Assembly: GCA_017430455.1 (NCBI GenBank)
Contig: JAFRMX010000020.1
Coordinates: 1-64,000, forward strand
DNA length: 64,000 bases
Direction of reading: 5' to 3'
From: Oscillospiraceae bacterium
GTDB taxonomy: Bacteria; Bacillota; Clostridia; Oscillospirales; Oscillospiraceae
The translations under genes and the position numbers were made by a program. Of this stretch, positions 1-64,000 are shown in pieces. Position 1 is the stretch's first letter; the number at the start of each line of letters is the position of its first letter. The notes under the pieces were generated by a model that saw only the letters and a program-made list of their open reading frames with translations, ran no database searches and was not told where the DNA came from.

Positions 1-77
1 ATTGAGATTTATTATTCTTTTGTTGGCAAGGTGGACTTGCCCGAATAACCGCCCGACCTATCCGACACAATGCGCAA

Positions 78-674
78 GTGCCGGATAGGAACGGCAAAAT
101 TTTTTACACTTCTATTACTTCTTTATCGCACATCAGTAAAAGGACTGCGATTATAACTATTTTCCTTTTTCTGATAATTGTGATCATACTCATGATGGCA
201 ATTTTCTGGAGCACAGAAAGAATGAGCCGCGCAGCAGAAACTGCTGATATGAAAGTATCGGCAGAGCCTCCCGTATTAGCGCACAGTTCCGATATAGTAC
301 CGATACCGGGTGATATGACAACGCCGAATCCAGACGGTGAGAAATCTGTGACAATGAATTATTCTCTTGATGCAAAGCTTTCTCAGACAAACAGTGTTAT
401 AAATCTTTATTTCCAGAATCCGAACAGTTCAAATCATGATGTTTCACTGGAGCTTGTTGTAATTGATGGGAAAAGTGAAATCGTTATTGCCGAATCCGAA
501 TTGATTAAACCGGGATTTCAGCTGCTCTCAATTCCTTTGGATACAAATTCAGCAGTCCTGGGTAAAGGTGTATATAACGCCAAGTACAGAGTATCTTTTT
601 TTGATTCTGTAACCGGGGAGAAATCACAGATCTCGTCAGAGATAACAGATGTAACACTGACAGTAACAGACTAA
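78..674 (+). CDS. Small membrane-anchored protein of unknown function
   Basis: A 198-residue protein with one strong hydrophobic segment at about residues 24-45, preceded by Lys-Arg, and a hydrophilic C-terminal domain that should lie outside the membrane. The C-terminal part (about 85-198) is rich in alternating hydrophobic and polar residues, with phrases such as LELVVID and YRVSFFDSVTG, which looks like a beta-sandwich. I recognise no family. The chosen start is a GTG. The frame is open back to base 6 but has no other standard initiator, and no good ribosome site precedes the GTG, so the N-terminus is uncertain. The gene converges on proS and shares a bidirectional terminator with it. Its upstream neighbours lie outside the window. 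Confidence 0.6.
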   Translation: MPDRNGKIFYTSITSLSHISKRTAIITIFLFLIIVIILMMAIFWSTERMSRAAETADMKVSAEPPVLAHSSDIVPIPGDMTTPNPDGEKSVTMNYSLDAKLSQTNSVINLYFQNPNSSNHDVSLELVVIDGKSEIVIAESELIKPGFQLLSIPLDTNSAVLGKGVYNAKYRVSFFDSVTGEKSQISSEITDVTLTVTD

Positions 675-707
675 AAAAACAGGGCATCCGAAGATGTCCT
701 GTTTTTT
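674..707. terminator. Bidirectional Rho-independent terminator
   Basis: A 15-bp hairpin with one G-U pair and a CGAA tetraloop, flanked by six A on the left and six T on the right, so it can terminate on both strands. It begins inside the stop codon of the small membrane protein and lies just before the proS stop, as expected between convergent genes. Confidence 0.9.
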
Positions 708-715
708 CTTGAGCT

Positions 716-2152
716 TCAATACGCAACGCCCCAGTATATCATATGTTTTGCTTTCTTTCCGCAACATGCACAGGTCTCACCCAGGTTCTCCTGCTTAAAG
801 GGGATGCATCTTGAGGACATGCCGGCCTTTTCCTTCATGTCGAGCTCGCACTTAAGGTCGCCGCACCACATGGTCTTAACAAATCCTCCGTAATTTTCCT
901 GGAGTTCCTTTGCTTCTTCAAGGGAGTAGGCAGGGCGGATGTTTTTGTCGAGATTGTTTTTTGCCTTGTCATAGAGGCCTTTTTGAACGGCATCGAGAAG
1001 TCTTGGAATTTCGGTTTCAAGCTCTGATAATGAGACAGAAGTTTTCTCGCGGTTATCGCGTCTTACTGCCATGCAACTGCCGTTTTCAATATCTTTAGGC
1101 CCGATCTCCACACGGAGAGGAACACCCTTCATTTCATACTGTGCACATTTCCAGCCGAGGCTGTTATCCGAGGTATCGATCTTTGCGCGGATCCCGAGCG
1201 CTTTAAGCTCCTCATAAAGAGCCTGAGCCTTCTCAAGTACGCCCTCTTTATGTTGGGCGACGGGAACGACGATGACCTGGACAGGGGCTATTTTCGGAGG
1301 CAGCACGAGGCCGTTGTTATCTCCATGCGTCATTATTATCCCGCCGATTACGCGGGTAGAAAGCCCCCAGGAAGTCTGGAAAGGATATTTTTGTTTGTTA
1401 TCTCTGTCTGTAAAGGTGATGTCAAATTGTCTTGCGAATCCATCACCGAAGAAATGTGATGTTCCCGACTGCAGGGCTTTCTTGTCATGCATCATGCACT
1501 CGATCGTATATGTATTGACTGCCCCGGCAAATTTTTCCTTGTCAGTCTTATTGCCTTTTATGACCGGCATTGCAAGATAATTCTCGCAGAGGTCAGCATA
1601 AACATCAAGCTGCTTCAATGTCTCTTCTCTCGCTTCTTCCTCAGTCGCGTGAAGTGTGTGACCTTCCTGCCAGAGGAACTCGCGGCCTCTCAAAAACGGG
1701 CGTGTAGTCTTCTCCCAACGGAGAACAGAGCACCACTGGTTGTAGAGCATAGGGAGATCACGCCAGGAGTGGAGCACATGGCTCCAGTGATCACAGAAAA
1801 GTGTCTCGGAGGTCGGCCGCACGCAGAGCCTCTCGGGGAGTTCCTCATCTCCGCCGTGTGTGACCCAGGCGCACTCGGGGGCAAAGCCCTCAACATGATC
1901 TTTTTCTTTCTGGAGAAGGCTTTCGGGAATGAGTACCGGCATGGAAACATTCTCGTGCCCGCCTTCTTTGAATTTCTTGTCGAGTACATTCTGTATGTTC
2001 TCCCAGATGGCATAGCCATAGGGGCGCATGATGAAAAAGCCCTTAATGCCCGAATAGTCGACCAGCTCCGCCTGTATGCAGACATCCGTGAACCACTGGG
2101 CAAAGTCCTTTTCCATATCGGTGATTCTCTCTACTTTTTTATCGTTTGACAT
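716..2152 (-). CDS. proS: Prolyl-tRNA synthetase, type 3 (archaeal/eukaryote-like)
   Basis: Charges tRNA-Pro with proline in the cytoplasm. The 478 residues match the short archaeal/eukaryote-like ProRS class and not the long bacterial form with an editing insert. Visible features are the class II motif RPTSE (112-116), motif 2 with EFLWQEGHT ending near residue 166, and a motif 3 region containing [13 protein letters not shown]. There is an anticodon-binding domain, then a C-terminal Cys-rich zinc-binding-like domain ending in the typical WGVAY with terminal Tyr. The ATG is preceded on the minus strand by an AGAGGG ribosome site, and a near-consensus promoter lies about 45 bases upstream. 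I see no room for a T-box leader. This ProRS type is common in Clostridia. Confidence 0.97.
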
Positions 2153-2194
2153 GTTGAAGATCCCTCTTAAATCGCTTTTTTGTGTAACACGGGT

Positions 2195-2223
2195 ATTTTA
2201 TATTCAGCCTCAAGACTTGTCAA
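2195..2223 (-). promoter_or_regulatory. Sigma-A promoter of proS
   Basis: On the minus strand TTGACA (2223-2218) and TAAAAT (2200-2195) are separated by exactly 17 bases. A start point near 2188 gives a leader of about 36 bases before the proS ATG. It is placed back to back with the promoter of the divergent HAAS operon. Confidence 0.85.
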
Positions 2224-2245
2224 TAGCGGCATCCTCAAATTTCCC

Positions 2246-2274
2246 TTGACCGTAAAAGCCGATTTTAATATAAT
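2246..2274 (+). promoter_or_regulatory. Sigma-A promoter of the HAAS-pheB operon
   Basis: TTGACC (2246-2251) and TATAAT (2269-2274) are separated by 17 bases, a near-perfect housekeeping promoter. The expected start near 2281 leaves a leader of only about 18 bases before the GTG at 2299, which matters for choosing the start of the next gene. Confidence 0.88.
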
Positions 2275-2298
2275 ATCTGTGTATGTTCTGAAAAGAAG

Positions 2299-3201
2299 GT
2301 GAACAAAATCAACAAAAAACAATTCCTTGCAGAGCTGGGAAGACTCCTGACTTTTATGTCCGAAGAGGACAGAAAGACAGCGCTGGACATCTATGGAGAC
2401 ATGTTCGACGATTCCCCGGATGAGCAGGCCCTGACGGGATTTTTGATTTCTCCGACCAGACAGGCCGTGTACATGGCGCGCGCCTACAACAAGAAGCCGG
2501 AGAGCACTTTTGACCCGATGAAAGAATACGGTGAAGAGCCTGAAGAGCCTGAAGACGAGAGGCCCGGATACATAAAGGCACTTGACCATGCAAGGGCAGA
2601 GGCCGAAAAAGCCGGAATCGTGACTCCTTATTCCTTTGCTGAGCCTGAATCGGAAGATTCATTGGAAGAGACAGAACCGGAAGAACTTCAGGAGGCCGAC
2701 GACTCTCTGCTTTCGAAGGACACTGAAAGCGAAGAGACGGAAGAGACTGAAGAATCGGAAGAGCCTGTGAAAAACGTGGAGACGGTTGAAGACGAAGAAA
2801 ACGACGACGATGAGCCCACAGAGACCGGGAAGACTAAAATAAATCAGGTTTCGAAAGGTAAAACAGTAAAGAAAAGGCCATTGCTTTTATTATTGTTTTT
2901 ATTGATCTTCATACCTTTGGGACTCCTCGGTATCGTATGCCTTATAGGTTTCGCGGCTGTGGCCCTGGCTTGCGGTGCAGCAGCATGTGCTCTCGGGATA
3001 TTTGGTGTGAGAGCGGCACTGACGGGATTTCCGATCGTTGCGGACGTTATAATCATACTCGGAGCAGCGCTTATCGCCCTTGCACTCGGTCTTTTGTTCT
3101 TCTGGATATTCATTTGGCTGCTCTTCAGCGTGATCCCGGGGTTAATAAAAGAAATTGCCGGCCTCGGAAAGCGCTGGTACCTGAAGGAGGTAGATGCCTG
3201 A
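2299..3201 (+). CDS. HAAS-domain multi-pass membrane protein (DUF1700-like)
   Basis: The N-terminal 75 residues match the HAAS helical domain (KKQFLAELGRLL, then an acidic helix), which in Firmicutes is thought to act as a sensor or assembly module in membrane stress and PadR-linked systems. A very acidic linker of about 100 residues (Glu/Asp/Thr rich) follows, then a C-terminal block of three to four hydrophobic segments from about residue 195. The annotated GTG overlaps the AAGGTG ribosome-site sequence itself, so spacing is too short. An ATC at 2308, six bases after that site, would give MNKKQFL, the usual start of this family. No PadR regulator is visible next to it. It leads an operon with a small membrane protein and pheB. 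Confidence 0.75.
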   Translation: MNKINKKQFLAELGRLLTFMSEEDRKTALDIYGDMFDDSPDEQALTGFLISPTRQAVYMARAYNKKPESTFDPMKEYGEEPEEPEDERPGYIKALDHARAEAEKAGIVTPYSFAEPESEDSLEETEPEELQEADDSLLSKDTESEETEETEESEEPVKNVETVEDEENDDDEPTETGKTKINQVSKGKTVKKRPLLLLLFLLIFIPLGLLGIVCLIGFAAVALACGAAACALGIFGVRAALTGFPIVADVIIILGAALIALALGLLFFWIFIWLLFSVIPGLIKEIAGLGKRWYLKEVDA

Positions 3202-3414
3202 ATGAATGACGGATGGAGAGTAATAATGACGGTCGTGATGGTCTGTCTGCTCCTGGGCGCCGTGGCCATCGGAGTGGGCTTTGTGACTGGAGGAAGTATG
3301 GACAGAATAGAGACCGGACTTGAAACACAATACCACATAAGCACACTTATCGAGACCTACCGGAATTATATTCCGGAGCTTGTCTCGCAGTATCTGTGGC
3401 CGCTGAATACATGA
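3202..3414 (+). CDS. Small single-pass membrane protein
   Basis: A 70-residue protein with one transmembrane segment at about residues 8-29 (small and hydrophobic, Gly-rich at its end) and a short polar C-terminal tail with two Tyr-rich stretches. The ATG directly follows the stop of the HAAS gene, and a GGAGG lies 13 bases upstream, so it is probably translated by coupling. Its last bases overlap the pheB start as ATGA. The function is unknown. Position suggests it works with the HAAS protein at the membrane. Confidence 0.65.
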   Translation: MNDGWRVIMTVVMVCLLLGAVAIGVGFVTGGSMDRIETGLETQYHISTLIETYRNYIPELVSQYLWPLNT

Positions 3415-3845
3415 AATCGAAGTACTACATAATAGAAGAATCGGCACTTCCGGAGATATTTGAAAAAGTCCTCAAAGCAAAGGAACTTTTGGAAACCGGT
3501 GAGGCAAAGACGGTTGCCCAGGCTGCGGAAAGTGTGAACTTGAGCCGCAGTGCTTTCTACAAATACAGGGATCTTATACAGCCTCTGATAAACTTCAAGA
3601 CCGAGTCCGTAGTCACTTTTCACGTGACGCTTCATGACAGACCGGGGGTGCTTTCAAAGCTCCTGTCAGTATTTCAGGAGAGCGGAACGAACATTCTGAC
3701 GATCAACCAGAGCATTCCGCTCAACGGAACGGCGCTGGTCACCATCTCAGTGATGATGGGGGACTCGGACACAGGTCCGGAGAACCTTATCGATAAAATG
3801 GAACAGTCCGAAGGCGTTATCAAAGTGGACTTTATGGCGGGATGA
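3411..3845 (+). CDS. pheB: PheB-type ACT domain protein
   Basis: A 144-residue protein of the PheB/UPF0735 family. The first 60 residues hold a helix-turn-helix-like segment (AQAAESVNLSRSAFYKYRD) and the C-terminal 75 residues an ACT domain, a small-molecule, usually amino-acid, binding fold (HDRPGVLSKLLSVFQE). ACT proteins of this type are linked to aromatic amino-acid metabolism, but their exact role is not settled. I use the ATG at 3411, which overlaps the stop of the preceding gene in an ATGA. A GTG 15 bases upstream is also in frame but lies inside that gene. A terminator follows closely. Confidence 0.88.
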   Translation: MKSKYYIIEESALPEIFEKVLKAKELLETGEAKTVAQAAESVNLSRSAFYKYRDLIQPLINFKTESVVTFHVTLHDRPGVLSKLLSVFQESGTNILTINQSIPLNGTALVTISVMMGDSDTGPENLIDKMEQSEGVIKVDFMAG

Positions 3846-3849
3846 TATA

Positions 3850-3874
3850 AAGCCTCCCCAGCAGGGAGGCTTTT
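3850..3874 (+). terminator. Rho-independent terminator after pheB
   Basis: A 9-bp GC-rich perfect stem (AAGCCTCCC/GGGAGGCTT) with a 5-base loop, followed by TTTTG. It ends only 19 bases before the next start codon, and no separate strong promoter fits between. The downstream pair may therefore depend on read-through, or on a weak promoter overlapping the hairpin (a TATAAA lies at 3846-3851). Confidence 0.8.
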
Positions 3875-3893
3875 GCATTTAAAGGAACTATTT

Positions 3894-5021
3894 ATGACGG
3901 AAATTTACCTTATAAGGCACGCTCAAGCGGAAGGCAACATATACAGATTTATGCAGGGCCACTGGGACGGAGATGTCACGGAAACCGGGCGATACCAAAT
4001 CAAGGCTCTGGCCGAAAAGCTTAAAGACATAAAGATCGATGCTGTCTACTCGAGTGATTTAAAGAGAGCCTTTCTGACCGCTCAGGCGGCACTTAAGTAT
4101 CACCCGGAGATCAGGATAAATACTGATAAAAGAATAAGGGAGATAAACTTAGGGCCATGGGAAGGAGTGCCTTTTGGAAATCTCTATTATCATCACCAAG
4201 AGGAGATGACACTTTTTTTAAGTGATTCCCCGGATTGGCATATTGAAGGAGCAGAGACGTTCGAGCAGGTCACGCACCGAGCTTATGAAGCGCTTTGTGA
4301 GATAGCAAGAAGGCACGAAGGACAGAGTGTCGTTATAGTGAGCCATGGTGTTACCCTCAGGTGCCTGCAATCCAGGATGATGGGTGTGACGATAGACAAG
4401 GCAAAGGATCTCCCGATTTCTAAAAATACAGGAATATCTCATTACTTTTTTCAAAACGGCGTCTTTACACCGGATTATATCGGGGATTCATCGCACCTCA
4501 ATGTCCTTGGAGGAGAACTCAAAAAGGAACCGCTTGCATTTGGCGGAGTTTTTTTCAGGTTTGAGGCTGAGGATCCTGCACAGATGGAAGCTTATTACAA
4601 GTCCTGTTATGAAGATTCCTGGTATTTTGCCCACCGGAATACGGAGCATTTTAACGCCGACACCTACTTTAGAAGCGCCGTTTTGCATTACCGGAAGGAT
4701 AAAGACTCGATAATAAAGATATATGAAGGCAACGAAGAAGCAGGACTTCTGGATCTCGATCCCGAGAGAGGGAAAAAGGACGATTGCGGTTGGATAAGTC
4801 TTCTGTACTTAAAGGAAGAATACCGCGGAAGAGGACTCGGCATTCAGGCGCTCGGGCAGGCTGTGATGCATTTCAGAAAACTCGGAAGGACAAGACTGAG
4901 GCTTTTTGCTGCCGAGAGCAATGCTCCGGCTCTCAGTTTTTACAGAAAGCACGGATTTAAAGAAGTCGGGTTTGAGACGGCAGCGGACGGGAATATCCTT
5001 TTGATGGAAAGAGGGATCTGA
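3894..5021 (+). CDS. Histidine phosphatase fused to GNAT acetyltransferase
   Basis: Two enzymes in one chain. Residues 1-200 form a phosphoglycerate-mutase-like histidine phosphatase: the phospho-accepting His in LIRHAQAEGN (His9), Glu90 in LGPWEG and the second His in VSHG (His151) are all present. Residues 215-375 form a GNAT N-acetyltransferase with the acetyl-CoA loop RGRGLG (311-316) and the C-terminal SFYRKHGF motif. The substrates are unknown, and a joint role in removing a phosphate and acetylating a small molecule is only inference. ATG at 3894 has AAAGGA nine bases upstream. An in-frame TTG at 3873 lies in the terminator and is unlikely. The stop overlaps the next ATG (TGATG). Confidence 0.88.
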   Translation: MTEIYLIRHAQAEGNIYRFMQGHWDGDVTETGRYQIKALAEKLKDIKIDAVYSSDLKRAFLTAQAALKYHPEIRINTDKRIREINLGPWEGVPFGNLYYHHQEEMTLFLSDSPDWHIEGAETFEQVTHRAYEALCEIARRHEGQSVVIVSHGVTLRCLQSRMMGVTIDKAKDLPISKNTGISHYFFQNGVFTPDYIGDSSHLNVLGGELKKEPLAFGGVFFRFEAEDPAQMEAYYKSCYEDSWYFAHRNTEHFNADTYFRSAVLHYRKDKDSIIKIYEGNEEAGLLDLDPERGKKDDCGWISLLYLKEEYRGRGLGIQALGQAVMHFRKLGRTRLRLFAAESNAPALSFYRKHGFKEVGFETAADGNILLMERGI

Positions 5022-6118
5022 TGTGGCATGATAAGGTAAAGATCGAAAAGCTCAACCCCGGCCATGAAAGAAGGATACTTGTCGTGTCCGATATCCACGC
5101 AAATCTTCTCTATTTTGAGGGTGCTTTAAAAAAAGCAGATTATGATCCTGAACAGGATGAACTGGTTATAGCCGGAGATTTTCTTGAGAAGGGCAGTGAC
5201 AACCTCGCTGTTTTAGAGAAGATAATAGCGATGGCGAAGGAGGGGCACACACATGTGCTCTCCGGAAACTGCGACACCTGGGCGGAGCTTTTCAAATGGG
5301 GAGCGGAGGCAGACTCCAGGCTCCTGCAGTATTTCAGGTACAGGCGGTCGGGGCTCATATGGGAAATGAGCAGAGCACTCGGATTTGATCTGATGACAAC
5401 AGATGAACTCGGGCCTGTAAAGGAAAAGCTGTTCGAGGCCTATCCTGAGCATTGGCGGTTTCTCTCCGATCTTCCGGCCGTAATAGAGTCAGAGCATTAT
5501 ATTTTTGCACACAGCGCCGTTCTGCCCGGGAAAGCATTGGAAGAGCACACGGGACAAGAGGTCATGAAGACCGACAGGTTCTACAATCTCGGATATTCCT
5601 TTCCCAAGTGGGTAATAGTCGGGCATACTCCGGTCTGCCTTTATACAGAGAAGCTTGTGTGTGCAAACCCGCTGATAGACAGAGAGCGGAAGATAATCTC
5701 CATAGACGGAGGCTGTGTTCTGAAGGATGATGGCCAGCTTAATGTGCTTGTGATCCCTTTTGAAGGGAGCGAGGACTTTTCCTGGGAGTATTATGACAGC
5801 TTTCCGGAAAGAGAGGTTTTGGACTATCAGAATGAAAACAGGGATTCATACTATATCCGATGGGGTGACAGTGAGGTTGAAGTGCTCGAGAGGGGCGAAG
5901 AATTCTCGCATTGCAGACATCTCAGGACCGGATACGAGATGGATATTCTGACGAAGTACCTTTTTACCGGAGATAAGGTTACGCGCTGCAACGACTGTAC
6001 GGACTATATCCTCCCTCTGAGGCCCGGTGACACAGTTTCAGTTGTGGAGGAGTGTTCGAATGGGTATTTTGTCAAACACAACGGAATCTCCGGCTGGTAT
6101 TACGGGAGACTGAAATAA
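5021..6118 (+). CDS. Metallophosphoesterase with C-terminal SH3-like tail
   Basis: A calcineurin-like metallophosphatase. The metal ligands are visible in order: SDIHAN (Asp24, His26), GDFLEKG (Asp53), GNCDTW (Asn83; the usual GNHD has Cys in place of His), a later HS, and GHTP. Domain length to about residue 250 fits protein-phosphatase or diadenosine-tetraphosphatase-like members. The last 65 residues (from about 300) look like an added SH3-type domain, ending in GYFVKHNGISGWYYGRLK. It is translationally coupled to the phosphatase-GNAT fusion by a one-base overlap, so the two probably act on related phosphorylated molecules. The substrate is unknown. Confidence 0.85.
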   Translation: MWHDKVKIEKLNPGHERRILVVSDIHANLLYFEGALKKADYDPEQDELVIAGDFLEKGSDNLAVLEKIIAMAKEGHTHVLSGNCDTWAELFKWGAEADSRLLQYFRYRRSGLIWEMSRALGFDLMTTDELGPVKEKLFEAYPEHWRFLSDLPAVIESEHYIFAHSAVLPGKALEEHTGQEVMKTDRFYNLGYSFPKWVIVGHTPVCLYTEKLVCANPLIDRERKIISIDGGCVLKDDGQLNVLVIPFEGSEDFSWEYYDSFPEREVLDYQNENRDSYYIRWGDSEVEVLERGEEFSHCRHLRTGYEMDILTKYLFTGDKVTRCNDCTDYILPLRPGDTVSVVEECSNGYFVKHNGISGWYYGRLK

Positions 6119-6183
6119 AAAACTGCCGCAAAAAAGCATATATTCATAATAAAGTTTTGATTCGCACTGATTTAAAAGTACTG

Positions 6184-6232
6184 AAAAAAGAATACCGCTC
6201 TGTTGTATAGCAGCAGACCGGTATTCTTTTTT
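6184..6232 (+). terminator. Rho-independent terminator after the metallophosphoesterase
   Basis: A 14-bp outer stem (AAAAAAGAATACCG with its complement) with an inner CTGTTG/CAGCAG stem, ending in a T-run. The A-run on the left makes it usable from both strands. Confidence 0.85.
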
Positions 6233-6486
6233 TATTTATTATCATGTATATCTATGATTATTCAAGAGAATAAAGTAGCAAGGTTTTATACTAATATCCA
6301 TGCTGGGTTCAGTTTTTTTACTAATTTGCAAGGTGTTCACAGATCCGAACCTGCACTAATTTTTGAACCGGCTTGTAGAGAATTCATCCCGAACCAAAGA
6401 TCACATTTAGTGTGAGATGCGAGTATTCATGCTATGTTGTTATATCGTTGGATGAATGGCGACAACTACCGATGTCAATAATTTTT
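6233..6486. other. Non-coding stretch between convergent genes
   Basis: AT-rich sequence with no credible gene. A 70-codon frame at 6203-6415 starts inside the terminator, has no ribosome site and has no protein-like pattern. I see no repeat, promoter or RNA structure beyond the preceding terminator. Confidence 0.6.
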
Positions 6487-7992
6487 CTATCTTTTATTAT
6501 TATACAACGCATAGCTTTCATTGTCATAAACGAGAAGGTAGTCCGTTTCTAATAGTTGTTCCAAAAATAAAGGCAAATCACCTCCCTCTTCCGGTAACAC
6601 AAGCCAGGCGGGAGGATCAGAAATAAAGGTCTTTTTTAAATCGTCATATATTTCGGGCATTAAAGAAATATAATGATTTTGCCAACCACAATATTTTATA
6701 CAGGGAAAGAGATCAGCATAGGTATACCAAGAGGGATTTATGTTATAACAGAAGACAGAATCTTTGTCTTCCTCAGGAATCTTTGATGAAATATCTTCTA
6801 CTACTTGAGAGATATTATATCTATCTTGCAGGAAAAGATGTGAATATGCTGCCCATGAATAATAATCAAATAGCGAATAAGAAGATATGAGCATAACCAC
6901 CACCAAGACAATTGCCAATAATTCTTTCTTCCCTACTTTGATGCGCACTGATTCAGTGATTGAAATCTCACCAAGTACAAGCAAGGGAATCGCCAGTGTA
7001 TAATAATGGATATAATTATTCCCTGAAGCTATTGCAATAAAAGTAAACAGTCCTCCCAAAAAAGCAAGCAACCGCTCACGCCAAGTTCTCCAACCGAGGA
7101 GGATGGGGATGCTGCATGGAACAGCAAGTAATAAAAGAAGTTGCTTCTGGTCGCTGATAATTGTTTCTGCCACATGCTGTGTAAAAGATTTTTCAGCAGA
7201 GTACTTAATACCTAAAATAAATACGGCATTTAGCATTTCGTGTAATAAGCCCTTATAGCTATAATACAGAACTGCTGGTGCTAAAGAGATTATTAGGCCG
7301 ACTAGAAACATGATAATGCAAATACTAAGTTCCTTGAGTTGAGATTTCTTAATTAGATTGATCACAATTACAAGAATCATTGCACAAATAAAGGCTGCAT
7401 TCGTTATTCTAATCATTACAAGCAATCCAAAGCAAAACCCGAACCATACTCCCGCATACCAGAATATATCTTTTTGATAAAATTTACTGGGAGCTTCACT
7501 TTTATCAAAGTATACCAGGCAGATATAGAGACAAGAAAGGAGCGGAATTAATGAGAACTCTTCAGTAAGGTTTCCTCCTTCAAACGTAAAACTTGCAATA
7601 AATGCCAGTATTAGTAATAAACATATTTGTATATACCGATTCGAAATATTATAGTGATCAAATATTTTACAAATAATGATTAGCACACAGAGCAAATTGA
7701 TCCACTGAACAATAAATATTCCTAAACGCCCATAGGATATTCGTTGCCCAATAAATTCAATGAAGAACAAAAAAGGTCCTTTCATATCAAAAAAATCACG
7801 ATAAGGAAGATACCCTTTTGTTATACCTTGACCGACAAGGCGGAAAAAAGCAGCATCAGAACCATTTTCACAATGGGATAATGGAGAAGTATAATAAGAA
7901 AACACTGCAAGAAATAAAAGTGATGCAAAACTGAGAAAAAAGAAAAACAGCAATCTTGAAAATGCCGTTCGTTCCTTTTCACAATGGTACAT
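6487..7992 (-). CDS. GT-C-type multi-pass membrane protein (probable glycosyltransferase)
   Basis: About eleven hydrophobic segments and a soluble C-terminal region of about 100 residues. Near the N-terminus an acidic phrase (PYRDFFDMKGPFLFF) lies in the first extracellular loop, as in PMT/ArnT-like GT-C enzymes that use polyprenyl-phosphate sugars and have an Asp in this loop. The substrate is unknown. I start at the ATG at 7992, which has a strong AGAGGAGAGG ribosome site. An in-frame ATG at 8091 has none. The gene is clearly richer in A+T than its neighbours, uses many ATA/TTA codons and stands alone between two terminators, all signs of acquisition from elsewhere. It may serve the nearby polysaccharide locus, but the strand and spacing do not tie it to one. 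Confidence 0.78.
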   Translation of the reverse strand: MYHCEKERTAFSRLLFFFFLSFASLLFLAVFSYYTSPLSHCENGSDAAFFRLVGQGITKGYLPYRDFFDMKGPFLFFIEFIGQRISYGRLGIFIVQWINLLCVLIIICKIFDHYNISNRYIQICLLLILAFIASFTFEGGNLTEEFSLIPLLSCLYICLVYFDKSEAPSKFYQKDIFWYAGVWFGFCFGLLVMIRITNAAFICAMILVIVINLIKKSQLKELSICIIMFLVGLIISLAPAVLYYSYKGLLHEMLNAVFILGIKYSAEKSFTQHVAETIISDQKQLLLLLAVPCSIPILLGWRTWRERLLAFLGGLFTFIAIASGNNYIHYYTLAIPLLVLGEISITESVRIKVGKKELLAIVLVVVMLISSYSLFDYYSWAAYSHLFLQDRYNISQVVEDISSKIPEEDKDSVFCYNINPSWYTYADLFPCIKYCGWQNHYISLMPEIYDDLKKTFISDPPAWLVLPEEGGDLPLFLEQLLETDYLLVYDNESYALYNNKR

Positions 7993-8135
7993 TTCATCCT
8001 CTCCTCTGTCAAAGTTTAGGTGAGCAGTATACTGTATCAAGCTTGAAAGAAGAAATCTGTTTGCTTCTTTTTTTTCTTTTGGTAGATACATTTAAATTCA
8101 TCAGTACTCTATCACAGTCGTTATTCATTGTCTAT

Positions 8136-8163
8136 ATTTTAAAACAAGGAGTATCTTTTTCAA
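8136..8163 (-). promoter_or_regulatory. Probable promoter of the GT-C gene
   Basis: Minus-strand TTGAAA (8163-8158) and TAAAAT (8141-8136) are separated by 16 bases. A start near 8129 leaves a leader of about 137 bases to the ATG at 7992. Confidence 0.6.
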
Positions 8164-8241
8164 ATCAGGATTTCGAGTCGAAACATTGACTTATAAAGTA
8201 ATGTTATATTATTCATAAAGAATTATGATTATTGAAAGATG

Positions 8242-8287
8242 ACAAGGGGGAATAGTTCTTCACATAAACAGAACTATTCCCCCTTGT
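8242..8287 (-). terminator. Perfect 18-bp inverted repeat, likely terminator of the dgt-dnaG-rpoD transcript
   Basis: Two perfectly complementary 18-base arms around a 10-base loop, about 100 bases past the rpoD stop. On the minus strand, the direction of rpoD, no T-run follows the stem. TTTT follows on the plus strand. The position argues for an end-of-operon or RNA-stabilising hairpin, but the orientation of termination is not certain. Confidence 0.6.
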
Positions 8288-8386
8288 TTTGTCCAGCCTG
8301 TTAGATGGATGCTCACGACATTTCGTTCAAAACTGACTTATGAGTATTCATCTTTCGACTCTGGTATTATATTCAATATATCTGTC

Positions 8387-9586
8387 TCAACTCAGGAAAT
8401 CCTTGAGTTTTTTGCTTCTGCTCGGATGACGCAGTTTACGGAGAGCTTTTGCTTCTATCTGGCGGATACGCTCTCTTGTTACATTGAATTCCTTACCAAC
8501 CTCTTCAAGCGTCCTTGTTCTTCCGTCTGTCATGCCGAAGCGGAGTTCAAGGACTTTCTTTTCTCTCGGGGTAAGAGTGTCGAGCACCTCGTCCAGCTGC
8601 TCTCTGAGGAGTGCAAAGCTTGCAGCCTCAGCAGGCTCGCTGGCTTCTTCATCGGGGATGAAATCTCCAAGGTGACTGTCTTCTTCTTCACCGATAGGAG
8701 TTTCGAGAGAGACCGGCTCCTGTGCGATCTTCAGGATGTCCCGAACCTTGTCTACAGGCATATTCATCTCCTCGGCAATCTCTTCTGCAGTCGGATCATG
8801 CCCAAGTTCCTGGAGAAGCTGTCGGGAAACACGGATGACTTTGTTTATCGTCTCGACCATATGGACCGGGATACGGATCGTTCTGGCCTGATCGGCTATG
8901 GCACGGGTAATGGCCTGACGGATCCACCAGGTTGCATAAGTCGAGAATTTATAACCTTTAGTATAATCGAATTTATCGACGGCCTTGATAAGCCCGAGGT
9001 TGCCTTCCTGAATGAGATCCAGAAATTGCATTCCGCGGCCCACATATCTCTTCGCTATCGACACTACGAGCCTTAAGTTGGATTCGGTCATGCGATTTTT
9101 TGCTTCCTGATCTCCGTCAGACATACGCTTTGCAAGATCCACTTCCTCATCCGGAGACAGGAGCGGAACGCGGCCGATCTCCTTCAGGTACATACGGACG
9201 GGATCGTCAATAGTAAGGGAATCGACATAGGCATCGGTGTTGGAGAGTTCTTCTTCAGTAACTTCTTCAATCTCCTCAAGTTCCAGATTCTCCGGAGCAT
9301 CTTCGTCCAAAGGAGGCAGAGCGTCATCGTCAGAAGGGATGTCGAGACTGACCCCGTTCTGCTCAAGGGCTTCATAAAATCTGCTCTCAAGTTCAGGATC
9401 TACGTTGGCATCTTCGAGAAATTCCAGGTCTTTAAACTTGAGCTTTCCGGTTTTCTTGCCTTTTTCAAGAAGCTGGTTTAACTTAGCTTCCAAAGCTTTT
9501 CGGGCGTTTTCGGCCTCCTGCTTTTTCTTCAGATCCTCTTCTGCAAAATCCTGGGGTTCAACTGCGGCGTTTCTTGCTTTTTCCAT
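8387..9586 (-). CDS. rpoD: RNA polymerase primary sigma factor RpoD/SigA
   Basis: The housekeeping sigma-70 factor, 399 residues. In order: a Lys/Glu-rich N-terminal region 1.1-like part with a very acidic stretch (about 80-115), region 1.2 [17 protein letters not shown] (128-144), region 2 with [16 protein letters not shown] and [20 protein letters not shown] (-10 recognition), region 3, and region 4.2 ending in [18 protein letters not shown] (-35 recognition). It is the last gene of the dgt-dnaG-rpoD group, five bases after dnaG, with an AGGTAA ribosome site. The promoters found in this window match the TTGACA-17-TATAAT preference of this factor. Confidence 0.98.
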
Positions 9587-9591
9587 ATCCG

Positions 9592-11322
9592 TTACCTGTA
9601 TGATTTCCTTTCTCTTAATGTTTCTGCAAGTTTATTGAGATCCATCTCCGACTGTGAGCTGAGGGACTTAAGGCGATCTATGCAATCCTGCAGGCCGGCT
9701 GTATCAGAACTTCCCGGGCTTTGGGTGATAGAGGTGAAAAGAGAGATTTCGCTCTGTGTCAGCAACGTGCCGAGAAGATTTATATTCAGACTTTCACCGT
9801 TTTTGATGTTTTCTGTTATGACTGTATATATCTTTCTGAGTTCCGGTGAAGTGAAGAGTTCCGGTGAAGGAAGTTCAATACCTGCAGCGCAAGCAGGATC
9901 AAAGGCCAGTTTGCCTATTATCTGTTCCTCACATGCTGCAGACTCGGGATTTGTATAGTTTATTCCTATACTTTTTCTGCCCGATTGCTGTATTGGCCTT
10001 GTTTCAGAGGTGTCAAGTCTGCGCTTGGCACTTTTTTGCATGACGCTCCTGACGCGCTCCACCTCTTTGGAGACTGCAGCTTTGTCTGTCCGGGCGTTTT
10101 CCGCTATCCTTTCGGAATATATGACACGCTCCACTTTACCGGGAAAGCGGGCAACGAGCGCAACAGCTTCCTTGATATATGCGACACGATCCTCGTCCCT
10201 GGAGAGATCATATTTTGAATTTATCCTGGACAGTCTGAACTCTATCTGATCTTCCGAGCTTTCTATCAGATTTCTGAAAGCATCGGCGCCTTTGAGTTTT
10301 ATGTATTCGTCCGGATCTTTAGCGCCTTCCATCTGAAGAACACGGACCTTAATATCGAGCTTCTCCAGGATAGTAATAGCCCTTTGAGCCGCTTTCACGC
10401 CGGCTTCGTCGCTGTCATAAGCGATGATCACTTCATTTGTATAGCCTGCGATGAGTCTCGCCTGTTCCGGGGTAAGCGCTGTGCCCAATGAGGCAACAGC
10501 CGAATCGAATCCCGCCTGGTGCAGAGAAGCGACATCTATATTTCCTTCTGCGAGGATAATATAACCGCACCTTGAGTTCTTTGCAAGATTTAATGCAAAT
10601 AATTGTCTGCTTTTTTTGTAGACGGGAGTATCGGAAGAATTCATATATTTTGCCCTTGCATCAGGATTTAGTGCTCTTCCGGAGAAACCCAAGACTTCTT
10701 TTCGTACACTAATGACGGGAAACATCAGACGGTCCCTGAATGTATCGTAAATACCTCCGTTTCTCCCTTTCCGGCAAAGATCTGCCGACAGAAGCTCTTC
10801 TTCGCTATAGCCTTTTTCACGCATGGCTTTTGTGAGAGAATTCCAGTCATCCGGCGCGTATCCGATACCAAAATTGTTGACGGTTGCAGAAGTGAGCCTG
10901 CGATTGCTGACATATTCCCTGGCTTTTTCTCCTTCGGCAGAGAAAAGTTTCTCCCGGAAAAAAAGAGCAGCATCCTTATTGAGCGCAAGCATACGCTTAC
11001 GGGTCGTATTCTCCTGGATGTCGGCAGTCTCAGGCATATGCATTCCGACCCGTTCTGCAAGAAATTCAACTGCCTCCGGAAAACTCAGATGCTCCTCTTC
11101 CATTATGAAGTTTACGACTCCGCCGCCTTTGTTGCAGCCGAAACAGTAATACATCTGCTTTGCCCGGTTAACGCAGAAGGACGGGGTGTCCTCGCTGTGG
11201 AACGGGCATAGACCGAATTTGTTGTTTCCGCTTGTCTTTGTAAGGTTTACATATGAGGAAACAACATCGACGATATCGTTTCTTGCGGTAACTTCTTCTA
11301 TAAAACTTTCAGGAATAGGCAT
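9592..11322 (-). CDS. dnaG: DNA primase DnaG
   Basis: Makes RNA primers at the replication fork together with the DnaB-type helicase. The CHC2 zinc finger is complete (Cys39, His42, Cys60, Cys63). The TOPRIM catalytic core has Glu259 in LAEGNIDV, where many family members have EGYMDV, and Asp303/Asp305 in AYDSDEAG. The C-terminal 150 residues are the weakly conserved helicase-binding domain. Length 576 is normal. It sits three bases after dgt and five before rpoD, the usual macromolecular-synthesis arrangement of Clostridia. Confidence 0.97.
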
Positions 11323-11325
11323 AGG

Positions 11326-12339
11326 CTACTTGACCTTCCATGTAAACGGAATATAGATCTCTTCGTATTTTTCCATGGCATAACCGTCAGTCATACCGCT
11401 TATATAGTCACACGCAGCCCTCTCAGCGCCTTCATTTTCTACTATTTTGCCGAATTCGCCGGGAAGAGTTTCGGGGTGAGCCGTATAATAACGGTACAAG
11501 CCTTCAATAATACCTTCAACTTTGCTCTCTTCTCCTTTAGCCACGGGGTGGACATATATAACACCGTACATGTATTCATGAAACAGATCGTAGGCTCTTT
11601 GCATTTCGGGAGAGAAGCGGATAATATCGTCGGCACTGTTTGATATCATGTCCGACACCATCGAATCAATACGCCTGCTGGTACTGTGACCGCATATCCT
11701 GACTATTTCATTCGGGATGTCGCTTTCTGTGATTATGCCTGCCCGCAGGGCGTCATCCAGATCGTGGTTTAAAAAAGCAATATGATCTGAATATCTCAAA
11801 ACAGTGGCCTCGCGTGTGTCATCAGGAGCTCCGCAGGTATGATTGAGGATCCCCATCCGGGTCTCATAACAAAGATTTAATCCTCTGCCGTCTTTTTCCA
11901 ACAGATCAACGACACGCAGGCTTTGCTCATAATGCTTAAAGCCTCCCGAATACAGCTTGTCAAGTGCCCTTTCGCCCGCATGACCAAAGGGAGTGTGCCC
12001 GAGATCATGACCGAGGCTCATAGCTTCAGTGAGGTCCTCATTGAACATGAGAGCCCGGGAAATCGTACGGGCTATTCTGGTCACTTCCAAGGTATGGGTA
12101 AGCCTTGTGCGGTAATGATCTCCCTCAGGTGAGAGAAAGACCTGAGTCTTGTGCTTAAGCCGACGAAATGATTTGGAGTGGGTTATGCGATCTACATCCC
12201 GTTGGAAACAGGTCCTTATATCGCATTCAGGCTCAGATCTGAGTCTGCCCCGGGAGTTCTCAGCTAAAACTCCGGATGGCCCGACAAGTATATGTTCAAG
12301 CTGTTGACGTTTTATACGGGGGGAAAGCAATTCAGACAT
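11326..12339 (-). CDS. dgt: dGTP triphosphohydrolase-like HD protein
   Basis: Hydrolyses dNTPs, typically dGTP, to the nucleoside and triphosphate. The HD metal site is complete: His82 in RLTHTLEV, His111-Asp112 in LGHDLGHTPFGH and the later LNHDLDDALRAG. At 337 residues it belongs to the shorter dgt-like subgroup common next to dnaG in clostridia. Its AAGGAG ribosome site is made from the final Lys-Glu codons and part of the stop of the flippase gene, which ends only one base upstream. The dgt-dnaG-rpoD group therefore has no intergenic space for its own promoter. Confidence 0.95.
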   Translation of the reverse strand: MSELLSPRIKRQQLEHILVGPSGVLAENSRGRLRSEPECDIRTCFQRDVDRITHSKSFRRLKHKTQVFLSPEGDHYRTRLTHTLEVTRIARTISRALMFNEDLTEAMSLGHDLGHTPFGHAGERALDKLYSGGFKHYEQSLRVVDLLEKDGRGLNLCYETRMGILNHTCGAPDDTREATVLRYSDHIAFLNHDLDDALRAGIITESDIPNEIVRICGHSTSRRIDSMVSDMISNSADDIIRFSPEMQRAYDLFHEYMYGVIYVHPVAKGEESKVEGIIEGLYRYYTAHPETLPGEFGKIVENEGAERAACDYISGMTDGYAMEKYEEIYIPFTWKVK

Positions 12340-12340
12340 T

Positions 12341-13657
12341 TTACTCCTTAATAAGTTCCCTGATCTCTCCGATCAGATATTTTGGATTCATACTTTTCAG
12401 CATGAGCTTTATATTGGCGTGGTATTCTCGCTTAAACAAAGGGAAGACAAAAACGGCACAGCATTCTGTCATCAGTGTTGCCAGGGCTGCCCCTGATGCG
12501 CCCATCCTGGGAATCAGAACAAAGTTTAAGATTACATTGAAAAAAGCGGAAAGCACGGAAATATATATGGATTTTTTTTGCAGATCTTCACAAACGACCC
12601 ATATGCCTCTGGCGACTCCCAGATAAGAAAACATAGTGTACCATGTCAGTATGCGGAACGGAATGGCCGCAGGGAGATATTCAATGCCATAAAGGAGCAG
12701 AATTATATACTTTCCGAAAAAGGAAAAGATCAGGGAGACGGCTATACACGGATATATGATCATCGCATAAAGCCTGCAATTGGCATTTTCATAATCTGCA
12801 GGGTCATGTTTTTGAGCTTCGATTATTGACGGAGACATAGAATCGATAACAGCCTTTAAGACAAATGTCCACATCGCACAGATGGCCGCTGCAGTGGAAT
12901 AGTATCCGACCTCCGAAGTGTTCAGCATCTGCTTAAGCATAAGCTTGTCTGTATAACCGTATACTGCAACCATAAGTCCGATCAATATATAAGGCGCGCC
13001 GCTTTTAAAAAGTGAGCGGGCGATGTTGCGGGAAAAAGAGAGTTTATTGCCTCCGTTTCGTCTGTATGAGATATAAAGCAGAAGCCCGCTGACGATCAGA
13101 TCAAGTGATGTTGCAAATGCAAACCAGACAACACTTTTCTGAAGAGCAAGGAGCAGGATCTTGAAAAGAGACGTTATTATATAAGCCGTGAGAGAGACAA
13201 TAGAACTGACCTTCGAATTCAGTTTTGATTGGAACCAATAATTGAGAGTAGTGAATATCTGAAATTCAAGACCGAGACAGCAGACGGCAACGACAGTTAT
13301 TGTAAGGGGTTCGCCGCGGTCAGCAAAGGAAACGATCCCTATGATCATCAAGGCCGAGAGAAAACTTGAGACAGCCCGAAGAAGCATGGCACTGCCAAGA
13401 ACCTCTCCGTCTTTGCCGGGGTTGTCGCTGAAAGCTTTCATTATTATATTTGAACCCAGACCAAGGGTGCAGAAGGAAGTGAAAAATGCAGTATAGGCAC
13501 CTGCATAGTTTATGAGGCCGTAATCTGAAGGACCAAGATAGCGGACCGTAAATATATTTACAAAAAAGCTGACGACCATCTGGGCAATATTGCCTGCAAT
13601 GAGCCAGCCTGCATTTTTGGCAACTCTATTGCGAAGTAAGCTTTTGAACAGTTTCAT
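12341..13657 (-). CDS. Wzx-type polysaccharide flippase (copy 1)
   Basis: A 438-residue membrane protein with about 12-14 hydrophobic segments, of the polysaccharide transporter/oligosaccharide flippase family (MOP superfamily). Typical phrases are NAGWLIAGNIAQMVVSF near the N-terminus, RYLGPSDYGLINYAGAY and the late MGASGAALATLMTE. It should move an undecaprenyl-diphosphate-linked repeat unit across the membrane for polymerisation. It is the last EPS gene of the minus-strand operon, three bases after the LicD-GT4 gene and immediately upstream of dgt. A second flippase is encoded at 40135. Confidence 0.92.
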   Translation of the reverse strand: MKLFKSLLRNRVAKNAGWLIAGNIAQMVVSFFVNIFTVRYLGPSDYGLINYAGAYTAFFTSFCTLGLGSNIIMKAFSDNPGKDGEVLGSAMLLRAVSSFLSALMIIGIVSFADRGEPLTITVVAVCCLGLEFQIFTTLNYWFQSKLNSKVSSIVSLTAYIITSLFKILLLALQKSVVWFAFATSLDLIVSGLLLYISYRRNGGNKLSFSRNIARSLFKSGAPYILIGLMVAVYGYTDKLMLKQMLNTSEVGYYSTAAAICAMWTFVLKAVIDSMSPSIIEAQKHDPADYENANCRLYAMIIYPCIAVSLIFSFFGKYIILLLYGIEYLPAAIPFRILTWYTMFSYLGVARGIWVVCEDLQKKSIYISVLSAFFNVILNFVLIPRMGASGAALATLMTECCAVFVFPLFKREYHANIKLMLKSMNPKYLIGEIRELIKE

Positions 13658-13659
13658 CT

Positions 13660-15618
13660 TTAACCTTTGAACCAGTCGTTTTTCAGGATAACCGCTTTGC
13701 TGCAGGGACCGCTTCTGAACAGGTCACAGTCACCTGTTTCCTGAAGGCAAAGGGTAAGCTTTATCAGTCTTTCAGCGGCAACTTCAGCATTCCATTCTAG
13801 GGAGATCGTTTCATATGCCGCTGCACCAAGTTTCTGTTGATATTCCGGATCCGTGAGGACAGACTTAACTTTTCTGTAAAAATCTTCAAAATCACCGTAT
13901 CTGTATATAAGGCCGTTTTTGCCGCTGTCTATCAGGAAAGGCACGCTTCCTGCTGCGTGACTGGCCACAACTGCACAGCCGCTGTTCATGGATTCGTTGC
14001 AGACAGCTCCCCAGCCCTCAATGAAGTTGGACGTAAACAGGAAAATTCCGGCTTTTTCCATGTTATCCCGGACTTCTTCCGGTGACATGCTTCCGAGCAT
14101 GTGGACGCAGGAATCCAGGCCATAGCCGGAGATGAGACTCTTCAATTCGTCTTCCATCTCACCGTTGCCGATAATATCCATATCAAAATCGAGGCCTTCT
14201 TCATTAAGCCTCCTTGCAAGCTCAACAGCATATTCCGGGTGCTTGAGCGGAAGAAAACGTGATGCCCACAGTATTTTTTTCGGGTTTTTATTTGACAGCA
14301 ACGAGTCAACGGAGTATTTGCGGAATTCAGGGAAATAGCCCCACTTATATGCTTTTCCTTTAAAGCAGCCGTAAAGCGAATAATCGTGCAGTGTATACGC
14401 GCTGGAGCAGAGAAGGTAAAGATTTTTATAATGTTTGTATTTTTTTGAAAAGCGGATGTATCTTACAGGCCATTTATACCATTCGTATTTTGTGCGGTAT
14501 ATACGCTCATTTGAGAGAAGCACACACTTTCCGGCATCAAGTGATGGTTGGATATGATCCCTTATATCTCCTCCTGAGAGAATGGCATCTGCTTCAGAAA
14601 GCAAGGAAAGGCGTTCGGATTTTCCCTCTTCAGTATCTGAAAACGGAACTACAAAATCAACGTCTTTCAGAGGTTTCCATCCCATTTTCAGCCTTTTAGG
14701 TCCCATTGTGTCGGTTTCAATGAATTTAAAGCGCCCTCCGGTTATGGAATGCATAGCGTTGCAGAATGGAGCCTGATGATGGTTGTAAAAGTTTGAAATA
14801 TAAGCGAAATTCAAATAATTGTCCTTGTAAGAGGCTTTAAAACTGTGAGTGGTACGGCGGTCTTCTTCGGGAGGCGGAGTCATATAATCCCCGAATTGGG
14901 TCTTTAAATATTCATCAAAACCAACAGGAGCGGGAAAAGCTTTGCCCTCGAATTCCACGGAGACATTGCCGCCAAACCAGCTTCTTTCGCAGAGAATATA
15001 ATGCTTCGGGAGAGCAGAAGGTTTGCCGACATATTTCGAGGTCTCATAAGGATGATTCCTGCCGATTTTTAAGAAATAATTGTAAACAGCTCCACGGAAA
15101 TGTTTTAGAAAGAAAAGCCTTACAAGACGCAGAACATCAGCCGGCGAATGCGGTCTTTCATAATCAAACATCGAAATATAAAGCAGATAAGAGATCCGCT
15201 TGCAGTTTTTGAGTTTTTTTTCAGCTTTGGCGCGGTCATTGCCGAGCCCGTCCAAAGGGAAGACATCTATGCACACACCCGCGCCGGGGATGTCAAAATC
15301 ACGTTCCTTCAGTACGGTCTCAGAATCGATGATCTTGCCGAAAAGAAGCCCGTAAAAATTCCGGTCCGTCGAGAGATCGCGGAAACGGTACCGTTCATTG
15401 TCCGAATTGAATCTCGCTTTCAGTTCCTCATAATCCGGCCTCGGCATAAAGACATCGATATCGTCATCCCATGGTATGAATCCTTTGTGGCGCACAGCGC
15501 CGATCAGAGTACCGTTCCCGAGCCAATAACGAAGATTATGCATTTCACAGTAATCTGCAAATGCACATAATATACCGTATTCGGTTGACTTCAATTCAAC
15601 TAAAGTCAGCTGTTGCAT
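13660..15618 (-). CDS. LicD nucleotidyltransferase-like domain fused to a GT4 glycosyltransferase
   Basis: A two-domain protein. Residues 1 to about 270 are a LicD/fukutin-like domain with the diagnostic GNGTLIGAVRHKGFIPWDDD and the metal-binding acidic cluster DDDIDVF. LicD proteins transfer phosphocholine or a related phospho-alcohol to glycans. From about residue 285 a second domain is a GT-B glycosyltransferase of family GT4, with LWASRFLPLKHPEYAVELA in its sugar-nucleotide domain and an EX7E motif (EGWGAVCNE). The fusion would couple sugar addition with phospho-substituent transfer. The donors are unknown. It overlaps the upstream GT4 gene by 13 bases. Confidence 0.9.
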   Translation of the reverse strand: MQQLTLVELKSTEYGILCAFADYCEMHNLRYWLGNGTLIGAVRHKGFIPWDDDIDVFMPRPDYEELKARFNSDNERYRFRDLSTDRNFYGLLFGKIIDSETVLKERDFDIPGAGVCIDVFPLDGLGNDRAKAEKKLKNCKRISYLLYISMFDYERPHSPADVLRLVRLFFLKHFRGAVYNYFLKIGRNHPYETSKYVGKPSALPKHYILCERSWFGGNVSVEFEGKAFPAPVGFDEYLKTQFGDYMTPPPEEDRRTTHSFKASYKDNYLNFAYISNFYNHHQAPFCNAMHSITGGRFKFIETDTMGPKRLKMGWKPLKDVDFVVPFSDTEEGKSERLSLLSEADAILSGGDIRDHIQPSLDAGKCVLLSNERIYRTKYEWYKWPVRYIRFSKKYKHYKNLYLLCSSAYTLHDYSLYGCFKGKAYKWGYFPEFRKYSVDSLLSNKNPKKILWASRFLPLKHPEYAVELARRLNEEGLDFDMDIIGNGEMEDELKSLISGYGLDSCVHMLGSMSPEEVRDNMEKAGIFLFTSNFIEGWGAVCNESMNSGCAVVASHAAGSVPFLIDSGKNGLIYRYGDFEDFYRKVKSVLTDPEYQQKLGAAAYETISLEWNAEVAAERLIKLTLCLQETGDCDLFRSGPCSKAVILKNDWFKG

Positions 15619-16847
15619 ATTTCACCGTATATTTGAAGCAATCTCTGCATGTTTTTTTGGGGATCGTGCCGTTCTTTAGCTCGCACCATGGCTTTTTCGG
15701 CCATTGCGGACGACTTTTCCTTATCCTCAAAAACCCTGCAAACCGAATCGGCCAGAGCATTTGGATCATCGTATCGGTACAACAATCCTTCTTCAGGCGA
15801 TTCCAGTATGGAAGGAGTTCCTCCGGTGGAGGACGCCGCAACAGGGCATCCGGTAATCATAGCTTCACATATGGAATTGGAGGAATTCTCAAGCGTAGAT
15901 GCGGATACAAAGACTTCTGACAGCAAATACTGCTTGCACATGTTTTCTTCCGGCAGATTCCCAAGAAAAACCACATTGTTATTAAGACTGTTTTTATTAA
16001 TCAGAGATATCAGATATCTGTTGTATGAAGTAAGCCGAAGACGCTGCTGCACACTCAATTTCATAAGATCCCCGCCGGTTACATATATCTTCGTATCCGG
16101 GAATCGTTCAAGTATCCCAGGCATGGCTTCAAGCAGGAAATGGAAGCCTTTTACTGGGGAAGTGTACTGACTGAAAAAAATCGAATGAGGGATCACAGAA
16201 CGTTCATCCCTTGATGTCCTGTAGAAAGACGGCCTTAGTGTTTCATTACAGAAATAGTAATTCAGGCCGTAATTTATTCTCAGACAGGTTTCTTTGTCCC
16301 AGTCAGTCCTTCCGATTATGTTCTTTGCCTTTTTCAAAACCTCAATTTCCGCTCTGCCGCGGGCAGCATATGCTTCTTTTGCAAGAGCAATGTTATCGTG
16401 CCTTAAAAAATCGCGGAATGTATAGGAATTGACGATATGTTCGGGGACTCCGTCCGCATAATGCTTGGCATATTCGGATATTATCCCCTGAATGCTCACA
16501 ACACAACGGTCAAGAACGCCAAGCTTTTCGCATACTTCAACCGCAATTAAGGAATGGAAAAATTCAGCACCGTGTATATGTATAATGTCCGGCTTCCCTG
16601 AAGAAATAACCGATTCCATTCGCTTCCTGCAGTTTTTATCTCCAAAGGAATGACAAGAAAAGCCGGCAGTCTTTCCGTCTGTTTCCGGAGAAGCCAGATC
16701 TCTGTACAGAATACTGAAATCTATATCCGGATTTTTTGAAAGCATTTCAGCGGGCATATCGAGCCAGCCTCCGAAAACCTGAGCGGTATTCCCGAGCAGT
16801 TCGGAGACGATCTTAACTTTCTGATTGCATATCCAAAGTACTCTCAT
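15606..16847 (-). CDS. Glycosyltransferase family 4 (minus-strand operon)
   Basis: A GT-B glycosyltransferase for a cytoplasmic step of repeat-unit assembly. The C-terminal domain has the retaining GT4 signature EX7E (ENSSNSICE), then SSTGGTPSILESPEEGLLY, the phosphate-binding loop region. The N-terminal domain carries DIIHIHGAEFFHSL, the usual acceptor-side strand. I start at ATG 16847, which overlaps the stop of the polymerase gene as ATGA. A GTG twelve bases upstream is possible but inside that gene. The donor and acceptor sugars cannot be read from the sequence. Confidence 0.88.
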   Translation of the reverse strand: MRVLWICNQKVKIVSELLGNTAQVFGGWLDMPAEMLSKNPDIDFSILYRDLASPETDGKTAGFSCHSFGDKNCRKRMESVISSGKPDIIHIHGAEFFHSLIAVEVCEKLGVLDRCVVSIQGIISEYAKHYADGVPEHIVNSYTFRDFLRHDNIALAKEAYAARGRAEIEVLKKAKNIIGRTDWDKETCLRINYGLNYYFCNETLRPSFYRTSRDERSVIPHSIFFSQYTSPVKGFHFLLEAMPGILERFPDTKIYVTGGDLMKLSVQQRLRLTSYNRYLISLINKNSLNNNVVFLGNLPEENMCKQYLLSEVFVSASTLENSSNSICEAMITGCPVAASSTGGTPSILESPEEGLLYRYDDPNALADSVCRVFEDKEKSSAMAEKAMVRAKERHDPQKNMQRLLQIYGEICNS

Positions 16848-18130
16848 TTCAAATTCCACCGGATAAGAGGAAACAGATCTCCTTCATGCATACTAAAGGG
16901 AAGAATTATAAACAGGCCTATTCCTATAGGCGTCCAGAGGGAAGTGTTTATGAAAGAGAAAATAAAATATATGACGTATGAAATAATAAAACCGGGGCGC
17001 AGATCCCTGACTGTATATTTATACCCGCTTCTGAACATGTTGACGACAAACCAGATGAACAGCGCAAAGAAGAACACTCCGAAAAGAGCAAGCATATCGC
17101 CAAATTCCGAATGCCCTCCGCAAGTCGCGCTTCTGGTGAAATACCCGCCGAGAAGCTTTGACTCGCGAATACCTTCCAAAGTCAGGGAATAATGATACAG
17201 TCTGTCCTGAAGATCGGAATTGCCGACATCGAGCCCGGTAATCATCCGGTAAATGCTGTAGATCCTGTCCGATAATACCGACCCGAATAAATTGCTTTCA
17301 TACAGGGAAAGAAGGATTTTCGGCAACAGCAAAATCAACAGGGCAATAAGGATAATAAGCGAGATACTGATCGGGAGCCTGGCCTCTTTCTTCGATCTTT
17401 CAAGAATAACGATCATCACAGCAGCCAGAATACCGGAAGAGATAAGCATAAGCGCTATAGTAAACTGCGTTTTCATGACAGTAAACCAAAACAGCAGGCA
17501 ACAGACAATCAGGACCAGACTTTCATATCCGGGCTTTCTGTGTTTTCCCAATGCCCTGTAGAGAAAGGCTGGAGTCAGAAAAGACAGAGCTCCGACATGA
17601 TAGAAACCTATCATCGTATAAGTCTGGAGACCGTCATAGACCCCGTACATATCAGGGGAGACCAATGCCCTGGCATAATCGGGATATTCCTGAAGAAAAA
17701 TAATCGAGTGGACGCAGGAAATAACAGTCTCAAGAAACCAGACGGCAACAATGATTGCCCTGAACTTTTCAAATCCGGGGCGTGAATAGTACAGAAAGAT
17801 AAAAGCAAAAAACGCGAAAAAAAGAATGTTTTTGGTTGTTGCTGCAAGATAATTATCATTACTTTTGATCAGATACAAAGTCGCGGCAACCAGAAAGCAG
17901 ACAAGGACCGGCCACAGCAAAGAGAGCCATTCCTTTATTTGCCCTCTGCTGCCGATCATAGCAAACACGACCCAAGCCAGCATGGCGGAATAAGACAGAA
18001 TCCTGTATATACTGCTGGAAGTCTTTAAGGTCGATGACATAAGAGACTGAAGATAAAAAAGCGAAACCAAGGCCAGGAGCAGCATCAGCCATTCAAAATA
18101 TATTTTTTTCTTTTCTTTAAAGACCGACAC
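16844..18130 (-). CDS. Wzy-type O-antigen polymerase/ligase-like membrane protein (copy 1)
   Basis: About 11 transmembrane segments with a long outside loop before the last four. The phrase TCGGHSEFGDMLALFGVFF fits the conserved region of O-antigen ligase/polymerase (Wzy/WaaL) proteins. It should join lipid-linked repeat units on the outer face of the membrane. I choose the GTG at 18130, which has CGGAG seven bases upstream, over a TTG at 18154 with no ribosome site. It overlaps the upstream GT gene by 14 bases. A second protein of this type occurs at 61392. Confidence 0.82.
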   Translation of the reverse strand: MSVFKEKKKIYFEWLMLLLALVSLFYLQSLMSSTLKTSSSIYRILSYSAMLAWVVFAMIGSRGQIKEWLSLLWPVLVCFLVAATLYLIKSNDNYLAATTKNILFFAFFAFIFLYYSRPGFEKFRAIIVAVWFLETVISCVHSIIFLQEYPDYARALVSPDMYGVYDGLQTYTMIGFYHVGALSFLTPAFLYRALGKHRKPGYESLVLIVCCLLFWFTVMKTQFTIALMLISSGILAAVMIVILERSKKEARLPISISLIILIALLILLLPKILLSLYESNLFGSVLSDRIYSIYRMITGLDVGNSDLQDRLYHYSLTLEGIRESKLLGGYFTRSATCGGHSEFGDMLALFGVFFFALFIWFVVNMFRSGYKYTVRDLRPGFIISYVIYFIFSFINTSLWTPIGIGLFIILPFSMHEGDLFPLIRWNLK

Positions 18131-19274
18131 CGAAATTCTCCGTGATAAAATCAAGTATTCTTCGCGACTGGGTGATGCAGTTTTTATTGTTATAGATATA
18201 ATCTCTCGCCTTGAGCCCTTTTTCTTTAAGCTCAGAATCGGACTTGGAGGATATTTCCCTCATAGCAGCGGAGACACCGGAAGATGATTCCTCTTTAATG
18301 GAATAAACATACTTATAATACTCCGAACCTATGCCCGGAAGCACAGTCATAAGCACCGGAGTACCGCTTGCCATATACTCGAAAGTCTTTGAAGGGAATG
18401 AATATTTGCAGAATTCGGAACCGGAAGGACGGGGATTTATGAGAAGATCCGCTTCGGATTGCTTTTCGACAATAACGTTATTCGGAACTACACCGAAGAA
18501 TTTTATCCGGCTGTCTTTTCCGGCAAGCTCTGATAAATAAGGTGCGAGGTCGCCGCTTCCGTAAAAGTGCAATTCCCAATTCTCAAGTCCGGCATCGAGA
18601 AATCCCTTTATAAAGTATTCAAGTCCCGCCGCCTCCCTCCAGAGAGCCCCGCTGTATAGAGCAATGCGCTTATTTCCGCTTTTTTGTTTCAGATCAGGCA
18701 AAATGTCGCTGCAGCAGCCTTCCATGATCATATAGGGTCTGCGCTTCGGATTGACTACTTCGTTCATCTGCCGTGTAAGCAGAATATATCCGTCAAAATT
18801 CTTCATTATTGCCGCGTTGCGCCTGTCAAAAAAACCTGCTTTCCCGGTGCACATGTACTCCGGAACGTCGGTTATTATTGCAGAAGCAGGAATATTATTC
18901 TTTTTTGAAAGAACATAAGCTGCAACGGAAGGGGAAAACGCTATGGAGTCACAGATAATACATTGCGGTTTATATCTGTTTATTATTTTCTGCCCCTCCG
19001 AGAGCATATAATAAATATTATACAGATAGTGAAGCTTTCCGGTCCGGTTGCGGATACAGATATATCTGGCGGAGCCGATGCTTTCTTCTATTCTTTCTGC
19101 GTCAGTATTGTCATAAGGCAGATTTGAGAGGGCGGTGATATCCGTGAGGCTTCCCAGCCCTCTTATGAGATTGTTGTTGAATTTTTGCGCGGTATATCCG
19201 GCTTTTATTCTTCCTTCAGCTGCAAGTCTGTCGTATATAGGGTAAGCCGTAGCGCTGCTGATATACAGAATCAT
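18117..19274 (-). CDS. GT4-like glycosyltransferase (FPSKTFEYMASG type)
   Basis: A GT-B glycosyltransferase of 385 residues. The C-terminal domain has KRIALYSGALWREAAGLEYFI (sugar-nucleotide domain start) and KYSFPSKTFEYMASGTPVL, the variant of the GT4 donor-site motif seen in many EPS transferases. The N-terminal half contains PQCIICDSIAFSPSVAAYVL. It overlaps the downstream polymerase start and the upstream GT4 by a few bases, so it belongs to one operon. The sugar specificity is unknown. Confidence 0.83.
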   Translation of the reverse strand: MILYISSATAYPIYDRLAAEGRIKAGYTAQKFNNNLIRGLGSLTDITALSNLPYDNTDAERIEESIGSARYICIRNRTGKLHYLYNIYYMLSEGQKIINRYKPQCIICDSIAFSPSVAAYVLSKKNNIPASAIITDVPEYMCTGKAGFFDRRNAAIMKNFDGYILLTRQMNEVVNPKRRPYMIMEGCCSDILPDLKQKSGNKRIALYSGALWREAAGLEYFIKGFLDAGLENWELHFYGSGDLAPYLSELAGKDSRIKFFGVVPNNVIVEKQSEADLLINPRPSGSEFCKYSFPSKTFEYMASGTPVLMTVLPGIGSEYYKYVYSIKEESSSGVSAAMREISSKSDSELKEKGLKARDYIYNNKNCITQSRRILDFITENFGVGL

Positions 19275-20374
19275 TTTTCCTTCTCAAAGAGTTCCATGTG
19301 AGACAACGACATGCTTTCCACAGTGAACCTGTGGGCGGTTTTTATTGATTCACGGCCCATCCGGACCTGAATATCTTCATCAGAAAGGATCATGGCAGAT
19401 TTTTGGACTATATCGTTTACGCTCTCGACCGGAATAATATACCCGTTCACATCGTCTTTCACCATTTCGATCCCCGCATTGCAGCGGTCTGTAGTGATGA
19501 CCGGAAGACCGTAACCCATTGCTTCATTTATTACAAGGCCCCAGATGTCTTCCCTTGTGGGGAAACAGAACAAATCGGCAGCCATATAGTAATGTTTCAG
19601 CTTTTCTTTGCTGCTGAACGGAATGAAATGTACATTTGTGGCGCCTAAGCGGTCCTTTATGTTTACGAGCTTTTCGGGAGCATCTCCTCCTATAAGATAA
19701 AAACCGACTTCTTTTGGAAATTTTGCAGCAGCTCTGATCAAAAGATCAGGGCCTTTTCTCGGAATAAGGCTTCCGACAGAAAGAACGACCTTCTGTTCTT
19801 CGATTCTCAAAAGATCACGCAAAGCGGCCTTTTCTTCAACAGAAGGAACATCCTGCAATACATCAGAATCGAAAATTGAAGAGAACGGATATCTTCTGAT
19901 TTTTGACGGTTCTGCACCATAGTCGACGAAGTATTTGTCTAGGTTTTCACAGGTGCTGAGATAAAGATCTGCTCCTTTTAAGATTGAACTCTTCAGTTTT
20001 GCCTTTATATCTTCCGTATTACCGGTAAAAGCCCCGTCCCCTTCGATCCAGAACGGGATCTTTTTTCGCTGCATGGTCTTGGAAGCGAGAAACCCGGTAG
20101 GACTCATGGGCTCGGAGATGACGATCCTGTCATATTTTCCCGGCTTCAGGTAGTCGACGACCTCAGGACAAAGAGATTTTTTGTTGCTGTTCAGTCTGGT
20201 CCCTTTAAGAAATATGCCTTTAAAAGTCCTGAAAGAAAAGTTTTGCCAGGACTTATCGCGTTCGCTGAAAAATCTGTCCGAAAACAGGACTGTCAGATCG
20301 CAGCTTTTCCCAAGCTCATTGAAGAAATCAACGCGATACGGCTGAGGAATACTTGTAATAAATAAGACCTTCAA
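19271..20374 (-). CDS. Glycosyltransferase family 4, first gene of the minus-strand EPS operon
   Basis: A GT4 enzyme starting KVLFITSIPQPYRVDFFNEL, the pattern of WcaI/PimA-like transferases that open with a Rossmann strand. The donor domain contains KVVLSVGSLIPRKGPDLLI and a DX7E form of the usual motif (DIWGLVINE). The start is a TTG at 20374 with GGAGG seven bases upstream. Longer versions extend past this site into the promoter region and lack support. It is related in layout to the plus-strand GT4 at 28149, which has the same YRxxFFNEL opening, so the two probably arose by duplication. Confidence 0.88.
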   Translation of the reverse strand: MKVLFITSIPQPYRVDFFNELGKSCDLTVLFSDRFFSERDKSWQNFSFRTFKGIFLKGTRLNSNKKSLCPEVVDYLKPGKYDRIVISEPMSPTGFLASKTMQRKKIPFWIEGDGAFTGNTEDIKAKLKSSILKGADLYLSTCENLDKYFVDYGAEPSKIRRYPFSSIFDSDVLQDVPSVEEKAALRDLLRIEEQKVVLSVGSLIPRKGPDLLIRAAAKFPKEVGFYLIGGDAPEKLVNIKDRLGATNVHFIPFSSKEKLKHYYMAADLFCFPTREDIWGLVINEAMGYGLPVITTDRCNAGIEMVKDDVNGYIIPVESVNDIVQKSAMILSDEDIQVRMGRESIKTAHRFTVESMSLSHMELFEKEK

Positions 20375-20416
20375 GCAAAAGCCTCCGGATGGATTAAGAT
20401 TATAATAATTCAAAAT

Positions 20417-20425
20417 ATTATAGCA
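20417..20425 (-). promoter_or_regulatory. Extended -10 promoter of the minus-strand EPS operon
   Basis: TGCTATAAT on the minus strand is a perfect extended -10. No clear -35 hexamer stands at the proper distance, which is normal for extended -10 promoters. The start should fall near 20410, about 36 bases before the TTG start of the first gene. Confidence 0.65.
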
Positions 20426-20466
20426 CACATTACAGATTAAATAAAGGAAAAGCTAGCCTGTTCAGG

Positions 20467-20495
20467 TTGCCAATAAAATGTGTCTGTGTTACAAT
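20467..20495 (+). promoter_or_regulatory. Sigma-A promoter of the long plus-strand EPS operon
   Basis: TTGCCA (20467-20472), a 17-base spacer and TACAAT (20490-20495). The predicted start near 20502 gives a leader of about 90 bases containing the hairpin listed next. It is divergent from the minus-strand operon promoter about 45 bases away, so a shared regulator could control both. Confidence 0.75.
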
Positions 20496-20530
20496 AATAT
20501 GAATTATTATGAGCAAAAAAACTGCATTGC

Positions 20531-20559
20531 GGAACGAATTGTCTAAGATAATGCGTTCC
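20531..20559 (+). promoter_or_regulatory. Strong hairpin in the leader of the plus-strand EPS operon
   Basis: GGAACG-A-ATTGTC, a three-base TAA loop, then GATAAT-G-CGTTCC: a 12-bp stem with one A/G mismatch and one G-U pair. No T-run follows, so it is not a classical terminator. It ends about 20 bases before the GGGGAG ribosome site. Long polysaccharide operons in Clostridia are often controlled by LoaP-type antitermination, which reads a leader hairpin. Whether this is such a site is inference; no loaP gene and no ops (JUMPStart) element was seen. Confidence 0.5.
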
Positions 20560-20591
20560 TGCTTTGAATAATAAACGTCGGGGAGCAGCGG

Positions 20592-22049
20592 ATGTTCAGG
20601 AAACAGTCCGATAATTGGACAAAGCATATTGATTTTATCATATTTGATCTCATAAGTCTTCATCTGGCTTTTCTGATCGCCTATTTCCTGCGTTACGGGA
20701 CCTTTTCCGTAAATCCTTATACCGATGAATACTGGACGAGGTTTATGCTTATATCCGAGATGATCGATCTGTTTGCTGCAGCTGCATTCAACACTTTCCA
20801 CAACGTCTTGAGAAGAGCTGCTTCAAAAGAACTCGGAGCATCTGTTCTTCAGGCTCTGGCGGTTATCATTCTGACGACTTTTGCCATGTATTCCCTTCAT
20901 ATAGGGGAAGTATACTCGCGTATCGTAACGTATCTCACAGGCGCGATATATGCAGTGCTGACATTTGCTGTACGCGTTCTCTGGAAGCATTATCTTAGAA
21001 GCAGATATACCGATGCCGGCAAAAGGCATATGCTGATAATTGCCCTTGAAAAGAATGCTGAAAAAATAGCGGACTCGATACTCTTTCAGGACAGAGACAG
21101 ATATGTCATTTCCGGGATCGCGGTTGAGAACGCGCGGCAGTCAGGGCCTGCCATAGGCAATTACAGAGTTGTTGCCGATAAGACGGATGTAACAGAATAC
21201 CTGAAGCGCAACTGGGTCGATGATGTTTTTCTGGATCCCGAGCTGGAGACAGAACAGGACTACAGCAAATTGAGGACTGATCTGGTCGAGATGGGTATAG
21301 TTACACATGCTCCGATAAAAGAGTATTCGGACATGAGCGGAAGAGAGCAGGCCATACAGACTATCGGCGGGAGCAGAGTCGTAACTACAGGGCTTAAAAG
21401 CGTTCCGGCATGGCAGCTGTTTATCAAAAGGCTTTCCGATATTCTGGGCGGTCTGATCGGGACAGCAATCACGCTTGTTCTTACGGTCTTTATTGCTCCG
21501 GTGATATGGATGACCGATCCGGGGCCTGTGTTTTTTACACAAACGAGAGTCGGAGAAAACGGAAAACGTTTCAAAATGATCAAATTCAGAAGCATGTATA
21601 AAGATGCGGAGAGACATAAAGCGGAGCTGCAGACAGGCGAAAACTCTGACGGGTTGCTTTTCAAGATGGAAGCGGATCCCAGGATCATAGGCTGTAAGGT
21701 AAATGAGGACGGGTCTGTAAAAAAAGGCTTCGGCAATTTTCTGAGAGATTCAAGCCTTGATGAGTTCCCCCAGTTTATCAACGTTCTTCTCGGGCAGATG
21801 TCCATGGTAGGAACAAGGCCTCCAACCGTGGATGAGTGGGAGAACTACGACCTTCATCACCGCGCGAGACTCTCGGTCAGACCGGGGATAACAGGACTCT
21901 GGCAGGTGAGCGGAAGAAGCAATATACAGGATTTTGAAAAAATCGTTGAGCTGGATACGGAATATATAAACAACTGGTCACTTTTGCTGGATCTTAAGAT
22001 TCTTATAAAAACGATTTCCGTAGTAATAAAAAAAGAAGGGGCGATGTAA
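20592..22049 (+). CDS. Polyprenyl-phosphate sugar-1-phosphate transferase (copy 1)
   Basis: Starts repeat-unit synthesis by moving a sugar-1-phosphate from a nucleotide sugar onto undecaprenyl phosphate at the inner membrane face. The 485 residues show four N-terminal hydrophobic segments (about 12-135), a Rossmann-like middle (about 140-270) and a C-terminal bacterial sugar transferase domain. That domain has DPGPVFFTQTRVGENGKRF, KFRSMYKDAE, the catalytic Asp-Glu in SSLDEFPQF, VGTRPP and GITGLWQVSGRS. The ATG has GGGGAG upstream. It overlaps the next, closely related gene as TAATG. The sugar is unknown; Glc-1-P or Gal-1-P is common in this subfamily. Confidence 0.95.
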   Translation: MFRKQSDNWTKHIDFIIFDLISLHLAFLIAYFLRYGTFSVNPYTDEYWTRFMLISEMIDLFAAAAFNTFHNVLRRAASKELGASVLQALAVIILTTFAMYSLHIGEVYSRIVTYLTGAIYAVLTFAVRVLWKHYLRSRYTDAGKRHMLIIALEKNAEKIADSILFQDRDRYVISGIAVENARQSGPAIGNYRVVADKTDVTEYLKRNWVDDVFLDPELETEQDYSKLRTDLVEMGIVTHAPIKEYSDMSGREQAIQTIGGSRVVTTGLKSVPAWQLFIKRLSDILGGLIGTAITLVLTVFIAPVIWMTDPGPVFFTQTRVGENGKRFKMIKFRSMYKDAERHKAELQTGENSDGLLFKMEADPRIIGCKVNEDGSVKKGFGNFLRDSSLDEFPQFINVLLGQMSMVGTRPPTVDEWENYDLHHRARLSVRPGITGLWQVSGRSNIQDFEKIVELDTEYINNWSLLLDLKILIKTISVVIKKEGAM

Positions 22050-23518
22050 TGTACAAAAAACGCTCTTCCGGGTGGATCAAACATATAGACTTTATAATAA
22101 TAGATCTCCTGTGCCTGCATTTGGCTTTCATTTTTGCGTATATCATGCATTTTGCCGGAGATACTTACGAGTTCGGGACCAATCCTTACAGTGAGCCTGA
22201 CTGGGTGAGATTCATGGTAATGATGGAGATCCTGGATTTTATGTTCATTATCGCGACAAATTGCTTTTCAAATGTGCTCACCCGCGATTGGGGAATAGAA
22301 ACGCGAAGAAGTTTTGAGCAGGCTGTTTCTGTCGAGGTTCTGATGACATTTGCTCTTTATGTCCTGAAACTTGGGGAGACATATTCAAGGACAGTTCTGC
22401 TGCTGACAGGATTTTTATATTTTGTGCTTACTCTTCTTACGAGAATGTTCTGGAAACATGTTCTGCGAAGCCGCTATACAGACGCTGGAAAGAGGCACCT
22501 TCTCGTAATTACAAAAGCCGATAACGCTAAGAAACTTGCCGATTCCATTCTCGACAACAACAGAGACCAATATGTTATTTCGGGCATTGCAGTGATGGAT
22601 TCAAAAAAGCAGGATGCAGATATCGGAAACTACAATGTGGTGGCGGACCGGGAAAGCATAGTGGATTATATCCATTACAATTGGGTCGACGAGATATATA
22701 TCGATTCGTCACTCGAAGACGAGCCATATTATACTGAACTTCGAAGTGATATAGCAAAAACGGGCATTACTCTTCATACTCCCATAAGGACTTGGGACGA
22801 GGAAGAAGGAAAAGAACATATTCTCCAGAAAATCGGAGAGAAACAGGTCATAACGTCCGTAATCAATCCGGTTCCGGCCTGGAAGCTCCTGATCAAAAGA
22901 CTGACAGATATACTCGGAGGAATAGTGGGAAGTATAATTACGATCATTCTTACCGTTTTTGTTGCTCCCGCCATATATTTTTCCGATCCCGGACCGATAT
23001 TTTTTACACAGACAAGGGTTGGAGAAAACGGAAAGCCCTTCAAGATAATCAAATTCCGCAGCATGTATAAAGATGCTGAAGCCAAAAAGGCCGAACTCCT
23101 TGCCCAGAGCGATGTTGATGACATTATGTTCAAGCTCAAATTCGACCCTCGCATAATCGGATGTAAAAAGAATGAAGACGGGAGCATAAAAAAAGGTATC
23201 GGCAATATCATAAGGGACACAAGCATTGATGAATTCCCGCAGTTTTTCAACGTGCTAATGGGAAACATGAGCCTTGTCGGGACAAGACCTCCCACAGTAG
23301 ACGAATGGGAACGCTACGATCTTCACCACAGGGCAAGGCTTGCGGTAAAACCCGGAATTACGGGACTGTGGCAGGTCAGCGGAAGAAGCAATGTAGAAGA
23401 TTTCGAAAAAGTTGTGGCCTTTGACACGGAGTATATCAACAACTGGTCACTTTGGCTTGATTTTAAAATACTGCTCAAAACCGTTGTGGTCGTTTTCAAG
23501 AGAGAAGGAGCAATGTGA
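22049..23518 (+). CDS. Polyprenyl-phosphate sugar-1-phosphate transferase (tandem copy 2)
   Basis: A full-length paralogue of the gene immediately upstream: four membrane segments, middle domain, and an intact C-terminal transferase domain with DPGPIFFTQTRVGENG, TSIDEFPQFFNVLMG, VGTRPPTVDEWE and GITGLWQVSGRS. The two share the same opening (HIDFII-DL-LHLAF) and the same ending (REGAM or KEGAM), so the pair arose by tandem duplication. The middle domain differs most. Both keep the catalytic residues, so neither looks like a relic. They may use different sugars, or work as a heteromer. The stop overlaps the next start as GTGA. Confidence 0.95.
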   Translation: MYKKRSSGWIKHIDFIIIDLLCLHLAFIFAYIMHFAGDTYEFGTNPYSEPDWVRFMVMMEILDFMFIIATNCFSNVLTRDWGIETRRSFEQAVSVEVLMTFALYVLKLGETYSRTVLLLTGFLYFVLTLLTRMFWKHVLRSRYTDAGKRHLLVITKADNAKKLADSILDNNRDQYVISGIAVMDSKKQDADIGNYNVVADRESIVDYIHYNWVDEIYIDSSLEDEPYYTELRSDIAKTGITLHTPIRTWDEEEGKEHILQKIGEKQVITSVINPVPAWKLLIKRLTDILGGIVGSIITIILTVFVAPAIYFSDPGPIFFTQTRVGENGKPFKIIKFRSMYKDAEAKKAELLAQSDVDDIMFKLKFDPRIIGCKKNEDGSIKKGIGNIIRDTSIDEFPQFFNVLMGNMSLVGTRPPTVDEWERYDLHHRARLAVKPGITGLWQVSGRSNVEDFEKVVAFDTEYINNWSLWLDFKILLKTVVVVFKREGAM

Positions 23519-24615
23519 TTAAGGTTGCCCAGGTAATAGGAAAACTGAATAAAGGCGGAGTCGAAGCGGTGATAAACAACTATTACCGCTATATCGACCG
23601 TGATAAGTTTCAGTTTGACTATTATATCGATTCGGACGGATCCTGTGAGCCGTCTGAAGAGATGAAGGCCTTGGGCGCGCGTTATTTTGTTATTCCTCCG
23701 TATCAGAAGCTTCCTCAGTATATGGAGGCGCTTGAAGAGCATTTCACAAGAGAAAAGTACGATATCGTCCACGTCAACATGAATACGCTGTCGCCCTTTG
23801 CTCTGAGGGCTGCAAAAAATGCTGGGATCCCTGTCCGGATCAACCACAATCACTCGACTCTCGGCAAAGGCGAAACGAAAAGAAATGTCTTGAAATATGC
23901 TCTGCGCCCGTTTGCCAAAAAGTATGCTACGGATCTCGCTGCCTGCAACGAGACCTGCGCGGGATGGCTTTTCGGTAAAAATGCATTTGAAAAGGGAAGA
24001 GTCAAAATACTAAGAAACGCGATAGATCTAGAAAAATACGCGTACGATTCATCTGTGAGAGACGGGAAACGCAGAGAGCTTAATATAGAAAAAAGGACTG
24101 TAATCGGGCATGTAGGCAGATTCTGCACGGTGAAGAACCATCGTTTTGTCCTGGAGATCTTTGCAGAGTATCTGAAAAGAGACTATAATGCGGTGCTCCT
24201 TCTCATAGGGGATGGTCCGCTTATGGCAGATACGAAAGCGAGAGCGGAAAGCCTCGGAATTAGCAGAAATGTTGTGTTTACGGGAAATCGCGACGATGTT
24301 CCCGAGCTGTACAACGCCATGGACCTTGTTTTGCTTCCGTCTCTGTATGAAGGACTTCCCATGGTCGGAGTCGAGGCACAGGCAAACGGGCTTCCGGTAA
24401 TCATGTCAGACAGAGTGCCCCGGGAGGCAAAGCTGAGCAGTTCGGTTTCCTTTCTGCCTCTCGGAGACGCGAAGCTGTGGGCAGACGCCGCGGAGGAAGC
24501 GGTAAGACACTCAAGATATGATACCTTTGAGGAAATGAAAAGATCCGGATACGACATAAAAGAGGAAGCAAGAGTGCTTGAAGACTGGTATCTTCAGATT
24601 CTGAAGCGAAAATAA
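23515..24615 (+). CDS. Glycosyltransferase family 4 (EpsF/CapM-like)
   Basis: A GT4 enzyme opening with IKVAQVIGKLNKGGVEAVI, the pattern of EpsF and similar capsule transferases. The donor domain has IGHVGRFCTVKNHRFVLEIF and EX7E (EGLPMVGVE). It uses a GTG start that overlaps the stop of the second initiating transferase, so it is probably the enzyme adding the second sugar after lipid priming, as its place suggests. A second protein with the same HVGRF-VKNH pattern is encoded at 62815. Sugar specificity unknown. Confidence 0.9.
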   Translation: MIKVAQVIGKLNKGGVEAVINNYYRYIDRDKFQFDYYIDSDGSCEPSEEMKALGARYFVIPPYQKLPQYMEALEEHFTREKYDIVHVNMNTLSPFALRAAKNAGIPVRINHNHSTLGKGETKRNVLKYALRPFAKKYATDLAACNETCAGWLFGKNAFEKGRVKILRNAIDLEKYAYDSSVRDGKRRELNIEKRTVIGHVGRFCTVKNHRFVLEIFAEYLKRDYNAVLLLIGDGPLMADTKARAESLGISRNVVFTGNRDDVPELYNAMDLVLLPSLYEGLPMVGVEAQANGLPVIMSDRVPREAKLSSSVSFLPLGDAKLWADAAEEAVRHSRYDTFEEMKRSGYDIKEEARVLEDWYLQILKRK

Positions 24616-24621
24616 AGCAAG

Positions 24622-25710
24622 ATGAATATAGCAATGATCGGGCATAAGCAGGTTCCTTCAAGGGAAGGCGGAATAGAAGTTGTCGTTTCGGAACTTGCTT
24701 ACAGAATGGCAGAAAAGGGGAACAGCGTAACCTGTTTTAACCGTAAAGGCGGCAAAGAAACTGAAAGCAGAGTCCCTTATAAAATAGTAACGGTCCCGAC
24801 TGTAAAGAAAAAAGGACTCGCCGCGGCTTCATCTTCTTTTTTTGCAGCGCTCAGAGCGGCTGCCGGAAATTTTGATGTGGTCCATTTCCATGCGGAGGGG
24901 CCTGCTTTTATGTGCCGGATCCCAAAGCTTGCGGGGAAAAAAGTAATAGTAACGGTGCACGGGCTCGATCACCGGAGAGCCAAATGGGGACGCTTCGCGT
25001 CCGCCTATATAAAAGGCGGGGAGAAAAATGCGGTAAAGTATGCTGACCATATTATAGTTCTGAGCAGGAATGTTCAGCAGTACTTTCTGGATACATATGC
25101 CAGAGAAACAGTCTATATTCCAAACGGAATAGAGCGCCCCGAGAATAAAGGTCCTGATCTGATAACAAAAAAATACGGGCTCAGAAAAGACGGATATATC
25201 CTTTTCGTCGGAAGACTTGTGCCGGAAAAGGGCCTTACATATCTTATAGAGGCATTTAAAAATACCGTCACAGACAAGAAACTTGTAATAGCCGGCGGGA
25301 GTTCTGATACGGATGTATTTACCGGAGAACTTAAAAAGGCCTGCGAGAATGATGACAGGATCATTTTTACGGGATTCGCGGCGGGAAGACTGCTTGAAGA
25401 GCTTTACAGCAACGCGTATGTCTATGTCCTGCCGAGTGACGTGGAGGGCATGCCCCTTACGCTTCTTGAGGCTATGAGCTACGGGAACTGCTGCCTTACA
25501 AGTGATATAGCCGAATGTACAGAGGTCACGGAAGATAAGGCGCTTTCTTTTAAAAAAGGAGATCCTGCCGATCTGAAAGAAAAATTGCAGTATCTCATAA
25601 ATAAAAAAGATATTGTATCGTACTACAAGGCAGATGCCTCGGATTATGTCTGTTCCAAATATAATTGGGACGAAGTGACAGACAGGACACTCATGCTCTA
25701 CAGGAACTGA
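24622..25710 (+). CDS. Glycosyltransferase family 4 (GGIEVVV type)
   Basis: Opens with IAMIGHKQVPSREGGIEVVV, the start typical of rhamnosyl- and related GT4 transferases whose N-terminal domain is classed with DUF1972. The donor domain shows YILFVGRLVPEKGLTYLIEAF and EX7E (EGMPLTLLE). The N-terminal domain carries VVHFHAEGPAF and TVHGLDHRRAKWG. It follows the previous GT4 by six bases and has only a weak ribosome site, so coupling is likely. Rhamnose as the sugar is possible but not shown. Confidence 0.88.
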   Translation: MNIAMIGHKQVPSREGGIEVVVSELAYRMAEKGNSVTCFNRKGGKETESRVPYKIVTVPTVKKKGLAAASSSFFAALRAAAGNFDVVHFHAEGPAFMCRIPKLAGKKVIVTVHGLDHRRAKWGRFASAYIKGGEKNAVKYADHIIVLSRNVQQYFLDTYARETVYIPNGIERPENKGPDLITKKYGLRKDGYILFVGRLVPEKGLTYLIEAFKNTVTDKKLVIAGGSSDTDVFTGELKKACENDDRIIFTGFAAGRLLEELYSNAYVYVLPSDVEGMPLTLLEAMSYGNCCLTSDIAECTEVTEDKALSFKKGDPADLKEKLQYLINKKDIVSYYKADASDYVCSKYNWDEVTDRTLMLYRN

Positions 25711-25722
25711 AACGGAATTGCA

Positions 25723-26940
25723 ATGAAAATTCTGATGATCAATAAATTTCTATATCCGAACGGGGGATCAGAGACATATATGTTCAAGCTCGGTGAAGAG
25801 CTTGAAAGTCAAGGGCATTCAGTCCAGTATTTCGGAATGGAACATGAAGGACGCTGTGTCGGCAATTCCGCAGGAGCCTATACTTCCGAAATGGATTTCC
25901 ACAACGGGAGCAAACTTGCAAAACTGACATACCCGATAAAGACCATATATTCCGCGGAGGCTAGAAGAAAGCTGAGAGAAGTTCTCGATGATTTCGCGCC
26001 GGATGTTTGCCATCTCAATAATTTCAATTATCAGCTGACACCTTCCGTTATTGAGGAAATAGCCGGATGGAGAAATGAAACAGGAAGAAAATGCTGTATC
26101 TTCTATACTGCGCATGACTACCAGCTGTTATGCCCCAATCATATGATGAGAAATCCGAACACGGGAACCAACTGTGAAAAGTGTCTGGGAGGACATTTCA
26201 TAAACTGTGTAAGAGGCCGATGCATCCACAGGTCACTTTCCAGGAGCATTATAGGGGCCGCGGAAGGTTTTTTCTGGAGCCGGAGAAAGGCATACGGTCA
26301 TATAGACAGAATAATATGCTGCTCAGAATTTCTGAAAACCAAAATGGATACAAATCCCGTCTTCAGGGATAAAACGATCGCGATCCACAATTTTGCAGAC
26401 AGAGATACTTCGGAGATAAAAGAAAAAAAAGAGTATGTTTTATATTTTGGCAGGTACTCCGAGGAAAAAGGAATCAGGACTCTCATTAAAGCATGCAAAG
26501 AGCTTCCGGAGATAAAATTCGTGTTCGCAGGCTCGGGTCCGCTTGCACCGGAGATAAAAGGTATTACAAACATTGAAGATTCCGGATTTAAAACCGGAGC
26601 TGAACTTGTTGATCTCATTAAAGGAGCGTTATTCAGCGTATATCCTTCCGAATGGTATGAGAATTGCCCGCTCTCAGTAATGGAAAGCCAGATCTGCGGT
26701 ACGCCGGTCCTTGCCGCGGCAATCGGAGGAATACCGGAACTCATAAAAAACAAAGAGGCCGGCGAACTCTTCGAAAGCGGAAATGCAAAAGACCTGAAAG
26801 AAAAAATAAGAGATCTTTATGATAACAGAGAGAAACTGGAGTTTTATACCGGTAATTGTCTCAAGGCAGCCTTCGATACAGCGGAAAGCTACAGCAAAAA
26901 GCTTGTACTTTTATATGAAGACAGCCTGAAGGGTAAATGA
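25723..26940 (+). CDS. Glycosyltransferase family 4 with Cys-rich insert (ExpE7-like)
   Basis: A 405-residue GT4 enzyme opening KILMINKFLYPNGGSETYMF. The donor domain has YVLYFGRYSEEKGIRTLIKA and EX7E (ENCPLSVME). An unusual piece after the N-terminal domain's TAHDYQLLCPNHMM is a Cys cluster, CEKCLGGHFINCVRGRC (about residues 151-167), seen in ExpE7-like transferases and able to bind a metal or form disulfides. It stands directly before the radical SAM gene. Confidence 0.88.
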   Translation: MKILMINKFLYPNGGSETYMFKLGEELESQGHSVQYFGMEHEGRCVGNSAGAYTSEMDFHNGSKLAKLTYPIKTIYSAEARRKLREVLDDFAPDVCHLNNFNYQLTPSVIEEIAGWRNETGRKCCIFYTAHDYQLLCPNHMMRNPNTGTNCEKCLGGHFINCVRGRCIHRSLSRSIIGAAEGFFWSRRKAYGHIDRIICCSEFLKTKMDTNPVFRDKTIAIHNFADRDTSEIKEKKEYVLYFGRYSEEKGIRTLIKACKELPEIKFVFAGSGPLAPEIKGITNIEDSGFKTGAELVDLIKGALFSVYPSEWYENCPLSVMESQICGTPVLAAAIGGIPELIKNKEAGELFESGNAKDLKEKIRDLYDNREKLEFYTGNCLKAAFDTAESYSKKLVLLYEDSLKGK

Positions 26941-26970
26941 TTCATTAATTATCAATCGGAGTATTGTGTT

Positions 26971-28152
26971 ATGCCTGAAAAGAAACTCAACGGGACCGTA
27001 ATCGTAACATATCGCTGCAACGCCAGATGCACTATGTGCAACAGATACAAAGCGCCTTCCCTTCCGGAAGAAGAAATAAGCATCGAAACGATAAAAAAGC
27101 TTCCGCGCATGTATTTCACAAACATAACCGGAGGCGAGCCCTTCATCCGAAAGGATCTTAAAGAGATCGTAAGGGAGTTGTATAAAAAAAGCGACAGAAT
27201 AGTCATTTCGACCAACGGTTTCTTTACCGACAGGATAATTGACCTCTGCAGGGAATTTCCTCAGGTCGGAATAAGAATATCCATAGAAGGGCTTGAGAAG
27301 ACAAATAACGAGATAAGAGGCCTTCCCGACGGATTTAACCGGGGCTATACAACGCTTAAAACTCTGCGGGAAATGGGTATGAAGGATGTTGGCTTCGGAA
27401 TGACAGTACAGGATAAAAATGCTCCGGACCTTGTACCTCTCTATGACCTCTCCGATAAACTCGGAATGGAATTTGCCACGGCTTCGCTTCATAACAGCTT
27501 CTATTTTGTGGAAGCAAAAAATGTTATTCACGACCGCCCGATGGTCGCTGAAAACTTTGAAGCGCTGGTCAACAAACTGCTGAGAAGCAACAGCCCCAAA
27601 AAATGGTTCCGCGCTTACTTTAATCACGGACTGATAAATTATATATACGGGCAGAAACGTCTGCTCCCCTGTGATATGAGTTTTGATACATTCTTTATAG
27701 ATCCTTACGGCGACGTAATGCCGTGTAACGGGACTAAAGACAAGGAAGTCATGGGAAATCTCAATACTCAGACCTGGGACGAGCTTTGGAACAGTCCGGA
27801 AGCAGAAAAGGTAAGAAACAAAGTCCGCCATTGTGACAGGCAGTGCTGGATGATTGGTTCTGTAAGTCCTGCAATGCACAAATATATCCGGGTCCCTGCC
27901 TGGTGGGTATTCCGCCATAAACTGAAAGCGCTTTTTACCCGAAAACCCTATTCGATGTATGAACTCAAATGCTGCCGGGACTACAGAGACGGAAAGCTTA
28001 CAAAAGAAATGTGCGACGCCTGCTCTACATGTGATCTGGCGGCGGTCGCAAATAACGGATTATCCGCTGCGTCACGCGATCTTCTTAAGACAAAAACTGG
28101 CGAAGAAATCGTTGCTGAAGATAAGGATGTCAGAGAAAGGACTTTTGATTGA
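26971..28152 (+). CDS. Radical SAM/SPASM protein inside the glycan cluster
   Basis: Radical S-adenosylmethionine enzyme of 393 residues. The N-terminal 4Fe-4S/SAM motif is CNARCTMC (Cys16, Cys20, Cys23), followed by NITGGEPFIRKDL for SAM binding. The middle has DPYGDVMPCNG, typical of SPASM-type extensions that bind extra clusters, and the C-terminus carries further cysteines (CDRQCW, CC and CDACSTC). Its substrate is unknown. The setting among glycosyltransferases, with a TTGA overlap to the next GT4, suggests modification of a sugar, an anchor lipid or a cluster-associated molecule instead of a peptide; no small precursor peptide gene is nearby. ATG 26971 has GGAG nine bases upstream. Confidence 0.9.
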   Translation: MPEKKLNGTVIVTYRCNARCTMCNRYKAPSLPEEEISIETIKKLPRMYFTNITGGEPFIRKDLKEIVRELYKKSDRIVISTNGFFTDRIIDLCREFPQVGIRISIEGLEKTNNEIRGLPDGFNRGYTTLKTLREMGMKDVGFGMTVQDKNAPDLVPLYDLSDKLGMEFATASLHNSFYFVEAKNVIHDRPMVAENFEALVNKLLRSNSPKKWFRAYFNHGLINYIYGQKRLLPCDMSFDTFFIDPYGDVMPCNGTKDKEVMGNLNTQTWDELWNSPEAEKVRNKVRHCDRQCWMIGSVSPAMHKYIRVPAWWVFRHKLKALFTRKPYSMYELKCCRDYRDGKLTKEMCDACSTCDLAAVANNGLSAASRDLLKTKTGEEIVAEDKDVRERTFD

Positions 28153-29246
28153 AGAGAGTTTTATATATCTCCAATATCGAATCCCCATACAGATCCGGAT
28201 TTTTCAATGAACTTGCCGGGCATTGCGATCTGACCGTGTTGTATGAAAGAAAAGAATCGTCAAACCGTAACAGCCTTTGGGCGCATTCGGAGGAATGCAG
28301 ATACAACAGACAGTTTCTGGGAGGAATAAAGACCGGAAATGAAACGGCCTTTTCTCTCTCAATTCTTAACTGTTTTAAACAGGATTATGACATTGTTATT
28401 ATCGGATGCTGTAACAGTCCTGCTGAAGTCTTTTCGTTACTTTTCCATAAAAGGATCCCATCGCAAAAAGTGTTCATTAATCTTGACGGGGAACAGTTTA
28501 TAGCAGGCGACATCATTAAATCAAAAATTAAAAAGTATGTATTGAAATATGGAGATGCATATCTAGTCGCAGGGGAAAAAAGCGCGGAAAATCTCAAAAA
28601 AGCAATAGGACATAAGAAGGAAATAACCCCTTATTATTTCAGTTCGCTTTCCGTTCAGGAGCTTGAAAAACACAGAAATTCCTTTGAAACCGGGGCAGAG
28701 CGTTCTTCGCCCGGGAGAAATAATACTATTCTGGTGATCGGGCAGTACTATGATTATAAAGGATTGGATATAGCGCTTGAAGCGGCAGCAAAGAATAAGA
28801 ATCTTTTTTACAGATTTGTCGGCATGGGAAAGAGGGCGGAGTTGTTTCAAAAAAAGGCCGAAGAACTGGGAGCAGCAAATATAGAGGTTATTCCGTTCCT
28901 CCAGAAGAAAGAACTTGAGGAGGAATACCTGAATGACAGAATGCTTGTTCTTCCGTCCAGAAAAGAATGCTGGGGCCTGGTGGTCAATGAGGCGGCTTCT
29001 TTTGGTATGCCGGTAGTTTCCACCTGGGGGAGCGGAGCAGGCGTGGAATTCCTGTCAGATAAATATCCGGAGTTTCTGGCAAAACCGGGCGATGCTGACG
29101 GACTGTTGAATTGCATCGAAAAACTGCTGGCACTTGATGATAATTCCCTGAGAGAATACAGCAGATATCTGATGCATAAATCGAAGGATTATTCTATAGA
29201 GCGGTCCGTACAATGCCATATTAAAGCTTTGAAATTGGAACAATAA
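28149..29246 (+). CDS. Glycosyltransferase family 4 (TTG start)
   Basis: Opens KRVLYISNIESPYRSGFFNEL, close to the minus-strand GT4 at 19271. The donor domain has NNTILVIGQYYDYKGLDIALEAA and EX7E (ECWGLVVNE). The TTG start overlaps the radical SAM stop as TTGA and has AAAGGA seven bases upstream. From here to about 31.7 kb the sequence becomes visibly richer in A+T, which may mark a separately acquired block. Confidence 0.85.
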   Translation: MKRVLYISNIESPYRSGFFNELAGHCDLTVLYERKESSNRNSLWAHSEECRYNRQFLGGIKTGNETAFSLSILNCFKQDYDIVIIGCCNSPAEVFSLLFHKRIPSQKVFINLDGEQFIAGDIIKSKIKKYVLKYGDAYLVAGEKSAENLKKAIGHKKEITPYYFSSLSVQELEKHRNSFETGAERSSPGRNNTILVIGQYYDYKGLDIALEAAAKNKNLFYRFVGMGKRAELFQKKAEELGAANIEVIPFLQKKELEEEYLNDRMLVLPSRKECWGLVVNEAASFGMPVVSTWGSGAGVEFLSDKYPEFLAKPGDADGLLNCIEKLLALDDNSLREYSRYLMHKSKDYSIERSVQCHIKALKLEQ

Positions 29247-29247
29247 G

Positions 29248-30162
29248 ATGATATCACTTATTCTTGCAACATATAATGGCGAAAAGTATATAATTGATCA
29301 GTTGGAATCAATCAGGAATCAGTCTTTACAGCCTGATGAAGTCATAATTAGGGATGACTGTTCAACTGACAGGACGAGAGAAGTTGTATCCAATTTTATT
29401 ACTGCAAACGGACTCAATTGGAATTTGATCTGCGCTGATACAAATTCCGGATGGAGAGATAATTTTTACAGCGCAATAGGTTTATGCGCAGGAGACATTA
29501 TTTTTTTATGTGATCAGGACGATATATGGTATCCGGAAAAAATTGAATCTATGGTATCGGTTGTTGAGTCGCATCCGGAGATTATGCTTCTTGCATCGGG
29601 GTATCATTCGATTTATTTTGACAATGTAAAAAGAATAGATCTTCCGGGAGATTCCGGAAATGACGGGTCAATAGAAAAAGTCCCTTTTGATAAACATTTT
29701 CTTTCCATTTCATATCCGGGCTGCACGTATTGCTTTCGAAAGTCGCTAAAAGATGAATATTTAAAATACGGAAGTCCCAAAATGGCACATGACGCGCAGC
29801 TCTGGTGCTTTGCATTGCAAAAAGACGGGCTTTTCATATTAAACAGAGTACTTATGGATTATTTAAGGCATGAAGGGGCACAAACCGCAACAACAAAAGC
29901 GCATCTGGACAGGCAGTATTTTATATTTGCAACCAAATGCAGATTGGAATTTGTAGAGAAATTTTTAGATAAGGCATATGAAAACAATTATTCTGATGAG
30001 CGAATAAAGTTTATAAAAAGAATGAAAAAATGGCTGGAAGCCAGAATTGAGCTGTATTCCTCAAGGAATCTCTTTAAGGTATCTGGAGTATTGCCGTATC
30101 TTTCCTGTTATGAAAAACCTAAGCATTTTGTGAGAGACATTTTTCTCGCGGTTAAGAAATAA
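29248..30162 (+). CDS. Glycosyltransferase family 2
   Basis: GT-A fold inverting transferase of 304 residues. It opens with ISLILATYNGEKYIIDQLES, the nucleotide-binding start, and has the acidic FLCDQDDIWYPEKIE (DxD-type metal site) near residue 95. The C-terminal 70 residues are basic and may contact the membrane or the lipid-linked acceptor. This QDDIWYP pattern is common in rhamnosyltransferase-like members such as RgpB/RgpF relatives. It starts one base after the previous stop. The next gene is a paralogue. Confidence 0.88.
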   Translation: MISLILATYNGEKYIIDQLESIRNQSLQPDEVIIRDDCSTDRTREVVSNFITANGLNWNLICADTNSGWRDNFYSAIGLCAGDIIFLCDQDDIWYPEKIESMVSVVESHPEIMLLASGYHSIYFDNVKRIDLPGDSGNDGSIEKVPFDKHFLSISYPGCTYCFRKSLKDEYLKYGSPKMAHDAQLWCFALQKDGLFILNRVLMDYLRHEGAQTATTKAHLDRQYFIFATKCRLEFVEKFLDKAYENNYSDERIKFIKRMKKWLEARIELYSSRNLFKVSGVLPYLSCYEKPKHFVRDIFLAVKK

Positions 30163-30187
30163 TTGTGAATTAATCGAAAAGCAACAT

Positions 30188-31075
30188 ATGAAAACATGCG
30201 TTTTATTAAGCACATATAATGGTGAGAAATATCTGGAAGAGCAGCTGGATTCACTGAAAAGCCAGACAGTAAAGGATGTATTTGTTCTTGTCCGTGATGA
30301 CGGGTCTTCAGACTCTACAAGGGAGATCCTTTTAAGGAATGAGTCCGAAAAAATCAAGTGGTATTCCGGCGAAAATGTTGGAGCTGCGCGCAGCTTTATG
30401 ACTCTTGTCAATGACGCGCCGGAAGCAGATTATTATGCATTTTGTGATCAGGATGATTACTGGCTTCCGGAAAAACTGGAAGCTGCAGAAAATATACTGG
30501 AAAAAAGCAATAATAAACTGAAACTTTATTATTCGAATGTTACAGTTGCTGATGAATCGCTTCATGCTATAAAAAAGAGCACTTATGATCCGGATTCAGG
30601 CAGTCTTAAAAAAATGCTGATCCGAAATTTTGTTACCGGATGTACTGAGGTGTTCAGTAAAGACCTGCTGGAAGCATTGAGATCGTATTCACCCGATTTT
30701 ATCTTTATGCATGACTGGTGGTCGAATCTTGTGTGTTTGAGTCTTGGCGGGGAAGTTTTCTTTGATGAACACTCATATATTCTTTACCGGCAGCATAATG
30801 ATAATGCTCTGGGCTATAAAATGGATAAGAAAAGAACTGTTTTTGAAAAAATAATAAACAAGCCCGATCGTTTAGTCCGCAAAAACGCAAATGAACTGAT
30901 AAACGGATATGGCGGCATTATGCCTGAAGAAAACAGGAAAAGTGTATGGGATATCGCAAATTATTATAAAAATATTCCTTCAAAGATGCGGGTCCTCCTG
31001 GATCCGGAGTATTATCCCGATGATCCTGAGACACGAAGAAATGACAGGATAGCCTTCCTTTTTAACAGAAAATAA
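30188..31075 (+). CDS. Glycosyltransferase family 2, paralogue of the preceding gene
   Basis: Opens [21 protein letters not shown] and has [14 protein letters not shown], the same layout as its upstream neighbour, and a conserved HDWW in the C-terminal half, a feature of rhamnosyl-type GT2 enzymes. At 295 residues it is a normal single-domain member. The 25-base gap before it contains no promoter. The sugar is unknown. Confidence 0.88.
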
Positions 31076-31101
31076 GGGATGAAGATGTTTGCGAGGTGTG
31101 C

Positions 31102-31749
31102 ATGAAAATAATCGAACAAATACGGATAAACAAATACAAGAAAAAGTGGAGACAAAAGAACAAACACAATAAAACCTTTATTATTAATATCCCGAATTGC
31201 AGTATCGATCAGATTTCAGTCGGGAGAGAAACTTATGGGGCTATTACAATACAAAATAACAGCTGTGAAAGAAAACTGAAGATCGGCAGCTACTGTTCTA
31301 TCGGTGAAAATGTTCAATTCCTTGTATGTATAGATCACCCGACAGATCTTGTGTCCACATTTCCGTTTAATGATGTGATATTGCATAAGCCTTTTGACGC
31401 CTGTTCAAAAGGAGACATTATTATAGATGATGATGTGTGGATTGGGACAAATGCGATTATTCTTTCCGGAGTTCATATCGGACAGGGAGCTGTTATAGGC
31501 GCAGGGGCAGTCGTAACAAAAGACGTTCCGCCTTATGCTGTTATAGGAGGCGTGCCCGCTGCAATAATAAAGTACCGTTTTCAGCCTGAGATAATAGACA
31601 GGCTGATGGAAATAGATTATGAAAAATTGAGTCCGGATACAGTAAGAAATTGCATTGAAGATCTGTACACAAGTGTAACAAGCGAAAATGTCGGGGAGCT
31701 GATAAAAAACCTTCCCAAAAAAACAGATGAAAATAATTCAAAACAATAA
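31102..31749 (+). CDS. Hexapeptide-repeat acyltransferase (Vat/CatB-like)
   Basis: Left-handed beta-helix acyltransferase that moves an acetyl or other acyl group from acyl-CoA. Hexapeptide repeats run through [14 protein letters not shown] and [20 protein letters not shown] to [21 protein letters not shown], and the phrase [13 protein letters not shown] is the typical loop with the catalytic His. ATG 31102 has GAGG five bases upstream; an in-frame GTG six bases earlier is less likely. Because FdtA- and FdtB-type genes follow, it could be the N-acyltransferase (FdtC role) for a dTDP-3-amino sugar, though its sequence looks more like the general Vat/CatB group. Confidence 0.85.
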
Positions 31750-33208
31750 GACGGATATAACCGAAAGAGTAATCCGCAAACTGGACAGAATAGCAGCAGA
31801 TTGCATAAAAGCAGGGAAAACAGAGCGGGCAATGCAGGCCGCGGGCGTGTCTGCAGAAATATCCTATACATGGAACCAATACTATTCGGATCCGTCCCTT
31901 GAAAAGGTCCTTCTTGAAATAACTGAGAGCATGGGCACGCGAGAACTTCCCCGTCCGCGGTCCGACCCGGAAACAGTGCTGTTTTATGACGGATTCGCAC
32001 TTGACACGCGGGGCCTGGCGCTTATATATCTTAAAGCACTGTGCAGACTCGGATATAAGGTCATCTATGTTACATACGATGCTGATTACAGCGGTAAAAA
32101 CGCGACTGAACAGCCTGAAATAAAAAAGGCAACCCGCGGATCCGATATAAGGATGATATATATCAGACGTTCATCCGGGTACCTTGAAAAAGCAAAAGAA
32201 ATACTGAATCTGATCGATAAGTACAGACCTGCCGTGAGCTTTTTATATTCGCTTCCCTTTGACATACCCGCAGTATGTGCGTTTACAAAAGCGGAAGGAA
32301 CTACCAGGCGATTTCTGATCAATCTGACAGACAATGCTTTTTGGGCGGGACTTAATTCCTTTGACTATTGCATAGAATTCAGAGATTACGGCGCAGGGAT
32401 ATCTTTCTATGACCGGCGTATACCTTCCGGGAAATTAAAAGTGCTTCCTTTTTATCCGTTTACAGATGAAGGAATCGAATTCCAAGGCTATCCGTTTTCA
32501 TTTGACGAACATTCGCAGAAGCTGGTTTTTTCGGGCGGAGCCTTATATAAGACATTCAGCGAGGATAACGCTTATTATAAACTTGTTGATTTTATATTGG
32601 CGGCAGACCCGGAGACAGTTTTCTGGTATGCAGGTTCGGGAGACCGGAGCAGATTTGACCCGCTTCTCAGGAAATACGCGGGGCGCATCTTTATTACGCC
32701 GGAAAGGAAAGACCTCCTCCAGGTGCTCAAACGCTGTTGCTTTTATTTGAGCACATATCCGGTTTCCGGAGGACTAATGTTCCAATATGCAGCAAAAGCG
32801 GGTATAATTCCTTTGACGTTCCGGCATGATATGTGTAACGAGGGCTTCCTGATCGGTCAGGAAGAGCTGGGAATAGAATTTGATTCGATCGAAGAAACGG
32901 AAGCAGAGATCTCAAGGTGCTTATCTGACAAAGAATACCGGGAACAGAAAGAAAAGAAACTGACAGACGCGCTTGTCACCGAAGAAGAATTCACCGAACA
33001 GCTGGGGAAACTTCTCAAATCGGGGAAAAACGATTATTCTGTTACAATAAAGCGACAGGAAACGGAAATCTTTAGAGAAGAATATGCCAAAAGGTGGGAA
33101 GTAAACTCATTAGTACCATTTTTGGTAAGAAGAAAAAACAAATGGATAACTGTGAAGTTTCCGGAGTTTATGCTGTTGTATATTCTCAGGAGAATTGGCG
33201 GTAAATAA
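31727..33208 (+). CDS. Unrecognised protein, probably a GT-B-type glycosyltransferase
   Basis: A 493-residue soluble protein that overlaps the acyltransferase by 23 bases. I do not recognise the family. The first 80 residues look helical. From about 83 a Rossmann-like start appears ([28 protein letters not shown]), and near residues 275-380 a second domain reads like the donor half of GT-B enzymes: [39 protein letters not shown] and [18 protein letters not shown]. No EX7E is present. Together this suggests a distant GT-B transferase without a named family. The C-terminal 60 residues are basic. Confidence 0.65.
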
Positions 33209-33212
33209 CTGT

Positions 33213-33617
33213 ATGAACTTCAAGATAATCAGATTTCAGGAGCACGGTGACCCGAGAGGCCAGCTCGTTGCTCTGGAAGAGAACAAAGAGATACCGTTTA
33301 AAATAAAGCGCGTTTATTTTATGTACGACACGCTTAAGGATGTTGTACGAGGACACCATGCCCATAAATCGCTTGAGCAGATCCTGTTTTGCGTACACGG
33401 CTCGTGCAGAATACATCTCGATGACGGAACGGAAACTGCGGAAATTTTGCTAGATAAGCCTTATGAAGGGCTTTATATAGCCAATAATCTCTGGAGAGAG
33501 ATGTATGATTTTTCGGAAGACGCGGTCCTTCTGGTCCTTGCCTCGGAGCTGTATGATGAATCGGACTATATAAGAGATTATGATGAATTTCTGAAATTCA
33601 TAGGGAAAAAGAAATGA
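33213..33617 (+). CDS. dTDP-4-keto-6-deoxyhexose 3,4-ketoisomerase (FdtA/QdtA-like)
   Basis: A WxcM/FdtA-type cupin of 134 residues that shifts the keto group of dTDP-4-keto-6-deoxyglucose from C4 to C3. Signature residues are [20 protein letters not shown] and [11 protein letters not shown] (residues 46-56, with the catalytic His pair), then [12 protein letters not shown]. FdtA forms the galacto and QdtA the gluco product; I cannot tell which from sequence alone. The ATG at 33213 gives the family's usual N-terminus; a TTG 18 bases upstream lies inside the preceding gene. It overlaps the aminotransferase as ATGA. Confidence 0.88.
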
Positions 33618-34711
33618 AAGTACCGTTTGTAACACTGAAACCTCTGGAAAGAGAACTCGATAAAGAGCTGAAAATGGCGTTTGAGAGAGTGCTTGATGCC
33701 AGTTTCTATATACATGGTGGGGAAGACGAAGCGTTTGAAGAAGCGTTTTCGGTGCTTTGTGGAGTGAAGCACTGCGTCGGCTGCGGAAACGGGCTTGACG
33801 CGCTCATGCTCTCCCTTAAAGCGCTCGGGATCGGAGAAGGCGATGAGGTTATAGTTCCCGCCAATACGTACATAGCGACAGCGCTCGCCGTCTCGTATAC
33901 AGGCGCGGTCCCTGTGCTTGTTGACCCTGATATTAATACATTCAATATAGATGTCAGCAAAATAGAAAGAGCGATTTCGGACAAAACCAGGGCAATCATT
34001 CCTGTACATCTCTACGGGCAGCCCTGTGATATGGATCCGATCATGGCGATCGCAAAACAATACGGTCTGTATATCGTAGAGGATTGCGCTCAGGCGCATG
34101 GAGCGAGGTATAAGGGAAAACGGGTCGGGTCATTCGGAGACATTTCCGGATTCAGCTTCTACCCGGGCAAGAATCTCGGCGCCCTGGGCGATGCCGGAGC
34201 TGTTGTGACGGATAACAGGGAACTTGCCGAAACAGTCAGAGCGCTCGGAGATTACGGCTCGGATTACAAATATCATCATATATATAAAGGACACAATTCG
34301 AGGCTCGATGAGCTGCAGGCTGCCTTCCTTTTAGCGAAGCTTCCGTTATTGGATAAGATAAATGAAAACAGAAGAGAAACAGCACGGAAATATCTTGAAG
34401 GCATCAGCAATCCCGGGATTATTCTTCCTTCTGTTCCGGAATGGGCAGAGCCTGTCTGGCACGTATTCGGCATAAGATGCAGCAGACGGAAAGAACTCGA
34501 AGAACACCTGAAAAAGGCCGGGATCGGAACCAACAAGCATTATCCGATACCGATCCACCTGCAGAAGGCTTATGAAGATCTCGGATATGAAAAGGGAGAT
34601 TTTCCGGCGGCTGAAGAAATAAGCGAAACGGAGCTTTCCGTTCCGATGTACTACGGAATGACCGATGACGAGATCGGATATGTCATCGACAGTATAAACA
34701 GCTTCAGATAA
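33614..34711 (+). CDS. PLP-dependent sugar 3-aminotransferase (FdtB/QdtB-like)
   Basis: DegT/DnrJ/EryC1 aminotransferase of 365 residues. It adds an amino group to the 3-keto sugar made by the upstream ketoisomerase, giving dTDP-Fuc3N or dTDP-Qui3N. The PLP lysine is Lys186 in [15 protein letters not shown], and [17 protein letters not shown] and [16 protein letters not shown] are the other PLP-site phrases. The translational overlap with the ketoisomerase supports a joint role. The dTDP-sugar precursor genes (rmlA, rmlB) are not in this window. Confidence 0.92.
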
Positions 34712-34722
34712 AGGATCTTGAT

Positions 34723-35793
34723 ATGGCAAAAATACTGATTGGCGGAGCGGGCGGCGCTCCTTCGGAGGGAGTAATAAAATCACTCCTTTTAAGCGAAAAA
34801 CATGAAGAAATAATCGGTATGGGCTCGGTCCCTTCGGATCTTGTTCTTTCCGCTGCCAAAAGAAAATATGTAATTCCATACGCCAATACTACCGAGTATA
34901 AAGATGAGCTTTTGAAGCTTTTGAGGTATGAAAAACCGGATCTTATCCATTTCCAGAATGATCTCGAGATCTACCATGCGTCGCTTATCCGTGACGATAT
35001 CATGGAAACAGGCACAAAGCTTTTTATGCCTTCTCACGACGTAATCGACACATGTGTTCACAAATGGGATTCCTGGCTCGCTTTCAAAAAAGCAGGGGTA
35101 ACAGTTCCGGAGAATATCTTTATCAATTGTGAAGAAGATTTAAGGCGCGCCTTCAAAGAGCTTGGAGACGAAGACGGAAAGATCTGGCTCAGAGCGAACG
35201 ATCTCGGCGGAGGAGGCATGGGCTCCATTCCGACAAATGATTACAATATGGCCAAGGCGTGGATAGACAGATATAAGGGCTGGGGCAATTTCATAGCAGC
35301 CGGGATGCTGACATCAAGAACTGTTACCTGGCTCTCGATCTGGTATGAGGGCGAGCTTATCTGTGCCCAGACCAGAAAAAGAACCGGCTGGATACACGGC
35401 AACCGTTCAGCCTCCGGAGTTACGGGCGTAACAAAGGTCGGGACGACGTGCTCGGACGATCAGGTGACCGGGATCGCCGAAAAGACGATCAGAGCTGTTG
35501 ACAGTAAACCACACGGGATATTCGGAGTCGATATGACTTATGATAAAAACGGCATCCCGAATCCGACGGAGATCAATATCTCAAGGTTCTTTACAACGAT
35601 ACTCTTCTTCACAAAAGCAGGGCTCAATATGCCGGTCATTTTCAAGGATCTGGCGCTCTACGGCGAAAAGCCGGAGCTTAAGAAAAAGATAAACCCGCTT
35701 CCGGACGGGCTTATGTGGCTCAGAGCCATGGACAGGGAGCCTATGCTCGCAACTCATGAAGAACTGGAAAGCCTAATAAGTCATGTCGGATAA
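34723..35793 (+). CDS. ATP-grasp ligase of unknown substrate
   Basis: An ATP-grasp fold protein of 356 residues resembling the carbamoyl-phosphate-synthase-like ATP-grasp group, which makes an amide or peptide-like bond through an acyl-phosphate. Visible are an N-terminal Rossmann part (KILIGGAGGAPSEGVI), the glycine-rich lid LRANDLGGGGMGS, and the metal-site end IFGVDMTYDKNG followed by PTEINISRF. It overlaps the HAD gene by 11 bases. Such a pair in a polysaccharide locus could attach an amino acid or similar group to a sugar, but this is inference. Confidence 0.8.
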   Translation: MAKILIGGAGGAPSEGVIKSLLLSEKHEEIIGMGSVPSDLVLSAAKRKYVIPYANTTEYKDELLKLLRYEKPDLIHFQNDLEIYHASLIRDDIMETGTKLFMPSHDVIDTCVHKWDSWLAFKKAGVTVPENIFINCEEDLRRAFKELGDEDGKIWLRANDLGGGGMGSIPTNDYNMAKAWIDRYKGWGNFIAAGMLTSRTVTWLSIWYEGELICAQTRKRTGWIHGNRSASGVTGVTKVGTTCSDDQVTGIAEKTIRAVDSKPHGIFGVDMTYDKNGIPNPTEINISRFFTTILFFTKAGLNMPVIFKDLALYGEKPELKKKINPLPDGLMWLRAMDREPMLATHEELESLISHVG

Positions 35794-36400
35794 AAAAAGA
35801 TTCGATTACGTTTTCTGCGATCTGGACGGGACTCTTCTCGAGGATAAGCAGCGGCACTACGAGTGTTATAAAGCGATAGTAAATAAATACGGCGGGAACT
35901 GTATACCGCCTGATGAGTATTGGAACGACAAGCGCGATAAGGTCAAAAGGACTGTTCTTCTCGAAAAATCCGGTTTTCAGGGAACCTATGACGATTATCT
36001 CAGTGAGTGGCTAGCGCTTATTGAAACGCCTGAATTTCTGAAATATGAAACATTAAAACCCGATACACTGAGTTTCCTTGAATGGCTCGGAGACAATTCG
36101 GAGCATATCGTTCTGACCACGCAGAGAAGAAACAGGGAAAACCTGTTAAGCCAGCTCGAAAAGCTCGGGATCTCAGGATACTTTGAGGAAGTCGCGTCAG
36201 GGGATAACAAGCCGGATATCCTTGACGGGAAATACAATAAGGATTCACTGGTTATCGGCGATACGGAAGCGGACGAAGAAACGGCGGAAAGACTCGGCTG
36301 TACTTTTATCGCAGTGACCTCAGGGCTTAGAAACGAAAAATATCTGGCGGCAGACAGAAAAATAACCGCGCTTAAGGAGTTGTATGAATCAGGGAATTAA
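35783..36400 (+). CDS. HAD-family hydrolase
   Basis: A 205-residue haloacid-dehalogenase-type phosphatase. Motif I is FCDLDGTLLED with Asp13 and Asp15, motif II is VLTTQR and the end motif is VIGDTEADEETA, all in place for a Mg-dependent phosphatase with a helical cap (about 20-85). It sits between the ATP-grasp gene and the DUF115-like gene, overlapping both. A phosphorylated sugar intermediate is a plausible substrate. This is the second HAD domain in the block; the other is fused to the CMP-sugar synthetase. Confidence 0.85.
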   Translation: MSDKKRFDYVFCDLDGTLLEDKQRHYECYKAIVNKYGGNCIPPDEYWNDKRDKVKRTVLLEKSGFQGTYDDYLSEWLALIETPEFLKYETLKPDTLSFLEWLGDNSEHIVLTTQRRNRENLLSQLEKLGISGYFEEVASGDNKPDILDGKYNKDSLVIGDTEADEETAERLGCTFIAVTSGLRNEKYLAADRKITALKELYESGN

Positions 36401-37280
36401 AACTGCAGCAAAAAAAATAATGGGAGAGGAAGTTTTCTCGAAGCTTCAGTTGACCAGACAGCTCGACAGATGGGAAAAAGCGAACAGCCTAGGCATAAAA
36501 GAGGATCTCGCGAGGAACATCCGCTTCAAAGACATCCATGAAGGCGAAAGATGTTTTATCCTGGGCAACGGGCCTTCTTTAAAGGAGGTCGACTTAAGTC
36601 TTTTAAAAGATGAGGCCGTATTTACGGTTAATAATTTCTGCGAAGTAAAAGATTTTGAGAAGGTGAGACCGAATTACCATCTCTGGCTGGACGGAGCTTT
36701 TTTCGGGCTGAGAAACGATTCATCACAGGATATTGATAAGATACTGGAGCGCTATGAAAAAACTGCTGCAGCAGATCCCGAATGCTTCGTTCCGGCTGAT
36801 GCCAAGAAATTCATACTGGAAAACGGACTGGAGAACAAACTGAGGATCAATTATATTTTCCCGGGACTTCCGGAGGCACAGACAGCAGGCGATATACGCA
36901 CTGATCTGACCGGGGCAGTAAACGTATACAGGACGGTAGTTCAGTATGCGGTCGCCGTCGCAATTTATATGGGATTTAAAGAAATAATCCTTCTCGGATG
37001 TGACAGTACGAACATTTTAATGCATATAAACACGCGGTTATACGGGAAAAGCAGCGAACTGCATGCTTATGAAAAAGGAGAGGGAGCGCAGCAGGCAAAG
37101 CAGCTGACCCGATCCTGGAAGTTTTCCGAACTGCTGAAGGACCAGTATCTGCTGTTTCGGGAATATGAAAACCTTGCCGAATACTGCAGCAAAAAAGGAA
37201 TCAAACTATATAACTGCTCTTCGCAGACACTTATAGATTCGATAGAAAGAAAAACACTTCAGGAAGTATTAAATGTTTAG
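36384..37280 (+). CDS. DUF115/GT42-like protein, candidate nonulosonate transferase
   Basis: A 298-residue protein with CFILGNGPSLKEVDLSLLKD (residues 57-76), the opening phrase shared by DUF115 proteins (MptE-like and Maf/motility-associated factors) and by Cst-type GT42 sialyltransferases, and later YMGFKEIILLGCDST, typical of this Rossmann-type fold. Maf proteins and GT42 enzymes transfer nonulosonic acids from CMP-sugars. The place directly before a NeuB-family synthase and a CMP-sugar synthetase makes a transferase role for the same sugar attractive. Function is not shown. AAGGAG precedes the ATG. Confidence 0.6.
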   Translation: MNQGIKTAAKKIMGEEVFSKLQLTRQLDRWEKANSLGIKEDLARNIRFKDIHEGERCFILGNGPSLKEVDLSLLKDEAVFTVNNFCEVKDFEKVRPNYHLWLDGAFFGLRNDSSQDIDKILERYEKTAAADPECFVPADAKKFILENGLENKLRINYIFPGLPEAQTAGDIRTDLTGAVNVYRTVVQYAVAVAIYMGFKEIILLGCDSTNILMHINTRLYGKSSELHAYEKGEGAQQAKQLTRSWKFSELLKDQYLLFREYENLAEYCSKKGIKLYNCSSQTLIDSIERKTLQEVLNV

Positions 37281-37294
37281 AAAGGATTCGTAAA

Positions 37295-38179
37295 ATGGCA
37301 AACAGGGAAGTCAGACTCGGCACTTATACGGTAACGGAGACCTCAAAGCCTTATATGATCGCTGAGATAGGAATAAACCATAACGGGGATCTGCAGATCG
37401 CGAAGCAGCTTCTGGACGCTGCTTTTGCCTGCGGCTGGAATTGCGCGAAGTTTCAGAAGAGAACACCGGACATTGCAGTTCCGGAAGCGCAGAAACAGGT
37501 TCCCAGAAACACCCCATGGGGAACAATGCCGTATATTGAGTATAAAAAACGTATAGAGTTTGAAAAGCCCGAATACGATGCAATTGACGCGTATTGCCGC
37601 GAAAAACCGCTGGATTGGAGCGCGTCGGTCTGGGATCTCACTTCTCTGGAATTCCTGCTGCAGTATGACGTCCCCTTCATAAAACTGCCGTCTGCTCTGA
37701 ACTGCAATGAAGAGCTTGTGAAAAACGCCTGTCTGTCCGGGAAGCCGATAATCCTTTCCACAGGCATGAGCGAATTGGAAGAGGTCGATCAGGCGATCGA
37801 TTGGCTCGAGAAGTATTCGAACGGAGATTATATCATCTGCCATACGAATTCCTGTTATCCCAGTCCGAATGACGAACTCAACCTGAGACTGATTCAGACA
37901 TATAAAGACAGGTATAACTGTCTTGTCGGCTACAGCGGCCACGAGGACAATCTGGAGCCGTCTGTCATCGCTGCTGTTCTCGGTGCCTGCATCATCGAAC
38001 GCCATGTTACGATCGATCATACAATGTGGGGCTCGGACCAGAAGGCGAGCCTCGAGGTCCAGGCAATGGCGATGCTTAAGAAAAGCATTGACAGCGCCCT
38101 CGAGACACTTGGAACGGGAGAAAAGAAACTTTACGCGTCAGAGCTTAAAAAGCGCCATGAGCTGAGAGGAGACAAGTGA
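37295..38179 (+). CDS. NeuB-family nonulosonate synthase lacking the SAF domain
   Basis: Condenses phosphoenolpyruvate with a six-carbon sugar (or sugar phosphate) to a nine-carbon 2-keto-3-deoxy acid. Typical NeuB phrases are IAEIGINHNGD, NCAKFQKRTPD, PFIKLPSA, STGMSELEEVD, LVGYSGHE and ERHVTIDHTMWGSDQ. Usual NeuB proteins are about 340-350 residues and end in an antifreeze-like SAF domain that covers the active site. This one is 294 residues and stops right after the TIM barrel. The stop overlaps the start of the CBS-cupin gene (GTGA). Lack of SAF resembles KDO-8-P-synthase-like enzymes that act on phosphorylated sugars. Confidence 0.85.
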   Translation: MANREVRLGTYTVTETSKPYMIAEIGINHNGDLQIAKQLLDAAFACGWNCAKFQKRTPDIAVPEAQKQVPRNTPWGTMPYIEYKKRIEFEKPEYDAIDAYCREKPLDWSASVWDLTSLEFLLQYDVPFIKLPSALNCNEELVKNACLSGKPIILSTGMSELEEVDQAIDWLEKYSNGDYIICHTNSCYPSPNDELNLRLIQTYKDRYNCLVGYSGHEDNLEPSVIAAVLGACIIERHVTIDHTMWGSDQKASLEVQAMAMLKKSIDSALETLGTGEKKLYASELKKRHELRGDK

Positions 38180-38937
38180 CGGAAGATCTCATAAAAAAGT
38201 TCTGTCTCAGAGAAGACGCCTGCCTGGATGAAGCCTTGAAAATAATTGACTGCAACCAGAAGGGATTCGCGGTCGTCACAGATGCCTGCGATAAGGCGGT
38301 CGGAGTTTTGACAGACGGTGATATCAGAAGAGCTTTCATCGCCGGGGCAACAACTAAAGACCCGGTGGCCGGATACTGTTCAAAAGCATTTACCGCGCTG
38401 AAAGTATCTGATTCTTTTGACAAAGCAATAGATATATTCAAGGACAAGAGAATAAAATTCCTTCCGGTCATCGGAGACGACGGAAGGCTCTCAAATATTC
38501 TTACCAAGGAGCAGATGCACGCGCTTCTGCTCCAGGATATAAGCGCGGATCTCAGTTATGATTTCAGCACCCTCGATGAAAGCATTGTGGATACCGAGGT
38601 GTTCAGGAGACCCTGGGGCTTTTACAAAACCACGGTATATAATGACTTCTATCAGGCTAAGGTGATATCCGTAAAACCGGGTGGAAAACTCAGCCTTCAG
38701 TCGCACAGACACCGCGAGGAACATTGGGTCGTTGTGCACGGAACAGGTACAGTCCAGATAGACTCATCTTTTGTCAATGTAACGACCGGAAGTTCCGTAT
38801 TCCTTCCGAAAGGATGCAGGCACCGGGTTACAAATACGGACGCGGAAGAAAACCTGATTATCAGCGAGATCCAGATAGGGGACTATCTCGGCGAAGATGA
38901 TATCGTCAGATATGAGGATATTTACGGCAGAGTATAA
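38176..38937 (+). CDS. CBS-pair protein fused to a type II phosphomannose-isomerase-like cupin
   Basis: The N-terminal 115 residues form two CBS motifs (AVGVLTDGDIRRAFIAG and KRIKFLPVIGDDGRLSNIL), a nucleotide-sensing module. From about 140 the chain is a cupin with the hallmarks of type II mannose-6-phosphate isomerase: RRPWGFYKTT, GGKLSLQSHRHREEHW, VVHGTGTVQID and GDYLGEDDIVRYEDIYGR. Type II enzymes are usually fused to a GDP-mannose pyrophosphorylase half, which is absent here. If active it would supply mannose-6-phosphate, the substrate of KDN-9-phosphate synthesis. It uses a GTG start overlapping the synthase stop. Confidence 0.82.
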   Translation: MTEDLIKKFCLREDACLDEALKIIDCNQKGFAVVTDACDKAVGVLTDGDIRRAFIAGATTKDPVAGYCSKAFTALKVSDSFDKAIDIFKDKRIKFLPVIGDDGRLSNILTKEQMHALLLQDISADLSYDFSTLDESIVDTEVFRRPWGFYKTTVYNDFYQAKVISVKPGGKLSLQSHRHREEHWVVVHGTGTVQIDSSFVNVTTGSSVFLPKGCRHRVTNTDAEENLIISEIQIGDYLGEDDIVRYEDIYGRV

Positions 38938-38963
38938 AGCCTGAATATATAGGAGACAAGATC

Positions 38964-40142
38964 ATGAATGTCGCATTCATTCCGGTCAGGGGCGGGAGCA
39001 AATCGATTCCGCTGAAAAACATAAAACTCATGGCGGGAAAACCGCTTGTATATTGGACTGCCAGAGCCGCTTGCGAGTGCAGGTATACAGACAAAGTTTT
39101 TATCTGCACGGACAGCGACAGGATCCGGGAAGCAGTTGAAGCCTTCAGGAGGGAAGAGAGCTGTTTTTCGAAGCTTGAGGTTGTCGCCAGATCCGCAGAA
39201 TCGGCGACCGATACTGCTTCTACAGAATTTGTAATGCTTGAATTCGCAAAGCAGCATGATTTCGATAATATAGCGCTTGTTCAGGCGACCTCTCCATTGC
39301 TTGAAGCGGCCGATCTTGACAAAGGCTTTGAACTCTTTTCCGGGAAAGAGACAGACTCCGTTATGTCTGTTGTACACCAGTACCGGTTCAACTGGAAGTA
39401 TGACGAGCGTGGTTTTATAGTTCCGACAAACTATGATGTGTTCCATCGTCCGCGCAGACAGGAATTTGCCGGTTATCTTGTTGAAAACGGAGCCTTTTAC
39501 ATAACATCCAAAGAGAGACTGGTCAGCACAAAAAACCGGGTTTCCGGCAAAATCAGAGCAGTGGAGATGTGTGAAGAGAGCTTCCTTGAGATCGACGAGC
39601 CTTCGGACTGGATGATCATAGAAGGGCTTATGCGGGAACGCGAACTGAAAAGAAGACAGGCGAAGACTCCGGAAATAAAGATGTTCCTCACTGATGTCGA
39701 CGGATGCCTTACAGACGGAGGCATGTACTATTCCGAAAAAGGCGACGAACTGAAGAAATACAATACCAGGGACGGAATGGCCTTTAAACTTCTGAGAGAG
39801 AAGGGAATAATCACCGGAATAATCACATCCGAAAACGTGGAGCTTAACAGGCGCCGCGCGGAAAAGCTGAAACTTGATATATATCTGCCCGGATGCAAAG
39901 ACAAAGCAGCTGCAATAACGCGGCTTTCGGAACAGTATCATATCCCGCTTGAAAATATACTGTATGTCGGGGATGACATAAACGATATTGAGGCAATGAA
40001 AATTGCCGGGGTGCCATGCTGCCCGCGAGACGCGAACAAAGAAGTCCTTCAATATGCGAAGTGTGTGACAAAAGCCTCCGGAGGAGAAGGCGTGATCAGA
40101 GAGATAACGGATATGATGATCGGCGGAAATCTGCATGAATAG
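38964..40142 (+). CDS. CMP-nonulosonate synthetase fused to KdsC-like HAD phosphatase
   Basis: Two domains. Residues 1 to about 230 are a NeuA-type cytidylyltransferase with AFIPVRGGSKSIPLKNIKLM at the nucleotide site, then LVQATSPLLEAADLD and AFYITSKERL. Residues 235-392 are a HAD phosphatase of the KdsC/KDN-9-phosphatase type: LTDVDGCLTDGGMYYSEKGD (Asp244 and Asp246 catalytic), then YNTRDGMAFKLLREKGI and YVGDDINDIEAMKIAG. It would remove the phosphate from a nonulosonate-9-phosphate and activate the product with CMP. AGGAGA precedes the ATG. The same two-domain arrangement is known for some animal and bacterial CMP-sialate synthetases. Confidence 0.88.
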   Translation: MNVAFIPVRGGSKSIPLKNIKLMAGKPLVYWTARAACECRYTDKVFICTDSDRIREAVEAFRREESCFSKLEVVARSAESATDTASTEFVMLEFAKQHDFDNIALVQATSPLLEAADLDKGFELFSGKETDSVMSVVHQYRFNWKYDERGFIVPTNYDVFHRPRRQEFAGYLVENGAFYITSKERLVSTKNRVSGKIRAVEMCEESFLEIDEPSDWMIIEGLMRERELKRRQAKTPEIKMFLTDVDGCLTDGGMYYSEKGDELKKYNTRDGMAFKLLREKGIITGIITSENVELNRRRAEKLKLDIYLPGCKDKAAAITRLSEQYHIPLENILYVGDDINDIEAMKIAGVPCCPRDANKEVLQYAKCVTKASGGEGVIREITDMMIGGNLHE

Positions 40143-41469
40143 TACTGAGGAGCTGCCAAAAAAAGATCTCAAGCGTATATTAAAAAATGTCGCTTGGCTG
40201 GTCTACAACAATGTGTTCAACCTCCTTTTGAGCCTGTTTGTAACCGTAAAGGTTGCAAACCACTACGGATCTTTGGGATATGGCACATATCAGTATGTTA
40301 TCAGCCTTGTAGCAATACTTGAGGTTCTCGCCTATTTTACTGACGGCAGAGTAGTAAAGAAAGAGTACGATATTTACGATCCCGCAAAAGTAGTATTAAC
40401 GGCTACTTTTTCAAGGCTTTTCCTTTCAGCTGTATCTGCAGCAGCGGGGATCATATTCGCACTCTTCTACAGTGGCGGAAGAGAATTCAATCTGATCCTT
40501 GCTGTGTTGCTGTTGAATTCCATAGTCGGCAGCACATTTTTCGGTGCCTCAAACAGGTTCGAATATCTCCTGATATCAAAGAGAAATGTTATTGCAGGCA
40601 ACATTGCAGCAATTACCGGCGCTTTGCTTCAGCTTCTTGCGGTAGAACTTCAGTTGCCTATAATAGTGCTGCCGGTCATCTCACTGCTCACCACTGCGAT
40701 CACTGCTTTAGTTATTATTCTTCAGTATAAGAAAGAATTCGGCCTTTCGTTCGGGACTGAGCTTATTGACAGGGATCTTCTCAAGGCGCTTTATAAAGAG
40801 AGCGCTCCATTGGCGATCGCCTCGGCATGCGCGATCATTTACACAAGGTGTGACTCGCTCATGGTAGGGAATATGCTTTCCCTAGCTGAAGTCGGAGTAT
40901 ATGCGATCGCCATAAAGCTGATCAATATCGTAAACATGCCGTTAGGGCCGATCCGCGAATCCTTTTATCCAAAGCTGATTCAAATCTATCGTACGGATAG
41001 AGACCGATACGCAAGGATGTATATAAGACTTTCAAGTTTTTTAACATGGTTTTGTGTCATCGGAGTCCTGTTTTCATTCCTGGTTTTGCCGTATTTCTTC
41101 AAATGGCTGAACAAAGAGTACTATGAGGCGCTTGGCGTATATCGGGTCTATGTCATATACAGTGTTATCTCTTACAACGCGGGACTGAGAGCGGGGCATC
41201 TCACGCTGATCAACCGTGGGACAATATTGGCTTACGCTCAGGCGGCAAGTGTTGTGATCAATATAATACTGAATATCGTTCTGATCAAAAACTACGGTAT
41301 ATACGGAGCCGCCGCTGCGACTTCAATAACCCAGTTCCTGTCGCTCACGGTGTCCAATCTGTTCTTCAAAAAGGACGGCAGGGAAGTATTCAAATGGCAG
41401 ATAATGGCGCTGAACCCGCTTGAAATGCTTCCGAATTACAGGAAATCAACAACGGACGTTCAAGTATAA
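40135..41469 (+). CDS. Wzx-type polysaccharide flippase (copy 2)
   Basis: A 444-residue flippase of the MOP superfamily with about 12-14 membrane segments. Phrases are VAWLVYNNVFNLLLSLFVTV, YGSLGYGTYQYVISLVAIL and IYGAAAATSITQFLSL. It is only distantly like the minus-strand flippase and overlaps the CMP-sugar synthetase by eight bases. Position at the end of the nonulosonate block suggests that it exports the unit carrying that acid. The sequence just after its stop continues as a short open frame, described separately. Confidence 0.92.
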   Translation: MNSTEELPKKDLKRILKNVAWLVYNNVFNLLLSLFVTVKVANHYGSLGYGTYQYVISLVAILEVLAYFTDGRVVKKEYDIYDPAKVVLTATFSRLFLSAVSAAAGIIFALFYSGGREFNLILAVLLLNSIVGSTFFGASNRFEYLLISKRNVIAGNIAAITGALLQLLAVELQLPIIVLPVISLLTTAITALVIILQYKKEFGLSFGTELIDRDLLKALYKESAPLAIASACAIIYTRCDSLMVGNMLSLAEVGVYAIAIKLINIVNMPLGPIRESFYPKLIQIYRTDRDRYARMYIRLSSFLTWFCVIGVLFSFLVLPYFFKWLNKEYYEALGVYRVYVIYSVISYNAGLRAGHLTLINRGTILAYAQAASVVINIILNIVLIKNYGIYGAAAATSITQFLSLTVSNLFFKKDGREVFKWQIMALNPLEMLPNYRKSTTDVQV

Positions 41470-41580
41470 TTATTCAAAGTAGAAGCAGATGCGGCTTATT
41501 GTATTGACAGCATTTATGAAAAAGCACACCTGCTCAAAAACCGGATCGAAAGAAAACGCAGAAAAGACTTCACGGAATGA
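41470..41580 (+). pseudogene. Possible 3' remnant of a lost gene
   Basis: The frame directly behind the flippase stop stays open for 36 codons and has a basic, helical, coding-like end (KAHLLKNRIERKRRKDF) before a TGA. The last 38 bases recur, partly decayed, before the second GT2 copy at 42692-42729, in a frame that there carries a stop. This fits a broken 3' end of an older neighbour duplicated along with the GT2 gene. It could also be chance open sequence, since 36 codons is short. Confidence 0.3.
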
Positions 41581-42665
41581 TACTTGGCAGGAAAGGGGAC
41601 TGTTATTATGATAAGCGTTATCATTCCCGTTTATAATAAGGAAAAGTATCTTCCAAGATGCATAGAGAGTGTTCTTGCCCAGACATACAGAGATCTTGAT
41701 ATTATACTTGTTGATGACGGATCCCCGGACAACAGCGGAAAGATCTGCGATAAATACGCGGAGAAAGACGGCAGAGTACGCGTTTTCCACAAAGAAAACG
41801 GAGGAGTATCCTCTGCCCGGAATCTCGGGCTTGAGAAAGCCCGTGAAAAGAGCTCCGAATACATAGGCTTTATAGACGCCGATGACTGGATCGAGCCGGA
41901 AATGTATGAAAAACTGCTGAATGTGATCTTTGAAACAAACGCGGATATTGCTGTCTGTTGTGAAAAAACAGAATTTACACAGGAAGATAACAGACAGGAC
42001 AAAAATACAGGGAGCGGACTAAACCTGAAGCAGACCGTTTACGATCGTGACGAGGCTGTAAGAGCGCTTCTTAAGCTGGAAATCAGCACATTTGTTCATG
42101 ATAAGCTGTATAAAGCGCATCTTTTTACCGGAATAGCATTTCCCGAAGGGAAGGTATATGAAGATCTGGCGACGGTGTTCAAATTGATAGTTGCGTCTGA
42201 AAGAACTGTACTCCTTTCGGAGATCTTATATCATTACATAGTAAATCCGGGCAGCATCACTCATAACAAAAGCATGAAAAGTCTTATTGATTATTGGGAT
42301 GCCGGCATTTCCCGTTATTATTACTTCTCGGAATACGGTGATGATTATTGTACGAAACTGCTGCTTAAGGATTGCGCGGAAATAATATCAAAGATCTGGA
42401 GATGGGCGTATCTGAATCCCAAAGAGGAAAGGGAAAAGTATTCGGAGAAAATTCATGAAATAACACGGTTTACAAGAGAGCACATTCCGCCGTTTGGCTT
42501 TTCTGAATGGCCGCTTTGGCTGAAAGCAAATATATTTCTCGCTCATTCGGATTCGGAGATGTCCTTTGCAATATCTTATCTGATGATCAAAGTATACAGA
42601 GCAATAATTCCGAACAAATATATGTAAGAATTATATTTGACACGCAGTGTCACGCGGAACTGCAG
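41543..42665 (+). repeat. Tandem duplication, left unit
   Basis: Left copy of a direct repeat of about 1.1 kb comprising the spacer, the GT2 gene and 40 bases after it. The first 350 bases and the last 270 bases of the gene are almost identical to the right copy, while the middle differs strongly. Confidence 0.85.
41608..42627 (+). CDS. Glycosyltransferase family 2 (tandem copy A)
   Basis: GT2 transferase of 339 residues opening ISVIIPVYNKEKYLPRCIES with VDDGSPDNSGKICD and the metal-site phrase FIDADDWIEPEMY. The N-terminal 110 and C-terminal 85 residues are nearly identical to copy B; the acceptor-side middle (about 115-250) differs. The ATG at 41608 has AAAGGGG nine bases upstream; a TTG at 41584 lacks a ribosome site. 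The C-terminus has amphipathic, Trp-rich repeats (GFSEWPLWLKANIF) that may touch the membrane. Confidence 0.9.
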   Translation: MISVIIPVYNKEKYLPRCIESVLAQTYRDLDIILVDDGSPDNSGKICDKYAEKDGRVRVFHKENGGVSSARNLGLEKAREKSSEYIGFIDADDWIEPEMYEKLLNVIFETNADIAVCCEKTEFTQEDNRQDKNTGSGLNLKQTVYDRDEAVRALLKLEISTFVHDKLYKAHLFTGIAFPEGKVYEDLATVFKLIVASERTVLLSEILYHYIVNPGSITHNKSMKSLIDYWDAGISRYYYFSEYGDDYCTKLLLKDCAEIISKIWRWAYLNPKEEREKYSEKIHEITRFTREHIPPFGFSEWPLWLKANIFLAHSDSEMSFAISYLMIKVYRAIIPNKYM

Positions 42666-42691
42666 CGAATGTCCTACAGCACAAGGGGCAA

Positions 42692-43823
42692 GGATAAAGA
42701 AAACCTGGAAAAGACTTTGCGGAATGATACCTGGCAGGAAAGGGGACTGTTATAATGATAAGCGTTATCATACCCGTTTATAATACGGAAAAGTATCTGC
42801 CGAGATGCATAGAGAGTGTTCTTGCCCAGACATACAGAGATCTTGATATTATACTTGTTGATGACGGTTCCCGGGACAACAGCGGAAAGATCTGCGATGA
42901 ATACGCGGAGAAAGACGGCAGAGTACGCGTTTTCCACAAAGAAAACGGAGGAGTTTCCTCTGCCCGGAATCACGGGCTTGAGAAAGCCCGTGAAAAGAGT
43001 TCCGAATACATAGGTTTTATAGACAGCGATGACTGGATCGAGCCGGAAATGTATGAAAAGCTGCTGAATGTGCTCATCGAAACAAATTCGGATATTGCTG
43101 TTTGCTGTGAGATCAGAGAACATACAGATAAAGAAAACAGGCAGGAAATAAAAGCGGGGAAACGGCAGAGCGGAGAATGTCTGAAGCAGACCGTTTACGA
43201 TCGGGATGAGGCTGTAAGAGCGCATCTGGAATGGAAAATCAGCACTGTAGTTCATGATAAACTGTATAAATCTGATCTTTTTACCGGAATAGAATTTCCT
43301 GAAGGCAGGACATATGAAGACTTGGCAACTGTATATAAACTGATAGTTGCGGCTGAAAGAACTGTAGTCCTTTGGGAGGACTTATATCATTACGATATGC
43401 ATCCGGAAAGCATAATCCATAACAAAACCATGAAAAATCTTACAGACTATTGGGATGCCTGCAGATCCCGTTATGATTACTTCTCTAAATATGAAGATGA
43501 GTCTTTAAAGAGGCTGCTGCTCAGAGATTGCGCGGAAGAAATAATATCAAAGATCTGGAGATGGGCGTATCTGAATCCTAAAGAGGAAAGGGAAAAGTAT
43601 TCGGAGAAAATTCATGAAATAACACGGTTTACAAGAGAGCACATTCCGCCGTTTGGCTTTTCTGAATGGCCGCTTTGGCTGAAAGCAAATATATTTCTCG
43701 CTCATTCGGATTCGGAGATATCCTTTGCAATATCTTATCTGATGATCAGAGTATACAGAGCAATAATTCCGAATAAAAACATATAAGAATCATAATTGTC
43801 ACGCATTGTCACGCGGAACTGCA
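42692..43823 (+). repeat. Tandem duplication, right unit
   Basis: Right copy of the direct repeat described at 41543. The spacer before copy B ends in the same TGGCAGGAAAGGGGACTGTTAT as the spacer before copy A. Downstream, a 10-base direct repeat TTGTCACGC(A/G) occurs twice in a row at 43796-43815, with a degenerate version after copy A. Confidence 0.85.
42755..43786 (+). CDS. Glycosyltransferase family 2 (tandem copy B)
   Basis: GT2 transferase of 343 residues, paralogue of copy A, with VDDGSRDNSGKICDEYAE and FIDSDDWIEPEMY. Compared with copy A it has one extra Glu in DCAEEIISKIW (a 3-base insertion) and a more divergent middle, where the acceptor is bound. The identical ends and different middles suggest gene conversion that homogenises the catalytic ends while the specificity part drifts. 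Both copies look functional. Confidence 0.9.
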   Translation: MISVIIPVYNTEKYLPRCIESVLAQTYRDLDIILVDDGSRDNSGKICDEYAEKDGRVRVFHKENGGVSSARNHGLEKAREKSSEYIGFIDSDDWIEPEMYEKLLNVLIETNSDIAVCCEIREHTDKENRQEIKAGKRQSGECLKQTVYDRDEAVRAHLEWKISTVVHDKLYKSDLFTGIEFPEGRTYEDLATVYKLIVAAERTVVLWEDLYHYDMHPESIIHNKTMKNLTDYWDACRSRYDYFSKYEDESLKRLLLRDCAEEIISKIWRWAYLNPKEEREKYSEKIHEITRFTREHIPPFGFSEWPLWLKANIFLAHSDSEISFAISYLMIRVYRAIIPNKNI

Positions 43824-43940
43824 GTGGACGTCACACAGCAGATAAGATAAAAAAAGAAAAAAAATAATAATATAAGTTAATATCCCCCTAGGATCCCCAA
43901 AGGGGAAGCTTAAAAAATGTTGTTTAAATAGGAGTTTGAT

Positions 43941-44456
43941 ATGGCAAGGGACAGGGATAAAGAAAAATGGTTTAAGTTTTACTGTGATTTCTTTGATGAT
44001 CCGAAGATAAAGATCCTTGACGCGCTGGCAAACGGGCCGTCATATTCGGATACCGCGACTGATGCAGATATGGTCTTCTATGTTTATTTGAGACTTATGT
44101 GCATGGCTGCGACAGAGCTTGACCCGGAAGGGAATGTAAGCATATTCAAAGATCAGTCTTTCAACATCGATGATTTTTCCTATCTTATAAACAGGCCGGA
44201 GTATGAAACTTCCCAGTGCCTTGAACTTCTGCAGCAATACGGACTGATAAAGATAGAGAACAACTGCATTCACATAGAAGAGTGGGAGACGAGCCAGTAT
44301 TTTGCCAAGCTTGAGGAGAAACGGGCAAAGGACAGGGAGAGAAAGCAGAAGCAGAGGGAGAAGGAAAAAGCAGAGCGGGATGCAGCTTCGGAGCAGTCAC
44401 AGACTGAAGAAGAAAGTCCTATGGAAAGGATCAGAAGGATCAAAGAGGGACACTGA
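43941..44456 (+). CDS. Phage replisome-organiser N-terminal domain protein
   Basis: A 171-residue protein beginning with DREKEKWFKFYCDFFDDPKI-like sequence, the opening of phage replisome organiser N-domains (Lin1244/Lin1753 type, winged-helix DNA binding) used by temperate phages of Firmicutes to load helicase. The C-terminal 60 residues are a Lys/Glu/Arg-rich coiled coil. The second half of a full organiser, with the helicase-loader part, is missing. No other phage gene, integrase or attachment site is visible around it. It follows the GT2 duplication across an A-rich spacer and precedes another GT2 gene, so it is probably a stranded or domesticated gene. An AGGAG lies eight bases before its ATG. 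Confidence 0.72.
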   Translation: MARDRDKEKWFKFYCDFFDDPKIKILDALANGPSYSDTATDADMVFYVYLRLMCMAATELDPEGNVSIFKDQSFNIDDFSYLINRPEYETSQCLELLQQYGLIKIENNCIHIEEWETSQYFAKLEEKRAKDRERKQKQREKEKAERDAASEQSQTEEESPMERIRRIKEGH

Positions 44457-44516
44457 CAGGATTAAATACGTGATAATAAATATAAAAAACACGGATCTAC
44501 AGGTCAGGACAAGCAT

Positions 44517-45557
44517 ATGGACATGAAAAAAGAAATGGATATCTTAGTAAGTGTAATCGTACCGGCCTACAATATAGCACCGTTTCTGAAACAATGCCTC
44601 AACAGTCTTGTGTCTCAAACATACAGTAATTATGAGGTAATAATGGTTGATGACGGGTCTTCAGACGGAAGCGGAGAAATCTGTGACGAGTATGCTGAAA
44701 AATATGGATATTTCAAAGTTGTGCATCAGAGCAATTCCGGTCTGGGTGCAGCCAGAAATTCGGGAATTTGCAGCGCAAACGGAGAGATCATCATGTTTGT
44801 AGACGGAGACGACTGGGTCTCAGAGGATTTTATAAGGATTGCAGCAGATGCAATGCGCAGAACCAGTGCCGATATTGTCTGCTTTGGCATGTGGGATGTT
44901 GGAAACGGGGACAGAGAGCCGGAGGTTTCATTTTCATATTCACAGGAAACAATAGTAGATGGAAAAGAAGCTCTGAAAATGAATATTTACTCCAATTTGG
45001 GCAATGGGAGAGGCTGTGTTATTGGTAACAGCGCTGTCAATAAGGCTTACAGAAAGTGTTTTTTTGATAATATAAAATTTCCTGAAGCCGGAAGAAGATA
45101 CGAAGACCTTGCTGTTATGTACAGACTTCTTTTCTCTGCAGAAAGAGTTTGCTGTATCCCTGAGGTGAGCTACTGTTACCGGAATAATCGTGAAGGAAGT
45201 ATTATGAACACAAAATCATTACGAAACAAGGGGGACGAGCTTTTAGCTCATATGGAGAGGTATTCTTTCCTGAAAAAAGAAGCGCCGGAGCTTGCGGAAA
45301 AAGAACTTAGCGGAATAATAGTTTATTATATTATGGCCGCATTGGAAGAAATAGTAAGAACAAAAAAAGCAGACAAATATAATAGCGCTCTTTTAAATAC
45401 TGCTTTATCTGTTAAAGATAATATTCTTGTTTTTCTTAAAAAATATATAAATGACATTATGAGCGACGCGAATATAGGGATAAAGCACAAAACCTTTTTC
45501 AAATTCTTTCTTTTTAAACCTGAGCTGGCAATGAATCTGCTGGGGCTTTATAGGTAG
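44517..45557 (+). CDS. Glycosyltransferase family 2
   Basis: GT2 transferase of 346 residues with VSVIVPAYNIAPFLKQCLNS, VDDGSSDGSGEICDEYAE and the metal phrase FVDGDDWVSEDF. It is related to the duplicated pair upstream (same SGxICDEYAEK region) but clearly more distant. AGGA is near the ATG at 44517; in-frame ATGs at 44523 and 44535 are alternatives. Confidence 0.88.
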   Translation: MDMKKEMDILVSVIVPAYNIAPFLKQCLNSLVSQTYSNYEVIMVDDGSSDGSGEICDEYAEKYGYFKVVHQSNSGLGAARNSGICSANGEIIMFVDGDDWVSEDFIRIAADAMRRTSADIVCFGMWDVGNGDREPEVSFSYSQETIVDGKEALKMNIYSNLGNGRGCVIGNSAVNKAYRKCFFDNIKFPEAGRRYEDLAVMYRLLFSAERVCCIPEVSYCYRNNREGSIMNTKSLRNKGDELLAHMERYSFLKKEAPELAEKELSGIIVYYIMAALEEIVRTKKADKYNSALLNTALSVKDNILVFLKKYINDIMSDANIGIKHKTFFKFFLFKPELAMNLLGLYR

Positions 45558-45615
45558 GGATATAATAAACGGTTAATTGTTTTTGGTAATTACGGGAGAA
45601 GCACAAGCGCGATAA

Positions 45616-46047
45616 ATGTTGGATTTCATTAAAAAACACAGAGAAATAATCGCCTATCTGATAGTCGGGGTACTTACAACGGTCGTCAGCTGGATAGTAT
45701 ATGCGCTGCTGAGACTTGTCCTGGATATGAACGATCCGCTGCAGGTCCAGATCGCCGTTTTTATGCGGTGGTTTGCGGGAGTCCTGTTCGCTTATTTCAC
45801 AAACCGGAAGTACGTGTTTCAGAGCAGGGATCCGAAGATGCTCTTGGAATTTCTGAAATTCGTCGGTTCGCGAGTCACAACTCTTCTTTCGGATATGTTT
45901 ATCATGTGGCTGATGGTATCCGTTCTCGGTATAAACGACTGGATAGCGACCTTGACTTCAGCGGTTGTTGTGACAGTTTTGAATTATATTTTCAGTAAAA
46001 TGCTGGTATTCAGGAAACACTATGAAAACAGAGACGTCAAAATTTGA
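45616..46047 (+). CDS. GtrA-family membrane protein
   Basis: A 143-residue protein with four transmembrane segments of the GtrA/DPMS family, which are thought to flip undecaprenyl-phosphate-linked sugar across the membrane. Conserved pieces are YLIVGVLTTVVSWIVYALL, FTNRKYVF and LNYIFSKMLVFRK. It forms a set with the GT-C protein and the GtrB-like GT2 that follow, overlapping the GT-C gene by 26 bases. Confidence 0.92.
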   Translation: MLDFIKKHREIIAYLIVGVLTTVVSWIVYALLRLVLDMNDPLQVQIAVFMRWFAGVLFAYFTNRKYVFQSRDPKMLLEFLKFVGSRVTTLLSDMFIMWLMVSVLGINDWIATLTSAVVVTVLNYIFSKMLVFRKHYENRDVKI

Positions 46048-47470
46048 TAAATATTTTACAGTTTTCATCTGGACAGTTATTGTTGTAATATGCATTCCAT
46101 TCTTGAGAGCTGTTTGTTTTGCAGGCTTCACAGCTGATGATTTTTCATTTGCAGTGCCGTTTGGATCTGAAAAGGCCGATCTGTTTCAACGCGCTCTGTA
46201 TTCGACAATATCTTATTGGAAAATATGGCAGGGAGCATATGCCTCAACATTTCTCCTTTACCTTATTAATCCTCTCAACTGGTACAGTTACAGACTGCTT
46301 AAAATAATACTCATCGTTCTGCTTGTTCTCGCTGTTTCCGGATTGTATCTTTGTTTGAAGGAACTGAAAAATTATTATTCTCTTAATATAAAGCCGGTTT
46401 ATCTCTTTTATCTGATCCTGATACCGATTCTCTCTTACAGGGAGTATTATGAGGTATACTTATGGTTTGTTGGTGCAACAGCTTATCTGCTTCCTGTTAT
46501 TGGAATGGAATTCAGTATAATTTTTATTCTGAAGTGGAAAAGAAAAAGAAAAGCGATCTGTTATATATTGGCAGTCATCAGTATGATCTTTATGAACGGG
46601 TGCGTTCTTGAAGTGACCGGCATGGGAATGTGGTGCCTGCTGATATTCGTTATATATGACTTCATTAAAAACGGGAAAGCGGATAGAGGGCTTGCATTAG
46701 CGTTTGTTATAGCGCTGGCTCTTGCGGTACTGAATGCATTTGCTCCGGGGAATTTCGCCAGAAAAGGAACCGATGAATTGAAAGTATTCAATGCTGTCTT
46801 GTACTCATTTAAAGCAGTCGCGCAGGAAACTGTTTGGCTCCATTCGAATGCCACATTTCCCATATTTGAACTGATTGCATTTGTTTTTGGTGCAAATGAT
46901 GTTACCGGACATAAGAAAAGTCTGACAAATACTATTCTGCTCGGGCTTATATTTTTCCCTGTAATTACTGTATTCCCCGTGATATTGGGCTACGGAGCGG
47001 AAAGCAACGATCTTTATAACAGGTGCCAGTTCCCTTTGGATTGCGCGCTTACGGTTTCCTGCATCGGATTGTTTTATATCCTAGGAAACTGTATCGGGAA
47101 AAAATTTGCTTCAACAGATAACAGTACTCCAAAAGCGTGGAGAACATTATGCCCGCTGCTTGTCGTAATGATTTTGATACCGTCTTTGATCAAAGGACCG
47201 GCAAGAAGTGTATGGGCAACCGTAGCCGATCATCTTTATGACGGGAAAATACCGAATAACTCATATATATGCAGAGAGATATATGACAGTATTATAGACT
47301 GCAAAGAAGAAACTGTTATTATCACAGAGCCTGTTCCCGAGCGCAAGATCGGAAGCACGGATACTGTACTGTCAGAAGATCCGAATGATTGGGTCAATAT
47401 TGGTGTTGCCCAATATTTTAATAAAGAAAAAGTAATATATATTCCCAATTTCAATAAACAACAGCAGTAA
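46022..47470 (+). CDS. Polytopic GT-C-like membrane protein (DUF6056 type)
   Basis: A 482-residue membrane protein with about ten hydrophobic segments. It has an acidic pair in the first outer loop (AGFTADDFSF), as in GT-C glycosyltransferases where such residues take part in catalysis, and a soluble outer C-terminal region. It fits the strain-specific third member (GtrC role) of a GtrA/GtrB/GtrC system: it would transfer the sugar from undecaprenyl phosphate to the polysaccharide outside. The gene overlaps gtrA-like and is followed by gtrB-like. Confidence 0.78.
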   Translation: MKTETSKFDKYFTVFIWTVIVVICIPFLRAVCFAGFTADDFSFAVPFGSEKADLFQRALYSTISYWKIWQGAYASTFLLYLINPLNWYSYRLLKIILIVLLVLAVSGLYLCLKELKNYYSLNIKPVYLFYLILIPILSYREYYEVYLWFVGATAYLLPVIGMEFSIIFILKWKRKRKAICYILAVISMIFMNGCVLEVTGMGMWCLLIFVIYDFIKNGKADRGLALAFVIALALAVLNAFAPGNFARKGTDELKVFNAVLYSFKAVAQETVWLHSNATFPIFELIAFVFGANDVTGHKKSLTNTILLGLIFFPVITVFPVILGYGAESNDLYNRCQFPLDCALTVSCIGLFYILGNCIGKKFASTDNSTPKAWRTLCPLLVVMILIPSLIKGPARSVWATVADHLYDGKIPNNSYICREIYDSIIDCKEETVIITEPVPERKIGSTDTVLSEDPNDWVNIGVAQYFNKEKVIYIPNFNKQQQ

Positions 47471-47500
47471 TAATAAATGGATTTTTGTGTTTAAAGAAAA

Positions 47501-48463
47501 ATGAAAAAGACATTATTAAGTTTCGTGATTCCCTGCTATCGGGGCGGGGAGACAATTGAGAGAGTTATCAACGAGATCATTGAAACGGTAGCTGAAAGAG
47601 AGCAGTATGATTATGAGATCATATGTGTAAATGACTGTTCTCCGGACAATGAATTTGAAGTTATACGCGGACTTGCTGAGAACAACTTCAAAATAAAGCT
47701 CGTTGATTTCGTGAGGAATATGGGCAAACATACTGCAGTTCTTGCAGGCTATTCATTTGCAAAGGGAGAATATGTGATAGACCTCGACGACGATCTCCAA
47801 TGTCCCGCAAATGAGGTCTGGAAGCTGATCGAACCTTTGGAAAGGGATGAATGTGATGTTACTACTGCCAAGTACGCGGAGAAAAAAGAATCTTTTTTAA
47901 AGCGATTCGGGAGTAATGTTAATTTCCGGATGGGAAATGTTCTTTTGGACAAGCCTAAGAATATAAGAATGGAAAACTATTCTGCAAAAAAACGGTTTGT
48001 TTGTAAAGAAATGGCAAAGTATTCGGGATCGTATCCATATCTTGAAGGCCTTATATACAGAGTAACCAAAAGAATAGTAATGGTAGACATGGAAGAACGT
48101 GAACGCGGGGACAGCAAGGCGACGGGATTCACTTTCGGAAAGTCGCTTTCTCTGTGGCTGAACGGTATGACGGCATTCTCAGTAAAACCGCTCAGAATAG
48201 CTTCGGTTTCAGGATGTGTTTTTGCACTGATAGGGTTTATCTGGGCTTTAATTGTTGTCATAAGAAAGTTTGTTCATCCTGAAGTTCCCATGGGGTACAG
48301 TTCGATTATGGCTGTAATTTTGTTGTCAAACGGGCTTATTATGCTGATGCTGGGGCTTATTGGCGAATATCTTGGAAGAACATATATTTCGGTGAATGAA
48401 TATCCGCAATATGTAATACGGGATACGATTAATTTGGAGCAGGATCGAAATGATATCTTTTAA
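47501..48463 (+). CDS. GtrB/DPM1-like undecaprenyl-phosphate glycosyltransferase
   Basis: GT2 enzyme with two C-terminal membrane segments (about 230-250 and 265-290). The catalytic phrases FVIPCYRGGETIERVI, NDCSPDNEF, RNMGKHTAVLAG and DLDDDLQCP match the dolichol-phosphate mannosyltransferase / bactoprenol glucosyltransferase group, which makes undecaprenyl-phosphate-sugar on the inner face. It completes the GtrA / GT-C / GtrB set and overlaps the RffA-like gene by 14 bases, so the transferred sugar may be the Fuc4NAc made by the next two genes. Confidence 0.92.
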   Translation: MKKTLLSFVIPCYRGGETIERVINEIIETVAEREQYDYEIICVNDCSPDNEFEVIRGLAENNFKIKLVDFVRNMGKHTAVLAGYSFAKGEYVIDLDDDLQCPANEVWKLIEPLERDECDVTTAKYAEKKESFLKRFGSNVNFRMGNVLLDKPKNIRMENYSAKKRFVCKEMAKYSGSYPYLEGLIYRVTKRIVMVDMEERERGDSKATGFTFGKSLSLWLNGMTAFSVKPLRIASVSGCVFALIGFIWALIVVIRKFVHPEVPMGYSSIMAVILLSNGLIMLMLGLIGEYLGRTYISVNEYPQYVIRDTINLEQDRNDIF

Positions 48464-49583
48464 TGTTCCCCCTTTTACAGGAAGTGAAGAAAAATATATA
48501 AAACAGGCAATTGATTCTCATAAGATATGCGGGGACGGGGAATTTACGAAAAAATGTAATTTGTGGCTTGAACAGCGTTTTAATTGCTCAAAAGCGCTTC
48601 TTACCACCAGCGGTACGACAGCTCTTGATATGGCTGCGCTTCTGTGTGATCTAAAGCCCGGAGATGAAGTGATACTTCCGAGCTTTACTTTCTCCAGCAC
48701 TGCAACAGCATTTGTGTTGGCCGGAGCAAGACTGGTATTCGTTGATATCAGACCGGATACCATGAATATCGATGAAAAGAAGATCGAACAGGCAATTACC
48801 GGAAAAACAAGAGTGATAGCTGTTGTCCATTACGCGGGGGTCGCCTGTGAGATGGACAAAATACTGGATATTGCAGAGAGATACGGCCTGAAGGTGGTCG
48901 AAGATGCAGCCCAGGGAGTTATGAGTACATACAAGGGCAGAGCGCTCGGGACAATAGGAGACTTCGGCTGCTACAGCTTTCATGAGACAAAGAATTACTC
49001 TATGGGTGAAGGCGGAGCCGTCATTATAAATGATCCTGCTTATGTTGAACGGGCTGAGATCCTTCGTGAGAAAGGAACGAACAGATCCAAGTTTTTCAGA
49101 GGCCAGGTAGATAAGTACACCTGGGTCGATTTTGGAGACAGTTATCTTCCAAGTGAATTGAATGCGGCATATCTGTGGGCTCAGCTGGAAGTTGCCGATG
49201 AAATAAATGCGGAAAGACTGAGGATCTGGGATACTTATAACACTGCATTTGAAGGTCTCGAAAAAGCAGGCAAGATCAACAGGCCTTTTATTCCTGAGGA
49301 TTGTATTCACAATGCGCATATGTACTACATTAAAACGAAAGATCTCCAAGAGCGTACGGCTTTTATCGATTTCATGAAAGCTAATGGAATAATGTGCGTA
49401 TTCCATTATGTGCCGTTGCATTCAGCCCCTGCAGGCTATAAGTACGGGAGATTTGACGGGAAAGATGAATATACGACAAAAGCGAGTGAAAGACTGGTAC
49501 GTCTTCCGATGTATTACGGCCTTACAAAGGAGGATCAGGCAAAAGTGATATCAAAGGTCATGGAATTTTATGGAAATCATTAA
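48450..49583 (+). CDS. wecE: dTDP-4-amino-4,6-dideoxygalactose transaminase (RffA/WecE)
   Basis: A PLP aminotransferase of 377 residues that aligns along its whole length with the enterobacterial RffA/WecE enzyme: the opening FNVPPFTGSE, the phrase VHYAGVACEMD, EDAAQGVMSTYKGRALGTIG, the PLP lysine Lys181 in FHETKNYSMGEGGA, and REKGTNRSKFFRGQVDKYTW. The enzyme converts dTDP-4-keto-6-deoxyglucose to dTDP-Fuc4N. The match is unusually strong for a Gram-positive cluster. It overlaps both the GtrB-like and the acetyltransferase genes. Confidence 0.93.
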   Translation: MISFNVPPFTGSEEKYIKQAIDSHKICGDGEFTKKCNLWLEQRFNCSKALLTTSGTTALDMAALLCDLKPGDEVILPSFTFSSTATAFVLAGARLVFVDIRPDTMNIDEKKIEQAITGKTRVIAVVHYAGVACEMDKILDIAERYGLKVVEDAAQGVMSTYKGRALGTIGDFGCYSFHETKNYSMGEGGAVIINDPAYVERAEILREKGTNRSKFFRGQVDKYTWVDFGDSYLPSELNAAYLWAQLEVADEINAERLRIWDTYNTAFEGLEKAGKINRPFIPEDCIHNAHMYYIKTKDLQERTAFIDFMKANGIMCVFHYVPLHSAPAGYKYGRFDGKDEYTTKASERLVRLPMYYGLTKEDQAKVISKVMEFYGNH

Positions 49584-50304
49584 CGCCACCTGGGAAAAAC
49601 GCAATCTGGGAATTACATGTGAAGAACTGACTCTGTCGGATGAGGATGGATCTGCTGCCCTTGCTGACGGCTTAAATCAGTTGCAGGCAGAATACCGGAT
49701 AGTAAAGGTTCCGGCGGGGAAATTTACTCTGTATACCGAATTGGCCGGGAAAGGTTTTTCTTTTGCGGAGAATCTGTTTACATTAAGAAGAGAGCTCAAA
49801 AATACAGAATCCGGCAGCCAACAAATGAAGGCCCCGGCAGCGTTTGAATATTCTGAAATCACAGAAGAGGAAAAAAGAATAAAGCTTCTGGAGAGAATAG
49901 AGAGAGAAAAAATATTCAGAACGGACAGAATAGCTTTGGATCCTTTTTTTGGAGAAGAAGCTTCAGGCCGGAGATACAGATTGTGGACGGAAGATTTACT
50001 TAAATCAGATGCGAAGCTGTTAAGTGTAACAACAGATAATAAAGATATAGGATTTTCGGTTTTAAATCATTGTTCAGAAAGAGTAACAGATCAGGCACTC
50101 GTCGGCCTGTTTCCTGAATTCCGGGGAAAAGGACTGGGATGCTGCGCAATAATGGCAGCGGTTATGGAATCAGAAAACCTTGGGGCAGAATATATACAAA
50201 CAAGGGTTTCAGGCAACAATATCCCTTCATTGAAAACACATTTAAAGGCCGGATACAGTATTCAGGATTCGGTAAGCGTCTTTGTAAAGCATATCATCTT
50301 TTAA
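49570..50304 (+). CDS. GNAT acetyltransferase, likely dTDP-Fuc4N N-acetyltransferase (RffC/WecD role)
   Basis: A 244-residue protein with an N-terminal domain of about 100 residues and a C-terminal GNAT domain carrying LFPEFRGKGLGCCAIMAA and VSGNNIPSLKTHLKAGY. WecD/RffC has the same two-part layout and acetylates dTDP-Fuc4N to dTDP-Fuc4NAc. The overlap with the RffA-like gene supports this role. The motif RGKGLG is the acetyl-CoA pyrophosphate loop. Confidence 0.85.
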   Translation: MEIINATWEKRNLGITCEELTLSDEDGSAALADGLNQLQAEYRIVKVPAGKFTLYTELAGKGFSFAENLFTLRRELKNTESGSQQMKAPAAFEYSEITEEEKRIKLLERIEREKIFRTDRIALDPFFGEEASGRRYRLWTEDLLKSDAKLLSVTTDNKDIGFSVLNHCSERVTDQALVGLFPEFRGKGLGCCAIMAAVMESENLGAEYIQTRVSGNNIPSLKTHLKAGYSIQDSVSVFVKHIIF

Positions 50305-50354
50305 ATGATGAAGCAGGAAAGTCGTGCAGGTTTTGGAGATAAGGTTCTTAAACA

Positions 50355-51044
50355 ATGGTTGAAATATTAAAGACTCCGCTCAGAAAAATCTACTATTCGA
50401 TGCCGGCGTCAGGTGTTCTGATGCTGCACCACGCTGTGAGCAGTGCCGATTTCGTAATAAGATGCGGCCTTGACACGGACCGGTTTGAAGATCTCGTAAA
50501 TGAATACGGAGGGCATTTTACAACGCTCGAGGATGTGGTGAGGCACGGAAGAAAAAAAGCCCTGGCCATCACATTCGATGACGGGCATAAGGATCAGTAC
50601 AGCGTCGCGTATCCTTACCTCAGAGAAAGAGGGATCCCTTTTACGGTGTTCACGACCCTCGATTTTCTGGACACTCCGAGATTTATGACAACACGGCAGT
50701 TGCTCGAGATGGCGAATGACCCCCTTGTGAGCATACAGTCGCACGGGATCTCGCACAGGCTGCCGGATGAAATGAAACCCGGAGAGATAAAAAGAGAACT
50801 GAGAGCGTCGAAAGAAAGACTAGAGGATCTGACCGGGAAAAAAGTAAGTTTCTTTGCTTACCCGAGCGGGCGGTACAATAAGGAGTATCTGGATTCTGTT
50901 CTGGAAGAATATGACTGCGCTTTTGCCGCGAGCGGCGGAGTTCTGAATTTCTGGTCCGGGCGAAACAGGAAGCTGCTGCCAAGGCTCGGCGTGGATAACA
51001 AATCATACGAATACGCGATGAAAACAATCGGCAGAATCATCTGA
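50355..51044 (+). CDS. Polysaccharide deacetylase (CE4)
   Basis: A NodB-type carbohydrate esterase family 4 domain without a signal peptide or membrane segment. The metal and base motifs are AITFDDGHKD, SHGISH and FAYPSGRYNKEYL. It would remove N-acetyl groups, perhaps from a cytoplasmic sugar or a lipid-linked unit, as no secretion signal is visible. The 50 bases before it hold no promoter. Confidence 0.9.
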   Translation: MVEILKTPLRKIYYSMPASGVLMLHHAVSSADFVIRCGLDTDRFEDLVNEYGGHFTTLEDVVRHGRKKALAITFDDGHKDQYSVAYPYLRERGIPFTVFTTLDFLDTPRFMTTRQLLEMANDPLVSIQSHGISHRLPDEMKPGEIKRELRASKERLEDLTGKKVSFFAYPSGRYNKEYLDSVLEEYDCAFAASGGVLNFWSGRNRKLLPRLGVDNKSYEYAMKTIGRII

Positions 51045-51123
51045 TCCTGCCGGATGCTTATTGAGAATACAGCCGTGGGACAGCATGGCATAGTCTGCGG
51101 CGGAAGCGAAAGGTATATGATAA

Positions 51124-52500
51124 ATGGTCTTCTCTTCTACGGTATTTCTTTTTATTTTTTTACCGGCTGTACTGATAATATACTATAATCCGCTCATAAA
51201 AAGCAGGAGCTTTAAAAATGTATTCCTGCTGATTGCGAGCCTCTTTTTTTATGCCTGGGGCGAGCCTGTGTTTGTGCTGTTGATGTGTCTGTCCATTCTG
51301 GTCACGTATATGATCGGAAATCTTTTATTCAGGAACAACAGTAAAAAATGGCTTGCAGCAGGCATGATCTATCATATAACCGTGCTTTTCATCTTTAAAT
51401 ACCTTACGTTCTTTCTGTCGGAGCTCGGTCTTTTGTTTAATTTCAGATCGCCTGTTCAGCTGGCATTGCCGATAGGGATCTCTTTTTTCACTTTCCAGAT
51501 GATGTCCTATCTTTTCGACATCTATTACGGGAAGGCAGAACCCCAGAGTAATCCGCTCAATGTCGGTCTGTATGTTTCCCTGTTCCCGCAGCTTATTGCC
51601 GGCCCGATCGTCCGATATGAACAGATCTCATCGGAGATAACATCCAGGAAAGAGTCCTTTGAGGATCTGATCGAGGGCATGAAAAGATTTATATACGGCC
51701 TCGGGAAAAAAGTGCTTATAGCAAACTACGTAGCTTTGATAGCAGACAATATATTCGATTATATAGAAGCAAGATCTGTGGCTCTGGTATGGTTGGGTGC
51801 GGTGGCATATACTCTTCAGATCTACTTTGATTTTTCGGGATATTCAGACATGGCCATAGGATTGGGCAGAATGTTCGGATTCCATTTTCTTGAGAATTTC
51901 AATTATCCGTATATTGCGCATAGTGTTACCGATTTTTGGAGAAGATGGCATATCTCCCTCAGCAGTTGGTTCAGGGATTATGTTTATATACCGCTTGGAG
52001 GAAACCGGGTCTCCAGAAGCAGGTGGATCTTAAATCTTTTCACTGTGTGGCTGTTGACCGGAATATGGCATGGGGCGAATTGGACTTTCGTCATATGGGG
52101 ATTGTTTTATTTTGTTGTCCTTTTGTTTGAAAAGCTGTCGGGCACAGATAAGAGAAAAAGCATAATTTCCCGCCTGTACACCTTGTTTGCAGTAATATGC
52201 GCCTGGGTCATATTCAGATCTCTGGATCTCTCTTCCGGCATCAGATATCTGGGAAATATGTTTGGCGTTGGCGCGTCGGGCATTGCAGACGCAACTTTCT
52301 TTGAGTATATCGGAAACACATATATAGTATTGATAATAGCAGTCATTGGAGCGACCCCGCTGGTCAGAGCGGTATTTAATAAGCTCGGTAAAGTAAAAAT
52401 GGCGTGGATCGAAGACGTGTGGCTTGTTGCGGTTTTTGTACTGGCCATTCTTAAAACCGTAAACTCAACTTATAATCCGTTCATATATTTCAATTTCTAG
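51124..52500 (+). CDS. MBOAT O-acyltransferase (AlgI-like)
   Basis: A multi-pass membrane-bound O-acyltransferase of 458 residues. The conserved FSSTVFLFIFLPAVLIIYY start, QLIAGPIVRY, DFWRRWHISLSSWFRDY, IPLGG and the catalytic His316 in GIWHGANW are all present. In pair with a DHHW-type partner, which follows after ten bases, it passes acetyl groups from inside to an extracellular polysaccharide, as in alginate acetylation. Confidence 0.93.
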   Translation: MVFSSTVFLFIFLPAVLIIYYNPLIKSRSFKNVFLLIASLFFYAWGEPVFVLLMCLSILVTYMIGNLLFRNNSKKWLAAGMIYHITVLFIFKYLTFFLSELGLLFNFRSPVQLALPIGISFFTFQMMSYLFDIYYGKAEPQSNPLNVGLYVSLFPQLIAGPIVRYEQISSEITSRKESFEDLIEGMKRFIYGLGKKVLIANYVALIADNIFDYIEARSVALVWLGAVAYTLQIYFDFSGYSDMAIGLGRMFGFHFLENFNYPYIAHSVTDFWRRWHISLSSWFRDYVYIPLGGNRVSRSRWILNLFTVWLLTGIWHGANWTFVIWGLFYFVVLLFEKLSGTDKRKSIISRLYTLFAVICAWVIFRSLDLSSGIRYLGNMFGVGASGIADATFFEYIGNTYIVLIIAVIGATPLVRAVFNKLGKVKMAWIEDVWLVAVFVLAILKTVNSTYNPFIYFNF

Positions 52501-52510
52501 GAGAACGATC

Positions 52511-53863
52511 GTGCAGGCGAAAAAAACCGAAAAATGCCTTATAGGGATCTGTATTGGATTGCTTTTCCTGATCTTTATATCGGTTTTAATTGTCATGTTT
52601 ACAAGGCTGATCCTTGTAAACCGCGTGGGAGTCCAAAACGGTTTTACGGATCTCGTACTGGGAGATGCTTTTGAGGATGAATTAAATCAGGAGCAGGGTT
52701 CCGGATTTAAGATAAACTGGAAAGAATTATACCCTTTTGAGTCCGACGGGATCACCCCGGAAACAAAAAGCAGAACACCGGCTGAGATAATATGGTCAAA
52801 AATCGATAAAACAAAAGAAAGATTTGATTTTTACAGCTCCAGAGCTCTTTTGGGATACAGAACTTATGTTGAACTGGCGGAGAGGTATGAGAGCCTGGTC
52901 GGCTGGAATTTTGCTTCATACGGCGAGTATAACGGCGTTGTGGAAATGCCCGACGGCTATCTTACGGCCTACGTGGAAAAAAGAGATGTTACAGAACATG
53001 CAAATGCCCTTATAGGCCTTGACCGGTTTTGCAAAGAAAACGGATGTGAATTCCTTTATATCCAGGCTCCAAGCAAGGTCTGCAAATATGATGACAGACA
53101 GATCTCGGGCAGTTCCGATTTCTCAAACCGGAATGCAGACGAAATGATAAAAACTGTTGAAGAGTCCGGAGTTGATGTTCTTGATTTAAGAGATTCCATT
53201 CATGATGCCGGTTTCAGTCATCACGGAATGTTTTATCGGACAGATCATCACTGGCTTACGACCACAGGACTTTGGGCTGCCCAAAAAACGCTGGAGCATT
53301 GCAATGAAAACTTTGGTTTCAACGCGGATCTTTCAAGGCTTGAACTTGGCCGGTTCGATCAAAAGGTTTATAAGGACTGGTTTCTCGGGTCAAGGGGAAA
53401 GAAAGTGACTATATCGCGTACGGCCCCCGAAGATTTCGTGCTTCTGTATCCGAAATATGAAACAAAACTTCATTTTATTGTTCCTGAAGAACAGATCGAC
53501 GCTTACGGAGATTATTCGATAATATACAATATGGAGGAGATCGCAGAGAAGGACCTGTACGGCAAGAACCCGTACAGAGGATATAATTACGGCGATCAGC
53601 CTGTTATTCAAATAGACAATTTGGCTGACACGGACGGGAAAAGAATACTTATAATTGACGATTCATTTGGAAATTGCGTGATCTCATGTCTTGCTTTATG
53701 CGAGTCTGAGGTGGTTTCCCTTGATCTCAGATACTTTACCGGCAGCCTGGAGAATTATATCCGGACTTTTGAGCCCGACATTGTAATGGTTTTGTATAAT
53801 GCAGAAAACATTGGCGGGACAATTGACCGGACAACGCATAAGGACATATTCGATTTCAGATGA
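52511..53863 (+). CDS. DHHW-motif acetyltransferase partner (AlgJ/AlgX-like)
   Basis: A 450-residue protein with one N-terminal membrane segment (about 10-35), then an extracellular SGNH-like domain with the DHHW motif at Asp245-His246-His247-Trp248 and IIDDSFGNCVI as the Ser block. Such proteins finish polysaccharide O-acetylation begun by MBOAT. The start is GTG with AGGAG seven bases upstream. A terminator follows directly. Confidence 0.88.
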   Translation: MQAKKTEKCLIGICIGLLFLIFISVLIVMFTRLILVNRVGVQNGFTDLVLGDAFEDELNQEQGSGFKINWKELYPFESDGITPETKSRTPAEIIWSKIDKTKERFDFYSSRALLGYRTYVELAERYESLVGWNFASYGEYNGVVEMPDGYLTAYVEKRDVTEHANALIGLDRFCKENGCEFLYIQAPSKVCKYDDRQISGSSDFSNRNADEMIKTVEESGVDVLDLRDSIHDAGFSHHGMFYRTDHHWLTTTGLWAAQKTLEHCNENFGFNADLSRLELGRFDQKVYKDWFLGSRGKKVTISRTAPEDFVLLYPKYETKLHFIVPEEQIDAYGDYSIIYNMEEIAEKDLYGKNPYRGYNYGDQPVIQIDNLADTDGKRILIIDDSFGNCVISCLALCESEVVSLDLRYFTGSLENYIRTFEPDIVMVLYNAENIGGTIDRTTHKDIFDFR

Positions 53864-53872
53864 ACAGAGCCG

Positions 53873-53910
53873 GAAACCTCAGGGATATTAATTCCTTGAG
53901 GTTTCTTTTT
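53873..53910 (+). terminator. Internal Rho-independent terminator
   Basis: A 13-bp stem (GAAACCTCAGGGA and TCCTTGAGGTTTC, one mismatched pair) with a 7-base loop and five T, ten bases after the DHHW stop. It ends the first part of the plus-strand EPS cluster and overlaps the next promoter. Confidence 0.88.
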
Positions 53911-53924
53911 GGCAGTGATATAAT
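53896..53924 (+). promoter_or_regulatory. Internal promoter for the pyruvyl-transferase segment
   Basis: TTGAGG (53896-53901), 17 bases, TATAAT (53919-53924). The -35 lies in the right arm of the terminator stem. The predicted start near 53931 falls after the ATG at 53928, which therefore cannot be the start codon, and leaves about 27 bases to the ATG at 53958. Confidence 0.75.
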
Positions 53925-53957
53925 AAAATGTCATTTTATAACCAGCGGAAGATACAG

Positions 53958-56261
53958 ATGGGCATATTTTTATACGGCAATACGGGTACATTCAACAGAG
54001 GCTGCGAAGCGATAGTCAGAGCCTCCAAAAAGCTTCTGGGATACAGAGCGACACATCTCTGCACATCAAACCCTGAGGAGGATAAAAAGCTCTGCAGGGA
54101 TATCGGTCTGCAGATGCTTTCTTTTGTCCCGTTTTCAAGGTTACAGAATTACAAATTTGCTGCTTTAAGAAAAATAACGGGCGAGTTCACAACAGGCTTT
54201 GAGACTGCGGGAAAGCAGGTTACGGATCTTATAACTTCTGATGATCTTTGTCTTATGATAGGAGGGGATACTTACTGTTATCGTCCTCCGTATTATCATA
54301 TGGGAATGAACCGTTATTGCGAAAAGCACGGCATACCGTCCGCGCTCTGGTGCTGTTCGATAGAGAAAGACGTTATAGACCGGGAGATAATAAAAAAAGA
54401 CCTTCAGAGATACAGATATATTTTCCCGCGGGAGAGCATCACATACAACAATCTTCTTGAAGCCGGCTTTTCTCCGGAAAAGGTCATAAAGGTCTGCGAT
54501 CCGGCGTTTTCCCTGGATATCAGGGAGGTCCCTCTTCCCGAGGGCTTTGTGGACGGCAATACGGTTGGGATCAACATAAGCCCCCTGGTCGTCAAAAAGG
54601 ACAATCTAAACGCCTGGAACAACACTGTAAAAACAGCAAGATGGATACTTGACAATACCGGTATGGCGATCTGTCTTGTACCTCATGTTTACAGGCCGGA
54701 AAATGATAATCAGGATCTGGAGCTCCTGAGAAAACTGAGAGATGAACTCAAGTCGCCGAGAGTATCGATCGTTGAGGAAAACTATACCTGCGAGGAACTC
54801 AAATATATTATTTCCAGATGCCGCTTCTTCATAGGGGCGAGAACACACTCTACGATCGCAGCGTATTCAACGGGCGTTCCGTGTCTCGTTATAGGGTATT
54901 CCGTCAAATCCAGGGGAATCGCGACGGATCTATTCGGGACATACAGGGACTATGTTCTCCCTTATGATGAGCAGACTGAGGCAAACGAGCTGCTTGCCGC
55001 CTTCAGAAAGCTCATGGAAAACGAGGAGCGTATAAAGGAAAATTACGAAAAAGTCTTGCCGGATTATAAAAAGCAGCTTACCGACGCGATCGAAAAATAC
55101 ATTCCCCGATATGAGAAGATCGGGAGCTTAAGGTGTACAGGCTGCTCGGCCTGTGCTGAAGCGTGCCCAAAGGGCTGCATCTCGATGCGGAGAAACGAAA
55201 AAGGATTTTTATACCCCTCGGTCGATGAAAGCAAATGCATACACTGCGACGCCTGTCTTAAAGCCTGTCCTCTCAATAAAGAACATGGAATTGCCGGCAA
55301 AAAGAAAGCTTATTTTGGAAAAAGCTCGGACGACCGGGTCAGAAATATGAGCACCTCCGGAGGAGTATTTGCCGAATTGGCGGAGAAAACGATCTCAAGG
55401 GGCGGGATCGTCTTCGGAGCGGCCTTTTCTGAAGATCTCAAGGCGGTTAAACACACGGCAATAGAAAGAAAAGAAGATATAATAAAGCTTCAGGGCTCCA
55501 AATATGTCCAGAGCGAGATCGGGGACAGCTTCCTTCAGGCAAAACAGGAGCTTGAAAAAGGCAGAGCGGTGCTTTTCACGGGAACGCCGTGCCAGATAAA
55601 CGGGCTGAATGCATATCTCGGGAAAGAATACGACAAGCTCATCACCTGCGACATTATCTGCCACGGAGTGCCGTCTCCGGGTGCTTATGAGAAATATATT
55701 TCGGAGCTTGAAGGCGGCGCCTGCTCGAAAGCGGTCAGCGTATCATTCAGAGATAAGACGGAAGGCTGGAGAAACTATTCTTTTAAGGCGGAATTTGAGA
55801 ACGGTTCGGAATACAGGAAACTAAACGTTGAAGACCCGTATCTCAGGGCTTTTGTCGGAAATCTGGATCTGAGACCTTCCTGTCATGTGTGCAACGCCAA
55901 AGGCATCAACAGATCTTCAGACCTGACTCTTGGCGACTTCTGGGGAATGGATAAAGTCTGCCCGGAGAAAAACGACGGAAAGGGAACCTCGGTAATCTTT
56001 GCCAATACTGAAAAAGGGCTGGATCTGATCACTGAACTCAGAGAAATCATTGATATTGAAGAAATAGGATATGAAGAGGCAACGCTAAAGAATTCTTCGT
56101 ATTTTGAGGCGGCTCCCGTGAATATCAGGGCCGATGCTTTCATGGATTCATTAATAAACGGCAAAAGCTTCAGCAAAAGCGTTGAAAGAGCGTTTTATGT
56201 GAGTCCTGTAAAGGTCGCGGCTTCAAAGGTAAAAAAGACGGTATTTAAACATATAAAATGA
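53958..56261 (+). CDS. Polysaccharide pyruvyl transferase fused to FrhB-like iron-sulfur protein
   Basis: A 767-residue fusion. The N-terminal 385 residues match polysaccharide pyruvyl transferases (GIFLYGNTGTFNRGCEAIV, MIGGDTYCYRPPYY, GARTHSTIAAYSTGVPCLVI), which add a pyruvate ketal to sugars. From residue 393 come two 4Fe-4S ferredoxin motifs (CTGCSACAEACPKG, and CIHCDACLKACPL from 427), then a FrhB-type domain (MSTSGGVFAELAE, FTGTPCQINGLNAYLG, CDIICHGVPSPGAYEKYI). FrhB-like genes often neighbour pyruvyl-transferase genes in EPS loci; here they are one chain. The role of the redox half is unknown. Only the ATG at 53958, with GGAAG upstream, fits the promoter start. Confidence 0.9.
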   Translation: MGIFLYGNTGTFNRGCEAIVRASKKLLGYRATHLCTSNPEEDKKLCRDIGLQMLSFVPFSRLQNYKFAALRKITGEFTTGFETAGKQVTDLITSDDLCLMIGGDTYCYRPPYYHMGMNRYCEKHGIPSALWCCSIEKDVIDREIIKKDLQRYRYIFPRESITYNNLLEAGFSPEKVIKVCDPAFSLDIREVPLPEGFVDGNTVGINISPLVVKKDNLNAWNNTVKTARWILDNTGMAICLVPHVYRPENDNQDLELLRKLRDELKSPRVSIVEENYTCEELKYIISRCRFFIGARTHSTIAAYSTGVPCLVIGYSVKSRGIATDLFGTYRDYVLPYDEQTEANELLAAFRKLMENEERIKENYEKVLPDYKKQLTDAIEKYIPRYEKIGSLRCTGCSACAEACPKGCISMRRNEKGFLYPSVDESKCIHCDACLKACPLNKEHGIAGKKKAYFGKSSDDRVRNMSTSGGVFAELAEKTISRGGIVFGAAFSEDLKAVKHTAIERKEDIIKLQGSKYVQSEIGDSFLQAKQELEKGRAVLFTGTPCQINGLNAYLGKEYDKLITCDIICHGVPSPGAYEKYISELEGGACSKAVSVSFRDKTEGWRNYSFKAEFENGSEYRKLNVEDPYLRAFVGNLDLRPSCHVCNAKGINRSSDLTLGDFWGMDKVCPEKNDGKGTSVIFANTEKGLDLITELREIIDIEEIGYEEATLKNSSYFEAAPVNIRADAFMDSLINGKSFSKSVERAFYVSPVKVAASKVKKTVFKHIK

Positions 56262-57130
56262 TAAAACAGCTGAAACGCGCAATACTTATAACGGACAAAA
56301 AACTGTTTGGCGGGGTATTGGCCAAAGCCCTTGACAGGAATAAAGAGGATTTTTTCCACAACATAAGCTCTGTCACGCTTTTCGAACCGGTCTCGGATCT
56401 CATTTTGATGCAGACGGATGAATGTTTATACAGAATGGCATATTCTTCAGATTCCGAAGACCCTCTCGTATGTGACAGAAATCTGCAGATCGTAAGCGGG
56501 CTTGGAAGTCTCAAAAAAGCGTATGAAAGCGATGAAGATCTTATAGCGACTGAAGTCAGGGATACAGAGACCGGGGCAGATAACGGAGAGATCGCGGAAT
56601 CGGAGGAGATTCCCGAAATAAGAAGCTCCTGCAAAAATAAGACCGGAAATTACTATTGCATACTCTTTCCCCCTGCAGCGGAATTCTTTGGAGATATTGT
56701 AAAAGATATAGCCTCTTTTGAAGCGGACAATATTTTTGTACGGTCTTTTGAAGAGATAGAAACGACAAAAGAGAGTTTGTCGGCGTTCGTCAGAGCGATC
56801 TACGCGAAGGACAGCATCCGGCAGAAAGACCTCGAGACAAAGCTCTCACACATCGTCGACGCGACAGAAAAATATGTACTCGGAATCGTTTCCATAGATG
56901 TAACAGATCCGCGTTACAGGGCAAAAAAAGACAACGGCATGCCTGAACCGGCCGCGATTATAGATCTTAAAAACGCGATAAGAGCAAAATACAGAGATGC
57001 CGCTCCGAATCTCCACAAAGAATACAAATATGAATATGCCCACGATGTTGTGATACACACAACAGATAATTATATAATAAATACTGTGTGCAGAGATGCC
57101 GTCTCTGCTTTGAAACAGGGGAGAATATGA
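56258..57130 (+). CDS. Unrecognised protein of the second EPS segment
   Basis: A 290-residue soluble protein that I cannot place. The N-terminal 60 residues contain FFHNISSVTLFEPVSDLI. A Glu-rich unstructured stretch (about 90-125) follows. The C-terminal part (about 170-285) is the most structured and ends with KYEYAHDVVIHTTDNYIIN, a His/Asp/Asn-rich phrase. No membrane segment is visible. It overlaps both neighbours by four bases (ATGA), so it is co-translated with the pyruvyl-transferase fusion and a deacetylase, and probably supports glycan modification. Confidence 0.65.
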   Translation: MIKQLKRAILITDKKLFGGVLAKALDRNKEDFFHNISSVTLFEPVSDLILMQTDECLYRMAYSSDSEDPLVCDRNLQIVSGLGSLKKAYESDEDLIATEVRDTETGADNGEIAESEEIPEIRSSCKNKTGNYYCILFPPAAEFFGDIVKDIASFEADNIFVRSFEEIETTKESLSAFVRAIYAKDSIRQKDLETKLSHIVDATEKYVLGIVSIDVTDPRYRAKKDNGMPEPAAIIDLKNAIRAKYRDAAPNLHKEYKYEYAHDVVIHTTDNYIINTVCRDAVSALKQGRI

Positions 57131-58113
57131 ACGGAATAATGACCATTTCGCTGGATTTTGAGATGATGTGGGGTTATCTGGACTGCAGCGATATAAACGG
57201 ATACGGAGACAATGTCCTGGGCGGGAAAAAAGCAATTCCCCGGATATTGGAATTGTTTACACAGTATGGGGTCCATGCCACATGGGGCGTCGTCGGTCTC
57301 ATATACAAAAGCGGCATCGAAGAGGCAAAAAAGACGATCCCGGAAAAGCTGCCCACATATAAAAACCCGAAATACTCGGCATACAGCTATCTCGACGGTA
57401 TAAAGCCTGAAGAAAACAGGTATTTCTTTGCACCTGAACTTATCGGGCTAATAAGAAATGCTCCGTATCAGGAGATAGCGACACACACCTATTCCCACTT
57501 CTACTGTGTGGAGAAAGGGCAGACTGTAGAGCAGTTTGAGGAAGATCTGAGGACGGCTCTCGCAATTGCAGCAGAAAACGGGGATACCGGAATAAAGAGC
57601 ATTATATTTCCGCGAAACCAGGGGAACCCGGATTACGCGAAAGTGCTTGCAGAAAACGGCATTACGGCATATCGGGGGAATGAAGAGGGGATTCTTTATC
57701 AGCCTTCCGGATTTGAAGACAGCAGAAATATCTTGAGGCGCGCTGTCAGGCTCCTTGATGCTTATATAAACCTTTCGGGATATCACTGCAAAGATATTCG
57801 GGAATTAAACGAAGACGGGATCGTGAACGTAACGGCAAGCAGATATATGAGGCCGTATTCGAAGCCGCGCGCGTTTTTGGAGGGTCTTCGGCTTGAAAGA
57901 ATTAAAAAGCAGATGACTTATGCCGCTGAGAACGGGAGACTGTTTCACCTCTGGTGGCATCCCCACGATTTCGGCCTGAATACGGATAAAAACCTTGCAA
58001 ATCTGAAAGATATTCTGGAGCACTATGAGTTCCTGAATCAAAAATACGGCTTTGAGTCTAAAAACATCGGAGAAGTTGCAGAGATCTGCATTAACGGGAG
58101 AGAAGATATTTGA
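57127..58113 (+). CDS. Polysaccharide deacetylase family protein
   Basis: A 328-residue NodB-type protein with ISLDFEMMWGY near the start, ATWGVVGLIYK, ATHTYSHFYC and LFHLWWHPHDFG. The acidic-His pairing of CE4 enzymes is present in altered form (Asp-Phe-Glu for the usual Asp-Asp), as in the DUF2334/PgdA-like relatives common in EPS clusters. The ATG at 57127 has AGGGGAGA upstream and overlaps the preceding stop. No secretion signal is seen. It could trim an N-acetyl group of a sugar intermediate. Confidence 0.85.
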   Translation: MNGIMTISLDFEMMWGYLDCSDINGYGDNVLGGKKAIPRILELFTQYGVHATWGVVGLIYKSGIEEAKKTIPEKLPTYKNPKYSAYSYLDGIKPEENRYFFAPELIGLIRNAPYQEIATHTYSHFYCVEKGQTVEQFEEDLRTALAIAAENGDTGIKSIIFPRNQGNPDYAKVLAENGITAYRGNEEGILYQPSGFEDSRNILRRAVRLLDAYINLSGYHCKDIRELNEDGIVNVTASRYMRPYSKPRAFLEGLRLERIKKQMTYAAENGRLFHLWWHPHDFGLNTDKNLANLKDILEHYEFLNQKYGFESKNIGEVAEICINGREDI

Positions 58114-59228
58114 ATATTCTTATCATCAGATCAAATCCGGTGGCACCTGACCCGAGAGTGGAGAAGGAAGCCGCGTCTCTGGCAAAAAGCGGGCATAATG
58201 TTGAGATCCTCGCCTGGGACAGGAGTTCAGATCATGCTTTAACAGATGAATCTCTGGAGCTCAACGGTTATACGGTCAGGATCTGCAGAGCGGGTATCAA
58301 GGCACCGACGGGAGCAGGTATTAAAAACATTTTCAATATTCTGAAATATCAGCAGGTGATCCGCGGCTTTATAAAGAGCCGTAAGGGGAGATATGACGCG
58401 ATCCACGCCTGTGATTTTGATACCGCGTTTCCCGCTTTTATTGCCAGGTCCCCCGGAACAAGATTTGTCTACGATATTTTCGATTACTATGTTGACGGGT
58501 ATAATGTACCGCGAATTGCAAAAGGGATAGTTGAAAAATGTGAGACCGGTATTATCAATAAAGCGGATGCTGTAATAATCTGTTCCGAAATGCGCAGACA
58601 GCAGATAGCCGGAAGCAGACCGAAACGTCTGTATGTGGTCCATAATACTCCCGCAAAGTTCGACTTTGTTTCTGAAAACGGCAAAACCCCGGATACAGAC
58701 AGAATAAAGCTCGCGTACATCGGGAACCTTGAGGAAGAACGGAACATTCCGGAAATGTGCGAATTTGTTGCAGAACACCCCGGATTTGAACTTCATATAG
58801 CAGGGTTCGGATACTATGCGGATAAGGTGAGAGAGTATTCCGAAAAATATCAGAACATAGTATGGTATGGAAGGATAAACTATGAAGAAGCCGTTAAGCT
58901 CGAAAGTTCCTGTGATATAATGCCTGCCCTGTACGATCCGAAAAACAGGAATAACAGATTCGCGGCACCAAATAAGTTTTATGAAGCCCTGCTTCTCGGA
59001 AAACCGCTTCTGATGGCGAAGGGTTCAGGTATGTCTGAATATGTCGAAGAATACGGGCTGGGTGTTGTAGCACCTTTTGAAGATTTCGGCGCGGGGCTTG
59101 TTAAACTGGCAGAGATGCGGGACATCTGGCCAGAAATATCGGTAAACGGGAAAAAGCTCTATGATGAAATGTTTTCCTGGAATATCATGGAAAAAAGATT
59201 GCTGGATCTGTATGAGGACATAAAGTGA
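58110..59228 (+). CDS. Glycosyltransferase family 4 (WbuB-like)
   Basis: Opens NILIIRSNPVAPDPRVEKEA, the start of the RfaB/WbuB-like GT4 group. The donor domain carries IKLAYIGNLEEERNIPEM and NRFAAPNKFYEALLLGKPLL, the motif variant of this group that lacks EX7E. The TTG start overlaps the deacetylase stop (TTGA) with a weak ribosome site. Sugar unknown; N-acetyl-fucosamine is used by some relatives. Confidence 0.86.
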   Translation: MNILIIRSNPVAPDPRVEKEAASLAKSGHNVEILAWDRSSDHALTDESLELNGYTVRICRAGIKAPTGAGIKNIFNILKYQQVIRGFIKSRKGRYDAIHACDFDTAFPAFIARSPGTRFVYDIFDYYVDGYNVPRIAKGIVEKCETGIINKADAVIICSEMRRQQIAGSRPKRLYVVHNTPAKFDFVSENGKTPDTDRIKLAYIGNLEEERNIPEMCEFVAEHPGFELHIAGFGYYADKVREYSEKYQNIVWYGRINYEEAVKLESSCDIMPALYDPKNRNNRFAAPNKFYEALLLGKPLLMAKGSGMSEYVEEYGLGVVAPFEDFGAGLVKLAEMRDIWPEISVNGKKLYDEMFSWNIMEKRLLDLYEDIK

Positions 59229-60277
59229 AGATCCTTTTTGTTAATGAGAATCTGGACTATGGAGGAGCGGGCAAAGTACTGGTCTGGCTTGCAAATTCTC
59301 TCGCCGAGAACGGTTATGAGGTGACTTTTCTCACATACCGGAAAGGCAAAGAGAGATTAAGCCTCACAGATAATATCCGTAAAACACAGTTCATTTTTAA
59401 TGAAGAAGAATCGGGAGCAAGGAATGTTATAAAGACTGCAGTCCTGCTCAGGAAATATCTCAAAGAGAACAGCTTTGACATTGCTGTAGCATTCTCGGAG
59501 CCGTCTCAGACGAGACTTGCCGTTGCAGCAGCCGGATTGAATACCAGGTGTGTTTTTTCGCAGAGGCTGGATCCTTATACTGTTGAAAAGAAAGTCCTGA
59601 TGAAACTCGTATACAGCGGAGCAGATTATTTCGTATTTCAGACCGAAGGAGCAAGGCAGTATTATTCTGAGAAGATCAGGAAAAGGAGTACGGTTATTCC
59701 CAATCCGGTTATTCCGACAGGAACAGCTGCTTTAACAGAAGACAGGCAAAAGAAAATAGTATCTGTGGGCAGACTGGATATCTTCCAGAAGAGACAGGAT
59801 CTGCTTATAGAGGCGTTCAAAAAAATAGCAGCAGACTATCCTGATTTTATTCTTGAGTTTATCGGAGACGGGCCTGACATGGAAAAACTAAAAGCTATGT
59901 CCTCGGATATGACTGACAGAATACTGTTTCCTGGCGTCTCGGAAAGTGTTCAGAAAGATATAAGAAAAGCCTCAATGTTTGTACTGAGCTCCGATTTCGA
60001 GGGCATTCCAAATGCCCTGATGGAAGCTATGTCGCTTGGGGTACCTTGTATTTCCACGGACTGCAGACCCGGAGGGGCAGCAGAAATTCTTACAGACGGA
60101 GAAAACGGACTGCTTGTGCCCGCTGGCGATTCAGATAAGCTGGCGGAAGCAATGAGAAAATATATGGACGATCCTGAGTTTGCGGAGCAGATGGGAAGGA
60201 ATGCGATGAATATTGCTGAAACATTTTCTCAGGAAAAGATACTGGATCAGTGGATCTCTGTTATAGAGCGGGTATAA
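59225..60277 (+). CDS. Glycosyltransferase family 4
   Basis: Opens KILFVNENLDYGGAGKVLVW. The donor domain has KIVSVGRLDIFQKRQDLLIEAF and EX7E (EGIPNALME), with STDCRPGGAAEILTDGENGL at the phosphate-binding end. This layout matches the GT4 group that includes PglH/PglJ-like GalNAc transferases. The GTG start overlaps the preceding stop (GTGA). A WecB gene follows four bases later. Confidence 0.87.
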   Translation: MKILFVNENLDYGGAGKVLVWLANSLAENGYEVTFLTYRKGKERLSLTDNIRKTQFIFNEEESGARNVIKTAVLLRKYLKENSFDIAVAFSEPSQTRLAVAAAGLNTRCVFSQRLDPYTVEKKVLMKLVYSGADYFVFQTEGARQYYSEKIRKRSTVIPNPVIPTGTAALTEDRQKKIVSVGRLDIFQKRQDLLIEAFKKIAADYPDFILEFIGDGPDMEKLKAMSSDMTDRILFPGVSESVQKDIRKASMFVLSSDFEGIPNALMEAMSLGVPCISTDCRPGGAAEILTDGENGLLVPAGDSDKLAEAMRKYMDDPEFAEQMGRNAMNIAETFSQEKILDQWISVIERV

Positions 60278-60281
60278 GGAA

Positions 60282-61388
60282 ATGAAAACAATATTGTTGA
60301 TTTTCGGCACGAGACCCGAGGCAATAAAAATGTGCCCGGTTGTAAACGAGCTGAAAACAAGGAACAATATAAATACCGTTGTATGTGTTACGGGTCAGCA
60401 CAGGGAGATGCTGGACCAGGTCCTGGATGTTTTCGGCGTTGCTCCGGATTACGACCTTTCAATAATGAAAGAAAATCAGGACCTTTTTGATATTACATCC
60501 AATATATTGAACAGGATAGGCGCGGTTCTGGATAAGGTTAAGCCCGATGTTGTACTTGTACACGGGGATACCACGACTACATTTATAGCTGCTCTAGCTG
60601 CCTTCTATAAACAGATCCCTGTCGGGCATGTGGAGGCCGGGCTGAGAACATACGACATCTATTCACCTTACCCTGAAGAATTCAACCGCCAGGCGACCGA
60701 GATAATAAGCAGATATAATTTCGCGCCAACTGAAAGAGCAGCAAATAATCTTTTCAACGAGGGGAAAGACCCGAAAACGGTATATATCACAGGCAATACC
60801 GCGATCGACGCGCTGAAAACGACTGTAAAGGAAGACTATTCGCACCCTGTTCTTGATTGGGCGGAAGGATCGAAACTTATCCTTATAACCGCACACAGGA
60901 GAGAAAATCTCGGGGAGCCGATGCACCGGATGTTCAGGGCGATCCGAAGGGTACTTGATGAATTTGAAGATGTTAAAGCAGTTTATCCTGTGCACAGAAA
61001 TCCGAAAGTAAGGCAGATCGCTGAGAAAGAATTCTCCGGATGCGGGAAGATAAAGCTCATTGAACCTCTCGATGTACTCGATTTTCATAATTTTATGAAG
61101 AAAAGCTTTCTGATTCTTACTGACAGCGGCGGAATACAGGAAGAAGCCCCGTCCTTGGGGAAGCCTGTACTTGTTATGCGCGATACCACCGAGCGCCCGG
61201 AAGGGATCGAAGCCGGAACATTGAAGCTCGTGGGAACTGATGAGGAAACTGTATACAGCGAAACGAAACGGCTCCTTGAAGACCCCGATTCATATGAGCT
61301 TATGGCAAGAGCGTCAAACCCGTACGGGGACGGTAAAACCAGCATAAGGATCGCCGACATTCTTGAGTTCGGCAGAACAGAGGTCTGA
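60282..61388 (+). CDS. wecB: UDP-N-acetylglucosamine 2-epimerase (non-hydrolysing)
   Basis: Interconverts UDP-GlcNAc and UDP-ManNAc. The 368 residues carry LLIFGTRPEAIKMCPVVNEL, VCVTGQHREMLDQVLDVFG, VHGDTTTTFIAALAAFY, VGHVEAGLRT, ITAHRRENLGEP, LTDSGGIQEEAPSLGKPVLV and RDTTERPEGIEAGT, all the hallmarks of the WecB/MnaA family. No WecC dehydrogenase is in the window, so UDP-ManNAc may be used directly, or for linkage to wall teichoic acid, or WecC may lie beyond the edge. Confidence 0.96.
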   Translation: MKTILLIFGTRPEAIKMCPVVNELKTRNNINTVVCVTGQHREMLDQVLDVFGVAPDYDLSIMKENQDLFDITSNILNRIGAVLDKVKPDVVLVHGDTTTTFIAALAAFYKQIPVGHVEAGLRTYDIYSPYPEEFNRQATEIISRYNFAPTERAANNLFNEGKDPKTVYITGNTAIDALKTTVKEDYSHPVLDWAEGSKLILITAHRRENLGEPMHRMFRAIRRVLDEFEDVKAVYPVHRNPKVRQIAEKEFSGCGKIKLIEPLDVLDFHNFMKKSFLILTDSGGIQEEAPSLGKPVLVMRDTTERPEGIEAGTLKLVGTDEETVYSETKRLLEDPDSYELMARASNPYGDGKTSIRIADILEFGRTEV

Positions 61389-61391
61389 ATC

Positions 61392-62825
61392 GTGGAGAAT
61401 CTGACAACAGGGAAAAATGTTAATAAGTATTGGCCCTGGATACATGCATTCGGCTTTTTTGTGCTGTTTGCCATGCAGATGACCCAATACTACTACTGCA
61501 ATTTTTACGCGATCTGGTTTCCGAACAGATACGCCGCTGTGACATGTCTCTTTGTCATATTATATTACGCGGTAAGACGATTCAGAGACGGTCATGAGAC
61601 AAACATATTGACTTCATATGCCGTGTGGGTGCTTATAACAAGAATTATTAACGGTTATTTTTTTGATGAGGATGATCTTCTCTTTACCGTCGGAATGTTT
61701 ATCTGTGTTCTGGCGATGGCACTTCCTTTTCAGTTCGAAAGGAGGAACAGGCAGGCGGTTTTCAATGTCTTTACAGGCGTATTCTTCGGGGTGATAACTT
61801 TCGTATCTGCAGTGGGTATATACGCGGCGCTGGTACAGCGGTCGATAGATATCAGGTTCTTGGGCAAGACCCTGAATGCCGCCGTGTTCTGGCATGATGA
61901 CGGTATTTTCAGACTGAGAATAGCGGACGCGCATGCAAATACAGGCGCCTGCTGGGCTTTTCTCGGAATGACTCTGGCAGCAAACAGATTTTTTGCAGCA
62001 AAAAAGATGTGGCTTAAAACGGTTCTTGCAGTTGCTGCAGCTATCGATTTTATTGCAATGTGCCTTACAAATTGCAGGACCATGTTTGCCGCTTTTTCAA
62101 TATGCTTTGCAGTATTCATATTCATTTTGGCAGACAGGAAGCCGGTAAAATACAATAATAAAAAAAGAGTGCTTGCCTTTGTTCTTTCTCTTGTTATTAT
62201 TTCGCCGCTTGCATACAAGAGCATAGATTGGACATTAAAGGGCGTAAACGCGGTCTCAAATATTATCTGTTCTGAATATCTGAGCGATGCCGAAACGGCA
62301 AACACCGAAAATACAGACGGAGATACAACACTTTTTGAAAACAGCAGAGATGTTCTTGGTGAAGGATCCACACTACGACCAAGGATATTGATATGGAAGA
62401 GCGCAGTTATTACGATTCGGCAGCAACCGGAAAGACTCCTGATAGGCAGCAGTGAAGCAAGGCTCAGTGAGGTGTCGGATGCAAGTGAAGGAATTAATTT
62501 CCACGTATATCATTACCATAATATGTTTTTGAATACTCTGATGCTGACAGGTGTTCCCGGGCTTGTCATTGTACTTGCTTTTCTGTACATACTCATAAGA
62601 AAAATACTGCTTCTTCTTTTCAGCAGGAAAGAGGAAGCGTCGCTTGCAGAAAAAACTCTTGTCATCCCGCTCATCGGCCTTATAGGATACGGCGCGACAT
62701 TGGAGGTGCTTCTGTTTACGGAGACCGATATCAGAGCTTTTGCGTTCTTCTTTATAGCGGGAATATTGCTTGCCGAATGCAGGGATTTCGAGATTGGGAA
62801 ACGGGACAGCGATAATGGCGATTAA
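61392..62825 (+). CDS. Wzy/WaaL-type polymerase-like membrane protein (copy 2)
   Basis: A 477-residue protein with about 11 membrane segments and a long outer loop (about 285-380). The phrase FHVYHYHNMFLNTLMLTGVPG is the conserved HN-type motif of O-antigen ligase/polymerase proteins. It should polymerise or ligate the second repeat unit. The GTG start has AGAGG eight bases upstream. It shares no close likeness with the minus-strand Wzy-like protein. Confidence 0.83.
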   Translation: MENLTTGKNVNKYWPWIHAFGFFVLFAMQMTQYYYCNFYAIWFPNRYAAVTCLFVILYYAVRRFRDGHETNILTSYAVWVLITRIINGYFFDEDDLLFTVGMFICVLAMALPFQFERRNRQAVFNVFTGVFFGVITFVSAVGIYAALVQRSIDIRFLGKTLNAAVFWHDDGIFRLRIADAHANTGACWAFLGMTLAANRFFAAKKMWLKTVLAVAAAIDFIAMCLTNCRTMFAAFSICFAVFIFILADRKPVKYNNKKRVLAFVLSLVIISPLAYKSIDWTLKGVNAVSNIICSEYLSDAETANTENTDGDTTLFENSRDVLGEGSTLRPRILIWKSAVITIRQQPERLLIGSSEARLSEVSDASEGINFHVYHYHNMFLNTLMLTGVPGLVIVLAFLYILIRKILLLLFSRKEEASLAEKTLVIPLIGLIGYGATLEVLLFTETDIRAFAFFFIAGILLAECRDFEIGKRDSDNGD

Positions 62826-63909
62826 AGTTCTTGAGATCATACCGGAGCTTTCTACAGGGGGAGCGGAGCAGGTAATCGTTTCATATCTGGAGAAGCTCAA
62901 AGACGACGCGGATATTTCTGTAAGAGCGGTTGCCTTTTTCAGAAATAAAGGCAGGTTATGGGAAAAATATGCGGAAGAAACCGGGCTTGCAGTAGATTAT
63001 CTTGATCTGCCGGATGAGACAAACGCGCTTGAAATAATCAGGGAATTGCGGAGATATTTCAAGAAGAATAAGCCTGACGTGATTCATGCCCATATGCAGT
63101 TTGTCAAAAAGATCTGTGTTGCATCAGCACTGCTTCCGATAAAAGCCCGTTATCAGACAATACACAGCGATGTGGGTAAAATTTATTCCCGGAAAGAGGC
63201 GGCGGAAGAGCGCCTGTTTAAAAAAGCGGCAGGTATGAAAACCATATGCCTGACGGGATCCATGGCAGCTGAAGCGGAAAGACTGTTTGGGGAAAAGGCT
63301 CTGGTTTTGAGAAACGGTATTGATTTTAACAGATACAGGACGGGTGCCGGAAAAGAGTATCGGGATAAATTCGGATTTGATGAAAACATCACGGTTTTCG
63401 GCCATATAGGAAGATTTCACAAAGTAAAAAATCATGAATTGCTTATAAAAGCGTTTTCGCAGGTATACAGCCGCAATAAATTGGCGAGACTCGTTCTGAT
63501 CGGGACCGGGGAACTCATGGAGGATATAAAAACTCTTTGCGGTTCTTTAGGATGTGGTGATGCTGTCCTGTTTTTAGGGGAGAGGGATGATGTTCCGAAA
63601 CTCCTTCAGATGATGGATCTTTTTGTTTTCCCGTCATTTTTTGAGGGATTTCCGATCTCGCTCCTGGAGGCACAGGCCGCAGGCCTGCCCTGCCTTGTGT
63701 CGGACAGTATTTCAAAAGAGACCCTCATAACGGGAAAGATCAGGCGCTTGTCTCCTGAGGCATCTGAATTCGAATGGGCCCAGGCGATGGAAGATGTTTC
63801 AAATTATAATTATAAACCCGAACATTTTGAAACAGAGTACTCGCTTGATACCATTGCAGATCAGGTAAAAACTCTCTATACGGAACAGATCATTCCAGGG
63901 AAAGAATAA
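62815..63909 (+). CDS. Glycosyltransferase family 4 (EpsF/CapM-like, second)
   Basis: Opens IKVLEIIPELSTGGAEQVIV and has VFGHIGRFHKVKNHELLIKAF, EX7E (EGFPISLLE) and AAGLPCLVSDSISKE. It is close in layout to the GT4 at 23515 (GRFxxVKNH and the same motif order). The ATG at 62815 overlaps the polymerase stop by 11 bases; the frame extends further upstream, but only inside the polymerase gene. Confidence 0.88.
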   Translation: MAIKVLEIIPELSTGGAEQVIVSYLEKLKDDADISVRAVAFFRNKGRLWEKYAEETGLAVDYLDLPDETNALEIIRELRRYFKKNKPDVIHAHMQFVKKICVASALLPIKARYQTIHSDVGKIYSRKEAAEERLFKKAAGMKTICLTGSMAAEAERLFGEKALVLRNGIDFNRYRTGAGKEYRDKFGFDENITVFGHIGRFHKVKNHELLIKAFSQVYSRNKLARLVLIGTGELMEDIKTLCGSLGCGDAVLFLGERDDVPKLLQMMDLFVFPSFFEGFPISLLEAQAAGLPCLVSDSISKETLITGKIRRLSPEASEFEWAQAMEDVSNYNYKPEHFETEYSLDTIADQVKTLYTEQIIPGKE

Positions 63910-63914
63910 AAGAT

Positions 63915-64000
63915 ATGAAATATGTTGTTCAGAATCTTTTGAATTTCAATCCGCCATATTCCGGAAATCTTATGAAGTCGCTGCTTGCTCTTGAAAAAGC
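63915..64000 (+). CDS. Start of a further EPS gene, cut by the window end
   Basis: An ATG five bases after the previous stop opens MKYVVQNLLNFNPPYSGNLM and remains open for 28 codons to the edge, where it is truncated. Spacing and codon use match the operon, so the cluster continues to the right. The start resembles GT4-like transferases, but too little is visible to name it. Confidence 0.6.
   Translation, partial: MKYVVQNLLNFNPPYSGNLMKSLLALEK

Follow-up and report, generated by a model that had tools for sequence, protein, structure and literature searches.

Background
Several described radical SAM enzymes resemble the protein reported here in fold, in sequence or in proposed chemistry. BlsE, a cytosylglucuronate decarboxylase (PDB 7vob), removes the carboxyl group of a glucuronic acid moiety at C5, according to part of its published description (PMC3715490). 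The sporulation killing factor maturase SkfB (PDB 6efn) has a ribosomal peptide as its substrate, while the twitch sugar dehydrogenases BtrN (PDB 4m7t) and SpeY (PDB 7wzv) belong to aminoglycoside pathways, in which BtrN oxidises an aminocyclitol. NeoN is a radical SAM epimerase which, as described in part of one account, inverts a sugar carbon of neomycin C once the antibiotic is complete, Cys249 serving as hydrogen donor (PMC10991966); together with HygY it is set alongside our protein by description only, from that account and its references, the likeness lying in the proposed chemistry, in which a sugar carbon within an oligosaccharide would be inverted.

We report on a radical SAM gene in a polysaccharide locus of an Oscillospiraceae bacterium, within a stretch of 64,000 nucleotides (contig JAFRMX010000020.1, positions 1 to 64,000; hereafter the window). 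In the literature searched, mostly without subscription journals, we found no paper on this family, and in the public annotation of Segatella copri DSM 18205 its member is called "radical SAM protein" and nothing more. The family is uncharacterised and combines a commonplace radical SAM fold with a setting that is unusual and well conserved: a well-conserved radical enzyme that, beside two GT4 glycosyltransferases in capsule clusters of gut bacteria, probably alters a sugar of the surface polysaccharide. If so, it would give anaerobes an oxygen-sensitive route to unusual capsule sugars and would change what hosts and phages see. The carriers include common gut genera and S. copri DSM 18205, and the existence of cultured carriers makes the question testable.

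The radical SAM gene and its conserved cysteines
The open reading frame described in an earlier note was recovered at 26971..28152 on the forward strand; it starts with ATG and encodes a protein of 393 residues (P0001), as called from the reading frame, Pfam and relatives. A scan of the genome collection confirmed at least 536 relatives, and the 80 best-scoring of these (82-88% identity), a set therefore biased to high identity, were aligned with the window protein. With at least 536 places encoding relatives and 205 of 389 aligned positions invariant among the 81 sequences, 26971..28152 is not a chance reading frame.

The protein matches the Pfam Radical_SAM domain (63 bits, cut-off 29.5) and has the previously noted CNARCTMC motif at residues 16-23. 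The cysteines of its CX3CX2C motif (C16, C20 and C23; 27016..27039, +) are invariant in 81/81 sequences as well as in a 23-row alignment reaching down to 28% identity, and are the predicted ligands of the SAM-binding [4Fe-4S] cluster. A Pfam SPASM match (residues 234-292; 45.2 bits, cut-off 21.5) corresponds to the auxiliary-cluster region C234...C252...C288-X3-C292 (27670..27846, +), whose four cysteines constitute one auxiliary-cluster set and are kept in all 81 sequences; in the 23-row alignment C288 is kept in nearly every row and the other three in all. Full SPASM proteins, which have two auxiliary clusters, carry a seven-cysteine motif including CX2CX5CX3C. Since the CX2CX5C part is absent, the present protein is twitch-like, and its four conserved auxiliary cysteines would bind a single cluster. 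Hence, the earlier assignment of SPASM-type cysteines stands with respect to the Pfam domain and one auxiliary set, but does not extend to the seven-cysteine motif.

The unusual C-terminal end (CC...CDACSTC) also attracted attention before. Its last CxxC is conserved (C351 and C354 of CSTC, 28021..28032, +; C351 in 75/81, C354 in 80/81 and both together in 75/81), whereas C335 is present in 54/81 and C334 and C348 occur in the window protein only (1/81). Moreover, conservation of CSTC is limited to the long-tailed subfamily, to which the odd tail belongs: this tail is missing from the relatives at 63, 65, 51 and 39% identity, which are 318-354 residues long. Among the 25 listed of 48 NCBIfam matches no curated model scored over its cut-off; the best-scoring, TIGR03961 (rSAM_PTO1314), a family of unknown function, gave 83.9 bits, far below its cut-off of 306.05.

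Predicted fold and nearest solved structures
In the AlphaFold model (pLDDT 85.9, pTM 0.85) the tail from approximately residue 351 is poor. Ranked by fold, BlsE is closest (Z 24.0, 289 aligned residues, 3.1 A), followed by SkfB (Z 22.5, less than 2 below BlsE) and SuiB (Z 20.8). BlsE acts on a sugar ring and, like the window protein, has a CxxxCxMC triad with Met; however, the two are only 17% identical, their sequence match is limited to the radical SAM core (residues 16-163), and the BlsE substrate is a nucleoside sugar acid in antibiotic synthesis, outside polysaccharide loci. A BlsE-like fold alone tells neither function nor substrate. By sequence SkfB is the closest among solved chains (E 7.6e-19, residues 7-163), again in the radical SAM core only, and in contrast to SkfB no precursor was found at the window locus. 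Because this best match is a peptide maturase, sequence by itself cannot tell a sugar substrate from a peptide one. The auxiliary-cluster stretch aligns with the twitch sugar dehydrogenases, residues 229-291 matching BtrN 163-226 with C234 and C252 over BtrN cysteines, although the overall fold match to BtrN is weaker (Z 13.5).

The polysaccharide locus
Glycosyltransferase genes lie on both sides of the radical SAM gene, as noted before, and the reported overlap with a GT4 gene (28149..29246, +; Pfam) amounts to four bases. This GT4 is not a conserved partner; a counterpart at 45% identity or more was found in 1/80 loci. The surrounding run consists of 21 genes between 20592 and 42627, with 19 of the 20 gaps being at most 30 bases and the last 114 bases. 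It begins with two tandem copies of the initiating enzyme, polyprenyl glycosylphosphotransferase (20592..22049 and 22049..23518, both +), which score 349.9 and 356 bits against TIGR03025 (cut-off 295.55) and are 59% identical to each other. These are followed by a GT4 glycosyltransferase gene (23515..24615, +; Pfam) and by the two partner GT4 genes, here named GT4A (24622..25710, +), which is distantly like Cps2T (121.9 bits, cut-off 500), and GT4B (25723..26940, +). The other genes of the operon encode GT2 enzymes, an acetyltransferase-like protein, FdtA, a DegT aminotransferase, NeuB, a cytidylyltransferase and a flippase, the last being a Wzx-type candidate (Polysacc_synt; 40135..41469, +; Pfam). 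The candidate polymerase (Wzy; 16844..18154, -) has no Pfam match and about 10 hydrophobic segments, and its assignment is inferred.

Between 33195 and 41469 there are genes for FdtA, the DegT aminotransferase and a NeuB-family synthase, and the cytidylyltransferase is fused to a domain like KdsC or KDN-9-phosphate phosphatase; this predicted gene content suggests that the glycan contains a nonulosonic acid as well as an amino-deoxyhexose. Another glycosyltransferase operon, running in the opposite direction, encodes a single protein in which a LicD domain precedes a GT4 domain (13660-15618, -).

Association with GT4A and GT4B
Profiles were built for the two upstream GT4 families and these separate their members from other GT4s (GT4A at least 184 vs at most 81 bits; GT4B at least 158 vs at most 92 bits). 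Counted over the 66 loci whose upstream DNA spans 8 kb or more, GT4A was detected in 55, GT4B in 55, both in 49 and either in 61, and an initiating transferase in 31; four loci lack all three, which counts against a tailoring role. In a class sample of 291 genomes, GT4A is present in 12/13 genomes carrying the radical SAM gene vs 19/278 non-carriers (Fisher 2.8e-12), and GT4B in 8/13 vs 14/278 (Fisher 2.8e-7). GT4A is at most 5 kb away on the same contig in 10 of the 12 carriers that have it and on another contig in two (G085 and G237), while in the sole carrier without it (G251) the radical SAM gene is near a contig end. Thirteen genomes have both GT4A and GT4B without the enzyme, a further point against a tailoring role. 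Together, the locus and class-sample counts indicate that the GT4 pair can do without the enzyme, while the enzyme is nearly always accompanied by one or both of these GT4s; the enzyme accordingly looks like an optional tailoring step.

The association extends beyond the closest relatives. GT4A-family genes also adjoin the gene in relatives at 75, 63, 65, 51 and 39% identity; a short-form member (L112, 51%) has the initiating transferase, GT4A, the radical SAM gene and GT4B in a row; and in S. copri DSM 18205 the gene is flanked by GT4B- and GT4A-family genes, one on each side. Presence of the enzyme clusters on both GT4 trees, requiring 4 changes vs a shuffled mean of 13.3 for GT4B and 5 vs 17.4 for GT4A; on both trees the biased set supplies most of the rows that have the enzyme, and the class sample most of those that lack it. 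A nucleotidyltransferase was considered as a partner and rejected, being found in only 8/80 loci. For L144:9581-10678 and L145:9866-10963, the radical SAM gene is on a different contig from the GT4A/GT4B pair, and in L144 the next gene encodes a WecG/TagA/CpsF-type transferase.

Fusion of reading frames
GT4B and the radical SAM gene form a single open frame in 8/80 loci (L004, L005, L008, L050, L051, L060, L064 and L073), and in 18 further loci GT4B ends at most 120 bases from the conserved start region of the enzyme. The fused frames occupy separate places of a weakly supported tree on which at least 5 changes are needed, the starred branches forcing only one. Judged by eye, an AAGGAG-like stretch and an ATG remain in the linker, and the free enzyme is therefore possibly also made from fused frames. 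LicD was discarded as a fusion partner, with one read-through frame only (L039; LicD domain 129 bits).

Proposed reaction and alternatives
That the enzyme acts on a sugar of the window's polysaccharide we regard as probable. The fuller chain of reasoning, in which a twitch-like radical SAM enzyme acts as a tailoring enzyme on the repeat unit of a surface polysaccharide of the Wzx/Wzy type, at a carbon that is left free, has in our judgement an even chance of being correct. The SAM-bound [4Fe-4S] cluster would, as the family motifs imply, cleave SAM to give a 5'-deoxyadenosyl radical, which would then take a hydrogen from a ring carbon of a sugar added by the initiating transferase, GT4A or GT4B; the constant gene linkage and the in-frame fusions point to these sugars. 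The substrate might be a nucleotide sugar, a lipid-linked short glycan or a sugar held by GT4B. By analogy with NeoN, the most plausible outcome would be that the carbon radical is re-protonated from the other face to yield an epimer, oxidation to a ketone, dehydration and decarboxylation being alternative fates. We advance the epimerase assignment tentatively, at somewhat less than an even chance; its main weakness is that the family has no universally conserved non-ligand cysteine as hydrogen donor, C351 and C354 being absent in short forms and located in the low-confidence tail. The more specific proposal of a radical C5-epimerase, which would work on the lipid-linked repeat unit and turn a D-hexose or D-uronic residue there into the L-epimer, is rather improbable.

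An earlier suggestion was that the enzyme alters a sugar or a lipid anchor. Our data favour a sugar rather than a peptide, but provide nothing for a lipid anchor. A C-terminal helix (residues 307-320) is basic (net +4) and aromatic, yet not amphipathic (hydrophobic moment 0.17), and a membrane-binding helix was therefore dropped as support for a lipid-linked substrate.

A sugar dehydrogenase or dehydratase, which would act on the same substrate but oxidise its radical to a ketone, as BtrN does, or eliminate water, leaving another enzyme of the locus to finish the sugar, is an unlikely though credible alternative to epimerisation. The BtrN match of the auxiliary stretch and the lack of a universal free cysteine of the epimerase type both agree with it, but neither a reductase nor an aminotransferase family is among the conserved neighbours, where the two GT4 families (51 and 37 loci) are followed by transferases and acyltransferases.

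The enzyme could instead be a maturase whose target, either a small peptide or a protein (the partner GT4, for instance), is encoded elsewhere; the status of SkfB as the closest solved sequence, the several peptide maturases among the next folds and the peptide cassettes near a few relatives speak for this. Precursor genes were sought among small ORFs of 20-110 codons that lie no more than 3 kb from the gene and have at most 30% of their length inside a large ORF. The only one in the window has 25 codons and lies on the other strand, in keeping with the prior observation that no precursor-peptide gene is nearby, and no conserved small ORF was found in more than 7/81 neighbourhoods; by eye, all seven are fragments of a nearby gene for a membrane acyltransferase. 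In a 35-row tree, in which nine PapB-model rows represent the peptide maturases (SkfB, AlbA and other maturases are not included), the family (10 rows) forms a branch of its own (support 99) apart from the PapB-model rows, joined by two relatives at 28% identity (L106 and L107; support 99) that are also located among glycosyltransferases. Thus, neither of the two results named in the earlier note as refuting it, a precursor revealed by a finer search and clustering with peptide-maturation enzymes, was obtained with the small ORFs and maturases sampled. Furthermore, no curated peptide-maturase model is over its cut-off among the 25 listed of 48 NCBIfam matches. Taken together, we consider a peptide or protein maturase rather improbable.

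PqqD-type peptide cassettes are found near the locus in 2/80 relatives (L012 and L074) and beside L110 and L111. Each of these cassettes (L110:471-7693, L111:1575-8186, L012 and L074) carries its own second radical SAM gene; the other parts, not all of which occur in each, are PqqD, an S24-like peptidase, an ABC transporter and an NTP_transf_5 nucleotidyltransferase.

Still less probable is a decarboxylase that, like BlsE, would act on a uronic acid residue and so leave a pentopyranose in the polysaccharide. The closest fold is that of BlsE and a putative UDP-sugar dehydrogenase family, identified by sequence, is encoded near the gene in 13 loci, but only in these 13, and the BlsE sequence match is confined to the radical SAM core. 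Finally, that the protein merely stabilises or gates GT4B, without radical chemistry on the product, is suggested by the reading-frame fusion but is highly improbable given that all cluster ligands are invariant in 81/81 sequences.

Distribution and selection
The family is patchy but widespread in gut Bacillota and is also present in Bacteroidota. The best 80 of at least 536 relatives comprise 37 from Lachnospirales, 23 from Eubacteriales, nine from other Bacillota, six from Bacteroidales, one each from Monoglobales, Acetivibrionales and Spirochaetales, and two unplaced; the carriers include the gut genera Faecalibacterium, Blautia, Roseburia, Coprococcus and Butyrivibrio, and also Pseudobutyrivibrio species. 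Close to the window organism the gene was found in 1/36 genomes of the same genus and 1/23 of the same order, while the class sample gave 13/291 genomes (E 1e-30) and a phylum sample 5/299 (1e-20). In the tree, all Bacteroidales rows fall on a single branch (support 98) and the other orders are mixed, which is compatible with, without proving, horizontal movement.

The median amino acid identity of the 80 relatives to the window protein is 83%, and fourfold-degenerate sites differ at 0.727 vs 0.743 expected at saturation; approximately 83% protein identity despite saturated synonymous sites points to an old divergence under strong purifying selection. The enzyme is more conserved than GT4A in 11/11 genomes holding both in the class sample, whose members were not picked by score. 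Pairwise comparisons within the biased 80-locus set likewise show stronger conservation of the enzyme, in 1828/1830 pairs against GT4A, 1886/1891 against GT4B and 325/325 against the initiating transferase.

That the gene is a mobile or viral one was considered and rejected: viral_contigs gave seven pattern matches with none confirmed, and there are two plasmid records and five "phage" records, the latter at no more than 52% identity. Two of these five (MT836080.1, L167, and MT836979.1, L168), encoding relatives at 50-52%, are UNVERIFIED, unannotated "Bacteriophage sp." faecal scaffolds and are possibly bacterial contigs. The plasmid-listed records are from S. copri DSM 18205 (NZ_CP085934.1, L165) and Pseudobutyrivibrio xylanivorans (NZ_CP043029.1, L166), and in both there are IS transposases near the radical SAM gene.
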